Below, piece after piece: positions 1 through 38,093 of a DNA stretch of 38,093 nucleotides. Numbering within the stretch: the first letter of the stretch is position 1; every line of letters starts with the position of its first letter. This stretch comes from Chloroflexota bacterium (lineage in GTDB: Bacteria; Chloroflexota; UBA6077; JACCZL01), in NCBI GenBank assembly GCA_020850535.1, contig JADZEM010000073.1:1-38093 (forward strand), written 5' to 3'. The notes beneath the pieces were generated by a model. It saw nothing but the letters and a program-made list of their open reading frames with translations, did not search any database and was not told where the DNA came from. The position numbers and the translations under genes were made by a program.

Positions 1-185
1 CCACCTCGCGGCCCCATCCTTGCCATACTCCTAGCGGGTCCATCATCTGCCTCCCTTCGGTCATTCAACCTCCGGGTTCCGCAGATGGTGGACCCGCCTT
101 CGCAATAACTGTCGGGAAGTCAGCCCCTGGAGGGAGAGGGGCTGGGGGTGAGGGGGAGATCGGGGTGAGGGCCTGCCTCGCTCCG
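1..185. other. Gene-free left edge with two inverted repeats
   Basis: I see no credible gene here; open frames across it are high-GC shadows. It holds an imperfect 17-bp inverted repeat (34-50 against 81-97, one mismatch, loop of about 30 bases) and a second, tighter hairpin at 121-144, listed separately. The first could be a remnant of a mobile element or a terminator for a gene lying left of the window; nothing in view decides this. Confidence 0.5.
121..144 (-). terminator. Hairpin downstream of the DinB gene
   Basis: CAGCCCCT (121-128) pairs perfectly with AGGGGCTG (137-144) around an 8-base loop, about 40 bases past the stop of the minus-strand DinB gene. There is no T-run, so it is a terminator-like hairpin rather than a classical intrinsic terminator. 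The flanking GGGGGTGAGGG-rich text recurs near 17850 and 30200 and looks like a dispersed repeat. Confidence 0.4.
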
Positions 186-680
186 TCAGGCCGGAACGGC
201 GACTGCCTGGTCGCGCGCTTCGGCCAGGGCGCGCCGGATCTGGTCTGCGTGATCGTGGGCGTGGGCAGCATAGGTCGGCAGCCAGGTGTCCAGCCCGTAG
301 CGGCCAGACTCGGAGTGCGTGCCGGCTCGCTGCCACTCCTCCTCAGTCAGCGCGTCGAGCAACTCGGCGTTGAGGCCGCGGATGGCGGTCAGGGCTGCCA
401 GCGCCGCCGCGATGGGGCGGTTGTAGTAGAGCCGCTCAGCCCACCGCTCCTGATCGTAGCCGATGATGTGCGGCTCGTCCTCGGCGACCAGACGGCGCAG
501 CCGGACGGCGCCGTTAATCTCGCTGTCCGGCAGGTGGATGGCGACCTCGCGGGCAGTCCAGCCGCCGTCAGCCGGGCGGGCGTCAAGCTCGGCGTCCGTC
601 GCGCCAGCCAGGGCTGCCGCCACCACGGCGGGGCCTTCGCGGTACCGTTGCAGCAGGGCGCGGCGCGTCTCCAGATCCAT
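186..680 (-). CDS. DinB family protein
   Basis: A 164-residue four-helix-bundle protein of the DinB/YfiT superfamily, whose members bind a divalent metal through three histidines and often act as thiol-dependent transferases. Visible support: an early WTAREVAIHL segment with His49 and a late TYAAHAHDHADQI segment with His140 and His144, in the spacing of DinB metal ligands; length is normal for the family. The frame stays open upstream, but the ATG at 680 is chosen because GGGAGG lies just before it. It is divergent from the GlxA-type regulator, with about 165 bp between them, so the regulator may control it. The substrate cannot be told from sequence. Confidence 0.8.
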   Translation of the reverse strand: MDLETRRALLQRYREGPAVVAAALAGATDAELDARPADGGWTAREVAIHLPDSEINGAVRLRRLVAEDEPHIIGYDQERWAERLYYNRPIAAALAALTAIRGLNAELLDALTEEEWQRAGTHSESGRYGLDTWLPTYAAHAHDHADQIRRALAEARDQAVAVPA

Positions 681-813
681 GTCGTGCCTCCCGAAGCGCT
701 GTGGGTGGGGTGATGCCCGGCTCGTGGCCGATGCTGCCCGATCCACGGGCTGACGCCCGTTGCGCGGGCGGTGCTGGAGAGGATTGTCCAGGCCGCGGCC
801 CCGCCGGACGAGT

Positions 814-846
814 GGCAGGAATGCCAGGATACGGTACGATCCTGCC
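814..846 (+). promoter_or_regulatory. Nested inverted repeats at the regulator start
   Basis: GGCAGGA (814-820) pairs with TCCTGCC (840-846), and inside it CAGGAT (825-830) pairs with ATCCTG (839-844), ending directly at the ATG of the AraC-type gene at 847. A symmetric site in this position is a plausible autoregulatory operator. No ribosome site is evident, so the hairpin could also affect translation. No binding data are available. Confidence 0.35.
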
Positions 847-1860
847 ATGGCCGTTGTGATGCATGCGCCAGCACCTTTCCCACCCCTCCACTGCGAGCCG
901 CCACGGCACACCGTGGCGGCGGTCGTGCTGAACGGCGTTCATCCGTTCGAGCTGGGCGTGGCCTGTGAGGTCTTCGGGCTGGAGCGCCCAGAGCTGGGCG
1001 TGCCGTGGTATCGCTTCATGGTCTGTGCTGCCGAGCCGCCGCCGCTTCAGACCGGCGCCGGCTTCGTGCTGGATACGCCGCACGGGCTGGCCGACCTCGA
1101 GCAGGCGGACACCATCGTCTTCACGCACTGGCGTGACCCCGACGAGCCGGTGCCGGAGCCGCTCGCAGGGGCGGTACGCGCGGCCCATGCGCGCGGCGCA
1201 CGGCTGGTCACCATCTGCTCGGGCGTGTTTGTGCTGGCGGGCATCGGGCTGCTCGATGGGCGCCCCGCCACGACCCACTGGCGGTACGCCGAGGCTCTGG
1301 CCCGTCGTTATCCAACCGTGGACGTGCGGCAGGACGTGCTCTACGTGGACGACGGTGAGATCCTGACGTCGGCGGGGACGGCAGCCGGGATCGATCTCTG
1401 CCTGCACGTCGTGCGGCTGGACTACGGCGCGGAGATCGCCAACGCGGTAGCACGCCGGATGGTGGTGGCGGCGCACCGCGACGGCGGGCAGGCGCAGTTT
1501 GTGGAGCGTCCCGTCCAGGCGCAGGCTGGCGACGACGCACTCGGGCAGGCGCTCTCGTGGGCGCTGGCGCACCTGGAGCAGCACATCACGGTGGAGCAAC
1601 TGGCGGCGCGCGCCTGCATGAGTCCGCGCACGTTCGCCCGCCAGTTCCGCGCGGCTCACGGCACGACGCCGTACCGCTGGCTGCTGACCCAGCGGCTCCT
1701 GCTGGCCCGCGAGTTGCTCGAGACGACTGATCGCCCGGTTGAGCAGATCGCGGAGCAGGCCGGTTTCGGGACGGCCGCCGCGCTGCGGGTCCACTTTCGG
1801 CGGTCCGTGTCCACATCACCGCTGGCCTACCGGCGGCTGTACGCCCGCGCGGCAGGCTGA
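847..1860 (+). CDS. GlxA/FtrA-type AraC family transcriptional regulator
   Basis: A 337-residue regulator joining an N-terminal DJ-1/PfpI-like domain (about residues 20-195) to a C-terminal AraC-type double helix-turn-helix (about 235-335). The DJ-1 part shows the nucleophile-elbow sequence TICSGVF with Cys124, and the family-typical DVLYVDDGEILTSAGTAAGID stretch lies near residues 165-190. The DNA-binding part has the usual EQIAEQAGFGTAAALRVHFR second helix pair. Family members respond to small metabolites, often amines or one-carbon compounds; the ligand here is unknown. The ATG at 847 is used because the DJ-1 homology begins soon after; 859 is an alternative. It is divergent from the DinB gene, its most likely target besides itself. 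Confidence 0.88.
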   Translation: MAVVMHAPAPFPPLHCEPPRHTVAAVVLNGVHPFELGVACEVFGLERPELGVPWYRFMVCAAEPPPLQTGAGFVLDTPHGLADLEQADTIVFTHWRDPDEPVPEPLAGAVRAAHARGARLVTICSGVFVLAGIGLLDGRPATTHWRYAEALARRYPTVDVRQDVLYVDDGEILTSAGTAAGIDLCLHVVRLDYGAEIANAVARRMVVAAHRDGGQAQFVERPVQAQAGDDALGQALSWALAHLEQHITVEQLAARACMSPRTFARQFRAAHGTTPYRWLLTQRLLLARELLETTDRPVEQIAEQAGFGTAAALRVHFRRSVSTSPLAYRRLYARAAG

Positions 1861-1909
1861 GCCGGCTGGCCCTGCCGGCCGCGATGGCGCGCTGCGTGCT
1901 GCCTGCGCC

Positions 1910-3100
1910 CTACGGCCTGCTTGCGCCCCGATACACCTCGACGGTCCGCTCGGCCACTGCTGACCAGCGATACTGTCGTGCGCGCGCGATGCCCCGGGCT
2001 GACAGCTCGCGTCGCTGCTCCGGCGACTCCAGCAGCCCGCCCAACCCCTCGGCGATGGCCGAGACGCTACTCGGATCGACCAGCACGGCTGCGTCGCCGG
2101 TCACCTCGGGCAAGGACGACGTGCTGGCGGTCAGGGCTGGCGTCCCGCAGGCCATCGCTTCGAGGACGGGCAGCCCGAACCCCTCGTACAGTGATGGGAA
2201 CGCGAACACCGTCGCGGCGCTCAGCAGCGCGGCCTTGTCGGCCTGCTCGACGCCGCCGGTGAAGATGACCTGCCCGTCCAGCCCCAGTTCGCGGACGACC
2301 TTCTTCGGATCCGGGTACAGCGGGTGATCGTGGGGCCACTGCCGCCCGGCGATGACCAGCGGGTACGCCGCGCGGAGCGTAGCCGGCAGCGTGCCGTAGG
2401 CGCGGATCAGCCCGTCGAGGTTCTTGCGGCAGTCGTTCGCGCCCAGGTAGAGGACGAACTGCTGGGGCAGGCCGTAGCGCTGGCGAACGGCGGCCAGCGC
2501 CTCCGGCTCGGTGACCGGCTGGAGCGTCTCGGGGATGGCGTTCTCGATGACGTGGACCCGCTCGGGGGGCACGCTGATGGTGCGCACGAGGTCGCGCTTG
2601 GAGCACTCGCTGACGGTGATGATGGCCGTCGCCTTCTTCAGCGCCCGCGTGACCAGCCCGAAGTAGGCGCGCTGGCGGGCCAGCGTCTGGTACTCGGGCA
2701 ACACCAGCTGGATGACGTCGTGAACTGTGACGACGGTCGGCCAGGGCGACCACAGCGGGTTGGTCCAGTACGGCGAGTGCAGCAGGTCGATGCTGGCTCG
2801 CCGGCCGGCCAGCAGCACCCCGGCCTGCTCGAACCAGAGCTTCCGCAGCTGCAGCGGCACGCGGGCCGGCCCGAGCGCGGTCTCGGTGGCCCGGAAGCGG
2901 CGGCTGAGCGGGCCAAGCTCGGTCCGCGGCCGGCCGCCCGGCCCGAGCAGCGACGGCGCTTCGGGAAAGCGCGGGTTCAGCAGGGCGTACTGCTCGTCGC
3001 CGTGCGGGTGGGCGTCGAGCGCGTGGAGCAGGTAGGTCAGATGCTGCCCCATGCCGGTGTGCGGCTCTCGCAGGAAGTACCCGTTGATGCCGATCCGCAC
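1910..3100 (-). CDS. Glycosyltransferase family 4 (GT-B fold)
   Basis: A 396-residue cytoplasmic GT4 enzyme that would transfer a sugar from a nucleotide-sugar to a glycan or lipid acceptor. The N-terminal half opens with RIGINGYFL and contains HSPYWTNPL and VTVHDVI, typical of mannosyl/rhamnosyl-transferase-like members. The C-terminal half has FVLYLGANDCRKN and the donor-binding EX7E motif (Glu306 to Glu314 in EGFGLPVLEAMACGTP). The GTG at 3100 is chosen because GGGGGAGG precedes it and the fold begins at the next residue; the longer frame adds low-quality Arg/Pro residues. No other polysaccharide genes are adjacent, so the product is unknown. Confidence 0.9.
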   Translation of the reverse strand: MRIGINGYFLREPHTGMGQHLTYLLHALDAHPHGDEQYALLNPRFPEAPSLLGPGGRPRTELGPLSRRFRATETALGPARVPLQLRKLWFEQAGVLLAGRRASIDLLHSPYWTNPLWSPWPTVVTVHDVIQLVLPEYQTLARQRAYFGLVTRALKKATAIITVSECSKRDLVRTISVPPERVHVIENAIPETLQPVTEPEALAAVRQRYGLPQQFVLYLGANDCRKNLDGLIRAYGTLPATLRAAYPLVIAGRQWPHDHPLYPDPKKVVRELGLDGQVIFTGGVEQADKAALLSAATVFAFPSLYEGFGLPVLEAMACGTPALTASTSSLPEVTGDAAVLVDPSSVSAIAEGLGGLLESPEQRRELSARGIARARQYRWSAVAERTVEVYRGASRP

Positions 3101-3201
3101 GCTGCCTCCCCCGGCCCTGGTGACCCGTTGCCGGGCCGGCCGCGTGGGGGATGATGCCGGATGCGCGCGGCGCTCAGCCTGTCTCGGATCGCTAGGGCAG
3201 T

Positions 3202-3426
3202 TCAGGCTGACTGCCGGGCAGGCGCGTCGGTTGCCTGATCCCAACCGGCCGGCAGTCTACCGGCTGCACGAAGAACGTCGATCATGTGCTCTTCGACGGA
3301 TTTGCCGTCCGCGATGGCGTCGTTTAGCGAATGATCGAGGATGCCACGTCTGCCGAGTTCATCGGTGTAGTCGAGATAGGCTCTAAAGATTTTCTCGTCC
3401 ACTGCTCTCACCTGTGACACGATCAT
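3202..3426 (-). CDS. Small hypothetical protein overlapping the JAMM gene
   Basis: A predicted 74-residue acidic, helical protein I do not recognise. Its core (DEKIFRAYLDYTDELGRR, then a GKSVEEHMIDVLRAAGRLP segment) looks like a genuine soluble protein rather than a shadow. The start is uncertain: ATG at 3426, or GTG at 3411 or 3405; the last sits behind AGGTGAGAG. Every choice overlaps the end of the JAMM-motif gene (stop at 3383), so the two are probably translationally coupled and functionally linked. The C-terminus lacks the Gly-Gly of ubiquitin-like modifiers. Function unknown. Confidence 0.6.
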   Translation of the reverse strand: MIVSQVRAVDEKIFRAYLDYTDELGRRGILDHSLNDAIADGKSVEEHMIDVLRAAGRLPAGWDQATDAPARQSA

Positions 3427-3973
3427 ACTGCCAACCGTGGCGCACTGCAGCCTTCTCCATCGCACCATGGATGCGTTCCGCCGGAGGAACACTGGCGTCG
3501 ACGGGTGCGGCGAGCGTCCTCAGGAAGTCGATCTCAACGGTTCGGTTGTGGGCAACTTCGGGGTCATACTGGCGGCTCAGGATGTGCCAAGTTCCATCGC
3601 TGCCTACGGCAATCATGACACGAATTCGCTCATGGTCGGACAGGATGCGAATGTCGAGGTCGGAGAAGGAGGTACTGCGTGGGTGGGTGTGCAGGACTAC
3701 GTAGGTGCGTCCTGCCTGCATCACGCGTAGGTGCGGTGAGAGGTCAGTGCTGGTTGGAGTGCCCGTCAGCATGGGGCTGACTGCCTGGGCTGTTTCGATA
3801 TCCAGCGTGATGGCATGTTCAATGCCGCGCCGCCGAGTCCGCTGCCGAAGATCGCGCGCTGCCGACCAGAGCGCTGCCGCGACTACGCCCGCGAGGCCGT
3901 GCTGTCGCAATGCTGTCAGCACATCAGCGCGCGCTGCGGGTTGTTTGTCCTGTGTCTCCGCTGGCTCGGCCAC
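3383..3973 (-). CDS. JAMM/JAB-motif protein, putative metallopeptidase
   Basis: A 196-residue protein with the short JAMM-type signature HTHPRSTSFSDLD (His95, His97, Ser104, Asp107), the zinc-binding core of MPN/JAB isopeptidases and relatives. The spacing is one residue shorter than the canonical HxHx7Sx2D, as in several prokaryotic JAB groups. The N-terminal 90 residues are unassigned and include a basic helix (about 40-52). The start is the GTG at 3973. It overlaps the 74-residue gene downstream and lies about 80 bp below the DUF3037 gene. A peptidase acting on a tagged or conjugated protein is possible, but no E1 or E2 partner is present. Only the metal motif is seen directly. Confidence 0.6.
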   Translation of the reverse strand: MAEPAETQDKQPAARADVLTALRQHGLAGVVAAALWSAARDLRQRTRRRGIEHAITLDIETAQAVSPMLTGTPTSTDLSPHLRVMQAGRTYVVLHTHPRSTSFSDLDIRILSDHERIRVMIAVGSDGTWHILSRQYDPEVAHNRTVEIDFLRTLAAPVDASVPPAERIHGAMEKAAVRHGWQYDRVTGESSGRENL

Positions 3974-4051
3974 CCATACCTACCGCTGAATCACCTGCGA
4001 CCCGGACACGCGCAGTATCTTTCAGACGATATGTTGCAGGCAACCATCGCG

Positions 4052-4444
4052 TCAGAGCGCGGGGCGGCGGACGTAGGCGTCCATCAGGCGGTCAAGCTCG
4101 GCGGCGAGGTCGGCGGCCTGCCCGACGTGCGCCGGCGCGGTCTGGATGATCGTGCTGCGGGGAGCGGTCAGCCAGTGGAACCGCTCGGCGGCCGGCAGAT
4201 CGGCCAACGGCCCGCCCGCCTGCTCGCCGCGAGCGATGGCGACGAACGCCTCCAGGTGCCGCTCGACGGCGTCCAGGTCAAGGTCTGGCGCGAGCGCCCG
4301 CAAGCGGTCGCGGTCGGCCTCGACGGCGGCGGCCAGCCGGCGCGGCCCGCGCGCAAACAGCACGATGCCGACGTTGATGCACTCGCCGCGCTCGACGCTC
4401 GGCACCACGCGGATGATGGCGTACAGGTACGCGTACATCGGCAC
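4052..4444 (-). CDS. DUF3037 family protein
   Basis: A 130-residue protein of the DUF3037 family. The family pattern is clear: an opening YLYAIIRVVPSVERGECINVG stretch, LFARG, and a central helix followed by FHWLTAPRSTIIQ. Members are frequently encoded next to a HipA-like kinase, and here the start lies only four bases after the stop of that gene, so the pair is almost certainly one transcript. Biochemical role is not established; an accessory or antitoxin-like partner of the kinase is inference from linkage alone. Confidence 0.85.
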   Translation of the reverse strand: MPMYAYLYAIIRVVPSVERGECINVGIVLFARGPRRLAAAVEADRDRLRALAPDLDLDAVERHLEAFVAIARGEQAGGPLADLPAAERFHWLTAPRSTIIQTAPAHVGQAADLAAELDRLMDAYVRRPAL

Positions 4445-4448
4445 GAGC

Positions 4449-5378
4449 CTACCGGTCGGCGTCCAGGCGGTGGGTCTGCCGCACGGCCAGGCGCTCGGGG
4501 CCGCGCGCCCGTGCGGAGATCGCCTCGGCCAGCCACGCGCGCGGACCGTTCAGCCGTTCCGAGAGGTACGTCACGTAGGCTGCCCGCTGCGCCTCGAGCG
4601 TCGGGAACAGGTCTTCGTCGCCCAGCCAGCTCTCGGGCACGCGCTCGACGATCTCGCGGAGCACCGGCTCGGTGAGGGTGGGCCGCAGGCGCGCATCTGC
4701 CGCTGCCAGATCGCCGGCCAGCGGCAGCAGCACGTGATCCTTGATCTGCGGAAACGCCGACTGGACGCGGCTCTCCCAGCCTTCCCAGCGGTGGTGGACG
4801 TAGAGCGACGCGCCGTGGTCGATGAGCCACAACCGCCCGTGCCAGAGCAGCAGGTTGGTGTTGCGAGCCGAGCGGTCCACGTTGGTGACCAGGGCGTCCA
4901 GCCAGACGATGTCGGCGGCAAGCTGGGGCGAGATGTCGCGATCGACCGACGGGTCGAACGGGAGCGCGCCTGAGAGGAACGCCAGCCCGAAGTTCTCCCC
5001 GACGCTGCCCTTGAGGATGTCCTGAATCTCGGGATCCGGCTCGGCGTTCCCAAACCCGTCGCTCAACTCGATGATGGCCGGGCGTGGCACCGGCAGGCCC
5101 AGCACCTCGGCCAACCCGGCGACCAGCACCTCCGCGACGAGTGCCTTCGCGCCCTGGCCGGCTCCGCGAAACTTGACGACGAACGGCCCGCCCGGGCGCA
5201 GCCCATCCGCCTGCACCGTCTCGACAACGGCCGGCAGCGAGCCGCCCTCGCGAAGCGGCACCACGTAACGTGTCCCGAGCAGACGTTCCAACCCCACGGG
5301 AGGATTATGCCGGGCGCGTGCGCCCCCGGGCCGGGGCAACTCTTTCCAAATCGTCACCTGAAATGCGTCCCCTTTCAC
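4449..5378 (-). CDS. HipA-like kinase
   Basis: A 309-residue (or slightly shorter) protein kinase-fold enzyme related to HipA, which phosphorylates serine in aminoacyl-tRNA synthetases and causes growth arrest. Seen: ATP lysine in VVKFRG (Lys69), helix-C type Glu83, catalytic loop NVDRSARNTNLLLW (Asp168, Asn173) and metal-binding IDHGAS (Asp187). It lacks the N-terminal HipA subdomain and is paired with DUF3037 rather than with a HipB DNA-binding antitoxin. The GTG at 5378 gives this length; an in-frame GTG near 5298 is an alternative, as the first 28 residues look non-conserved. Upstream are an AT-rich promoter-like patch and a perfect palindrome. Confidence 0.82.
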   Translation of the reverse strand: MKGDAFQVTIWKELPRPGGARARHNPPVGLERLLGTRYVVPLREGGSLPAVVETVQADGLRPGGPFVVKFRGAGQGAKALVAEVLVAGLAEVLGLPVPRPAIIELSDGFGNAEPDPEIQDILKGSVGENFGLAFLSGALPFDPSVDRDISPQLAADIVWLDALVTNVDRSARNTNLLLWHGRLWLIDHGASLYVHHRWEGWESRVQSAFPQIKDHVLLPLAGDLAAADARLRPTLTEPVLREIVERVPESWLGDEDLFPTLEAQRAAYVTYLSERLNGPRAWLAEAISARARGPERLAVRQTHRLDADR

Positions 5379-5651
5379 CTTGTATTAAAGGTTTTCCCTT
5401 TGCAGGGACTGTCCCTGCGGTAGCCCTCGTACCCTCATGACGTCAGGACGCACCGCCGTGCCTGTCTGCGGGCGCACCTGTACCTGGCTGGCGAGCGGCC
5501 GCCCCGGTTGCCGTGTCAGCGCAAGCATCACTCACCGTACAAGCAGATCCACCGGCGAGGGCCCGGTGGGCGGAGGTCGCGTCGCCGTGCGGATCATCGC
5601 TCTCCTCAGGCTGATGGCTGCCGGCTGGACGCAGCCGCTCGCGCCGGACGC
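5379..5651. other. Intergenic region between HipA-like and c-di-GMP genes
   Basis: A 273-bp divergent spacer. A plus-strand open frame (5437-5655) ends in an ATGA overlap with the GGDEF-EAL start, but it has no recognisable protein character and I do not call it. The stretch nearest the HipA-like gene is the least GC-rich text in the region, with TTTAATACA on the minus strand a few bases before the GTG, resembling a -10 box. Confidence 0.4.
5402..5418. promoter_or_regulatory. Perfect 17-bp palindrome upstream of the HipA-like kinase
   Basis: GCAGGGAC and GTCCCTGC are exact reverse complements around a single central base. The site is 24 bp upstream of the kinase GTG, just beyond a -10-like TTTAAT, so it would overlap the -35 region of that promoter. 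It is a good operator candidate. The local operon encodes no DNA-binding antitoxin, so the regulator would act in trans. Confidence 0.45.
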
Positions 5652-8348
5652 ATGACGACGCCGATGGTGGTGCTTCTCGCGCTCCAGCTGCTGATCTCGT
5701 TCACGCGGGTGGCCGCGATCGCCTTTGGGCTGGCTGGCGAGAGCCAGGACGTCGTGGCGAAGTCGATGACGATGCTCCTCACGGGCATCACCTCGGCCAC
5801 GGTCGTGCTGGCGTCGCGCCGGATGACGCTGCCGGCCGCCCGTCGTGCCTGGCTGATCGTCGGTCTGGGGGCTGGCGCCAACTGCCTCGGCGATACCCTC
5901 TATCTGCTCGTGGGGATGGTGACTGGCGAGACGCCTTTCCCCTCGATTGCCGATGGCGCATACCTGATCTACTACCCGCTGATCCTCGCGGGCCTGCTGA
6001 CCTTTCCGCAGCGGGCGCGAGCGCCGAGCGAGCGGCTGAAGTTCTGGCTTGACGCCATCACCACCACGGTGGGCGGTGGCGTCGTCCTGTGGCATTTCCT
6101 GATCTACCCCATCGCGGAGTCCCAGGACGCGACTCCGATGGCGGCGTTCGTCGGCGCGGCCTACCCGGTGGCCGATCTCGTCTTGATCCTCGGCATCACC
6201 ACCGTCACGCTCCGCATCAGCGATGCGCTCGGACGCTGGCCGCTGCTGCTGCTCGGGTCGGCGATCGTGGCGTTCATGGTTGGTGATGTCGCCTATGGCA
6301 GCCTCAACGTGAGCGGCCTCTACGTGGCCGGCCAGCCGATCACGCTGCTCGCCGAGATCCCCTTTCAGATCTCCTACCTGCTGATGGCGCTTGCGGCGTT
6401 CGTCGCGGCGCGTGAGGCGCGTGCGGCGACACATGACAGTACATCGACCGTGCAGCATGCCCGGCCCCTCAGCTCACTGCCGTATCTGTCCATCGTGCTC
6501 GGCTACGGCGTGCTGGTCTGGGCGTCCTTTGGCGAGGTGCCCGACGGGATCCAGGGGCTGATTCTCGGCGTGGTGCTGCTGACGGGCCTCGTCGTGGCCC
6601 GCCAGGTTGTCGCAGTCCGTGAGAACGAGCGGCTGTTGACGGCCCAGGCCGAGCGCCGCAGCGAAGCTCGCTTCAGCTCGCTGGTGCAGCACGCGACCGA
6701 CGTGGTGACGGTCATCGACGAGGTCGGCAAGGTCACCTACCAGACGCCCTCGATCCTCCGCGTGTTCGGCCACGCCCCCGAGATGGTGCTCAACACCTCG
6801 TTCATGCAGTACGTACACCCAGACGACCGCGAGCGTGGGTGGACGCTGCTGGAGATCGCTCGCCGCCAGACGGGCGGCGAGACCGTGATCGAGTGGCGCA
6901 TCCGGCACCGCGACGGCCGCTGGCGGCACGTCGAGACGATGGTTGCCAACCTCCTGCACGATCCAGACGTGGCGGGGCTCGTCCTGACCAGCCGCGACGA
7001 CACCGAGCGGCGCACGCTGGCCGATCAGCTTCGGCACCAGGCGTTCCACGACACGCTGACCGGGCTGGCGAATCGGGCGCTGCTGGAAGATCGGCTCGAG
7101 CATGCGCTGGTCCGGGCGACGCGGGTCGGCCACCCACTCGCGATCCTCTTCCTGGACCTGGACAACTTCAAGACCGTGAACGACAGCCTGGGGCACGGGG
7201 TCGGCGATCAGGTGCTGGTGGCAGTCTCGCAGCGGATCCGGCGAGTCGTCCGGGAATCGGACACGTCGGCGCGGTTCGGCGGCGACGAGTTCGTCGTGCT
7301 GATCGAGAACGTCTGCTCGATGGACGAGCTGATCCTGGTGGCCGAGCGGCTGCTGGCCGCCTGCCGCACGCCGTTCAACGTCCAGGGCCGAGAGACCGTC
7401 ATCGGGTGCAGCATCGGCATCGCCGTGAGTGAGGGCGGCATCGAGACCGCTGACGAGCTGCTGCGGAACGCCGATGTGGCGATGTTCATCGGCAAGGAGA
7501 AGGGGCGCGGCCGTTACGAGATCTTCGAGGCTGACATGCACTCGCGGATCGTCGAGCGGATGGAGCTTGAGAGCGATCTTCGGCAGGCCATCGAGCGGGA
7601 CGAGTTCGTGGTGCACTATCAGCCGATCTTCAGCCTGGAGACGAACCGTATCACCGGCCTTGAGGCGCTGGTGCGCTGGGAGCATCCGCAGCGCGGGCTG
7701 ATCGCGCCGGGCGCCTTCATCCCGCGCGCTGAGGAGACGGGCCTCATCGTGCCGCTGGGCTACAGGGTGCTCAGGCAGGCGTGCCGAGACGCCCGCGTCT
7801 GGCAGGACCGTTTCCCGACGGAGCCGCCGCTCACGGTGACGGTCAACCTCTCGGTGCGGCAGGTCGATCATCCGAGCTGCATCGACGAGGTGCGCGCGGC
7901 GCTGGCTGAGACCGGCCTGCCACCGAACAGCCTGGTGCTGGAGATCACCGAGAGCTTCATGATCCAGGATCCGGAGGCGGCTATCGTGCGGCTGTCGCAC
8001 CTGAAGGATCTGGGTGTACGGCTGGCCCTGGACGACTTCGGCACCGGCTTCTCGTCGCTGAGCTACCTCCAGCGGCTGCCCGTGGACGTGCTCAAGGTGG
8101 ACAAGTCGTTCATCGACGGGATGTCCACGTCCAGCCAGGGGGCGTCGCTGGTGCAGGCGATCCTGGGCCTCGGCGACAGCCTCCGACTGCGGACCGTGGC
8201 CGAAGGCATCGAGCACGCCGACCAGCTCGAACAGCTGCGGGCGCTGCGTTGCGGGTTCGGGCAGGGCTACTTCCTGAGCCGCCCCCGTGACCACGAGGCC
8301 ATCGATGCCTTGCTGACGGCGCACTTTGGCGAGCGCGCCGCCGCCTGA
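5652..8348 (+). CDS. Membrane PAS-GGDEF-EAL cyclic-di-GMP protein
   Basis: An 898-residue bifunctional signalling protein. The first 310 or so residues form eight to ten hydrophobic helices, a membrane sensor of unrecognised type. A PAS domain follows (about 340-460, starting FSSLVQHATDVVTVIDE), then GGDEF with an intact GGDEF signature (543-547) for diguanylate cyclase, then EAL with intact EALVRW (671-673), EITES, DDFGTG and VDKSFI for c-di-GMP phosphodiesterase. Both catalytic sites look competent, so output probably depends on the sensor. The ATG at 5652 begins the first membrane helix; the 48 extra upstream codons are Arg-rich and unlikely. No ribosome site is obvious. It is monocistronic and nearly abuts the convergent APH-fold gene. 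Confidence 0.93.
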   Translation: MTTPMVVLLALQLLISFTRVAAIAFGLAGESQDVVAKSMTMLLTGITSATVVLASRRMTLPAARRAWLIVGLGAGANCLGDTLYLLVGMVTGETPFPSIADGAYLIYYPLILAGLLTFPQRARAPSERLKFWLDAITTTVGGGVVLWHFLIYPIAESQDATPMAAFVGAAYPVADLVLILGITTVTLRISDALGRWPLLLLGSAIVAFMVGDVAYGSLNVSGLYVAGQPITLLAEIPFQISYLLMALAAFVAAREARAATHDSTSTVQHARPLSSLPYLSIVLGYGVLVWASFGEVPDGIQGLILGVVLLTGLVVARQVVAVRENERLLTAQAERRSEARFSSLVQHATDVVTVIDEVGKVTYQTPSILRVFGHAPEMVLNTSFMQYVHPDDRERGWTLLEIARRQTGGETVIEWRIRHRDGRWRHVETMVANLLHDPDVAGLVLTSRDDTERRTLADQLRHQAFHDTLTGLANRALLEDRLEHALVRATRVGHPLAILFLDLDNFKTVNDSLGHGVGDQVLVAVSQRIRRVVRESDTSARFGGDEFVVLIENVCSMDELILVAERLLAACRTPFNVQGRETVIGCSIGIAVSEGGIETADELLRNADVAMFIGKEKGRGRYEIFEADMHSRIVERMELESDLRQAIERDEFVVHYQPIFSLETNRITGLEALVRWEHPQRGLIAPGAFIPRAEETGLIVPLGYRVLRQACRDARVWQDRFPTEPPLTVTVNLSVRQVDHPSCIDEVRAALAETGLPPNSLVLEITESFMIQDPEAAIVRLSHLKDLGVRLALDDFGTGFSSLSYLQRLPVDVLKVDKSFIDGMSTSSQGASLVQAILGLGDSLRLRTVAEGIEHADQLEQLRALRCGFGQGYFLSRPRDHEAIDALLTAHFGERAAA

Positions 8349-8371
8349 CGGCGCGATATGCCTCCGTGCTG

Positions 8372-9376
8372 CTACAGGCGCGCGAACAGCAGCTCCGCCA
8401 GCTCCTCCAGCGTGGCGACCTCGGCCAGTGGGTAGCGCCGCGCAATCGGCATGAAGACGTCGATGGTTGGGTGCTGGGCCAGCCCCATCGCCTGCCGCCG
8501 CAGCGCGTGCGCCAGCGCCCGGTGTGGGAAGTCGTCGGCGCGCGGCCAGTCCGCGGCCTCCAGAAAGACCCTGAAGAGGTCGCGGTCGCAGCGGAACAGG
8601 TCGCGGTAGATCTGGATCAGTTCGACGTGCCGATCCGCGATCGTGGCGTCGCCCCAGTCGATGATCCCGCTCAGGCGGCCGTCCTCTACGTAGACGTGGG
8701 TGGCGACGATGTCGCCGTGGGTGAAGACGCGGTCTGCCGCGGATGACGGCCCGAGCCGTGTCACGTAGGCTTCGGCCTGCGCGGCGAGATGCGGCGGCAG
8801 CGAGCTTTCGGTGGCAGCGGTGGCGATGGAGACGCCGGCCCAGTCGGCCTCGGTGGCAGCGCCCTGGGCGATGGCGTCCCCAGCGGCAGCGCTCCCGGTT
8901 GTATCGTCCCCGGCCTCAGCGCTGATGGGCAGCGCGTGCAGCAGCCCGATCTGCTGCCCGAGCGCCAGGGCCAGCGCGTGCTGCTGCCCGGGCGTCAGGC
9001 CAGCCTGCCAGGACGCCACGCCGCGCATCCGCCGCGAGATCAGGTAGGGCCAGGGAGCCGAGCTACCCTCGTAGAGGAGGCCGTGGGCCAGGAGCGTCGG
9101 CGCAGCGAGCGCGGGATTGGTGGTGACCAGCGCCAGCGCGCCACGCTCGAAGCGCTCGCTGCGCTCCCAGGCCGGCAGGTAGCCGAACAGCTTGACGACC
9201 ACCTCGCCATAGAGGAATGTCGGGGAGGTCGGGTTGTGGCCGGCGTCGATCTGCTGGCCGGTGGCCGCAAGCGCATGCCGGTGCAGGATCTCGTGGACGT
9301 ACGGCTGCCAGAACGGCACGTCGCCCAGCCGTGCCCGGTACGCCTCAATGGATGCGAAGTCTGGCGGCTGCGTCAT
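8372..9376 (-). CDS. Aminoglycoside phosphotransferase (APH) fold protein
   Basis: A 334-residue small-molecule kinase of the APH/choline-kinase superfamily. ATP lysine Lys62 sits in VVKLFG; the catalytic loop is HGDIVATHVYV (His220-Asp222) and the metal Asp240 lies in IIDWGDA. The usual Asn five residues after the catalytic Asp is His227, a substitution also known in hygromycin-phosphotransferase-like members, so activity is plausible. An Ala/Gly/Thr-rich insert (about 152-190) separates the lobes. Start at ATG 9376; a longer TTG start adds 12 residues. No other resistance gene is nearby, so the substrate could be a sugar or amino alcohol rather than an antibiotic. Confidence 0.85.
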   Translation of the reverse strand: MTQPPDFASIEAYRARLGDVPFWQPYVHEILHRHALAATGQQIDAGHNPTSPTFLYGEVVVKLFGYLPAWERSERFERGALALVTTNPALAAPTLLAHGLLYEGSSAPWPYLISRRMRGVASWQAGLTPGQQHALALALGQQIGLLHALPISAEAGDDTTGSAAAGDAIAQGAATEADWAGVSIATAATESSLPPHLAAQAEAYVTRLGPSSAADRVFTHGDIVATHVYVEDGRLSGIIDWGDATIADRHVELIQIYRDLFRCDRDLFRVFLEAADWPRADDFPHRALAHALRRQAMGLAQHPTIDVFMPIARRYPLAEVATLEELAELLFARL

Positions 9377-9479
9377 GGCGAGAGTGTGGGAAACGCCCTT
9401 CCATTGGCGCAAGGCTGGGCCGGTGTGCAGGCTGACGCGTCGTCAGACCAGTGCAGACCGGCCACCAAGCGCCGGCCGC

Positions 9480-9948
9480 CAGGTGAGCGCGCCGGCCAGG
9501 AGCCGCGCCCGCAGGGCCGTCGCCAGGGAGAGCGTGCGCCCGGTCGGGTTCTGGAAGGTCGGGCAGGTGTAGAACAGCTGATGACGGCGTCGCCGGGGTC
9601 CACCAGGCACCGCGCGATCAGATCCAACCCCTGCTGCGCCCCGGCCACCACGAGCACCTGCTCGGAGCGCACGGTCAGCCGCTCGGCCACCGCGCGTCGC
9701 AGGGCCGGCTGGCCCTCCGTCGGCCCGATCCCGAACGCGGCAGCCGTGTGTTGGCGCAGGACGCGCTCGGTCGCCTCGGAGAAGAGGTCCACCGGAAACA
9801 GCTCGGCGGCCGGCATGCCGGCCCCGAACGAGATCAGGTCGGGCTGTGAGGTGTCGAGGATGGCCCGCAGCACCGGATCGAGCGACCGCTGCGCCCCGAG
9901 CGCCACCCGACCGAGCCTGGGCACCCGTCTATCCAATCTCAAGTCAGG
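9480..9948 (-). pseudogene. Remnant of a PLP-dependent aminotransferase (fold type I)
   Basis: Reading the minus strand, about 110 residues match the N-terminal part of 2-aminoadipate-type aminotransferases: SLDPVLRAILDTSQPDLISF, FGIGPTEGQPALRRAVAERL, VAGAQQGLDLIARCLVDPGD. Right after GDAVI the frame shifts, and another frame gives LFYTCPTFQNPTGRTLSLA, which normally lies some 70-80 residues later. The middle has therefore been deleted out of frame. Homology ends near 9480, so the lysine-bearing C-terminal half is also gone. The product cannot be a working enzyme. No start with a good ribosome site is visible; boundaries are approximate. Confidence 0.75.
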
Positions 9949-9950
9949 AT

Positions 9951-10007
9951 GACATGAACGCCCAGGCTGACATGAACGCTGGTGCACAGCACGCTGAAAT
10001 GAACGCC
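9951..10007. repeat. Three degenerate ATGAACGC repeats
   Basis: TGACATGAACGC, TGACATGAACGC and TGAAATGAACGC recur at 9951, 9969 and 9996, spaced 18 and 27 bases apart, just upstream of the aminotransferase remnant. They do not look like part of an intact gene. They may be a decayed tandem repeat or the scar of the event that broke the pseudogene. Confidence 0.35.
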
Positions 10008-10091
10008 TGCCGCGCCTGGGTGACTGCCCGCCCCGACACCCAGGCGTACGGGAGTGCGGCCGGGGGTCAGCTCTTCCGGTGCGCCCACGGC

Positions 10092-10871
10092 CTACAGCGA
10101 CGCACCGCCGTCCACGGTAATCATGGTGCCCGTGATCATCTCGGCGTCGTCCGAGACGGCGAACAGGACCGCCTTGGCGATGTCGTCGGGCAGCTGGAAC
10201 CGCCCGAGCGGCGTCGCCTTGAGTCGGCGCTCGTAGTTCTCGGGGTTGTCGATGCTGGTGGACGCGTCGTTCGGGCTGTACGAGTTGTTGCCACGAATGA
10301 ACGGCGTGTCCACGTGCCCCGGCGAGATCAGGACGCAGCGGATGTTCTCCTTCGCGTAGGAGAGCGCCGCCGAGCGCGTCAGGCCGATCAGACCTGTCTT
10401 GCCGACGCCGTAGCCCGGGCTGCCGCCGCCCGGGCGGATCGAGGAGAGCGAGCCGAGGTTGATGATGACGCCGCGCCCGGCCTTCCGCATCGAGGGCACC
10501 GTGGCCTTGATGCCCAGAAACGAGCCGACCACCATCGACTCGACGATGATCCGGAACTGCTCCTCGGTCTGCTCGTCGAACGAGTTCCGGAAGTTGGCCC
10601 CAGCGTTGTTGCAGAGGATGCTGACCGGCCCGAACGCCCGCTCCGTCGCCGCGACAGCATCGGCCCAATCCGCGGCCTTCGTCACTTCGAGCTTGACGGC
10701 GATGGCCTTGCCGCCGGCCGCGTTGATGTCGTCCGCGACAGCCTGCGCCTTGTCCAGGAACATGTCGGTGACGCAGACGGCCGCGCCTTCCTGCGCGAAC
10801 AGCCGGCACTGGGCGCCGCCCATGCCGCCGCCGCCGCCCGAGACCAGGGCAACTCTTCCTTCGAGCTTCAC
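10092..10871 (-). CDS. SDR family NAD(P)-dependent oxidoreductase
   Basis: A 259-residue classical short-chain dehydrogenase/reductase. Features in order: glycine-rich cofactor loop SGGGGGMGGA (11-20), Asp36 at the end of the second strand favouring NAD, the NNAG motif (88-91), catalytic serine region NLGSLSS (139-144) and YGVGK with Tyr154 and Lys158. Length and motifs are complete. The GTG at 10871 is chosen because GGGAGG lies eight bases upstream and the fold starts at once; the longer frame is filler. It is divergent from an IclR regulator and faces a sugar importer, so a polyol or sugar-acid substrate and IclR control are reasonable inferences. Confidence 0.9.
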   Translation of the reverse strand: MKLEGRVALVSGGGGGMGGAQCRLFAQEGAAVCVTDMFLDKAQAVADDINAAGGKAIAVKLEVTKAADWADAVAATERAFGPVSILCNNAGANFRNSFDEQTEEQFRIIVESMVVGSFLGIKATVPSMRKAGRGVIINLGSLSSIRPGGGSPGYGVGKTGLIGLTRSAALSYAKENIRCVLISPGHVDTPFIRGNNSYSPNDASTSIDNPENYERRLKATPLGRFQLPDDIAKAVLFAVSDDAEMITGTMITVDGGASL

Positions 10872-10942
10872 CGTTCGTACCTCCCAGCATCGGGGCCGGC
10901 GGCCTGCTTGACGCCATCCGCGCGTCCCATCGCTCCGCCGAC

Positions 10943-10971
10943 TTGACAGCCCGGCGTCGCCCGCGTATGGT
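10943..10971 (+). promoter_or_regulatory. Strong sigma-70-type promoter for the IclR gene
   Basis: TTGACA at 10943-10948, exactly 17 bases, then TATGGT at 10966-10971. This is the best consensus promoter I found in the window. It faces the IclR gene, leaving a leader of about 110 bases. Because it lies in the spacer shared with the SDR gene, IclR binding here could control both directions. Confidence 0.6.
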
Positions 10972-11090
10972 ACGCCAAGCGCACGCCGCGTGCAGCATGC
11001 GACCGGCGCCACGGTCGCGAGGGGCTGCGCTCTCCGAGTAGCGCACCGCGCCGTTCCCTTCCCACAGTCCCTCTTCGGTGAGCGTCTACG

Positions 11091-11909
11091 ATGCCCGGTC
11101 CCAGAAGCGCCGAGATCAGCGAGTCACACATCCTCTCCACCCTGGACAAGGGGCTGCACGTGCTGGGCGCGCTCTCGCAGGACGGGGCGTCCAGCATGAA
11201 CCTGACGACGCTCAGCCGCTCGTTGGGCATGCACCGCACGACGCTCTTCAGGATTCTGGGGACGCTCCAGGCGCGCGGGTACGTCAGCCGCGATCCGGAC
11301 GGCGATGGCTACCGTTTGGGCGTGCGCGTCCTCTCCCTGGCCTCATCGGTCCTGGCGGACCTGGACATCCGCAAGGCCGGGCTTGAGCCGTTGACGGCGC
11401 TGCGCGACGAATCCAGCGAGCTGGTCTTCCTGACGGTCCTTGACGGCCACGAGGTCGTGACCATCGAGCGGCTGGAGGGCCGGCACGCCGTCACGCTCCG
11501 GGCGCAGATCGGCGCGCGGCGGCCGGCAGCCTGTACTGCCGCCGGCAAGGCGATTGTGGCGTTCCTCCCGGCGCCGCAGGCGGACGCCATCGTGGAGGGC
11601 GATATCCACCTGCACACGCCGAACACGATCACCGACCGGGCGCTGCTGCGCGCGCAGCACGCCGAGATCCGTCGGCGTGGCTACGCATCCGACGACGAGG
11701 AGTACCTGCCGGGGGTCCGGTGCGTCGCCGCGCCGGTCTTCGGCGTCGAGCGGACCGTGTTGGGGGCGGTCAGCCTGGCCGCCCCGACGATGCGGACGCC
11801 GCTGGCACGGCTCGGGGAGCTTGGGCCGCGTGCCCGGGCAGCCGCCCGTGAGATCTCGCGCCAGCTTGGCGCCCCAGAGGAGCTGTTCGACCGCTTCCGC
11901 GATGCGTAG
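11091..11909 (+). CDS. IclR family transcriptional regulator
   Basis: A 272-residue regulator with an N-terminal winged helix-turn-helix (about 14-75: ILSTLDKGLHVLGAL, LSRSLGMHRTTLFRILGTL, GYVSRDPDGDGYRLG) and a C-terminal GAF-like ligand domain (about 90-255) containing RRPAACTAAGKAIVAFLP and the DDEEYLPGVRCVAAPVF segment. Family members sense small organic acids or sugar-derived metabolites and usually control the adjacent catabolic genes. Neighbours are the divergent SDR dehydrogenase and the downstream sugar importer, the likely targets. The ATG at 11091 fits the family start. Confidence 0.92.
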   Translation: MPGPRSAEISESHILSTLDKGLHVLGALSQDGASSMNLTTLSRSLGMHRTTLFRILGTLQARGYVSRDPDGDGYRLGVRVLSLASSVLADLDIRKAGLEPLTALRDESSELVFLTVLDGHEVVTIERLEGRHAVTLRAQIGARRPAACTAAGKAIVAFLPAPQADAIVEGDIHLHTPNTITDRALLRAQHAEIRRRGYASDDEEYLPGVRCVAAPVFGVERTVLGAVSLAAPTMRTPLARLGELGPRARAAAREISRQLGAPEELFDRFRDA

Positions 11910-12070
11910 ACGCGCCATCTGACCGCTGCAAAATCGAATGATCATGGGGATCTCGGCATCACGGCCTGGTGCCGGACTCCCGAGACACTGGTGTCCGATG
12001 TGCCTGCTCGCCCGAGCGGCACTGCGCGCTTCCGGGGACACGACCCAGGGAGCACAGGGGAGGGTTCGAC

Positions 12071-13552
12071 ATGGCAGTCGAAGGGATCTCGCGCCGATTC
12101 TCGCGCCGCCGGTTGCTGCGTGGCTCGGGCCTCGCACTGGCCGGCCTCGCTGGCGCCTCGCTCCTGGCGGCCTGTACGCCGCCAAGCCAGATGGAGTCGA
12201 AGCCCGCCGCGCCGGCCAAGCCGGCCGAGAGCAAGCCCGCCGAGGCGGCCAAGCCAGCCGAGGCTGCGAAGCCCGCGGAGAGCAAGCCGGCCGCGCCGGC
12301 CGCTCAGCCAGCCGCCACGACGGCCGCTGCCGCGCCGGCCAAGCCCGCGAACGCCGCTGCCGTCACGCTCAAGGCGATGTACTGGTCTGCCGGGCCGGAG
12401 GATCACCAGATCCACCAGAACGTGATGGACAAGTTCACGAAGCTGAACCCGGACATCAAGATGGACTTTGACGATGTCCCGAGCGCCGAGTTCCCCGAGA
12501 CGCTGCTCACGCGCATCGTCGGTGGGACGCCGCCGGATGTCGTCAAGCTGCACGCATCGTGGGTGATGAACTTCATCCTGGCGAAGCAGCTCAACGACCT
12601 GACCGAGCGCATGAAGAGCGACAAGAGCGTCTTCATCCCGACGCAGCTCGGCTTCTGGACGCACGAAGAGAAGAACTACGGCGTCCCCTACTACTCTGGC
12701 TCGTCCATCGTCTTCTACAACAAGACGATCTTCGACAAGGCCGGCGTCAAGACGCCCGAGGAGCACGAGAAGGCTGGCACCTGGACCTGGGACCAACTGC
12801 GTGAGTCCGCCAAGGCCGTCAGTGGCGGCGCCGGCGCGGAGCGCATCTTCGGGTTCGACGGCGCACAGCAGCCTGTCAACCTGCAGTTCTACACCTGCGT
12901 CCCGATCTGGTGTAACGGCGGCGAGATCACCAACAAGGAAGAGACCGAGTGGCTGCTGACCGATCCGAAGGTGGTCGAGGTCATCCAGCAGCAGGCGGAC
13001 ATGGCGATCAAGGACAAGAGCATGCCGCTCACCAGCGACCTGCAGGGGGCGACGTGGCTCTTCCGCACGGGCAAGGTCGGCATGTCGTGGACGGGGCGGT
13101 TCCGCTCCAATGAGCTGACCAAGGTGGACTTCGAGCCGCGCATGGTGAGCGCGCCGAAGGGCAAGACCAACCAGACCATCAACCGCGACGGCCCGAACGG
13201 CACCGGCCTGCCGATGGGCACCAAGAACCTGGATCAGGCGTACAAGTTCGCGATGTACTTCGGCGGGCCAGACGCCGCGTCCGAGTACCTCGTGACGGGC
13301 GCGACGAACCCGGTCCGCAACGACCTCCTCAACTCCGAGGAGTTCAAGAAGTCGATCAAGCCGTTCGAGCGCATCGAGGTACTGACCGAGTCCGCCAAGA
13401 CGGTCCGGGCGTGGCGCGTGCCGGGCAAGGGCGCAGAGGCCGCGCGCGCGCTGACCGCCGAGTTCGAGAAGGTGCTCGTCGGGCAGCAGGACGTGCCGAC
13501 CGCGATGAAGAACGCCAAGGCAGCGATGGACCCGCTGCTGAAGGTCCGATAG
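12071..13552 (+). CDS. Sugar ABC transporter substrate-binding lipoprotein
   Basis: A 493-residue extracytoplasmic solute-binding protein of the family-1 (maltose/glycerol-phosphate-like) type. Residues 7-20 carry a twin-arginine motif (SRRFSRRRLLRGSG), then a hydrophobic stretch and lipobox LLAAC with Cys35, so it is probably Tat-exported and lipid-anchored. Residues about 36-97 are a low-complexity Ala/Lys/Pro/Glu linker built from AKPAE and SKPAE units, holding the binding domain off the membrane. The rest shows the usual GTPPDVVKLHASW and YGVPYYSGSSIVFYNK segments. ATG 12071 has GGGAGG just upstream. First gene of a three-gene importer operon; the sugar is not known. Confidence 0.93.
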   Translation: MAVEGISRRFSRRRLLRGSGLALAGLAGASLLAACTPPSQMESKPAAPAKPAESKPAEAAKPAEAAKPAESKPAAPAAQPAATTAAAAPAKPANAAAVTLKAMYWSAGPEDHQIHQNVMDKFTKLNPDIKMDFDDVPSAEFPETLLTRIVGGTPPDVVKLHASWVMNFILAKQLNDLTERMKSDKSVFIPTQLGFWTHEEKNYGVPYYSGSSIVFYNKTIFDKAGVKTPEEHEKAGTWTWDQLRESAKAVSGGAGAERIFGFDGAQQPVNLQFYTCVPIWCNGGEITNKEETEWLLTDPKVVEVIQQQADMAIKDKSMPLTSDLQGATWLFRTGKVGMSWTGRFRSNELTKVDFEPRMVSAPKGKTNQTINRDGPNGTGLPMGTKNLDQAYKFAMYFGGPDAASEYLVTGATNPVRNDLLNSEEFKKSIKPFERIEVLTESAKTVRAWRVPGKGAEAARALTAEFEKVLVGQQDVPTAMKNAKAAMDPLLKVR

Positions 13553-13563
13553 GGAGCCCGGCG

Positions 13564-14502
13564 ATGGCAGCCACCGCCACGGCGGCGCCCGGGGTCGGCC
13601 GGCGCTCTCGCCGCTTCCTCAACCAGGAGGCCGTGGAAGGGTACGTCTGTATCCTTCCGTGGCTCCTGGGCTTCTGCGCGTTCGTCGCCGGCCCGATGAT
13701 CGCCGCCCTCGCCATCTCGTTCACCCACTGGTCGCTGCTCGCGCCGCCGGAGTGGATCGGCCTGGAGAACTACGAGCGGCTGGTCAAAGACCCGATGTTC
13801 TACACCGCGATGTGGAACACGGTGTACATCAGCTTCATCGCCGTCCCGTGCCAGTTGATCCTGGCGCTGCTCATCGCGATGGCGCTCAACCAGCAGCTGG
13901 CCGGCCTGACGATCTACCGGACGATCTTCTACCTGCCCTCGCAGATGCCGATTGTCGCCAGCTCGCTGCTCTGGATGTGGGTGTTCAACCCGGACTACGG
14001 CCTCGCCAACGCGATGCTCTACCTGGTGGGGCTGCCGGGCCTGGGCTGGATCTTCGATCCGAACCTGTCCAAGCCGTCGATCATCCTGATCACCCTCTGG
14101 GGCGGCGTCGGGACGCCGCTGATCATCTTCCTGGCCGGCCTCCAGAGCGTCCCGGACAGCCTCTACGAGGCGGCGGACATCGACGGGGCCGGGCCAGTCC
14201 AGCGGTTCCGCAACATCACGCTGCCGCTGCTGAGCCCGATCATCTTCTTCAACCTGATCATCGGGATCATCGCGTCGTTCCAGGCGTACTTCACCCTGGT
14301 GTTCGTGACCACCCAGGGCGGCCCCGCCAACTCGACGACGATCATGATCCTGTACATCTTCTACAAGGCGTTCCGTGACTTCGAGATGAGCTATGCCTCG
14401 GCGCTGGCCTGGGTGCTGTTCCTCTTCGTGCTCGCGCTGACCGCCACGAACTTCCTGCTGGCGCGCTGGTGGGTCCACTACGAGGGAGGGGACGCTGCAT
14501 GA
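13564..14502 (+). CDS. Sugar ABC transporter permease (MalF/UgpA type)
   Basis: A 312-residue inner-membrane permease with six predicted helices, beginning with a cytoplasmic tail and CILPWLLGFCAFVAGPMI as the first helix. The EAA loop that contacts the ATPase is present late in the protein (YEAADIDGAGPVQRFRNITL). It follows the binding-protein gene by 11 bases and its stop overlaps the next start as ATGA, so the subunits are translationally coupled. ATG 13564 is used; a longer open frame runs into the binding-protein gene and is not real. Confidence 0.93.
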   Translation: MAATATAAPGVGRRSRRFLNQEAVEGYVCILPWLLGFCAFVAGPMIAALAISFTHWSLLAPPEWIGLENYERLVKDPMFYTAMWNTVYISFIAVPCQLILALLIAMALNQQLAGLTIYRTIFYLPSQMPIVASSLLWMWVFNPDYGLANAMLYLVGLPGLGWIFDPNLSKPSIILITLWGGVGTPLIIFLAGLQSVPDSLYEAADIDGAGPVQRFRNITLPLLSPIIFFNLIIGIIASFQAYFTLVFVTTQGGPANSTTIMILYIFYKAFRDFEMSYASALAWVLFLFVLALTATNFLLARWWVHYEGGDAA

Positions 14503-15404
14503 ACGCTGTCGCCAGCTCCTCTGGCTCGGGGCAGGCCACGCTGGCGCGTGCGACTGGGCACGCGCGCGCCCGGACGGCCCGCACGCCGGCCTCGCGGTAC
14601 GTCCTCCACGCGATCCTGATCGTGCTGAGCGTGTTGTACCTGCTGCCGTTCTTCTGGATGATCTCCACCAGCCTGAAGCCGGACGGGCAGGAGATCGCGA
14701 TGCCGCCGCAGTGGATCCCGAATCCGGCCGTCTGGGACAACTATGTCCGCTCGATGACGGCCTCGCCGATGCTCTGGTACCTGCGGAACACGCTCATCGT
14801 CACGCTGACGGCGACGTTCTTCGGCGTGCTGACGGCGAGCCTCGCAGGCTACGCTTTCGCGCGGCTGCGGTTCCCGGGCCGGAACATCCTGTTCAGCCTC
14901 TGCCTCGCCACGCTGATGCTGCCGGGCATCGTGACCCTGATCCCCGAGTTCCTGCTGTTCCGCTTCATCGGCTGGAACAACACGTTCCTGCCGCTGATCG
15001 TGCCGTGGAGCCTGGGCGGTCACGCGCTGGGGATCTTCCTCTTCCGCCAGTACGCGCTGACCATCCCACGGGATTTTGACGAGGCGGCGCGCGTGGACGG
15101 CGCGGGGGCGTTACGCATCTGGTGGACGATCATCGTGCCGTTGTCCGGCCCGGTCATCGCCACAATGGCGATCCTGGCGTTCATCCACCATTGGAACGAC
15201 TTCCTGCGTCCGCTGGTCTTCTTGCAGGACCGCGATCTGCGGACGCTGGCGATCGGCCTGCGGTTGTTCCGGGGCGAGTTCCTGGTGCAGTGGAACCTGC
15301 TGATGGCCGCCTCCACGCTGATGCTGCTGCCGGTGCTGGCGCTGTTCTTCGCAGCGCAGCGCTACTTCGTGCAGGGGATCGTGATGAGCGGCCTGAAGGG
15401 GTAG
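14499..15404 (+). CDS. Sugar ABC transporter permease (MalG/UgpE type)
   Basis: A 301-residue inner-membrane permease, partner of the preceding subunit. The N-terminal 40 residues are Ala/Ser/Arg-rich and cytoplasmic, followed by ILIVLSVLYLLPFFWMI and five more helices. The EAA loop reads FDEAARVDGAGALRIWWTII. It starts in an ATGA overlap with the upstream permease. No ATP-binding subunit follows; as in many sugar importers of this class, a shared MsmX/UgpC-type ATPase encoded elsewhere probably energises it. That is family knowledge, not something seen here. Confidence 0.93.
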   Translation: MNAVASSSGSGQATLARATGHARARTARTPASRYVLHAILIVLSVLYLLPFFWMISTSLKPDGQEIAMPPQWIPNPAVWDNYVRSMTASPMLWYLRNTLIVTLTATFFGVLTASLAGYAFARLRFPGRNILFSLCLATLMLPGIVTLIPEFLLFRFIGWNNTFLPLIVPWSLGGHALGIFLFRQYALTIPRDFDEAARVDGAGALRIWWTIIVPLSGPVIATMAILAFIHHWNDFLRPLVFLQDRDLRTLAIGLRLFRGEFLVQWNLLMAASTLMLLPVLALFFAAQRYFVQGIVMSGLKG

Positions 15405-15445
15405 GTGTTGGGTCGTGGATTGTAGGTCGTGGGGAAGGGATCACG

Positions 15446-15528
15446 CCCACGACCCACGACCCACGACCCACGACCCACGACCCACGACCCACGACCCACG
15501 ACCCACGACCCACGACCCACGACCCACG
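15446..15528. repeat. Tandem heptamer CCCACGA, about 12 copies
   Basis: Eighty-three bases are an almost perfect array of the 7-bp unit CCCACGA, between the permease stop and the convergent folE stop. Just before it (15408-15432) are two inverted copies of the unit (GGGTCGTGG and GGTCGTGGGG), so transcripts from the plus strand could fold back on the array. It is a simple-sequence repeat prone to copy-number change and possibly a bidirectional transcription stop. It is not a CRISPR array, as there are no spacers. Confidence 0.85.
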
Positions 15529-15533
15529 CGAGG

Positions 15534-16211
15534 CTAGCGGCGGTCCCCGGTCAGCGCGAGGAACTCGGCGCGGGCGCGGTCGTCGTTCCGCAGCTGCCCG
15601 AGCAGCGTGCTCGTCCTGGTCGTGCTCTGCTGCTTCTCGACGCCGCGCATCATCATGCAGAGATGGCTGGCCTCGATCACCACGCCGACGCCGGAAGGAT
15701 CGAGCAGCTCCTGGATGCACGCGGCGACCTGGCGGGTGAGCCGCTCCTGCACCTGGAGCCGCCGCGCGAACACGTCCACCAGGCGCGGCAGCTTGCTCAG
15801 CCCGACCACGTGTCCTTGCGGCAGGTAGCCGATGTGCACGCGCCCGAAGAACGGCAGCAGGTGATGCTCGCACAGGCTGTAGAACTCGATGTCCTTGACC
15901 AGCACCATGTCGTCGTACTCGACCTCGAAGAGGGCGTCCCCGACCACGTCGCGCGGGTCCATCCTATATCCCTCGGTGAGCGCCTCCATGCTCTTGCGGA
16001 CGCGCCTGGGGGTGTCCAGCAGGCCATCCCGCGAGGGATCCTCGCCAACGCCGATCAGCAGATCGCGGGCGGCGGCTTCCAGCAGCGAGCCGTCCGCCTC
16101 CACGAACCGCTCCTCTCGGCGAAGCGCGCCGCCGTCGAGCGCGGCCAGTTTGGCGTGCCCGTTCGTATGGACGCCGTTGGCGTCCGAGCGGCGGGCAGGA
16201 TTGATCGACAT
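15534..16211 (-). CDS. folE: GTP cyclohydrolase I (type IA)
   Basis: A 225-residue enzyme converting GTP to 7,8-dihydroneopterin triphosphate, the first step of folate and tetrahydropterin synthesis. All zinc and active-site elements are present: SLCEHHLLPFFG (Cys114, His116, His117) and HLCMMMRGVEKQ (His183, Cys185). Residues 1-40 are a non-conserved extension. ATG 16211 sits five bases after AGGTGAG and is preferred over the in-frame GTG at 16229. It lies about 100 bp downstream of a pyruvoyl-tetrahydropterin-synthase-like gene on the same strand, so the two consecutive pathway steps are probably co-transcribed. Confidence 0.96.
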   Translation of the reverse strand: MSINPARRSDANGVHTNGHAKLAALDGGALRREERFVEADGSLLEAAARDLLIGVGEDPSRDGLLDTPRRVRKSMEALTEGYRMDPRDVVGDALFEVEYDDMVLVKDIEFYSLCEHHLLPFFGRVHIGYLPQGHVVGLSKLPRLVDVFARRLQVQERLTRQVAACIQELLDPSGVGVVIEASHLCMMMRGVEKQQSTTRTSTLLGQLRNDDRARAEFLALTGDRR

Positions 16212-16312
16212 CGTACTCACCTTCTCCACCGTGCAGGCGCACCAACCATCCTGGTGTCGGTGCGGGAGCGAGGCTCTCCCCGAGGGCGAGAGGCCAGCTT
16301 CCCCGGTGCCAG

Positions 16313-16723
16313 CTACGGCGCTTCGTATGTGGCGCTGTTGTTCTCGGTCTCCTGAACGCGCACCCGCACGAGCCGGGCGCGCTCCGAGATCGGTCCGACG
16401 AGCCGCTCCCAGAAGACCAGGGCGAGGTTCTCCGCTGTGGGAATGACGCCACGCAGAAACTCGACGTCGGTGTTCAGGTTGCGATGATCGACTTGTTCGA
16501 CAACATGCCGATCCACCACTTCTTTAACCCACTTGAGGTCGGCGATCATTCCCGTTTCCGGATCCAGCGTGCCTGAGATCGTCACTTCCAGCGCGTAGTT
16601 GTGCCCATGACCGCCCGGATTGGCACACCGGCCGAACACCGCCACGTTCCGGCGGTCATCCCACTCCGGACGAAACAGCCGATGTGCAGCGGCGAAGGTC
16701 GCCCGGCGGGTGATGGTGAGCAC
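16313..16723 (-). CDS. 6-pyruvoyltetrahydropterin synthase-like protein
   Basis: A 136-residue T-fold enzyme acting on dihydroneopterin triphosphate. Zinc ligands His14, His39 and His41 and catalytic Cys33 are visible in AAAHRLFRPEW and FGRCANPGGHGHNY. The DPETGM, DHRNLN and PTAEN segments resemble true 6-pyruvoyltetrahydropterin synthases more than QueD of queuosine synthesis, though a QueD-like role is not excluded. The GTG at 16723 follows GGAGG by about ten bases and starts directly at the fold. It precedes folE on the same strand; together they would supply a tetrahydropterin, but no dedicated sepiapterin reductase is adjacent. Confidence 0.88.
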   Translation of the reverse strand: MLTITRRATFAAAHRLFRPEWDDRRNVAVFGRCANPGGHGHNYALEVTISGTLDPETGMIADLKWVKEVVDRHVVEQVDHRNLNTDVEFLRGVIPTAENLALVFWERLVGPISERARLVRVRVQETENNSATYEAP

Positions 16724-16906
16724 GACCTGAGCCTCCAGAGCACACGAGATGAGCCGGCTGCCAGCAGCGCAAGCCCTGCATCTGCTGCGTTGCAACCGCT
16801 TGCAGGTACGAACGGATCATAGCAGGCGACCCGCCCGCCCTCGTCAGGAGTCTAGCACGGCGCGCACATATCCTGTGCAAAAGCTGTGCAATACGCCTGA
16901 CGCGGC

Positions 16907-17821
16907 ATGCGTTCTGCTTCGCTCCTCTGCATGTCCGATGCCGCCGGCTCCCCATCTTCTGCTGCGTCCATCCGACGACCCGCCGTCGTCTCTGACCGGC
17001 CGTCTCCCGGTTCCGCGTCGGCCTCGGCCTCGGCCTCGACCTCGACCTCGGTCTCGGAGGTGGCGGCCTACTACCGCGATGTCGCACCGTTCTACGACGC
17101 CGAGCTTGCCGACCGCGACGATCTCCCGTTCTGGCAGCGTATTGGGCGGCGTTTTGCAGGGGCCAGCGTGCTGGAGCTTGGGTGCGGCAGCGGCACGGTC
17201 ACCGAGGTGCTGGCGGCCGATGCACGCCGGCTGGTGGGCGTCGATCTGTCGGACGATCTCTTGCAGCACGCCCGGCGACGGCTGACACGCTGGCCGCACG
17301 TCGCGCTCACGCGGGCCGACATGCGCGAGCTGCCACTGTCGGCCTCGGCCGGTCAGTTCGACCTGATCGTCGCGGCCAATGACCCGTTCAGCCATCTGAC
17401 GACGGCCGAAGACCGGGACGCGGTCTTGCACAGCGTCGCACACCTCCTGTCGCCGGGCGGCCAGCTCATCCTCGATGCGCTCTGGCTGCCGCCGGCCGAC
17501 GCTCGGGCGGTCGCCACGCCTGCCGGGCGCGTGCAGCAGCACGCTGCGACCCTCAGGGGCCAGCCGCTGCGGGTCGTCGAGCGCTGGCGGCGCGATCCGG
17601 CACGGCGCAGCTGCTGCCTCGCCCGCTACGAGTACCAGGTGTCGGGCCGACAGCCCGTCGTGGCGAGCTTCCAGGCGCGAGACTGGACGGTCTCGGAGCT
17701 GGCCCAACGTCTCGAACGGGCGGGGCTGGCCGAAGTTGCCCGCTGGGGCGGCTACGACAGCCGCCCGTGGGATCCGAACACCTCGCAGCACCTGATCGTG
17801 GCCGCCCACGTGCCGCGGTGA
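16907..17821 (+). CDS. Class I SAM-dependent methyltransferase
   Basis: A protein of up to 304 residues with a Rossmann-fold methyltransferase domain: motif I VLELGCGSGTVTEV (88-101), acidic GVDLS at strand two, DLIVAANDPFSHL at motif IV and LLSPGGQLILD after it. The first 50 residues are low complexity, ending in a Ser/Ala/Thr run encoded by a CCTCGG-type hexamer repeat, so the true start may be later (for example GTG 17060). A C-terminal domain (about 200-300) resembles that of small-molecule methyltransferases. It is divergent from the pterin genes. The substrate is unknown. Confidence 0.82.
   Translation: MRSASLLCMSDAAGSPSSAASIRRPAVVSDRPSPGSASASASASTSTSVSEVAAYYRDVAPFYDAELADRDDLPFWQRIGRRFAGASVLELGCGSGTVTEVLAADARRLVGVDLSDDLLQHARRRLTRWPHVALTRADMRELPLSASAGQFDLIVAANDPFSHLTTAEDRDAVLHSVAHLLSPGGQLILDALWLPPADARAVATPAGRVQQHAATLRGQPLRVVERWRRDPARRSCCLARYEYQVSGRQPVVASFQARDWTVSELAQRLERAGLAEVARWGGYDSRPWDPNTSQHLIVAAHVPR
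17017..17057. repeat. CCTCGG-type hexamer microsatellite
   Basis: Six to seven units of CCTCGG/CCTCGA lie inside the N-terminal coding part of the methyltransferase and encode its Ser-Ala/Ser-Thr run. A hexamer keeps frame when copies are gained or lost, so length variation would change only the linker. Confidence 0.6.
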
Positions 17822-17943
17822 AAGCCCGGGCCGCCGAGTCGGTGAAGGCCCTCACCCCCAGTCCACCCCGCTGGTGGTACGGAGTCTGCCCTGCTCTGTT
17901 CGGTCAGAACGCAATGAAGGAGATGCTGATGCTCGGAGACTCC

Positions 17944-18624
17944 ATGAGAAAGGTGCGACCGTCAACGCGCCGCGCCCTGGTCTCGTCGTTGATCGCCGTG
18001 CCGGCCCTGGTGGTCGTGACGGCATGCGCCGGCAGCCCGCCGGCGGCGCCCTCGCAGCCCACCGTGCAGGCGGCGACGACCCAGGTCGTGGCGGCGGCCT
18101 CGCCGGCCGCTGCAACCGTGCAAGCGGCGGCCTCGCCGGCAGCCGCCACCGTCCAGGCTGCCGCCTCGCCAGCCATGGCGACCGCCCAGGCCGCCGCCTC
18201 GCCGATGGCGACGCAGGGTGCGGCTGTCGTGGCGACGGCTGCCGCCGGCCTCGCGCCGATGGCCAGCCCCAGCCCGGGCGCCAGCCCTGCCGCCCAGGGG
18301 AACGGTGCACTGCGCATCGCCGATGCCAGTCTGGCCGACTCCACCCCCTGGCTGATGCTCCAGAACGCCGGCGACGAGCCTGTCGCCGTGGGCGGTTGGA
18401 CCCTCCAGGTCGGCGCGGCGCACGCGGAGCTTCCCACCGATGCAGTTGTTGAACCGGGCGCAACGTTGACGTTGCACGCGGGCGCCGGCCTCAGCAGCGA
18501 CGACGAGCTCTTTCTGGGGAACGCGGGCGACGCCCTGGCTGCCGCCGCGCTGCCCGGCACGCCGGTCCGCCTGATGGACGCCAACGGCCGGCTCCAGGCC
18601 GAGACGACAGTGCCGCGCTTCTAG
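17944..18624 (+). CDS. Lipoprotein with a lamin-tail-like domain
   Basis: A 226-residue predicted lipoprotein: Arg-rich start, hydrophobic helix and lipobox VVTAC with Cys28. Residues about 40-125 are a low-complexity region of repeated AAASPAAATVQ units. The last 95 residues (ADSTPWLMLQNAGDEPVAVG, then GWTLQ, VEPGATLTLHAG, DELFLGNAGD and VRLMDANG) have the layout of the lamin-tail/LTD immunoglobulin-like fold found on many bacterial secreted proteins. No enzyme domain is attached, so it may be a surface adaptor. ATG 17944 follows CGGAG by about six bases and opens a standard signal peptide; ATG 17914 would add ten residues. Confidence 0.75.
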   Translation: MRKVRPSTRRALVSSLIAVPALVVVTACAGSPPAAPSQPTVQAATTQVVAAASPAAATVQAAASPAAATVQAAASPAMATAQAAASPMATQGAAVVATAAAGLAPMASPSPGASPAAQGNGALRIADASLADSTPWLMLQNAGDEPVAVGGWTLQVGAAHAELPTDAVVEPGATLTLHAGAGLSSDDELFLGNAGDALAAAALPGTPVRLMDANGRLQAETTVPRF

Positions 18625-18662
18625 CGCAAAGGGAAGAGGTGTCAGGGAAGTGGACCGCACCA

Positions 18663-18701
18663 CAGGGCGATTGCACGTAGGGCACGTCGTGCAATCGCCC
18701 T
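18663..18701. repeat. Minimal 39-bp palindromic repeat, copy D
   Basis: AGGGCGATTGCACG (18664-18677) and CGTGCAATCGCCCT (18688-18701) are exact reverse complements around a ten-base loop. These arms are the same terminal repeats that bound the longer copies at 26105, 30775 and 37841, so this looks like an end-to-end remnant of that family. Placed between two convergent genes, the 14-bp stem could also stop transcription in both directions. Confidence 0.75.
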
Positions 18702-18725
18702 ATCACCGGTCCCCTGCAACCTCGC

Positions 18726-19550
18726 TCAGTAGCTCTTGAAGGCCCGGGCGAACGCGTCCGCGCGGGCCGCATCGCCGCGCACCTGCCAGCGGCCCCCCGA
18801 CGCGAACCGCTCGACGGGCCGGCGGTTGGACATCACCAGCCCGAACGCCGACGGGTCCGTGACGATGGTCACGTCTGGCGTCGCGTCGTTGCCGACCGCC
18901 GCGACGGCCCCATTGCCGATCTGGAACGTCACCGTCAGCGGATCGCCGGCCTGCAGCTCCACGCGGTAGACGCCCGCCAACGCGGCGTCGTCCGCGCCGC
19001 CGAATCCCCGTCCGAAGCGTGCGGGCAACGTCCGAGCGAACGCGGCCTGGGTAGCCGTTCGGACCTCGGCGGCCGGGTCCAGGGCGACCCGGATGTCCCA
19101 ATCGTGGAGTGCCAGCTCGAACAGCCACTGATCCTGCACCCAGACCAGCGGCTGCGCCCCGATGGGGTGCCAGCCCTGTGCCCCGGCAGGGGTGCTCGGG
19201 ATGGCGTCCAGCTCGGCGGCGATGGCCGCGCTGGCCTGCCGGTACCAGTCCAGCAGCTCGGCGGGAGACTGCTTCAGCGCCTCCTGCTGCCGCGCGGCGC
19301 GCGCGGCGCGGAACGCCGCCACACCCTCAGCGGCGGCCAGAGGCGGCGGGCCGGGGTCGCCGGTGCGCCCCCGCGCGATGCTGTCCCCGAGCAGCTCGGC
19401 GACCTGCGCGCAGTGGATCAGCGCGGCGGCAATCGTCCAGCCCTCGCAGTCGCTGGGCTGCTGCCAGGTGGCGGCAGGCAGCCCCGCCATGTCTGCCTGA
19501 AAGGCTCGGTCAAGGTCGGCAATCGCCGCCCGGATCGCAGTCAGGTCCAT
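18726..19550 (-). CDS. MDMPI/DinB-like maleylpyruvate isomerase family protein
   Basis: A 274-residue protein with an N-terminal DinB-like metal-binding helical bundle (CEGWTIAAALIHCAQVAELL, later FELALHDWDIRVAL) and a C-terminal SCP2-like alpha/beta domain (about 180-270). This is the layout of the mycothiol-dependent maleylpyruvate isomerase family, whose characterised members isomerise or transfer groups with a low-molecular-weight thiol. The substrate and even the thiol are unknown here. Two adjacent ATGs (19553 and 19550) follow GGAGGGGG; the second has the better spacing. A second family member lies at 31571, sharing architecture but not obviously sequence. Confidence 0.8.
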   Translation of the reverse strand: MDLTAIRAAIADLDRAFQADMAGLPAATWQQPSDCEGWTIAAALIHCAQVAELLGDSIARGRTGDPGPPPLAAAEGVAAFRAARAARQQEALKQSPAELLDWYRQASAAIAAELDAIPSTPAGAQGWHPIGAQPLVWVQDQWLFELALHDWDIRVALDPAAEVRTATQAAFARTLPARFGRGFGGADDAALAGVYRVELQAGDPLTVTFQIGNGAVAAVGNDATPDVTIVTDPSAFGLVMSNRRPVERFASGGRWQVRGDAARADAFARAFKSY

Positions 19551-19602
19551 CATCCCCCTCCGAAGGTTGAGCGAAGATCGAGGCGCAGGGTGCGGCCCCT
19601 CC

Positions 19603-20391
19603 TCACTGGAGGAGCGGTCGCCGGTGGAACGCGATCAGGAAGTCAGCCGTGGCCCGAACGATGGCGTCCACGGTCTGCTCGCCAAGCTCGGCGCTCGCCT
19701 GGTCGGCGGCATCGGAGACGCCCTCGCTGGACTCCCAGATGCCCGGGTAGCGGACGGGCACCCCGTTGACCTGCCCGCTGATCGCCAGGGGGCGCGGCTC
19801 GCGGTCTGGCGGGAAGCGCTTCGCAAGCTGGGGCAGGTCCGGCCGGACGGCCATGATGCAGCTCGTCTCGAAGTGGCCGGCATGGCCCGGCCCGGCAAAC
19901 GGCAGGGCGGCGACGGCCTCCTTCCCGACGGTCCAGTACGAGGCGGCGCAGACGGCCATCCCCAGCCGCTTCTCGAACACCAGCTCATTGGCGGCCACCC
20001 GCATCGGATCTTCGTTGCCGCCGTGCCCGTTCAGGATCACCAGCCGCTTGCCGCCCATGCGCGCCACGCACTCGGCAAGATCCACCAGCACGCCGATGTA
20101 GGTCCGCTGGCCGATCGAGAGTGCGCCGCCCACCGCCAGGTGGTGCGACGAGCAGCCGAACGGCAGCACCGGCGCAACCAGCACGTCGACGCTGGCGGCA
20201 GCAAGCTCGGCGGCACGCAGGGCCACCGTCTCCGCCATCACATGATCCGTGAGCAGCGGCAGGTGCGGACCGTGCTGCTCCGTTGCGCCAATCGGGATGA
20301 CGACGGTCGCTTCTGGCATCCGCTGTTGCAGCTCTTCGCGGGTCAGCTCGGCCAGGCGCACCCGCCGACGCGGCGCAGACGTGGACTCCAC
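19603..20391 (-). CDS. Creatininase family amidohydrolase
   Basis: A 262-residue metal-dependent hydrolase of the creatininase/FAPy-deformylase/MftE superfamily. Metal-binding signatures are present: GATEQHGPHLPLLTD (Glu38, His40, Asp49), LNGHGGNED and the FETSCIMAVRPDL Glu. Members open cyclic or formyl amides or cleave mycofactocin peptides; the substrate here is open because no mycofactocin or creatine genes are adjacent. The GTG at 20391 follows GGAGG by seven bases and matches the usual start; the extra 74 upstream codons are filler. It lies just upstream of the MDMPI-like gene on the same strand (about 50 bp apart), a possible two-gene unit. Confidence 0.88.
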   Translation of the reverse strand: MESTSAPRRRVRLAELTREELQQRMPEATVVIPIGATEQHGPHLPLLTDHVMAETVALRAAELAAASVDVLVAPVLPFGCSSHHLAVGGALSIGQRTYIGVLVDLAECVARMGGKRLVILNGHGGNEDPMRVAANELVFEKRLGMAVCAASYWTVGKEAVAALPFAGPGHAGHFETSCIMAVRPDLPQLAKRFPPDREPRPLAISGQVNGVPVRYPGIWESSEGVSDAADQASAELGEQTVDAIVRATADFLIAFHRRPLLQ

Positions 20392-20558
20392 GGCGATCCT
20401 CCAGCCAGACTGGGCGCACAGCGGCCGGCCGCTCGGTGGGCCGGCTCGGCAGCGTGCCCGCTTGCGGCCTCGTCGATCCGCGAGCGGTATCATGGTGGCG
20501 GCAACGCATCCCCTCACGCAATGCGCCTCGCGGCGTGCTGCCGGAAGCTGGCAGTCCG

Positions 20559-20936
20559 ATGCTCTTCTTCTTTGAGCTGTTCTTGTTCGTCCTGGTGATG
20601 CTGACGCTCGCACTCGGGGAGTTCGTCAGCCGGGGGCTGGCCCTGACCTTGTGGCTCGTCGTGACGGCGTTCACGCTGGCTGGCTACCTGTTCGCCCGCC
20701 GCTCGCTGCACGCGGTGCTGCAGGGCGGCTCCGCGATACCGTTTGGTGATCCCGGCCCCGTCGTCCCGCAGCCCGGCGCTGGACACGGCCACCCGGAGAG
20801 CCTGCCCACCGAGCCGACGGTGCTGGATGAGAAGTGGGCGCGCACGCTGCTGTACAACTGGCGACGTACCAACGCACTCCTGGTGCTGGGCGCGGTGGTG
20901 GCCGGCGGCTGGTACTGGCTGGGGACGCGCGGCTAG
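20559..20936 (+). CDS. Small membrane protein, unknown function
   Basis: A 125-residue protein I do not recognise. It has two hydrophobic helices at the N-terminus (MLFFFELFLFVLVMLTLALG and a second at about 27-46), a Gly/Pro/His-rich loop near 55-85, and a third helix at the C-terminus (NALLVLGAVVAGGWYWLG). The start at 20559 opens the first helix; the longer frame adds unlikely residues. It is divergent from the creatininase-family gene and stands alone on its strand. Confidence 0.65.
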   Translation: MLFFFELFLFVLVMLTLALGEFVSRGLALTLWLVVTAFTLAGYLFARRSLHAVLQGGSAIPFGDPGPVVPQPGAGHGHPESLPTEPTVLDEKWARTLLYNWRRTNALLVLGAVVAGGWYWLGTRG

Positions 20937-21185
20937 CATTCAGGCGGCGCCCGCATCGCCATGCCGCCCTGCACGGCACATCTCGCATGCGCGACGAATT
21001 CCTGGCGGTATATGCGGAGATGCATATTTCCGTGGCCGCGGCCGGGACTAATCCTGCCCGCGTGACGTTATCTCATGCGGGCACGATCGCCGGCAGACGT
21101 GCCTGCGACTCCTGGCGCGCGCCGGGCAACCGTGATCTGTAGAGGGGATGGGCTGGCTGCTGTCCGGGCAGCACCAGACTGACGC
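20937..21185. other. Intergenic spacer with two small inverted repeats
   Basis: No gene is seen. ATATGC (21010-21015) pairs with GCATAT (21022-21027), and TGCCCGC (21055-21061) pairs with GCGGGCA (21077-21083) around a 15-base loop. The first sits in an AT-richer patch and resembles an operator; the second is hairpin-like. Both lie upstream of the histidine-kinase-like gene. Confidence 0.35.
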
Positions 21186-21983
21186 ATGACAGACCAGACC
21201 GATCAGCCAACTCCCGACGAGCTCTTCGCCGTCCTGGCCCGCGAGCTGCGGACGCCACTGTCCACAATCGAGGGATACCTGGAGCTCCTCAACAACGGGG
21301 ATGTCGGCTTGCTGTTGCCGGAGCAGCGCGAGTACCTCCAGGTCGTCGGACGGAACGTTCACCGGCTGGTCGCGGTTGTCAACGACTGGACCGAGATGTG
21401 CAAGCTCGAGGCCGGCCGGCTGCAGATCGTTCGCCAGGATGTGGACATCGAAGAGGTGATCGACCGCGCCGTTGCCGAGGTGCGTCCACGCATCCGGGCC
21501 AAGGAGCAGCGGTTCCACGTTCGGCTGCCCGACGAGCCGGTCACCGTGCTGGGCGACGCCCGGGCGTTGACCCGCGTCGTCGACAACCTGCTCTCAAACG
21601 CGCACAAGTACACCCCGCCGGCGGGGTCCATCGAGGTCGTCGTTCGGGCCGACGGCGAGGACTGGATTCGCCTCGACGTGATCGATACCGGCATCGGCCT
21701 GCGTGAAGAGGACAAAGGGAAGCTGTTCCGGAAGTTCTTCCGCTCGTCGCTGACCGAGGCCGAGCCGGGCAGCGGCCTGGGCCTGCCCATCTGCCAGATC
21801 CTGGTCGAGCGCATGGGCGGCCAGATCAGTGTGGAGAGCGCACTCGGCAAGGGCAGCACCTTCTCCGTGCGCCTGCCGTGCGGCGGCCGCGACCGCGACG
21901 GCTTCGCGCCGCCGGCCACGCCGGATGGGTCCCCCGCGGCGCAGGAAGCGCCGGTACCCGTCGCGTGCCATAGCGAGCGGTAG
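21186..21983 (+). CDS. Histidine-kinase-like protein lacking the phospho-acceptor His
   Basis: A 265-residue soluble protein with the dimerisation helices and ATPase domain of a sensor histidine kinase. The H-box region reads LARELRTPLSTIEGYLELL, where the normal phospho-accepting histidine before ELRTPL is Arg19 (codon CGC). The ATP-binding N-box NLLSNAHKYTP, G1 box DTGIGL and G2 box GSGLGL are intact. There is no membrane segment or sensor domain, and no response regulator is adjacent. It may bind ATP and heterodimerise with or regulate another kinase, or phosphorylate another protein directly. The C-terminal 30 residues are disordered Pro/Ala-rich. Confidence 0.85.
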   Translation: MTDQTDQPTPDELFAVLARELRTPLSTIEGYLELLNNGDVGLLLPEQREYLQVVGRNVHRLVAVVNDWTEMCKLEAGRLQIVRQDVDIEEVIDRAVAEVRPRIRAKEQRFHVRLPDEPVTVLGDARALTRVVDNLLSNAHKYTPPAGSIEVVVRADGEDWIRLDVIDTGIGLREEDKGKLFRKFFRSSLTEAEPGSGLGLPICQILVERMGGQISVESALGKGSTFSVRLPCGGRDRDGFAPPATPDGSPAAQEAPVPVACHSER

Positions 21984-22013
21984 GCAGCGCGCGTCGTCCG
22001 GCCGTCCCCGCTG

Positions 22014-22121
22014 GCGTCGCGAGGTTCAGCCACGCTCCACGCTCTGCACAATCGCGTCGGCAGCCAGGCAGCCCCGGAGCATAGTTGCGTCGCGAGGTTC
22101 AGCCTCTTCCACGCTCTGCAC
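22014..22121. repeat. Duplicated 35-bp segment upstream of mscL
   Basis: GCGTCGCGAGGTTCAGCC followed by ACGCTCTGCAC occurs at 22014-22049 and again at 22087-22121, with a few differences in the middle. The copies are 73 bp apart, between the kinase-like gene and mscL. They could be a local tandem duplication or paired binding sites; the second ends about 65 bp before the mscL start. Confidence 0.6.
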
Positions 22122-22187
22122 CGGAGGGCACGAACATCCTAGAATCCCGCCAGCGGTTGACCCATTTCGTGGTCCGGAGCGTGAGTC

Positions 22188-22595
22188 ATGCTTGACGGGT
22201 TCAAGAAGTTTCTCCTGCGCGGGAATGTCGTTGACCTTGCTGTCGCCGTCGTGATTGGCGCCGCGTTCAAAGAGATCGTGGACACGATGGTCAAGGGGCT
22301 GATCACGCCGTTGCTCGGCGTCTTCGGCGGCGTCCCGGACTTCTCGGCGCTGAGCTTCTCGATCAACAACAGCCGATTTCTCATCGGCGAGTTTATCAAC
22401 GCCATTGTCGCGTTCGTCATCCTGGCGGCGGTCATCTACTTCATCGTCGTGGTGCCGATGAACAGGGTGATGGCGAGGATGATGCCGAAGGAGCCGGAGC
22501 CACAGAAGACCCGGGAGTGCCCATACTGCCTGAGCAAGATCCCCGTCCTGGCGACACGCTGCGCCTTCTGCACCGCGGAGGTCGCGGCGGCCTGA
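22188..22595 (+). CDS. mscL: Large-conductance mechanosensitive channel with zinc-ribbon tail
   Basis: A 135-residue MscL, the pentameric membrane pore that opens under extreme tension and prevents lysis on osmotic downshock. The N-terminal helix FKKFLLRGNVVDLAVAVVIG, first pore helix and second helix (IVAFVILAAVIYFIVVVPMN) are standard. Instead of only the usual short charged cytoplasmic helix bundle, it ends in CPYCLSKIPVLATRCAFC (Cys111, 114, 125, 128), a four-cysteine zinc ribbon or rubredoxin-like knuckle. Five copies would hang below the pore. It is monocistronic, with a strong terminator-like palindrome after the stop. Confidence 0.95.
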   Translation: MLDGFKKFLLRGNVVDLAVAVVIGAAFKEIVDTMVKGLITPLLGVFGGVPDFSALSFSINNSRFLIGEFINAIVAFVILAAVIYFIVVVPMNRVMARMMPKEPEPQKTRECPYCLSKIPVLATRCAFCTAEVAAA

Positions 22596-22618
22596 CCGGT
22601 CACCAGGAAGAAGCTGAG

Positions 22619-22646
22619 CGGCCCGGGCCAGCGCTGGCCCGGGCCG
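22619..22646. terminator. Bidirectional hairpin between mscL and the Gfo/Idh gene
   Basis: A 28-base perfect palindrome: CGGCCCGGGCCAGC followed directly by its reverse complement. It lies 24 bases after the mscL stop and 67 bases past the stop of the convergent oxidoreductase gene, followed by TCTT. With an almost wholly G-C stem it would fold in either transcript, so it probably ends both. Confidence 0.7.
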
Positions 22647-22712
22647 TCTTCAGGTGCGCGTGCCGACAGCCTGCCAGGGCGTGCGCCGCCCACGGGTCCG
22701 TCCGTAGCCGCC

Positions 22713-23816
22713 TCAGCCGCCGCCCGAGCGCAGCTCGTGCAGCAGTGTCAGGTAGGCGGCGCGGTCCAGCGGCAACGGGACGGGGATGTCCCGCCGAGCC
22801 GACAGGGTGATGGCGTTCGCCAGCTCCAGCGACAACCGTCCCTGCCGTCCGTCTGCCGCCAGCGGCGTGCCGTGCAGGATGGCGCTGTGGAGATCGCGGT
22901 AGACCGCCGCGTGATCGGCCTCGCCGGGCGGCAGGCTGACCGGCAGCGGGTGGGCCGGGGGGCTGCTCCAGAGGATCTCCGTCTCGCGGATGTGCAGGCG
23001 CACATCCCGCTCGAACGTCTCGGCCTCCAGGCTGCCGGGCCGGATCGTCAGCCGGCCGCCGGTTCCGAGGATCTCGATACGGTCGCCCAGGTCGGCCTCG
23101 GCGGTGCTCACGTGGACCGTCCCGAGCGCGCCGCTCTCCCAGGCCAGCATGGCGTGGGCGGTATCCTCGGCCTGGATCGGCTGGAGGCGTGTGCGCGTCC
23201 AGGCCACCACCCGGCTCGGCGGGCCGGCGAGGTAGCAGGCCAGATCGAGGTTGTGCGGGGCCTGGTTCATCAGCACGCCGCCGCCCTCGCCTTTCCAGGT
23301 GCCGCGCCAGGGAGTCTGGCGGTAGTAGCGCTCGGCGCGGGTCCAGCAGGCGACCACGTCCACCCGCTGCAACTGCCCGAGCCGGCCCTCGTCGATCAGC
23401 CGTTTTGCTGCCACCACCTCCGGCCGGTGCCGAAACTGGAGGCTGACGGCCAGCAGCTGTCCCGTCCGCTCGGCCGCCGCAATCATCCGGTCGGCCTCAC
23501 CGGCGTGGACGGCCATCGGCTTCTCGCAGAGGACGTGGCAGCCGGCCTCCAGCGCCCGCACGGCAATATCGGCGTGGAACGGGTGCGGTGTCATGATGAC
23601 GACGACGTCCGGGCGCGTCTGCTCGATCGTCGTCACGGCGTCTGGGAAGGCCGGGCAGCCAAACTCCTCGGCGCGCGTCTCGGCGGCGGCGTGGTTCACG
23701 TCCGTCACGCCCACGATCTGGGTGGTGGGCAGCCCGAACGCGGACCGGTGCATCCCGAGGACGGCTGCGCCCACCCCGACGATGGCGTGGCGCAGCGGAC
23801 GATCAGACGTGCTCAT
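22713..23816 (-). CDS. Gfo/Idh/MocA family oxidoreductase
   Basis: A 367-residue NAD(P)-dependent sugar or inositol-type dehydrogenase. The N-terminal Rossmann fold has GVGAAVLGMH and the family motif CEKPMAVHAGEADRMI with the catalytic-site lysine; the C-terminal alpha/beta sheet domain includes GGGVLMNQAPHNLDLACYL, with the conserved histidine of the active site. ATG 23816 is preferred because GAGGAG lies just upstream. It is divergent from a zinc alcohol dehydrogenase with about 107 bp between them, which suggests shared control of one carbohydrate pathway. The exact substrate is unknown. Confidence 0.92.
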   Translation of the reverse strand: MSTSDRPLRHAIVGVGAAVLGMHRSAFGLPTTQIVGVTDVNHAAAETRAEEFGCPAFPDAVTTIEQTRPDVVVIMTPHPFHADIAVRALEAGCHVLCEKPMAVHAGEADRMIAAAERTGQLLAVSLQFRHRPEVVAAKRLIDEGRLGQLQRVDVVACWTRAERYYRQTPWRGTWKGEGGGVLMNQAPHNLDLACYLAGPPSRVVAWTRTRLQPIQAEDTAHAMLAWESGALGTVHVSTAEADLGDRIEILGTGGRLTIRPGSLEAETFERDVRLHIRETEILWSSPPAHPLPVSLPPGEADHAAVYRDLHSAILHGTPLAADGRQGRLSLELANAITLSARRDIPVPLPLDRAAYLTLLHELRSGGG

Positions 23817-23923
23817 GGGCCGGCTCCTCAACGTGTCGCTGGACATGATGGCCGCCAACCGAGTTGAATACCAGGGCGCACGGCGCGACGCTGGCGCCGC
23901 TGTTGCTGGCAGGGAGGATCCTC

Positions 23924-25036
23924 ATGGCGAAGACTGGCCTGGCTGCCGTGATGCCGGGTTTCGGCCAGGAATTCGAGATTCGCGAGTATCCGGTCGTCGA
24001 TCCGTGGCCGGGCGCGATCCGCATCAAGATCTCGGTGGCGAACGTCTGCGGCTCAGACATTCACACCTGGCAGGGCGACAACGCCGCCCGCTACCGCACC
24101 CTGGAATACCCGATGATCCCCGGACACGAGATGATGGGTGTGGTCGATGCGCTCGGCGAAGGGGTGACCACAGACAGCAACGGCGAGCCGCTCAGGATCG
24201 GCGACCGCGTGGTGTACGGGTACACCTTCCCGTGCCGGAGCTGCGCCTACTGCCTGACCGGCCGCACCACCTACTGCACCAACAAGGGCCCCAATCGGAA
24301 GCACAGCGCGGACGTAGCGCCGCACTTCCAGGGCGCCTTCGGCCAGTACTTCTTCCTCTATCCGAACCACTTCCTCTACAAGTGCCCAGACGAGATCCCG
24401 GACGCCACCGCCGCCACGCTCAACTGCGCGATGTCCCAGGTGATCTACGCGCTGGAAGAGGCGCAGCTTGGCCTGGGCGACACGGTCGTCGTGCAGGGCG
24501 CCGGCGGTCTGGGCCTGTTCGCCACGGCGATTGCCCGCGAGCGCGGCGCGAAGAAGATCATCGTGATCGACGGCGTGCCCGAGCGGCTGGAGCTGGCCGA
24601 GTCGTTCGGCGCGCACGAGCTGATCGACCTGCGCGAGCTGCCAGACTCGGAGCAGCGCATCAAGCGGGTCTGGGAGCTGACCGGTGGCGTCGGCGCGGAG
24701 ATCGCCTGCGACTTCGTGGGCTTCCCGGCCGTGATGCTCGAAGGGCTCCAGATGCTCGGGAACGGCGGGCGCTACCTGGAGGTCGGCAACATCAACCAGG
24801 GGCTCACCTGCGAGTTCGAGCCGAACCTGCTGGTGCGCCGGCACCTGCGGATCATCGGGATGCTCCAGTACGAGCCGCGCCACCTGAAGCAGGCGGTGGA
24901 CTTCGTCTCGGCGACGCAGGGCAAGTACCCGTACCACAAGCTGATGGCCTACGAGTTCCCGCTGACGGACATCAACCGGGCGTTCAAGGAGCAGGTGACG
25001 GGGAAGATCCCGCGCGCGGCACTGCGGGCCTGGTAA
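23924..25036 (+). CDS. Zinc-dependent alcohol dehydrogenase (MDR family)
   Basis: A 370-residue medium-chain dehydrogenase. Catalytic zinc residues Cys42 and His68-Glu69 appear in NVCGSDIHTW and IPGHEMMG; the structural zinc site is complete with Cys104, Cys107, Cys110 and Cys118. The cofactor loop is GAGGLGLFATAIA. A roughly 15-residue insertion with KGPNRKHSADVAPHF follows the structural-zinc loop. ATG 23924 has GGGAGG upstream. An aldo/keto reductase follows on the same strand 26 bases later. A sugar or polyol substrate is likely from context, but not provable from sequence. Confidence 0.92.
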   Translation: MAKTGLAAVMPGFGQEFEIREYPVVDPWPGAIRIKISVANVCGSDIHTWQGDNAARYRTLEYPMIPGHEMMGVVDALGEGVTTDSNGEPLRIGDRVVYGYTFPCRSCAYCLTGRTTYCTNKGPNRKHSADVAPHFQGAFGQYFFLYPNHFLYKCPDEIPDATAATLNCAMSQVIYALEEAQLGLGDTVVVQGAGGLGLFATAIARERGAKKIIVIDGVPERLELAESFGAHELIDLRELPDSEQRIKRVWELTGGVGAEIACDFVGFPAVMLEGLQMLGNGGRYLEVGNINQGLTCEFEPNLLVRRHLRIIGMLQYEPRHLKQAVDFVSATQGKYPYHKLMAYEFPLTDINRAFKEQVTGKIPRAALRAW

Positions 25037-25062
25037 ACCGACCCTCTCGGAGCAGACAGCAC

Positions 25063-25998
25063 ATGGAGCTACGACGACTGGGCAACTCGGGCCTGAAGGT
25101 CTCGGCCATCGGGCTGGGTGGCAACACGCTGGGCGGCACCGCCGACACCGAGACGGCCACCGCCATCATCCACAAGGCGCTCGACCTCGGCATCACCTTC
25201 ATCGACACGGCCAACTCGTACACGAACACCCGCTCGGAGGAGATCCTCGGGACGGCCCTGCTGGGCCGTCGCCAGGAAGTCGTCCTGGCGACGAAGTGCG
25301 GCTGGCCGTATGCCTCCGGGAACCCGTACGAGGGCGGCCTCTCGCGTCGCTGGATCATGCAGTCCATCGACGACTCGCTGCGCCGCCTCAAGACGGATTA
25401 CGTCGATCTCTACCAGGCCCACCGCCCCGACGCCGACACGCCGCTCGACGAGACGCTCCGCGCCTTCGACGACATCGTGCGGGCCGGCAAGGCGCGCTAC
25501 ATCGGCTGCTCCAACTATCAGGCCTGGGAGCTGGCGCAGGCCGTCGGGATGCAGACGGCGGGCCATCTGACGCCCTGGGCCTCGGCCCAGAACCGCTGGA
25601 ACCTGCTCGACGGCCTGGACGATCCGACGCTCATCCCGGCCAGCCGCCGGCTGGGCGTCGGGATCATCCCATACACTCCGCTGGCGTCCGGCGTGCTGAC
25701 CGGCAAGTACCAGCGCGGCGTCACGCCGCCGGCGGGCACCCGGGCCGGCGACATGCCGATGATCCGCCAGCGGATGACCGACGCCCGGTTGGAGGCTGTC
25801 GAGCGGCTGGCACCCTGGGCCGAGGCGCGGGGCCGGTCCACCACCGATCTCGCCATCGCCTGGCTGCTGGCGTTCCCCGAAGTCTCGACGGTCATCGTCG
25901 GAGCGCGCTCACCGGAGCAGCTTGCGCTGAACGCACAGGCGCAGGACTGGGTGCTGACCCCCGAGGAGCGCGACGCGGTCGCCGCCCTCGCCACCTGA
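25063..25998 (+). CDS. Aldo/keto reductase
   Basis: A 311-residue TIM-barrel NADPH-dependent oxidoreductase of the YghZ/Kv-beta-like group. It opens with MELRRLGNSGLKVSAIGLG and carries the catalytic tetrad: Asp in FIDTANSYTN, Tyr in the same stretch, Lys in LATKCGW and His in YQAHRPD. The C-terminal cofactor segment VIVGARSPEQLALNA is present. ATG 25063 is used; the frame stays open far upstream through the dehydrogenase gene, which is an artefact of GC content. It is probably cotranscribed with the zinc dehydrogenase upstream. Confidence 0.94.
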   Translation: MELRRLGNSGLKVSAIGLGGNTLGGTADTETATAIIHKALDLGITFIDTANSYTNTRSEEILGTALLGRRQEVVLATKCGWPYASGNPYEGGLSRRWIMQSIDDSLRRLKTDYVDLYQAHRPDADTPLDETLRAFDDIVRAGKARYIGCSNYQAWELAQAVGMQTAGHLTPWASAQNRWNLLDGLDDPTLIPASRRLGVGIIPYTPLASGVLTGKYQRGVTPPAGTRAGDMPMIRQRMTDARLEAVERLAPWAEARGRSTTDLAIAWLLAFPEVSTVIVGARSPEQLALNAQAQDWVLTPEERDAVAALAT

Positions 25999-26392
25999 GG
26001 GTTGCCGGGGACAGGGAGCAGGCCAGCGACCTGTCAGTCGTAAACGATCGGCCTGGGTCGCTGCCGACGCTTCTCCGTCATCCCGAGCGATGTGACGAAG
26101 GAGCCAGGGCACTTGCATGTTCGTTGGTGTTCCCGAAACGCCGTCAAACGAGCGGTCGGGGCTTGAAAGCCCCGACGAGGCTGCACGACGAGACCAGCAG
26201 GCAATCGCCCTGACGAGGGAGCGAAGTCGAGGGATCCTCCCCGGCGGACCGAGTAGAGACTTCAGGAAGATCCCTTCCACTCCGCTCGTCCCTCGCTACG
26301 GTCGGGATGACGACCAGTGAGTACTGCGTGACCCGGCGACTGACATCTGACGAGCGACGAGCCTCCGTAACCTGTCACCAATCTCCTGTGAC
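25999..26392. other. Repeat-filled intergenic region, no gene
   Basis: Nearly 400 bp without a credible gene between the convergent AKR and RpiB genes. It contains an outer inverted repeat (CGTCATCCCGA at 26076-26086 against TCGGGATGACG at 26302-26312) that encloses a palindromic element, copy C. Inside the outer arms are GAGGGATCC/CCCTCGCT-type motifs seen in dispersed repeats of many bacteria. The last 70 bases hold nothing I can name. Confidence 0.55.
26105..26212 (-). mobile_element. Collapsed 108-bp palindromic element, copy C
   Basis: Bounded by CAGGGCACTTGCATG and CAGGCAATCGCCCTG, the same terminal repeats as the 217-bp copies. Its left part matches the right end of the copy at 37841 read in reverse (TTCGTTGGTGTTCCCGAA, then GTCGGGG), and its right part matches that copy's left end (GCACGACGAGACC). 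The central section between the two inner hairpins is missing, leaving one perfect hairpin at 26155-26176. An imperfect 10-bp direct repeat ACGA(A/G)GGAGC flanks it exactly (26095-26104 and 26213-26222), like a target-site duplication. It encodes nothing, so any movement would need a transposase in trans. Confidence 0.65.
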
Positions 26393-26854
26393 CTACTGTG
26401 CCAGCTCGGCGGCGGCGTCCTGCTCCATCTGCGCCAGCTTTCGTACCCGCCGCCGGAAGTGCTCCTCCGTCGAGAACTCCGCGCCCAGGTACGTCCTCAA
26501 GAGGTCGAGCGCCAGCTTGTCTCCGACGATCTGCGCGCCCAGGCAGAGCACGTTGGCGTCGTCGTGCTCCACGCACTGGTGCGCCGAGTAGACGTCGTGG
26601 CACAACGCCGCCCGGATGCCTGGCAGCTTGTTCGCCGCCATCGCCGCGCCGATACCCGTGCCGCAGACCATAATGCCCCGGTCGGCCTTGCCGGTCCGGA
26701 CCGGGTCGCAGACCTGCCGGGCCACGTCCGGGAAATCGACCGGCTCGCCATGGGTGCCCACGTCCTCGACCTCGTGGCCCCAGGAGCGCAGCGCATCCAC
26801 CACCGGACCTTTGAGCGGCAGACCGGCCAGGTCCGCCCCCACCATGATCTTCAT
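26393..26854 (-). CDS. rpiB: RpiB/LacA/LacB family sugar-phosphate isomerase
   Basis: A 153-residue isomerase interconverting ribose 5-phosphate and ribulose 5-phosphate or a related aldose/ketose phosphate pair. The catalytic cysteine lies in GIMVCGTGIGAAMAANK; the GIRAALCHDVYSA segment and the NVLCLGAQIVG strand are standard. In the first loop the common DHAG becomes DLAG, so the usual histidine there is Leu, which may signal a different sugar phosphate. ATG 26854 is preceded by AAGGGAC; the longer frame adds unrelated residues. It points toward the AKR gene, completing a sugar-catabolic neighbourhood. Confidence 0.9.
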   Translation of the reverse strand: MKIMVGADLAGLPLKGPVVDALRSWGHEVEDVGTHGEPVDFPDVARQVCDPVRTGKADRGIMVCGTGIGAAMAANKLPGIRAALCHDVYSAHQCVEHDDANVLCLGAQIVGDKLALDLLRTYLGAEFSTEEHFRRRVRKLAQMEQDAAAELAQ

Positions 26855-27101
26855 TGTCGTGTCCCTTCTGCCCGCGGCGCCGTGCGACACGGGGCGGCGT
26901 GCTCCGCCGAGCGGCACCGCCGGCCCGATCCGGAGCCGCGTGCGACACCGCCGGCCGCTGGTGCGGTTCTTGCCTCGCGTCGTCGACGCGCACCGGTGGT
27001 AGGGGTACCATGGTCGCCGGCTGATCCGCCAGCGCGGGCGGCTCGTACATCCTGCGTTACCCTGCGTGATCTGAGCCAGCGGCTCGGAAGAGGTGTGCGC
27101 T

Positions 27102-28679
27102 ATGCGGCGTCTGGTCGGGAAGCAGGCACGGATGGGTGTGCTGTGGATTGTGGCGGCGTTGCTGCCGCTCCTGGCCGGGCTGGGCGGCCCCGGCGACGGG
27201 CTGGCGACGGTCGCGGCTGCCCCACTGGCCGCGCCAGACAACTCCATCACGCTCGTCCCGTTCCTGAGCGGCCTCAGCAGCCCGATCTTTCTGACCCACG
27301 CGAATGACGCCACCGGCCGCCTGTTCGTGGTGGAGCAGGGCGGCCAAATCAAGGTGGTGGCGAACGGCGTGGTGCAGCCGACGCCGTTCCTCGATCTCTC
27401 ATCGCTCGTGGTCGCGGGCGGCGAGCAAGGGCTGCTCGGCCTTGCGTTTCACCCGCGGTATCCGATCAACGGCCGCTTCTTCGTCTTCTACACGGCCAAG
27501 CCGCCGCCGGGGGCGGGCAACAACACGGTGGTCGAGTACCGCGTGTCCTCAGGCAATCCGAACATCGCCGATCCGTCGCCGGTCCGCACGCTGCTGTCCA
27601 TCGCCGACCGCTACACCAACCACAACGGCGGCATGCTGGCGTTCGGCCAGGACGGCTACCTCTACATCGGCACTGGCGACGAGGGGAGCGGTGGGGATCC
27701 CGAAGAGAACGCCCAGAACCTCAACTCGCTGTTCGGCAAGCTGCTCCGGGTGGACGTGGACAACGGCGGCAATCCGTTCCCACCCGGCTTCACCTACGCC
27801 ATCCCCCCAGGCAACCCGTTCGCGGGGCAGGCGGGCGTCCGCCCGGAGATCTGGGCCTACGGCTTTCGCAATCCGTGGCGCTGGAGCTTCGACCGGGTGA
27901 CCGGCGATCTGCTGATCGGGGATGTCGGGCAGGGCGTTTGGGAGGAAGTAGACGTCATCCCGCGCGGACAGGGCGGCGGCAATTACGGCTGGGACGACCG
28001 CGAGGGCGCACACTGCTACGAGCCGTCCACAGGCTGCCTGACGGCCAACCGCATCGACCCGATCCTTGAGTACAGCCACGCCGCCAACGCTGGCCCCTGC
28101 GCGTCGATCACCGGCGGCTACCGCTATCGTGGCTCGGCCTATCCCGCGCTGGCCGGCGCCTACTTCTACGCCGACTACTGCACCGGCCGCATCTGGAAGG
28201 GCCTCTCTTTCGGCGGCGGCTGGACGGCCGTCGAAGCGCTCGACACCACACACAACATCAGCTCGTTCGGGGAGGACCAGGCCGGCGAGCTGTACGTCCT
28301 TACGGCCGGCGGCTCCGTCTTTCGGCTCACACCGGCCGGCCAGCCGTCCTGCGCCCCCCGTCCCCGCGTGACGCTCCAGTCCGTGCAGACGGCCCCCGGC
28401 ACGCTGACCGTGACCCTGTCAGCCACCAACAACACCAGCATCGCCAACAACACGCTGCAAGCGGTCGAGGTGTTCAGGCTGGCCAACGCCTCGGCGAGCC
28501 TGGGCAGCCAGTCGAACCAGACCGCCCCGTTCACCGTGACGCTGCCCGGCGGCACGACCTCCACCCAGCTGGTGGTGAGACGGGTCCAGGCCGGGCAGGC
28601 ATTCACCGCCAACCTGCGGGTAACCGATGGCTGCGGCCCCTGGACGACATTCGTCGGCGGCGGCCCGAACGTGCCGTAG
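27102..28679 (+). CDS. Secreted PQQ-type sugar dehydrogenase
   Basis: A 525-residue exported six-bladed beta-propeller of the soluble glucose/sorbosone/aldose dehydrogenase family, which oxidises sugars with pyrroloquinoline quinone. A signal peptide covers about 1-45 (MGVLWIVAALLPLLAGLGG core). The propeller shows FVVEQGGQIKVV, GEQGLLGLAFHP, the catalytic-His segment NHNGGMLAFGQDGYLYIGTGD, LRVDVD, YGFRNPWRWSFD and NYGWDDREG. A beta-rich C-terminal domain of roughly 110 residues is added. ATG 27102 follows GGAAGAGG; a GTG at 27093 is also in frame. No pqq biosynthesis genes are in view, so the cofactor would have to come from elsewhere. Confidence 0.9.
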   Translation: MRRLVGKQARMGVLWIVAALLPLLAGLGGPGDGLATVAAAPLAAPDNSITLVPFLSGLSSPIFLTHANDATGRLFVVEQGGQIKVVANGVVQPTPFLDLSSLVVAGGEQGLLGLAFHPRYPINGRFFVFYTAKPPPGAGNNTVVEYRVSSGNPNIADPSPVRTLLSIADRYTNHNGGMLAFGQDGYLYIGTGDEGSGGDPEENAQNLNSLFGKLLRVDVDNGGNPFPPGFTYAIPPGNPFAGQAGVRPEIWAYGFRNPWRWSFDRVTGDLLIGDVGQGVWEEVDVIPRGQGGGNYGWDDREGAHCYEPSTGCLTANRIDPILEYSHAANAGPCASITGGYRYRGSAYPALAGAYFYADYCTGRIWKGLSFGGGWTAVEALDTTHNISSFGEDQAGELYVLTAGGSVFRLTPAGQPSCAPRPRVTLQSVQTAPGTLTVTLSATNNTSIANNTLQAVEVFRLANASASLGSQSNQTAPFTVTLPGGTTSTQLVVRRVQAGQAFTANLRVTDGCGPWTTFVGGGPNVP

Positions 28680-28701
28680 GCGCGCGTCGGTGGGGCACCG
28701 G

Positions 28702-28734
28702 GCGGCGAAATGTTCCATGGGGAACATCTCGCCG
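28702..28734 (+). terminator. Long hairpin after the PQQ dehydrogenase gene
   Basis: GCGGCGAAATGTTCC and GGAACATCTCGCCGC pair over 15 positions with one mismatch around an ATGG loop, 22 bases past the stop. A U-run is absent, so this is terminator-like or an RNA-stability hairpin. The centre TGTTCC-ATGG-GGAACA could also bind a dimeric regulator of the following gene. Confidence 0.5.
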
Positions 28735-28845
28735 CTCAATCTGGCCGGCCACGCCCCTCCGCCGACCATACTACCCTGGTGGACGCGCGTGCCTGTCGCG
28801 CCGTCGCGGCGGCGTCCCGAGCGTGTGTCCAATCTGGGAGGAGCT

Positions 28846-29769
28846 GTGGTAGCCTCACAGGGACAGTGGGCAGCGGCCGGGGCCATCGTGGGCCGCTGGA
28901 TGTTGGTGCTTATCGCCGCCGTCGTGCTGGTTGCTGCCAGCCTCGGGGGAGGCGTGGCACGTCCGGCCTGGGCCGACAGCACACCGCTGCGGCAGGTGGA
29001 CTGGTCGGCGGTGCTCGCCAACGACCCTGCGATCACCGTCGATCCCACGGCGTTCCGCCCGCCGGGCGAGTCGGGGCCGTACATCCAGGTCGCCGGGGGC
29101 GGCCTGCGCGGCGATCAGCTCGAAGGGTACGCGCTGATCCAGAGCGTCGAGTACGCTGACCTGGACGGCGACGGCGCAGAGGAAGCCATTGTTCCGATCT
29201 TCTCAGGGGGTACGGCCGGCTTACTGGGGCTGCTGCTCTACCGCGAGGCGACGCCCGCGCCAAAGCTCCTGGTGATCGAGACCGGCTACAAGCTCGGGTT
29301 CACCATCGAGGGCCGGCGGCTGGTGATCCAGCGCCCGAACTACGTCGGCTTCGAGCCGAACTGCTGCCCCTCCTCGACGACCAGCACGACGACCGTCCTC
29401 GAAGGCGAGCGGCTGGTCGTCGTGGCCACCGAGACGACGCCGAACGACGTGCAGGAGGCGACCGTCTGGGCCTTCTACAATGCCCTCGACGCCGGCCAGT
29501 ATGAGGAGGCCTACGCCTTCTACAGCCCGTCGTTCCAGTCGGCCAACCCGTTCGACCGCTGGAAGGCCGGCTATGCCACCACTCAGCACATCGAGGTGCA
29601 GACCTCGCCAGGAGCTGCGCCGACCGAGGTGCTGATCGTGCTGACGGCGACGGATGCCCGGCCCGGCGGCGGCTCGGTCACGCGGCGCTTCCGGGGGGCC
29701 TGGACGCTGGTCTGGAGCGGTGACCAGAAGCGCTGGCTGCTGGATCGCGCGCGCATCGAAGCGATCTGA
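28846..29769 (+). CDS. Exported hypothetical protein
   Basis: A 307-residue predicted secreted protein. A signal peptide (about 1-45) has the core MLVLIAAVVLVAASLGGG and a likely cleavage after AWA. Residues about 85-190 resemble an FG-GAP/VCBS-like blade with the acidic motif YADLDGDGAEEAIVP, a possible calcium site. The C-terminal 110 residues (ATVWAFYNALDAGQYEEAYA, then FYSPSFQ) look like an NTF2-like/SnoaL alpha-beta cone domain. A Cys-Cys pair lies at GFEPNCCPSS. I do not recognise a named family. The GTG at 28846 has GGGAGG six bases upstream. It follows the PQQ dehydrogenase gene but is separated by a strong hairpin. Confidence 0.78.
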   Translation: MVASQGQWAAAGAIVGRWMLVLIAAVVLVAASLGGGVARPAWADSTPLRQVDWSAVLANDPAITVDPTAFRPPGESGPYIQVAGGGLRGDQLEGYALIQSVEYADLDGDGAEEAIVPIFSGGTAGLLGLLLYREATPAPKLLVIETGYKLGFTIEGRRLVIQRPNYVGFEPNCCPSSTTSTTTVLEGERLVVVATETTPNDVQEATVWAFYNALDAGQYEEAYAFYSPSFQSANPFDRWKAGYATTQHIEVQTSPGAAPTEVLIVLTATDARPGGGSVTRRFRGAWTLVWSGDQKRWLLDRARIEAI

Positions 29770-29962
29770 GCCCGGGCCGCACAGCAGGGGCGTGTTCGGC
29801 CGTACGCATCCCGCGCCATGCCTGTTGGCACCCGAACATCCCGCGCGTCGTGCGGGCGGCAGTCCCGATGATCCACTCCGCTGTAGCCTACGTACCAGAG
29901 ACAGCACTGGCACGCGACGGGCGGCAACGCAGCCGTCCGCACCAGGGGAGAGGGGATCAACG

Positions 29963-30178
29963 ATGGACCCGACGGCGAGCATCCTGTCGATCTACCCGGC
30001 TGCGTGGGCGGCGCTGTTTCAGGGACTGGCTGAGGGGCTGGTGTTCGGCCTGGTGGTGATAGCGTCGCTGGCGCTGCTGACGGCGGTGCTGGCCGTCAGC
30101 CTGAGCGGCCTCGGGGCCGCGGCCCGAGGGGCGGCGCAGTTGCCATCGCTGTCCGGCTCACCATCCGAGAGCGTGTAA
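29963..30178 (+). CDS. Small single-span membrane protein
   Basis: A 71-residue protein of unknown function. The first 25 residues are amphipathic (MDPTASILSIYPAAWAALFQ), then GLVFGLVVIASLALLTAVLA forms one strong membrane helix, followed by a short Ser/Ala/Gly tail. ATG 29963 sits behind GGGGAGAGGGG at good spacing, the main reason to believe it. It is the last plus-strand gene before a bidirectional hairpin. Confidence 0.6.
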   Translation: MDPTASILSIYPAAWAALFQGLAEGLVFGLVVIASLALLTAVLAVSLSGLGAAARGAAQLPSLSGSPSESV

Positions 30179-30199
30179 CGAAGCACTCCCATACAATGG

Positions 30200-30229
30200 C
30201 CCTCACCCCCTGGAGTCGGGGGGTGAGGG
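30200..30229. terminator. Bidirectional hairpin between convergent genes
   Basis: CCCTCACCCCC (30200-30210) pairs perfectly with GGGGGTGAGGG (30219-30229), an 11-bp stem with an 8-base loop. It lies 22 bases after the small membrane-protein stop and just beyond the VOC gene stop on the other strand. It likely ends both transcripts. The same CCCTCACCCCC text appears near 17850. Confidence 0.65.
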
Positions 30230-30261
30230 TCTCCCAACTACGGCCGCCGGGGCGTGACTGC

Positions 30262-30660
30262 CTACTTCGGCGGCGCCTGGATCAGCTCCAGACGGACATC
30301 GTCAGGGGCCTTGATGAAGGCGATCTTGCCGCCGGTCGGCATCACAATCGGGCCTTCCATGTGCGTCGCGCCCAGCCCGACGAGCCGCTTGATCTCGGCC
30401 TCGATGTCGTCAGTGTCCAGCCCGAAGTGCTCCAGGCCATGATGCGGGTTGGCGTCGCCAGGGCCGAGCGTCTCGCCGGTGCGCGCGCCGGAGATGTTGA
30501 CGGCCATACCGCCATCCTCGCTCTGGCAGCGGATGAAGCGGTCGCCGAAGCTCCGCACGTCGTCCGCGACGATCTTGAAGTTGAACGCGGTGACGTACCA
30601 GTCCGCCGTCTTCTTCGGGTCTGGCGACTTCAGGTGGATGTGGTTGATCCGAAACGGCAT
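30262..30660 (-). CDS. VOC family protein (glyoxalase/bleomycin-resistance fold)
   Basis: A 132-residue vicinal-oxygen-chelate protein: one pair of beta-alpha-beta-beta-beta modules. It opens with FRINHIHLKSPDPKKTADWY, where the His after IN is a typical metal ligand; HHGLEHFGLDTDDIEAEI starts the second module and VRLELIQAP ends it with the ligand Glu. Members include glyoxalases, dioxygenases and drug-binding proteins; this sequence does not discriminate. ATG 30660 is followed directly by the fold. The palindromic element at 30775 lies in its upstream region. Confidence 0.88.
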   Translation of the reverse strand: MPFRINHIHLKSPDPKKTADWYVTAFNFKIVADDVRSFGDRFIRCQSEDGGMAVNISGARTGETLGPGDANPHHGLEHFGLDTDDIEAEIKRLVGLGATHMEGPIVMPTGGKIAFIKAPDDVRLELIQAPPK

Positions 30661-31016
30661 CGTTGCTCTCCCAGAAGGCGCGGTCTGCTCGTCTCAGGCC
30701 AGGCGGCCGAGGTCGCGCCTGTCGGGAACGGTAGGCGATCAGGGCCATGCCGTCAAGGCGAGCGGCCGGCCCGCCAGGGTGATTGCACGTTGGGCTTGCC
30801 GTGCAGCGTGGTCGGGGCTTGAAAGCCCCGCCTACCATCCTGCAGTCGCTGCGCGACGCTCCAGTCTGACCGGTCGACGCTGTTCCCGGCTGCCGTCGCG
30901 CAGCGACGGAGCGAGTGTAGACGGGGGTTTCAACCCCCGACTGCGCGTTTCGCGACGGTATGGGAACACCGACGAACATGCAATCGCCCTGGCCGGCCGC
31001 CCAACTGGACTCTGGA
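30661..31016. other. Intergenic region dominated by palindromic element B
   Basis: No gene is credible in these 356 bp. Positions 30775-30991 are a full-length palindromic element (separate entry); 30661-30774 is the upstream region of the VOC gene, and the last 25 bases run to the stop of the next VOC gene. Confidence 0.6.
30775..30991 (+). mobile_element. 217-bp palindromic element, copy B (MITE/REP-like)
   Basis: The ends CAGGGTGATTGCACG and CATGCAATCGCCCTG are inverted terminal repeats. Going inward on both sides come a first hairpin (GTCGGGGCTTGAAAGCCCCG then CCTAC on the left; GTAGACGGGGGTTTCAACCC then CCGAC on the right) and a second hairpin (GTCGCTGCGCGAC left, GTCGCGCAGCGAC right). 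The whole element is thus an imperfect palindrome of two mirrored modules. It has the same length and order as the copy at 37841. GCCGGCC lies just outside both ends, a possible target duplication but weak evidence in GC-rich DNA. No coding capacity. Confidence 0.75.
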
Positions 31017-31451
31017 CTACTGGATGCAGAACTCGTTGTCCTCCGGGTCGCGCATGACGGCCCAGTGCTCGCCACGCATGTCGCGCGTCTCCACGAACGT
31101 CGCGCCCCGCTGCACCAGCTGGTCGGCGGCCTCCTGCACCTTCCGCTTGCGATCCTCGAGCGGCGCGTGCGGGCCATCCGCGACCGAAACGTCCAGGTGC
31201 AGGCGATTCTTGGCCGCCTTGCCCTCTGGCACCTGCTGGAAGAAGATCCGCGTGCCGGTCCCGGCCGGATCGACGATGGCGCTGGCCGAGTTCCAGAGCG
31301 CACGCGGCACCTGTTGCGCTTCGAGGAACGCCTCCCAGGAGGCGAAGCCCTCCGGCGGATCCTGAATCTTGTAGCCGAGCGTCTCGGCCCAGAACGCCGC
31401 GAGGCGGGCAGGGTCGGCGCAGTCGATGGTGACCTGAAACCTACGAGCCAT
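31017..31451 (-). CDS. VOC family protein, Glyoxalase_6-like
   Basis: A 144-residue protein of the vicinal-oxygen-chelate superfamily. It starts MARRFQVTIDCADPARLAAF, the usual first strand and helix in which Asp replaces the metal-binding His, then WAETLGYKIQDPP. The second half has RLHLDVSVAD with its His, and WAVMRDPEDNEFCIQ, ending in the conserved NEFC(I/L) motif of this subgroup. Many members bind metabolites without proven catalysis. ATG 31451 begins the fold. It lies about 120 bp downstream of an MDMPI-like gene on the same strand. Confidence 0.88.
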   Translation of the reverse strand: MARRFQVTIDCADPARLAAFWAETLGYKIQDPPEGFASWEAFLEAQQVPRALWNSASAIVDPAGTGTRIFFQQVPEGKAAKNRLHLDVSVADGPHAPLEDRKRKVQEAADQLVQRGATFVETRDMRGEHWAVMRDPEDNEFCIQ

Positions 31452-31570
31452 CGGGTTGAAGCACCTCCAGGGGGCACACGAGCAAGAACCGGTCCGCACC
31501 GGCGCCAGTCGACTGTTCGTCACGCGGACGCGCGCGACCGGTGGGCCGCACGAGACGCCGGGCCGACAGC

Positions 31571-32401
31571 CTACGGGCGCGGGAAGACCGTCCCAAACCG
31601 CTCCGCGATCAGCAGATCGCCGTCCAGCCAGAGGTCGCGACGCTGGAACAGCTCTGACAGCTCCCGCCGCCCGTACAGCATCAGCGCGAGGTTCGCCGCC
31701 GAGCCGGTGATCGTCGTGTCGGCCGGGGCATCAGCCGGCGCGGGGCCACGCACCGCTTCGAGCCGATCCGGGCGAATGGTGACCGTCCAGGTCATCGTCG
31801 GCGCATCCGCCACGACCAGTTGATACCGTTCACCGCTGCCCTTCTGGGCGCTCAGGCCGGCCGCGTAGGTCCGTGGCGCGTTGCTCTCCAGGATGGTCGG
31901 TAGGAGCAGCCGCGCGATCTCCTCGTCGAAGGGGGCGGTGGCGTTGAAGGATGCCTGGAGGTCCCAGCAGTGGAAGGCCACCTCGGCCAGCCGGTGATAG
32001 GCGTACCAGCGGACCGTCCGGTTGCCGCGCCGGTGAAAGGCGATGGTCCCGAGGTCTGCATCGGTCAGCCGCTCGTAGATCGACTCGAAATCGTCGGTGA
32101 TGGCGAGGATCGCCGCGTTCACCGCGTCAGGATCGGCGGCGGCAAGCTGGGCCTGGCGCTGCTCGCGCTGGCCGTGGCTGATGCTCGGCTCGACCGAGCC
32201 GGCCAGCCCCTGCCGAATGCTGGCCGCGAACCCCTCACCACTCACGACGATGTGGGCCACGAGGTCTCGCACCAGCCAGGGCGCGCAGTTCGTCTCGACG
32301 GCCCAGCCCTCGGGCGGCAGGGCGGCAAGCTCGGCACGCAGACCGTCCAGCAGCTCGCGAATCAGGCGCAAACAGCGGTTGACCTCCGGATCATTTGTCA
32401 T
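31571..32401 (-). CDS. MDMPI/DinB-like maleylpyruvate isomerase family protein
   Basis: A 276-residue protein of the same two-domain class as the gene at 18726. The helical metal-binding part includes CAPWLVRDLVAHIVVSGEGF (His ligand), RTVRWYAYHRLAEVAFHCWD (His ligands) and RLLLPTILESNAPRTY; the C-terminal part is SCP2-like and ends GDLLIAERFGTVFP. The thiol or substrate is unknown. ATG 32401 is preceded by GGGAGG at six bases; the longer frame adds 61 low-complexity residues. Its sequence differs clearly from the first family member, so the two are probably not a recent duplication. Confidence 0.82.
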   Translation of the reverse strand: MTNDPEVNRCLRLIRELLDGLRAELAALPPEGWAVETNCAPWLVRDLVAHIVVSGEGFAASIRQGLAGSVEPSISHGQREQRQAQLAAADPDAVNAAILAITDDFESIYERLTDADLGTIAFHRRGNRTVRWYAYHRLAEVAFHCWDLQASFNATAPFDEEIARLLLPTILESNAPRTYAAGLSAQKGSGERYQLVVADAPTMTWTVTIRPDRLEAVRGPAPADAPADTTITGSAANLALMLYGRRELSELFQRRDLWLDGDLLIAERFGTVFPRP

Positions 32402-32404
32402 CTC

Positions 32405-32506
32405 ATCCCTCCCAGGTGGCCGCATGAGCGCTTCGGGTGGCCGCATGATGGCACAGCCAGTCGCCGCGTGCCGCGTTTCAGGATCGGCATCGGCATCGGC
32501 ATCAGG
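32405..32506. repeat. Short direct repeats upstream of the MDMPI-like gene
   Basis: GGTGGCCGCATGA occurs twice within about 35 bases (near 32416 and 32438), and ATCGGC is repeated three times in tandem at 32483-32500. This lies between the MDMPI-like start and the DUF429 stop. Nothing suggests function beyond ordinary simple-sequence variation. Confidence 0.4.
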
Positions 32507-32546
32507 AGCGGATGCGCCCGACCGCTGCGGCACACCCCGCCGACCG

Positions 32547-33419
32547 TCAGGCGACGATCTCCATGCGAAGGCCGCGCTCGTCAAACGCTGGTGGACCGGC
32601 GGGCAAGACGAGGGCCAGGCCGGCCGTCACCCGATACGCGGCCACCAGGCAGGCGACAGCATCCACAATGTCGTCTCGCCCGACGACGGGGCCGCGCGAC
32701 CGCTCGCCCCCGCCCTCAGCCTGCGCCCGGTGCTGCGCGATCAGCCCGGCCCGGATCGCGCTGAGGTCGAGCGCTCCGGCCAGCGGCCTCAGCAGCTCCA
32801 GCCGCACGGTCTCACCGGCTGGGGTGCGTTTCGGGTGCGCCAGCCCCCGTCCCGCCGCGCCGCAGCCCTGCAGCGCGGCGAACACGGACTCCGGGTGCGC
32901 CTCCCGCACGGCGACGGCGCCGGCGCGGCCGGGCGGCCCCTGGTGTGCCGGCAGGATGGCCCGGTCCACCTCACGGATCTTCGGGATGATCCGGAACGCC
33001 TGCTGCGACAGTTGCGCGCCGCGCGCGGCCAACTCCGAGGCGCAGGCCGCGCGGTACTCCGTGGCATCGAGGGTCCGCCGGCAGGGAGCCGAGAAGACGC
33101 TGGACCCGCGTCGGCCGCCCAGGAAGGCGCGGGCGGCCTCGTCGGCGCGGCGGCGGCCATCGTCGCGCGGGCGGCCCGAGGGCAGGCCGATGGGGATGTC
33201 GATGGCGACCAGCGCGGTCTCGTCGGCCGATGCTGTCAGGAGCGCAGCAAACGCCGGCACGATGCGAAACGCGGGCGTCGGCAACGGCAACGGCAGGGGC
33301 ACGGCGGGTGTCAGGCACACGTCGGCCACAACCCAGCCCGCCCGGCAGCCATCCACCCCGAGCAAGCGCAGGCGGGACGGCGTTTCTGATCCCGGCAGGA
33401 CGGCGTATCCTCCTGGCAC
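32547..33419 (-). CDS. DUF429 family protein, predicted RNase H-like nuclease
   Basis: A 290-residue member of DUF429, predicted to have an RNase H-like fold. Visible family motifs: GVDGCRAGWVVADV (first catalytic-type Asp), AIDIPIGLPSG (second acidic strand), EAHPESVFAAL and DDIVDAVACLVAAY near the end (last Asp). The start is inferred as the GTG at 33419, which overlaps the stop of the upstream SBBP gene as TAGTG, pointing to translational coupling. The GGAGG inside codons 3-5 would suit a slightly later start, but no ATG or GTG fits. The role of the family is not established. Confidence 0.82.
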   Translation of the reverse strand: MPGGYAVLPGSETPSRLRLLGVDGCRAGWVVADVCLTPAVPLPLPLPTPAFRIVPAFAALLTASADETALVAIDIPIGLPSGRPRDDGRRRADEAARAFLGGRRGSSVFSAPCRRTLDATEYRAACASELAARGAQLSQQAFRIIPKIREVDRAILPAHQGPPGRAGAVAVREAHPESVFAALQGCGAAGRGLAHPKRTPAGETVRLELLRPLAGALDLSAIRAGLIAQHRAQAEGGGERSRGPVVGRDDIVDAVACLVAAYRVTAGLALVLPAGPPAFDERGLRMEIVA

Positions 33420-34966
33420 TACGGCATGCGCCGCGACAGTCCGTCCGCGCCGAGATCGACGACGAACAGGTCGGACTGGCCCTCGCTGCTCAGCGTGAGG
33501 GCGCTCGGCCCGGGGTCGAAGTCCACATCCGCGCCGAAGAAGCGCCCGGCCAGGCGGATGTCGCCCTGCGGCCCGACGACTGTCGCCATCGCGGTGCTCG
33601 ACCGCTCGGCTCCCGTGACCCGCCCGCCGAAGCCCCGCATCCAGGCCGGCTGGCCCGACGGCGTCAGCTTGGCCACCAGCGCATCGGAGGCTCCACCCTG
33701 CCCCTGGGCCGACAACGGGCCGCCACGCTGGCCGGCCGGCGGCGAGATCGTGCCGGTGAACCAGCCCGTCAGGTAGACGTACCGCGCCCCGTCCACCGCC
33801 ACGCCGACGCCGCCATCTGGCCCGGGGCCGCCCAGGCTGCTGGCCCAGCGGAGGACGCCGCCAGCATCCAGCGACGCCGCCAGGATGTCGCTCAGCCCCT
33901 GGCTCTCCAGCAAGAACGCCCCGTCAGCGTTGAGATCCACCACGCCGCCGAACGTGCCCACCAGGGCCACGTTCCCATCAGCATCGACGGCCAGCCCCTT
34001 CGGGCCGGGCGCGTCGTCGGCCGGCCCGCCGATGCTGCGCGCCCAGATCAACCCGCCGGCTGGCGTCAGCTTGAGCAGCAGGATATCGGAGCCGCCGGCG
34101 CTGGTCGCATTGACCAGCCCCGCGCCGAGCGCTACCCGCACCGTGCCAGTGTACGCCCCAGCCACCAGCATCTCGCCGGCCGGCGTCACGGCCACGGCAA
34201 CGGGCTGGACGCCGACCGTCTGCGTGGGCAGGACGGCGGACCAGAGCAGCCGGCCGTCTCCATCAAGGCGCAGGGCGAACAGGTCGCCGTGCGAGACGGG
34301 GAACGGCTGACCGGGCACGGTGCTCAGGCGCGAGAGGCCGGCCGCGACCACGTTGCCGCCGGCGTCGAGCGCCAGCGACATGATGGCGTCGTCGCCGGCC
34401 AGCCCGAGCGGAGCGACCCAGGCCAGCACGCCATCCGCGCCGTACCGGGCGATGAAGCCCTGGCGCTCGCTGCCGGAGTCGATGCCAGCATCACCCTCGC
34501 CCGGCTCGAAGTCGACCGCCCCGACGAAGCCCCCGGCAATGAAGACGCCGCCATCCGGGGCCATCGCCAGGGCGTATCCCTCGTCCTGCCCCGGCCCGCC
34601 GATGCTCCAGGCCCAGAGCACGCTGCCGTCAGGGGCGTATTTGACCAGGAAGACATCGCTCCCGCCGTTGCTGGTGAGCAGCCGCTCCTCGGGGCCGGGG
34701 TCGGCGTCCAGCGTGTCCGAGAACACGCCGAGCACGTAGGTGTTGCCGTCGCGGTCTGCCCCGAGATCGCGTGGTTCATCCAGGCCGGGGCCGCCCAGCC
34801 GCCAGGCTGCCGTGCCATCCGCAGGCTGGGCCTGCGCCTGGCGGGTGCGGCTTGGAAGCGTCCCGCTGAGCGCCACGGCCAGCGTCAGCAGGACGGCGAG
34901 CAGCATGGCCGAGCGACCGGCGCGGCGACGGAGGCCAGGGGTAGGGTGTCGTGGGAACGACGACAT
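33419..34966 (-). CDS. Secreted SBBP-repeat beta-propeller protein
   Basis: A 515-residue exported protein built from about seven to eight repeats of the type GGxGxDxGxAxAxDxxGNVxxxG, the SBBP beta-propeller repeat. A signal peptide covers roughly 1-47 (MLLAVLLTLAVALSGTLP core). Repeats include WSIGGPGQDEGYALAMAPDG, WARSIGGPADDAPGPKGLAV and WASSLGGPGPDGGVGVAVDG. Acidic DPGP segments (DADPGPEER, VDFDPGPSA) recur and may bind calcium. Such proteins are usually surface or extracellular; ligand unknown. ATG 34966 follows GGAG by nine bases. Its stop overlaps the DUF429 start, an odd partner for a secreted protein. Confidence 0.88.
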   Translation of the reverse strand: MSSFPRHPTPGLRRRAGRSAMLLAVLLTLAVALSGTLPSRTRQAQAQPADGTAAWRLGGPGLDEPRDLGADRDGNTYVLGVFSDTLDADPGPEERLLTSNGGSDVFLVKYAPDGSVLWAWSIGGPGQDEGYALAMAPDGGVFIAGGFVGAVDFEPGEGDAGIDSGSERQGFIARYGADGVLAWVAPLGLAGDDAIMSLALDAGGNVVAAGLSRLSTVPGQPFPVSHGDLFALRLDGDGRLLWSAVLPTQTVGVQPVAVAVTPAGEMLVAGAYTGTVRVALGAGLVNATSAGGSDILLLKLTPAGGLIWARSIGGPADDAPGPKGLAVDADGNVALVGTFGGVVDLNADGAFLLESQGLSDILAASLDAGGVLRWASSLGGPGPDGGVGVAVDGARYVYLTGWFTGTISPPAGQRGGPLSAQGQGGASDALVAKLTPSGQPAWMRGFGGRVTGAERSSTAMATVVGPQGDIRLAGRFFGADVDFDPGPSALTLSSEGQSDLFVVDLGADGLSRRMP

Positions 34967-35174
34967 CGTTGCGCTCCAGGGGGCCGGCCGACGGGGCGCT
35001 GTTCGCCCGTGACCAGCCATACACGCGGGTTGTGTGCCAGATTTTGAGGTGTCCGCCCTGTCCAAACGAGCGCCGAGCCGCCAGAGCGCGCCACACCTGC
35101 GATACAGGCCGTGTCAGCCCAGCTTGCAGGCCGCGCCAGCCCACCGTACGGTGCGCGGGCGCGGACCCACGGCA

Positions 35175-36512
35175 TCAGCGGGCGCTCGCCGCGCTCAGGA
35201 TCTCCCGCGCCGCGCGCTGGCCGCTCGCCAACGCGCCGTTCATCGTGGCCTGCCACTGGTCTGTGTGCTCCCCCGCGAAGTGCAGCCGCCCGAACGGCTC
35301 CGCCAGCCACGGGCCATGCTCCGCGAGGTCGCCGGGCCGGAAGTGCGAGTACGCGCCTCCGCTCGGGCCGTTGACCACCCAGGCGGCCGTCTCGACCCGC
35401 TCGATCTCAGCCGAGCAGCCGGGGTAGAGCGTCTCCAACTCGCGCAGGCAGGCGGCGCGCCGTTCGTCGGCTGGCATGGCTGCCAGCCGCGCGGCCGTCT
35501 CGTCGCCGGTGTAGACGGTCAGGATGGCGCGCCTGCCGGGTTGGCCGGCTGTCGTCTCGTAGCTGGCCTGCACCAGCCCATCGGTGAACGCCCGGCCGTT
35601 GACGCCCTGATCCTGCCAGAAGCGGCGGCGCACCTGAAACAGCACTTTGGTCACCTGCCCCATGGGCAGGCTGGCGTAGGCATCCTGCTGCGGCTCGGGC
35701 AGGGGCGGATCGAGCGTGAGCCGGCGGACGGCAGGCGGCGGCGCGGCGATGACGACGTGCGATGCCGCCAGTGCGCGCTGCCGGCCGTCATGCTGGTACG
35801 TGACCTGGACGCTGTGCGCGTCGTGACGGATCGCCAGGACCGTCGCGCAGAGGGTGACCTGCTCGCCCAGCTCGGCGGCCATGGCGGCGGGCAGCCGGTC
35901 CATCCCGCCGTACACCCGCCCGGAGGCCAGCTCGGCCTCCTGTCGCCAGAGGCGCTCGTCGCGCGCGTACTGCAGCAGCGAGATGTGCTCTGGGGCAGCA
36001 CCGTAGTCTACGGTGCGCCAGATCTGCTGATAGGTGCGCGCCAGCCTGCTGATCCCGAGGCCGTCCAGCCACGCACCGACGGAGATCCGGTCGAGGTCCG
36101 CTGCCGACGCCCAGGGAAACAGCGGATCGGCGACGCGCGCGGCCAGCGCCTCGGACTCGGCGGCGATCCGCTCCTCGGCGTCCGCGCCGTCGGGTCCGAG
36201 GTCGGTCAGCGAATCCCCGGGCCGGATCACGCCGTCAAATCGCGTCAGTCGCCGACCGTCCGGAATCGGCAGCAGCTCCAGGCCATACTGCCGCAGGAAG
36301 GCGTGCAGCAGGTGGTGCGAGCCATCCACAAACTCGCCGCCAGCCTCGGCGTACAGCTCGTCGTCGAACGGCGCGCGGAGCGTCTGGACCCGCCCGCCCA
36401 CCCGGTCCGCCGCTTCGAGCACCCGCACCGAGACGCCAGCCCGTGCCAGAGTCAGGGCGGCTGCCAACCCGGCCAGCCCCGCCCCGACGACGGCCACCCG
36501 AACGCTCGACAT
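35175..36512 (-). CDS. FAD-dependent amine oxidase
   Basis: A 445-residue flavin monoamine oxidase family enzyme that oxidatively deaminates an amine or amino acid. The N-terminal FAD-binding fold is complete: RVAVVGAGLAGLAAALTLAR, then VLEAADRVGGRVQT. A substrate domain follows, and the C-terminal FAD clamp reads LHFAGEHTDQWQATMNGALA. Length is typical. Starts at ATG 36512 or GTG 36527 are both possible; GGGAG lies seven bases before the latter. It stands alone between the SBBP gene and the S51-like gene. The substrate is not predictable. Confidence 0.9.
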   Translation of the reverse strand: MSSVRVAVVGAGLAGLAAALTLARAGVSVRVLEAADRVGGRVQTLRAPFDDELYAEAGGEFVDGSHHLLHAFLRQYGLELLPIPDGRRLTRFDGVIRPGDSLTDLGPDGADAEERIAAESEALAARVADPLFPWASAADLDRISVGAWLDGLGISRLARTYQQIWRTVDYGAAPEHISLLQYARDERLWRQEAELASGRVYGGMDRLPAAMAAELGEQVTLCATVLAIRHDAHSVQVTYQHDGRQRALAASHVVIAAPPPAVRRLTLDPPLPEPQQDAYASLPMGQVTKVLFQVRRRFWQDQGVNGRAFTDGLVQASYETTAGQPGRRAILTVYTGDETAARLAAMPADERRAACLRELETLYPGCSAEIERVETAAWVVNGPSGGAYSHFRPGDLAEHGPWLAEPFGRLHFAGEHTDQWQATMNGALASGQRAAREILSAASAR

Positions 36513-36813
36513 CGGCTCCGCAGTCACGTACACACTCCCAGGAGATCGTACACGGCGTCGAGGCCACCATCGCCATCCGGTCCGCCGAGCCGCCCGGCCA
36601 GCGCACGCCGATCATCGCGAAGCCGACGACGGCCACATCCGTGGCAGCGGTCTTGAGCCGCTGGCAGCCGACGCTGGCCGACTACGGCTCGGCGGACAGC
36701 CACAGGGCCAACCCTCGCCCGGAGGAAGACGACGTCGGTGTCACTCAGAGACACGTGTCGTAGCGCGAGGGTCTGCCCCCGCCCTGCAGCGCCCGCCGAC
36801 CGGAGATCGCCCC
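36513..36813. other. Gene-free spacer
   Basis: About 300 bp between the amine oxidase start and the S51-like stop, both minus strand. Open frames here give only Arg/Pro/Ala-rich translations without domain character. I see no strong hairpin, promoter or repeat. Confidence 0.5.
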
Positions 36814-37638
36814 TTACCTACGCAGCAGCGAGATCGGGAACGTCTCGTCGGCAGCGAAGGTGTGGCACTCGGCGTCGCGCAGGACGCGCACCGATCCCAT
36901 TCCGTGAACCCGCGCCTGCTCCGTCCCGAGATCCAGCACGCAGGCGGTGTGCTCGTCAATCGCCAGGATCACCGTGGACGCTGGCAGCATCCCCCGGAGC
37001 GTCTCGAAGCGGGCTTCGCCCATGTAGCAATGGCTCGTGTCCAGCTCTGCGCCGCCCTCGTTGTTGTTCCAGTGCGGCACGATGGCGAGGTCCAGGCCCA
37101 ACCCGCCGAACAGATCCAGGCCGGGCGTCCAGGTCAGCTCCTCGCCCACCTTGAAGATCTCGTAGACGGGCAGCGTGTGCCTGCTGACGGCCAGCGCCAT
37201 CGCACTGGCCAGGGCGAGCGTCGCGCCACGATCCAGTTGCTCCTCCACGCAGGCCCAGAGGCGCGAGCCCGCCAGGTGCTTGACAGCATAGGTCGGGCTG
37301 CCGGCCCCCGCGAACACGTACGATGCCGCCTCGATGCCCCCCAGCAACGACGGCTCATCCGTCCCATGCGGCCCGTCCCCCCGCTGCCGGGCCGGCACGA
37401 TGGTGATCCGCGGCTTGAAGTTCTGGAGGCCGTGCTCAAAGAACGCCTGGACCTTGAGCGCCAGCGTGTGGGTGTTCGGCTGAAAGCCGGCCGGCGTCTC
37501 GATCACGGCGATTGGCACCGGGGCCTTGTAGGCGGCCAGCAGCAGCTCGTGGACCCGCCGGCCGACGCGCGCCGTCTCGCCGGAGCCGAACAGCGCGATC
37601 CTGCCGTGGGTTGTCGGGGGGTACAGGGGAGGGTTCAT
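36814..37638 (-). CDS. Peptidase S51/cyanophycinase-like protein
   Basis: A 274-residue protein of the class-I glutamine-amidotransferase-like fold closest to the S51 group (dipeptidase E, cyanophycinase). It begins RIALFGSGETARVGR, with VIETPAGFQPNT and YVFAGAGSPTYAVKHL typical of the group. The nucleophile region reads LALASAMALAVS, not the usual GSSAGA, so the catalytic Ser is not certain. The PHWNNNEGG and AIDEHTACVLDL segments match the His/Asp-Glu part of the site. ATG 37638 is preceded by AGGACA. Three 17-bp repeats lie 55 bp upstream. Confidence 0.78.
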   Translation of the reverse strand: MNPPLYPPTTHGRIALFGSGETARVGRRVHELLLAAYKAPVPIAVIETPAGFQPNTHTLALKVQAFFEHGLQNFKPRITIVPARQRGDGPHGTDEPSLLGGIEAASYVFAGAGSPTYAVKHLAGSRLWACVEEQLDRGATLALASAMALAVSRHTLPVYEIFKVGEELTWTPGLDLFGGLGLDLAIVPHWNNNEGGAELDTSHCYMGEARFETLRGMLPASTVILAIDEHTACVLDLGTEQARVHGMGSVRVLRDAECHTFAADETFPISLLRR

Positions 37639-37692
37639 CGGGTGTCCTGTTCCGTCTGACCTGGGGCGCCGGGCGCGGCGCAACAGCGACAC

Positions 37693-37743
37693 GGCGTATC
37701 CGCCATGATGGCGTATCCGCCATGATGGCGTATCCGCCATGAT
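37693..37743. repeat. Three tandem 17-bp repeats upstream of the S51-like gene
   Basis: GGCGTATCCGCCATGAT occurs three times head to tail with no gaps or mismatches, ending in ACGG. Each junction contains CGCCATGATGGCG, an inverted repeat with 5-bp arms and a 3-base centre. The array lies 55-105 bp before the S51-like start. The perfect identity suggests recent duplication or selection, such as a set of operator sites. Confidence 0.7.
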
Positions 37744-37840
37744 ACGGTCGCTCGCCAGCGAGGAGGCCAGCCTGCCCGCACCGGCCCTCTGCATGATGAT
37801 CCGAACGCCTGTGCGGATTCAAGAACGCCTGCACGACGGC

Positions 37841-38057
37841 CAGGGCGATTGCATGATGGTCTCGTCGTGCCGCCGCGTCGGGGCTTGAAAGCCCCGCCTA
37901 CCATCCTGCAGTCGCTGCGCGACGCGCCAGTCGCACCAGTGCCGGCCGTTCCCGGTGTCCGTCGCCCAGCGACGGCGTGACTGTAGGCGGGGACTTCAGT
38001 CCCCGACCGCCCGTTCCATGATGCTTCGGGGACACCAATGAACATGCCATCGCCCTG
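37841..38057 (+). mobile_element. 217-bp palindromic element, copy A (MITE/REP-like)
   Basis: The ends CAGGGCGATTGCATG and CATGCCATCGCCCTG are inverted with one mismatch in 15. On the left come GTCGGGGCTTGAAAGCCCCG-CCTAC and GTCGCTGCGCGAC; on the right, in mirror order, GTCGCCCAGCGAC and GTAGGCGGGGACTTCAGTCC-CCGAC. The core from the first hairpin to the second (37878-37925) is almost identical to the same segment at 30811. Flanks show no direct repeat. It cannot encode a transposase. A single-stranded form would fold into nested hairpins, as REP/BIME or MITE elements do. Confidence 0.75.
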
Positions 38058-38093
38058 ATGCTGCTACCAGTGCAATCGCATGTTGATGTCGTC
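38058..38093. other. Window end after copy A
   Basis: The last 36 bases contain GTGCAATCGCATG, similar to the terminal repeat of the palindromic family but without its CCCTG end. A further element might begin beyond the window; this cannot be decided here. Confidence 0.25.

Follow-up and report, generated by a model that had tools for sequence, protein, structure and literature searches.

Copy C, a 108-bp minus-strand sequence in the window (the whole 38,093-nucleotide stretch of DNA analysed), is probably a member of a half-length subfamily of an ISAs1-type MITE, descended from an old collapse between the two inner hairpins of the 217-bp full-length element and already short when it arrived at its present site. 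The family provides a natural series in which the collapse of inverted hairpins appears to have been caught more than once, with crossover points that can be read and with elements still moving afterwards. Among the literature matches listed, the titles and the beginnings of the abstracts contain no description of the MITE family or of compound arrays. The findings are relevant mainly to researchers working on transposons and genome assembly.

Copy C and the site of its insertion

Copy C and its surroundings comprise the following features.

26105–26212, minus strand: copy C, half-length (108 bp) ISAs1-type MITE, from sequence comparison with full copies
26155–26176, minus strand: single central hairpin joining both outer parts, with a 10-bp stem and a 2-base centre
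26177–26212, minus strand: L-end arm with the terminal inverted repeat CAGGGCGATTGC
26105–26154, minus strand: R-end arm with the terminal inverted repeat CAGGGCACTTGCATG (inward reading)
26095–26104, no strand: left 10-bp target duplication, ACGAAGGAGC, from the family-wide duplication and the paralogous empty site
26213–26222, no strand: right 10-bp target duplication, ACGAGGGAGC, matching the left one at 9 of 10 positions
26077–26311, no strand: host palindromic repeat broken by copy C, GTCATCCCGAGC...GTCGGGATGAC, outer limits by inspection

Read on the minus strand, copy C equals the first 46 plus the last 62 bases of a 217-bp copy without a gap, the switch point within the hairpin being ambiguous. 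The original prediction of a 108-bp copy in reversed orientation, whose outer parts are the two ends of the full element, was hence borne out to the base. Compared with the full copies in the window, 26103–26174 aligns inverted to 30922–30993 with 82% identity, and 26157–26212 aligns inverted to 37841–37896 with 89% identity. The junction is GTCGGGGCTT-TC-AAGCCCCGAC; of the perfect 22-bp hairpin that had been described, the ten perfect pairs stand, but they flank a 2-base TC centre. The neighbours of copy C are an aldo/keto reductase gene, which ends at 25998, and a convergent gene for an RpiB-type isomerase. A role as terminator or promoter was considered and rejected, the region 25900–26450 having no terminator-like and no promoter-like site, and Rfam models had no match in the window at gathering score.

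The 10-bp direct repeat with one mismatch that was said to flank copy C is present (9 of 10 positions agree), and it has counterparts across the family. In the 10-bp register, the flanks of 70 full copies have a mean match of 0.556, compared with 0.291 when partners are shuffled, and 26 of the 70 copies match at 8 of 10 positions or better; for 18 halves the mean is 0.622 against 0.305 in the control, with eight copies at that level. The signal is confined to the 10-bp register, registers of 8, 9 and 11 bp being at background, and the five 203/204-bp elements show none (0.36 versus 0.358).

We then compared the broken host repeat with 30 uninterrupted ones. In eight, the spacing is exactly what remains of the copy C locus once the insert and one 10-mer are taken away; 22 deviate from this empty-site spacing by 1–3 bases, and none is spaced as if both 10-mers were present. 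The empty site with a single 10-mer, proposed as a check at orthologous loci, was thus found at paralogous ones, and the uninterrupted repeat at L153:6286 has GCGAAGGAGC at the place of insertion. A fuzzy search for the joined flanks of copy C had no match, while the spacing comparison succeeded. These comparisons identify copy C as an insertion into another repeat, with a target duplication. No other genome holding the element was found at an E value of 1e-5 among 60 relatives, none of the same genus, with the best 13 or fewer candidates scored per genome. The host repeat represents a second palindromic family (GTCATCCCGAGC/GTCATCCCGACC ... GAGGGATC), present at 26077–26311 and at many other loci; GTCATCCCGAGC has 29 matches in 1.23 Mb against none for the control, and some MITE copies lie in or beside this repeat.

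An ISAs1-type family with two length classes

The window contains three further copies.

30775–30991, plus strand: copy A, full-length 217-bp element with the 10-bp flanks GCCGGCCCGC/GCCGGCCGCC, matching at 8 of 10 positions
30811–30835, minus strand: inner hairpin H1 of copy A, with the GTAG tetranucleotide on its inner side
30917–30941, plus strand: inner hairpin H2 of copy A, with the GTAG tetranucleotide on its inner side
37841–38057, plus strand: copy B, full-length 217-bp element and first unit of a tandem array
38058–38067, no strand: 10-bp spacer ATGCTGCTAC from copy B to the next unit, a probable fossil target duplication
38068–38093, plus strand: start of the second array unit after copy B, cut by the contig end
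18663–18702, plus strand: copy D, 40-bp derivative that on inspection combines some 30 bp from the L end with 10 bp from the opposite end

With H1 on the minus and H2 on the plus strand, copy A has the two inner hairpins in inverted order that had been attributed to full copies. Folding of the 217-bp consensus gives a single long hairpin. Besides copy D (40 bp), very short derivatives retaining both ends include a 59-bp form found twice with related sequences (L134:19302–19360 and L152:15402–15460). A short tandem array of CCCACGA units lies at about 15446–15528 of the window.

The assembly to which the window belongs has 7,653,396 bases in 227 contigs and is 96% complete. The 13-base end occurs in it 662 times with at most one mismatch, versus twice for the reversed control. 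Pairing of ends in 1,233,686 bases, which comprise the window and 60 stretches, gave 72 elements, and none with the reversed pattern; some stretches overlap by 500 bases, each element being counted once, and some were chosen for known copies, so the density of elements is no neutral estimate. The length distribution has the two classes proposed as a check on the prediction: a peak at 217 bp (42 of 72) and a second class at 107–108 bp (5 of 72, four of 108 bp and one of 107 bp). Five other elements measure 203 or 204 bp. A profile search of 18 long segments (1,188,590 bases) yielded 70 full and six half copies.

At 217 or 108 bp, the element is too short to encode a transposase and has no gene for one; its ends are CAGGGCGATTGCA/TGCAATCGCCCTG. 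In a genome of the same family, L156 is a 1256-bp ISAs1-type element with PF13808 and PF01609 matches. Its two ends agree with the L end of the 217-bp consensus over the first 18 and 15 bases, and with the R end over the first 17 and 15. For copy C's own ends the shared leading stretch is only 12 and 6 bases long (17–18 of 21 overall), and the transposase remnants in copy C's own genome are identical to the consensus L end in 11 and 5 leading bases. L156 has no clear target duplication of its own (5 of 10). We surveyed 87 ISAs1 loci and found an end pair in 59, using an identity of at least 15/22 and the seed CAG[AG]G, so that these bases are present in the surveyed ends by construction; the 59 include several near-identical copies from single genomes. 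A perfect 10-bp duplication accompanies 35 of the 59, one matches at 9 of 10, one at 8 of 10, and 22 have none. The idea that L and R each descend from the matching end of the G001 IS was dropped, as the R end matches both IS ends about equally (19/21 each).

ISAs1 elements thus resemble the MITE in ends of the type CAGGGCRATYGCAT and in the exact 10-bp target duplication, and differ in being 1170–1546 bp long in the survey and carrying a transposase gene. Bacterial type I MITEs are likewise short and high in copy number, with IS-derived terminal inverted repeats and a target duplication; the present family differs from them by two length classes linked to hairpin collapse and by arrays that apparently move as units. 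On sequence grounds, we assign the family to the non-autonomous ISAs1-type transposons (MITEs), with ends common to an ISAs1 insertion sequence. An ISAs1-family transposase acting in trans would have moved copy C. Its own genome has two truncated ISAs1 transposase genes (PF13808, above the cut-off) with related left ends; no intact ISAs1 transposase was found in the 96% complete assembly, both matches above the cut-off being truncated.

Origin of the half-length copies

Collapse between the inner hairpins is most likely what makes the half-length class. All 26 halves collected have their junction in the hairpin, although length and, in part, similarity to copy C decided which copies entered the set, so that it is no neutral test of junction position. 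Several of these halves were retrieved by a similarity search that used copy C as its seed (best 40 of 500 scored), which favours the kin of copy C. The prediction had staked itself on half-copies not being joined elsewhere; short derivatives with other junctions do exist (40, 59, 59, 77, 79, 133, 160, 172 and 200 bp, some of these pairs perhaps being mispaired ends), and none belongs to the 108-bp class.

The most direct evidence comes from three young halves. Outside the hairpin, L053:102, L140:6484 and L071:137 are 97, 98 and 99% identical to full copies, respectively. Their hairpins, GTCGGGG/ACTTCAGTCCCCGAC, GTCGGGGCTTGAAAGCCCCGAC and GTCGGGGCTTGAAA/CCCCCGAC, switch from H1 to H2 at three points. 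Each of them adjoins an array spacer, and none is flanked by its own duplication (2, 5 and 3 of 10 positions matching). They were therefore probably made inside arrays, and the hairpins involved are maybe those of neighbouring units. We also inspected the hairpin octamers. Among 70 full copies, the H1 octamer is CTTGAAAG in 66, and the H2 octamer is ACTTCAGT in 45 and GTTTCAAC in 15, two being unread. Five of the 26 halves have a chimeric H1/H2 octamer (CTTGAAAC in two, CTTTCAAC in two, CTTTCAGT in one), seven have a parental one, and the octamers of the other 14, copy C included, are of other kinds, eight of these being CTTTCAAG.

A tree was built from 61 of the 70 full copies (those of exactly 217 bp) and 21 of the 26 halves (those of exactly 108 bp), using 93 columns with the hairpin excluded. 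The half/full label changes nine times on the best tree, which is also the bootstrap range, versus a mean of 18.8 after shuffling, and a topology that unites all halves in one clade is rejected (p-AU 8.2e-10). The starred branches alone force only two label changes, and 37 of the 76 inner branches are open because the columns are few. In the young clade, the halves branch from within full copies, a pattern that speaks for loss. This tree of copies establishes that halves arose more than once, and fusion of the element's two inner hairpins seems to have produced short forms on several occasions. H1 and H2 are near-copies in inverted order and therefore also share short direct repeats. In the mechanism we propose, they would mispair in replication or recombination, either within an element or between array neighbours, and the 109 bp between them would be lost. 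As the half keeps both ends, it should be able to go on jumping.

The opposite direction is possible, though on the unlikely side: the half would be an older, single-palindrome MITE that gained an inverted GTAG-palindrome core (131 bp, REP-like), and two-way interconversion may occur. Exchanging the 22-bp palindrome of a half for the core gives 217 bp (108 − 22 + 131), so a gain is possible, above all in the old lineage that includes copy C, and the old halves are diverse. Cores without MITE arms occur at C41:87047–87188 and C13:119276–119411, where the matches stop 1–6 bases outside the hairpins; such solo cores are nonetheless rare (2 of 204 profile matches; a third runs off the edge of a contig), and they may be MITEs that have eroded. 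PMC3733652 reports GTAG-23 repeats of T. roseum within small palindromes, yet a Y1/RAYT transposase that could move the core was not found here, and the nesting of young halves among full copies argues for loss. In their own right, the two solo H1-to-H2 cores are a possible independent REP-like element.

A broader proposal is that the 217-bp element is a mosaic, a REP-like pair in the hairpin of an ISAs1 MITE, with the hairpin as the site of a reversible exchange of core and arms and with compound dimers and trimers that transpose and carry fossil 10-bp spacers; we consider it unlikely. Exchange of arms is suggested by the 203/204-bp class (L037:18178–18381, L039:16231–16433, L043:7355–7557, L053:9317–9520 and L148:2508–2710). 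All five have L-type arms at both ends and all lie in two-unit arrays; one L-type template for arm typing came from this class itself, and typing without that template also gave L. The arms suggest that the class is an arm-swapped form produced by exchange at the hairpins. Two other loci, L039:6791–7109 (319 bp) and L123:14870–15148 (279 bp), are halves with a different palindromic insert in the central hairpin (GATGAAGATT or GATGACGATT ... AATCTTCAT), and the hairpin looks like a target of another element.

Collapse of full-length elements remains the preferred origin of the class, and for the class the original prediction holds, given the young halves and their three crossovers; as an account of copy C as a fresh product it is not supported, the mechanism being at most an ancestral event there. 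Copy C is 88% identical to another half versus 84% to the nearest of the 61 full copies. It belongs to a clade of nine halves (93/65) and, inside this, to a starred group with five members (97/81) and another with three (100/92). A duplication matching at 8 or more of 10 positions is present in five of the nine, and these are exactly the starred five (chance 0.0018 each); the flanks of the other four match at 1, 2, 2 and 6 of 10. Independent collapses in place are unlikely to group in this way, and copy C therefore most likely jumped as a half. We regard it as distinctly unlikely that a full copy inserted at this site and collapsed there to 108 bp with its flanking duplication kept. Such an event would be in line with the young halves that are near-identical to full copies, one of which (C112:46484–46591) sits in an array beside a full unit, but the greater similarity of copy C to a half than to any full copy speaks against it, as does its clade of halves with five duplications.

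The hairpin of copy C points to a longer history. Its octamer CTTTCAAG, the reverse complement of the H1 octamer, corresponds to no parental form and to no direct H1/H2 chimera. It does not occur as H2 in any of the 68 full copies in which H2 was read, so an extra step is needed. According to PMC8604942, template switching between hairpin arms homogenises the arms and inverts the spacer. Such switching may have later re-perfected the hairpin centre of copy C, which would stem from an old collapse and would have inserted as a half, duplicating ACGAAGGAGC.

A reading of the repeats as REP/REPIN elements, with a RAYT (Y1) transposase as their mover, is in our view very improbable. To our knowledge, REP/REPIN elements have neither a long terminal inverted repeat nor a target duplication of fixed length. 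Unlike these, the present family has both, and its long terminal repeats and exact 10-bp duplications are of the ISAs1 type. The GTAG on the inner side of both inner hairpins does recall tail-to-tail GTAG REP dimers. The likeness to GTAG-type REPs/REPINs, including GTAG-23 of Thermomicrobium roseum (PMC3733652), consists of GTAG beside a palindrome and of an inverted (tail-to-tail) pair, while the long terminal repeats and 10-bp duplication set the family apart. A search with Y1_Tnp (PF01797) had no match at E ≤ 1 in copy C's own genome, of which about 4% may be missing, whereas six of 14 control genomes had matches above the cut-off. Given this negative result, the GTAG tags of the inner hairpins are not enough to class the element as a REPIN. 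Chance similarity or an assembly artefact is hardly credible: several contigs among the best 40 of 493 candidates begin or end within elements, where the assembly is fragile, but copy C lies mid-contig and the counts of ends and of paired elements far exceed their controls.

Arrays of elements

A tandem array begins with copy B, and the window stops inside the second unit because the contig ends there. We inspected 23 junctions between adjoining elements, 18 of which have a 10-bp spacer. The order is direct at 14 and L-to-L at five; at the other four it could not be resolved. Three of the L-to-L junctions involve a 203/204-bp unit, which has L-type arms at both ends, and are therefore no proof of inverted pairs; in the remaining two, one has a unit cut by a contig start and one has only an end fragment. 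A reading of the five as inverted (head-to-head) pairs was therefore not kept.

Among 19 arrays of two or three units, the outer flanks match at 9–10 of 10 positions in 11 and do not match in eight. The outer duplication of the matching arrays differs from the spacer. One spacer, AGTCACGAAC, is found at seven places, including four in arrays whose outer duplications are different. This pattern is most simply explained if dimers and trimers, the array begun by copy B among them, move as single units, the spacer then being a fossil of the duplication that belonged to the founding pair. Tandem IS dimers such as (IS30)2 and (IS21)2 consist of two elements separated by a spacer of about target-duplication size. 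The present arrays share this organization, and differ in being non-autonomous, in the 10-bp spacer, and in the recurrence of one spacer at seven places. They suggest that short non-autonomous elements spread as pairs or triplets with a conserved 10-bp spacer, which would be a route for repeat arrays, and for the contig breaks they cause, to seed many sites.

Several contigs start or stop inside such arrays (among the best 40 of 493 candidates). The arrays at C13:5310–5753, C21:4915–5358, C142:33828–34271 and C217:10268–10924 are dimers or trimers with fixed 10-bp spacers and perfect outer 10-bp duplications.

Follow-up and report, generated by a model that had tools for sequence, protein, structure and literature searches.

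A 217-bp non-coding element with ISAs1-type ends and REP-like hairpins, dispersed in hundreds of copies through a Chloroflexota genome

The window analyzed here is the entire contig C73 (38,093 bp) of a 7.65 Mb genome in 227 contigs. Four related elements had been predicted in this window, at positions 37841, 30775, 26105, and 18663, and all four are found in place. The lengths given for the first three (217, 217, and 108 bp) hold, and the fourth, reported as 39 bp, is 40 bp when measured to the last TIR base. The copy at 37841 (termini CAGGGCGATTGCATG and CATGCCATCGCCCTG) is real but not solitary, as it is followed by a spacer and by a second unit beginning at 38068. The features are as follows:

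37841-38057, + strand: 217-bp MITE forming the first unit of a head-to-tail dimer; TIRs at 37841-37855 (left) and 38043-38057 (right, the altered end that faces inward)
37831-37840, no strand: left flank GCACGACGGC, the expected outer target duplication of the dimer, positioned by analogy with dimers that have exact duplications
37877-37902, - strand: REP-like hairpin 1, reading GTAGGCGGGGCTTTCAAGCCCCGAC on that strand; its stem is base-paired in 97-100% of 125 copies
37911-37973, no strand: arms of the central GTCGC...GCGAC stem, with a variable center
37983-38007, + strand: REP-like hairpin 2, GTAGGCGGGGACTTCAGTCCCCGAC, GTAG tag 98-100% conserved
38058-38067, no strand: 10-bp inter-unit spacer ATGCTGCTAC, the class A founder spacer, identical at 20 sampled junctions
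38068-38093, + strand: start of unit 2, with the damaged inner end CAGTGCAATCGCATG (CAGTG), cut by the contig end at 38093
30775-30991, + strand: 217-bp monomer, flanks GCCGGCCCGC and GCCGGCCGCC, a 10-bp duplication with two mismatches
26105-26212, no strand: 108-bp single-hairpin derivative, flanks ACGAAGGAGC and ACGAGGGAGC, one mismatch
18663-18702, no strand: what remains of two facing ends (40 bp), with no target duplication found

The two mirrored hairpin modules described in the original prediction are likewise real, with arms of 48-53 nt that are 79% complementary and 35 nt between them. For the dimer at 37841, a right-flank match to the outer target duplication was sought and not found (three near matches, versus four for the control). 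Other repeats also occur in this window. Approximately 100 bp to the left of the 37841 element, a 17-mer (GGCGTATCCGCCATGAT) is present in three perfect copies (37693-37743), and a minisatellite of ∼12.6 copies of the 7-mer CACGACC (15442-15528) occupies a gap beside a GTP cyclohydrolase I-like gene. The 108-bp element is nested in a second dispersed intergenic repeat (GTCATCCCGAGCG...GAGGGATC; 26060-26104 and 26213-26320), relatives of which were seen at 16 of the loci sampled, some of them adjoining MITE copies.

A whole-element search of the genome with the 217-bp query returned 118 matches, and the 13-base core of the end (at most one mismatch) occurs 662 times, compared with 2 occurrences of a reversed control. 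These end cores correspond to approximately 330 elements, or close to 1% of the genome, and the possibility that the palindromes are coincidental, which the proposed genome-wide count was meant to address, is not borne out. The exact 15-bp end, in its CAYG form, is found 383 times in this genome, twice in G001 (a genome of the same family and a sister genus), once in G017, and not at all in the remaining 38 of 40 related genomes, which points to an expansion specific to the host lineage and absent in the 40 relatives.

Copy statistics were obtained from a 767 kb sample (10% of the genome), chosen largely around search matches, which contains 147 end-paired elements. The main length is 217 bp (87 copies), followed by 218 bp (20 copies), with minor classes of ∼108 and ∼203 bp, and the ends of the copies coincide. 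Predicted genes are overlapped by ∼10% of the elements, versus 81% of random positions, as judged with a crude gene caller. In a sample biased toward element matches, 47 of the 57 contig termini examined coincide with an element; by this placement, the elements shape how such genomes assemble. Among the monomers in the 767 kb sample, 32 are flanked by exact 10-bp direct repeats and a further 10 by repeats with one mismatch, while many of those that lack such repeats sit at contig ends or within arrays. The non-autonomous transposable element that had been proposed is thus upheld by copy number, coincident ends, and exact target duplications, and the palindromes are very probably copies of a 217-bp non-coding MITE of the ISAs1 IS family. 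In two MITE copies, at C112:21524 and C141:40379, the 10-bp target duplications are exchanged, reflecting either recombination between copies or a chimeric assembly.

The assignment to ISAs1, for a family to which no name could initially be given, draws on three features: CAGGG...GCAT ends, the 10-bp duplication, and an autonomous IS with the same ends. The last of these, a larger transposase-bearing element of the kind originally sought, was found in G001 as a complete 1,256-bp ISAs1-family IS (NF033564; PF13808 and PF01609) with an open transposase frame; both of its ends are exactly the 15-bp terminus listed above for the left end of the 37841 copy, although no 10-bp duplication occurs at its own flanks. 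A search of the MITE-bearing genome with the NF033564 family recovered a broken ISAs1 copy in C136, bounded on the outside by CAGGGCGATTGCATC and CAGGGGGATTGCATA, and, in C187, a fragment with CAGGGCGATTGTATA in front of it. The C136 copy (C136:21107-27873) is a homolog of the G001 IS (∼77% DNA identity), and an insert of roughly 5.5 kb interrupts it. Only decayed copies, and no intact ISAs1 transposase, were found in this assembly (96% complete). The expectation that the enzyme would be encoded elsewhere is consistent with the same-ended element in the sister genus and with this decayed homolog. The sequence shared by the MITE and the IS is limited to about 15-17 bp at the ends, the MITE being geneless and its interior unrelated to that of the IS, and so the link to the enzyme rests on the ends and the duplication length.

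The family signature was checked on ISAs1 elements drawn from plasmids and genomes. CAGGG-type ends with exact 10-bp duplications occur at ISAs1 elements of Thiodictyon, Hydrogenophilus, Paraburkholderia, Azotobacter, and Acidiphilium, and also of G004 and G041. Inverted ends of the CAGGG type are also present in four cyanobacterial elements and one Hymenobacter element, and a search of these five found no matching duplication. When 84,980 named species genomes were scanned for paired ends, three small Herminiimonas/Oxalobacteraceae elements (L114, L115, and L116) came to light with identical 15-bp ends, a visible flanking 10-bp repeat at each, and unrelated interiors, showing that small elements of an independent lineage use these ends as well. 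The small element at L114 is itself strongly palindromic, and the sole ISAs1 IS detected in that Herminiimonas genome differs somewhat at its ends. Given the identical ends and the shared family signature, we infer that the 15-bp ends are recognized by an ISAs1-family DDE transposase, which mobilizes the non-coding unit and generates the 10-bp duplications.

The interior of the element consists of an inverted pair of GTAG-tagged REP hairpins in a BIME-like arrangement, each module having the anatomy of a REP, with GTAG followed by GGGGCTTTCAAGCCCC or an allele of it. The REP/BIME-type unit that had been offered as an alternative to a transposable element therefore also describes the interior, and both halves of that "or" hold, with MITE ends around a REP pair. 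Of 125 copies compared, 97-100% have the stems of the hairpins and of the center paired, with compensatory alleles at columns 153-160 and 154-159, and the GTAG is 98-100% conserved while neighboring bases are at 51-86%. There are 703 occurrences of the hairpin motif in this genome and none in the 40 relatives. Similar to known REPs and BIMEs, these units combine a GTAG tag, a GC-rich palindrome, inverted pairs, and hundreds of intergenic copies (PMC2817692, PMC3733652). In the 767 kb sample, however, every hairpin lies within a CAGGG-ended element, or at the edge or in a truncated copy of one, with no free-standing REP units outside elements, and the genome differs from REP/BIME systems in having no detected RAYT and no bias of the hairpins to convergent gene ends.

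The known association of GTAG-tagged REPs with RAYTs (PMC2817692, PMC3733652) raises the alternative that a RAYT (a Y1 tyrosine transposase) mobilizes these units and that the CAGGG ends are incidental, and the anatomy of the hairpins does match that of RAYT-associated REPs. No Y1_Tnp was detected in this genome (96% complete) or in two genomes of the same family, and no free REPs occur in the sample. On these grounds a RAYT origin was rejected. The 10-bp target duplications at the CAGGG ends also argue against it, as elements of the IS200/IS605 type have neither terminal inverted repeats nor larger target duplications (PMC2817692), and we regard this alternative as very improbable indeed. A role for individual copies in the host, for instance as transcription terminators or mRNA-stabilizing hairpins, is somewhat easier to entertain and still quite unlikely. 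The conservation of the stems with compensatory changes would fit such a role, as would the private variants, which, per free state, are about half as common in stems (p = 0.008). Singletons per site, on the other hand, are much the same in stems as outside them (p = 0.33), the elements are absent from the rest of the class, and their setting (60 co-directional, 27 divergent, and 13 convergent, with the crude gene caller) is like that of random intergenic positions. With no excess between convergent genes and no orientation bias, a terminator role was rejected, and no host function is indicated. The uniform singletons might be read as resident copies being wholly unconstrained, a reading that is weakened by the per-state test of private variants. 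Shared variants are strongly depleted in stems, and nearest-neighbor differences, which are mostly reshuffled shared variants, were not counted as new mutations. Together these patterns suggest that selection on structure acts mainly in propagating lineages, the hairpins most likely being kept because the fold aids transposition or makes insertion less costly.

Many copies occur as head-to-tail pairs spaced by exactly 10 bp. The class A spacer recurs as noted above and a second, AGTCACGAAC, occupies 11 sampled junctions, with a few variants of each; the 37841 copy is the first unit of one such class A dimer. At the outer flanks of twelve dimers there are exact 10-bp duplications distinct from the spacer, and dimers probably transpose as single units. 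Mean mismatches per 30 bases are 3.4 at inner ends, 0.6 at outer ends, and 1.3 in monomers (the p-value of 1e-4 overstates independence, as dimers from one founder are related). Alternatively, monomers may have become dimers in place, through gene conversion or unequal recombination involving dimers already present. The copies are indeed mosaic, with all four combinations in 90% of common site pairs, and the reciprocal exchange between C112 and C141 could be a further instance, unless the assembly is chimeric. The damage to inner ends beside intact outer ends speaks against dimerization in place, as does the likeness of class A units, which reaches beyond the junction: in each of the four quarters, unit 1 copies resemble one another more than they resemble monomers, and the same holds for unit 2 copies. 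We consider this origin unlikely, while noting that copies do recombine with one another. The pattern itself is one of founder dimers having spread with decay of their inner ends. In terms of mechanism, dimers probably arose by insertion beside the target duplication of an existing copy, after which a few founders would have spread as compound units by using their outer ends, with the inner ends decaying meanwhile.

Combining these observations, we tentatively propose, as a possibility that falls somewhat short of an even chance, that an ISAs1 DDE transposase rather than a RAYT propagates the REP/BIME hairpins, that the hairpins are cis elements of transposition, and that tandem dimers with disabled inner ends have spread part of the family.

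Similar to other bacterial MITEs (Correia/NEMIS, RUP, ERIC, and Nezha; PMC3733652), the element is short and non-coding, with terminal inverted repeats, high copy number, and strong secondary structure; it differs from these in its ISAs1-type ends, its GTAG-tagged REP interior, and its frequent 10-bp-spaced dimers. Head-to-tail copies of one element are also known as IS30-type tandem dimers, which are 2-bp spaced, active intermediates (PMC9333248), and from tandem MITE arrays in coral, which are ascribed to slippage (PMC2872659). The dimers described here differ from both in recurring with their 10-bp spacing at many loci with new target duplications. A literature search, to which subscription papers were outside the scope, found no prior report of this element family, of REP-bearing ISAs1 MITEs, or of MITEs forming dimers in bacteria. 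Larger palindromes that contain REP dimers have been reported with no enzyme named, CGTC REPs are known that have no dedicated transposase, and the question of how tagged REPs without a dedicated transposase are mobilized was left open (Di Nocera et al., PMC3733652). The present family provides a concrete case of that question, and a testable one now that its ends, its target duplication, and an IS to match are available. Its founder spacers and decayed inner ends also form a natural record of dimeric MITEs apparently moving as compound units.
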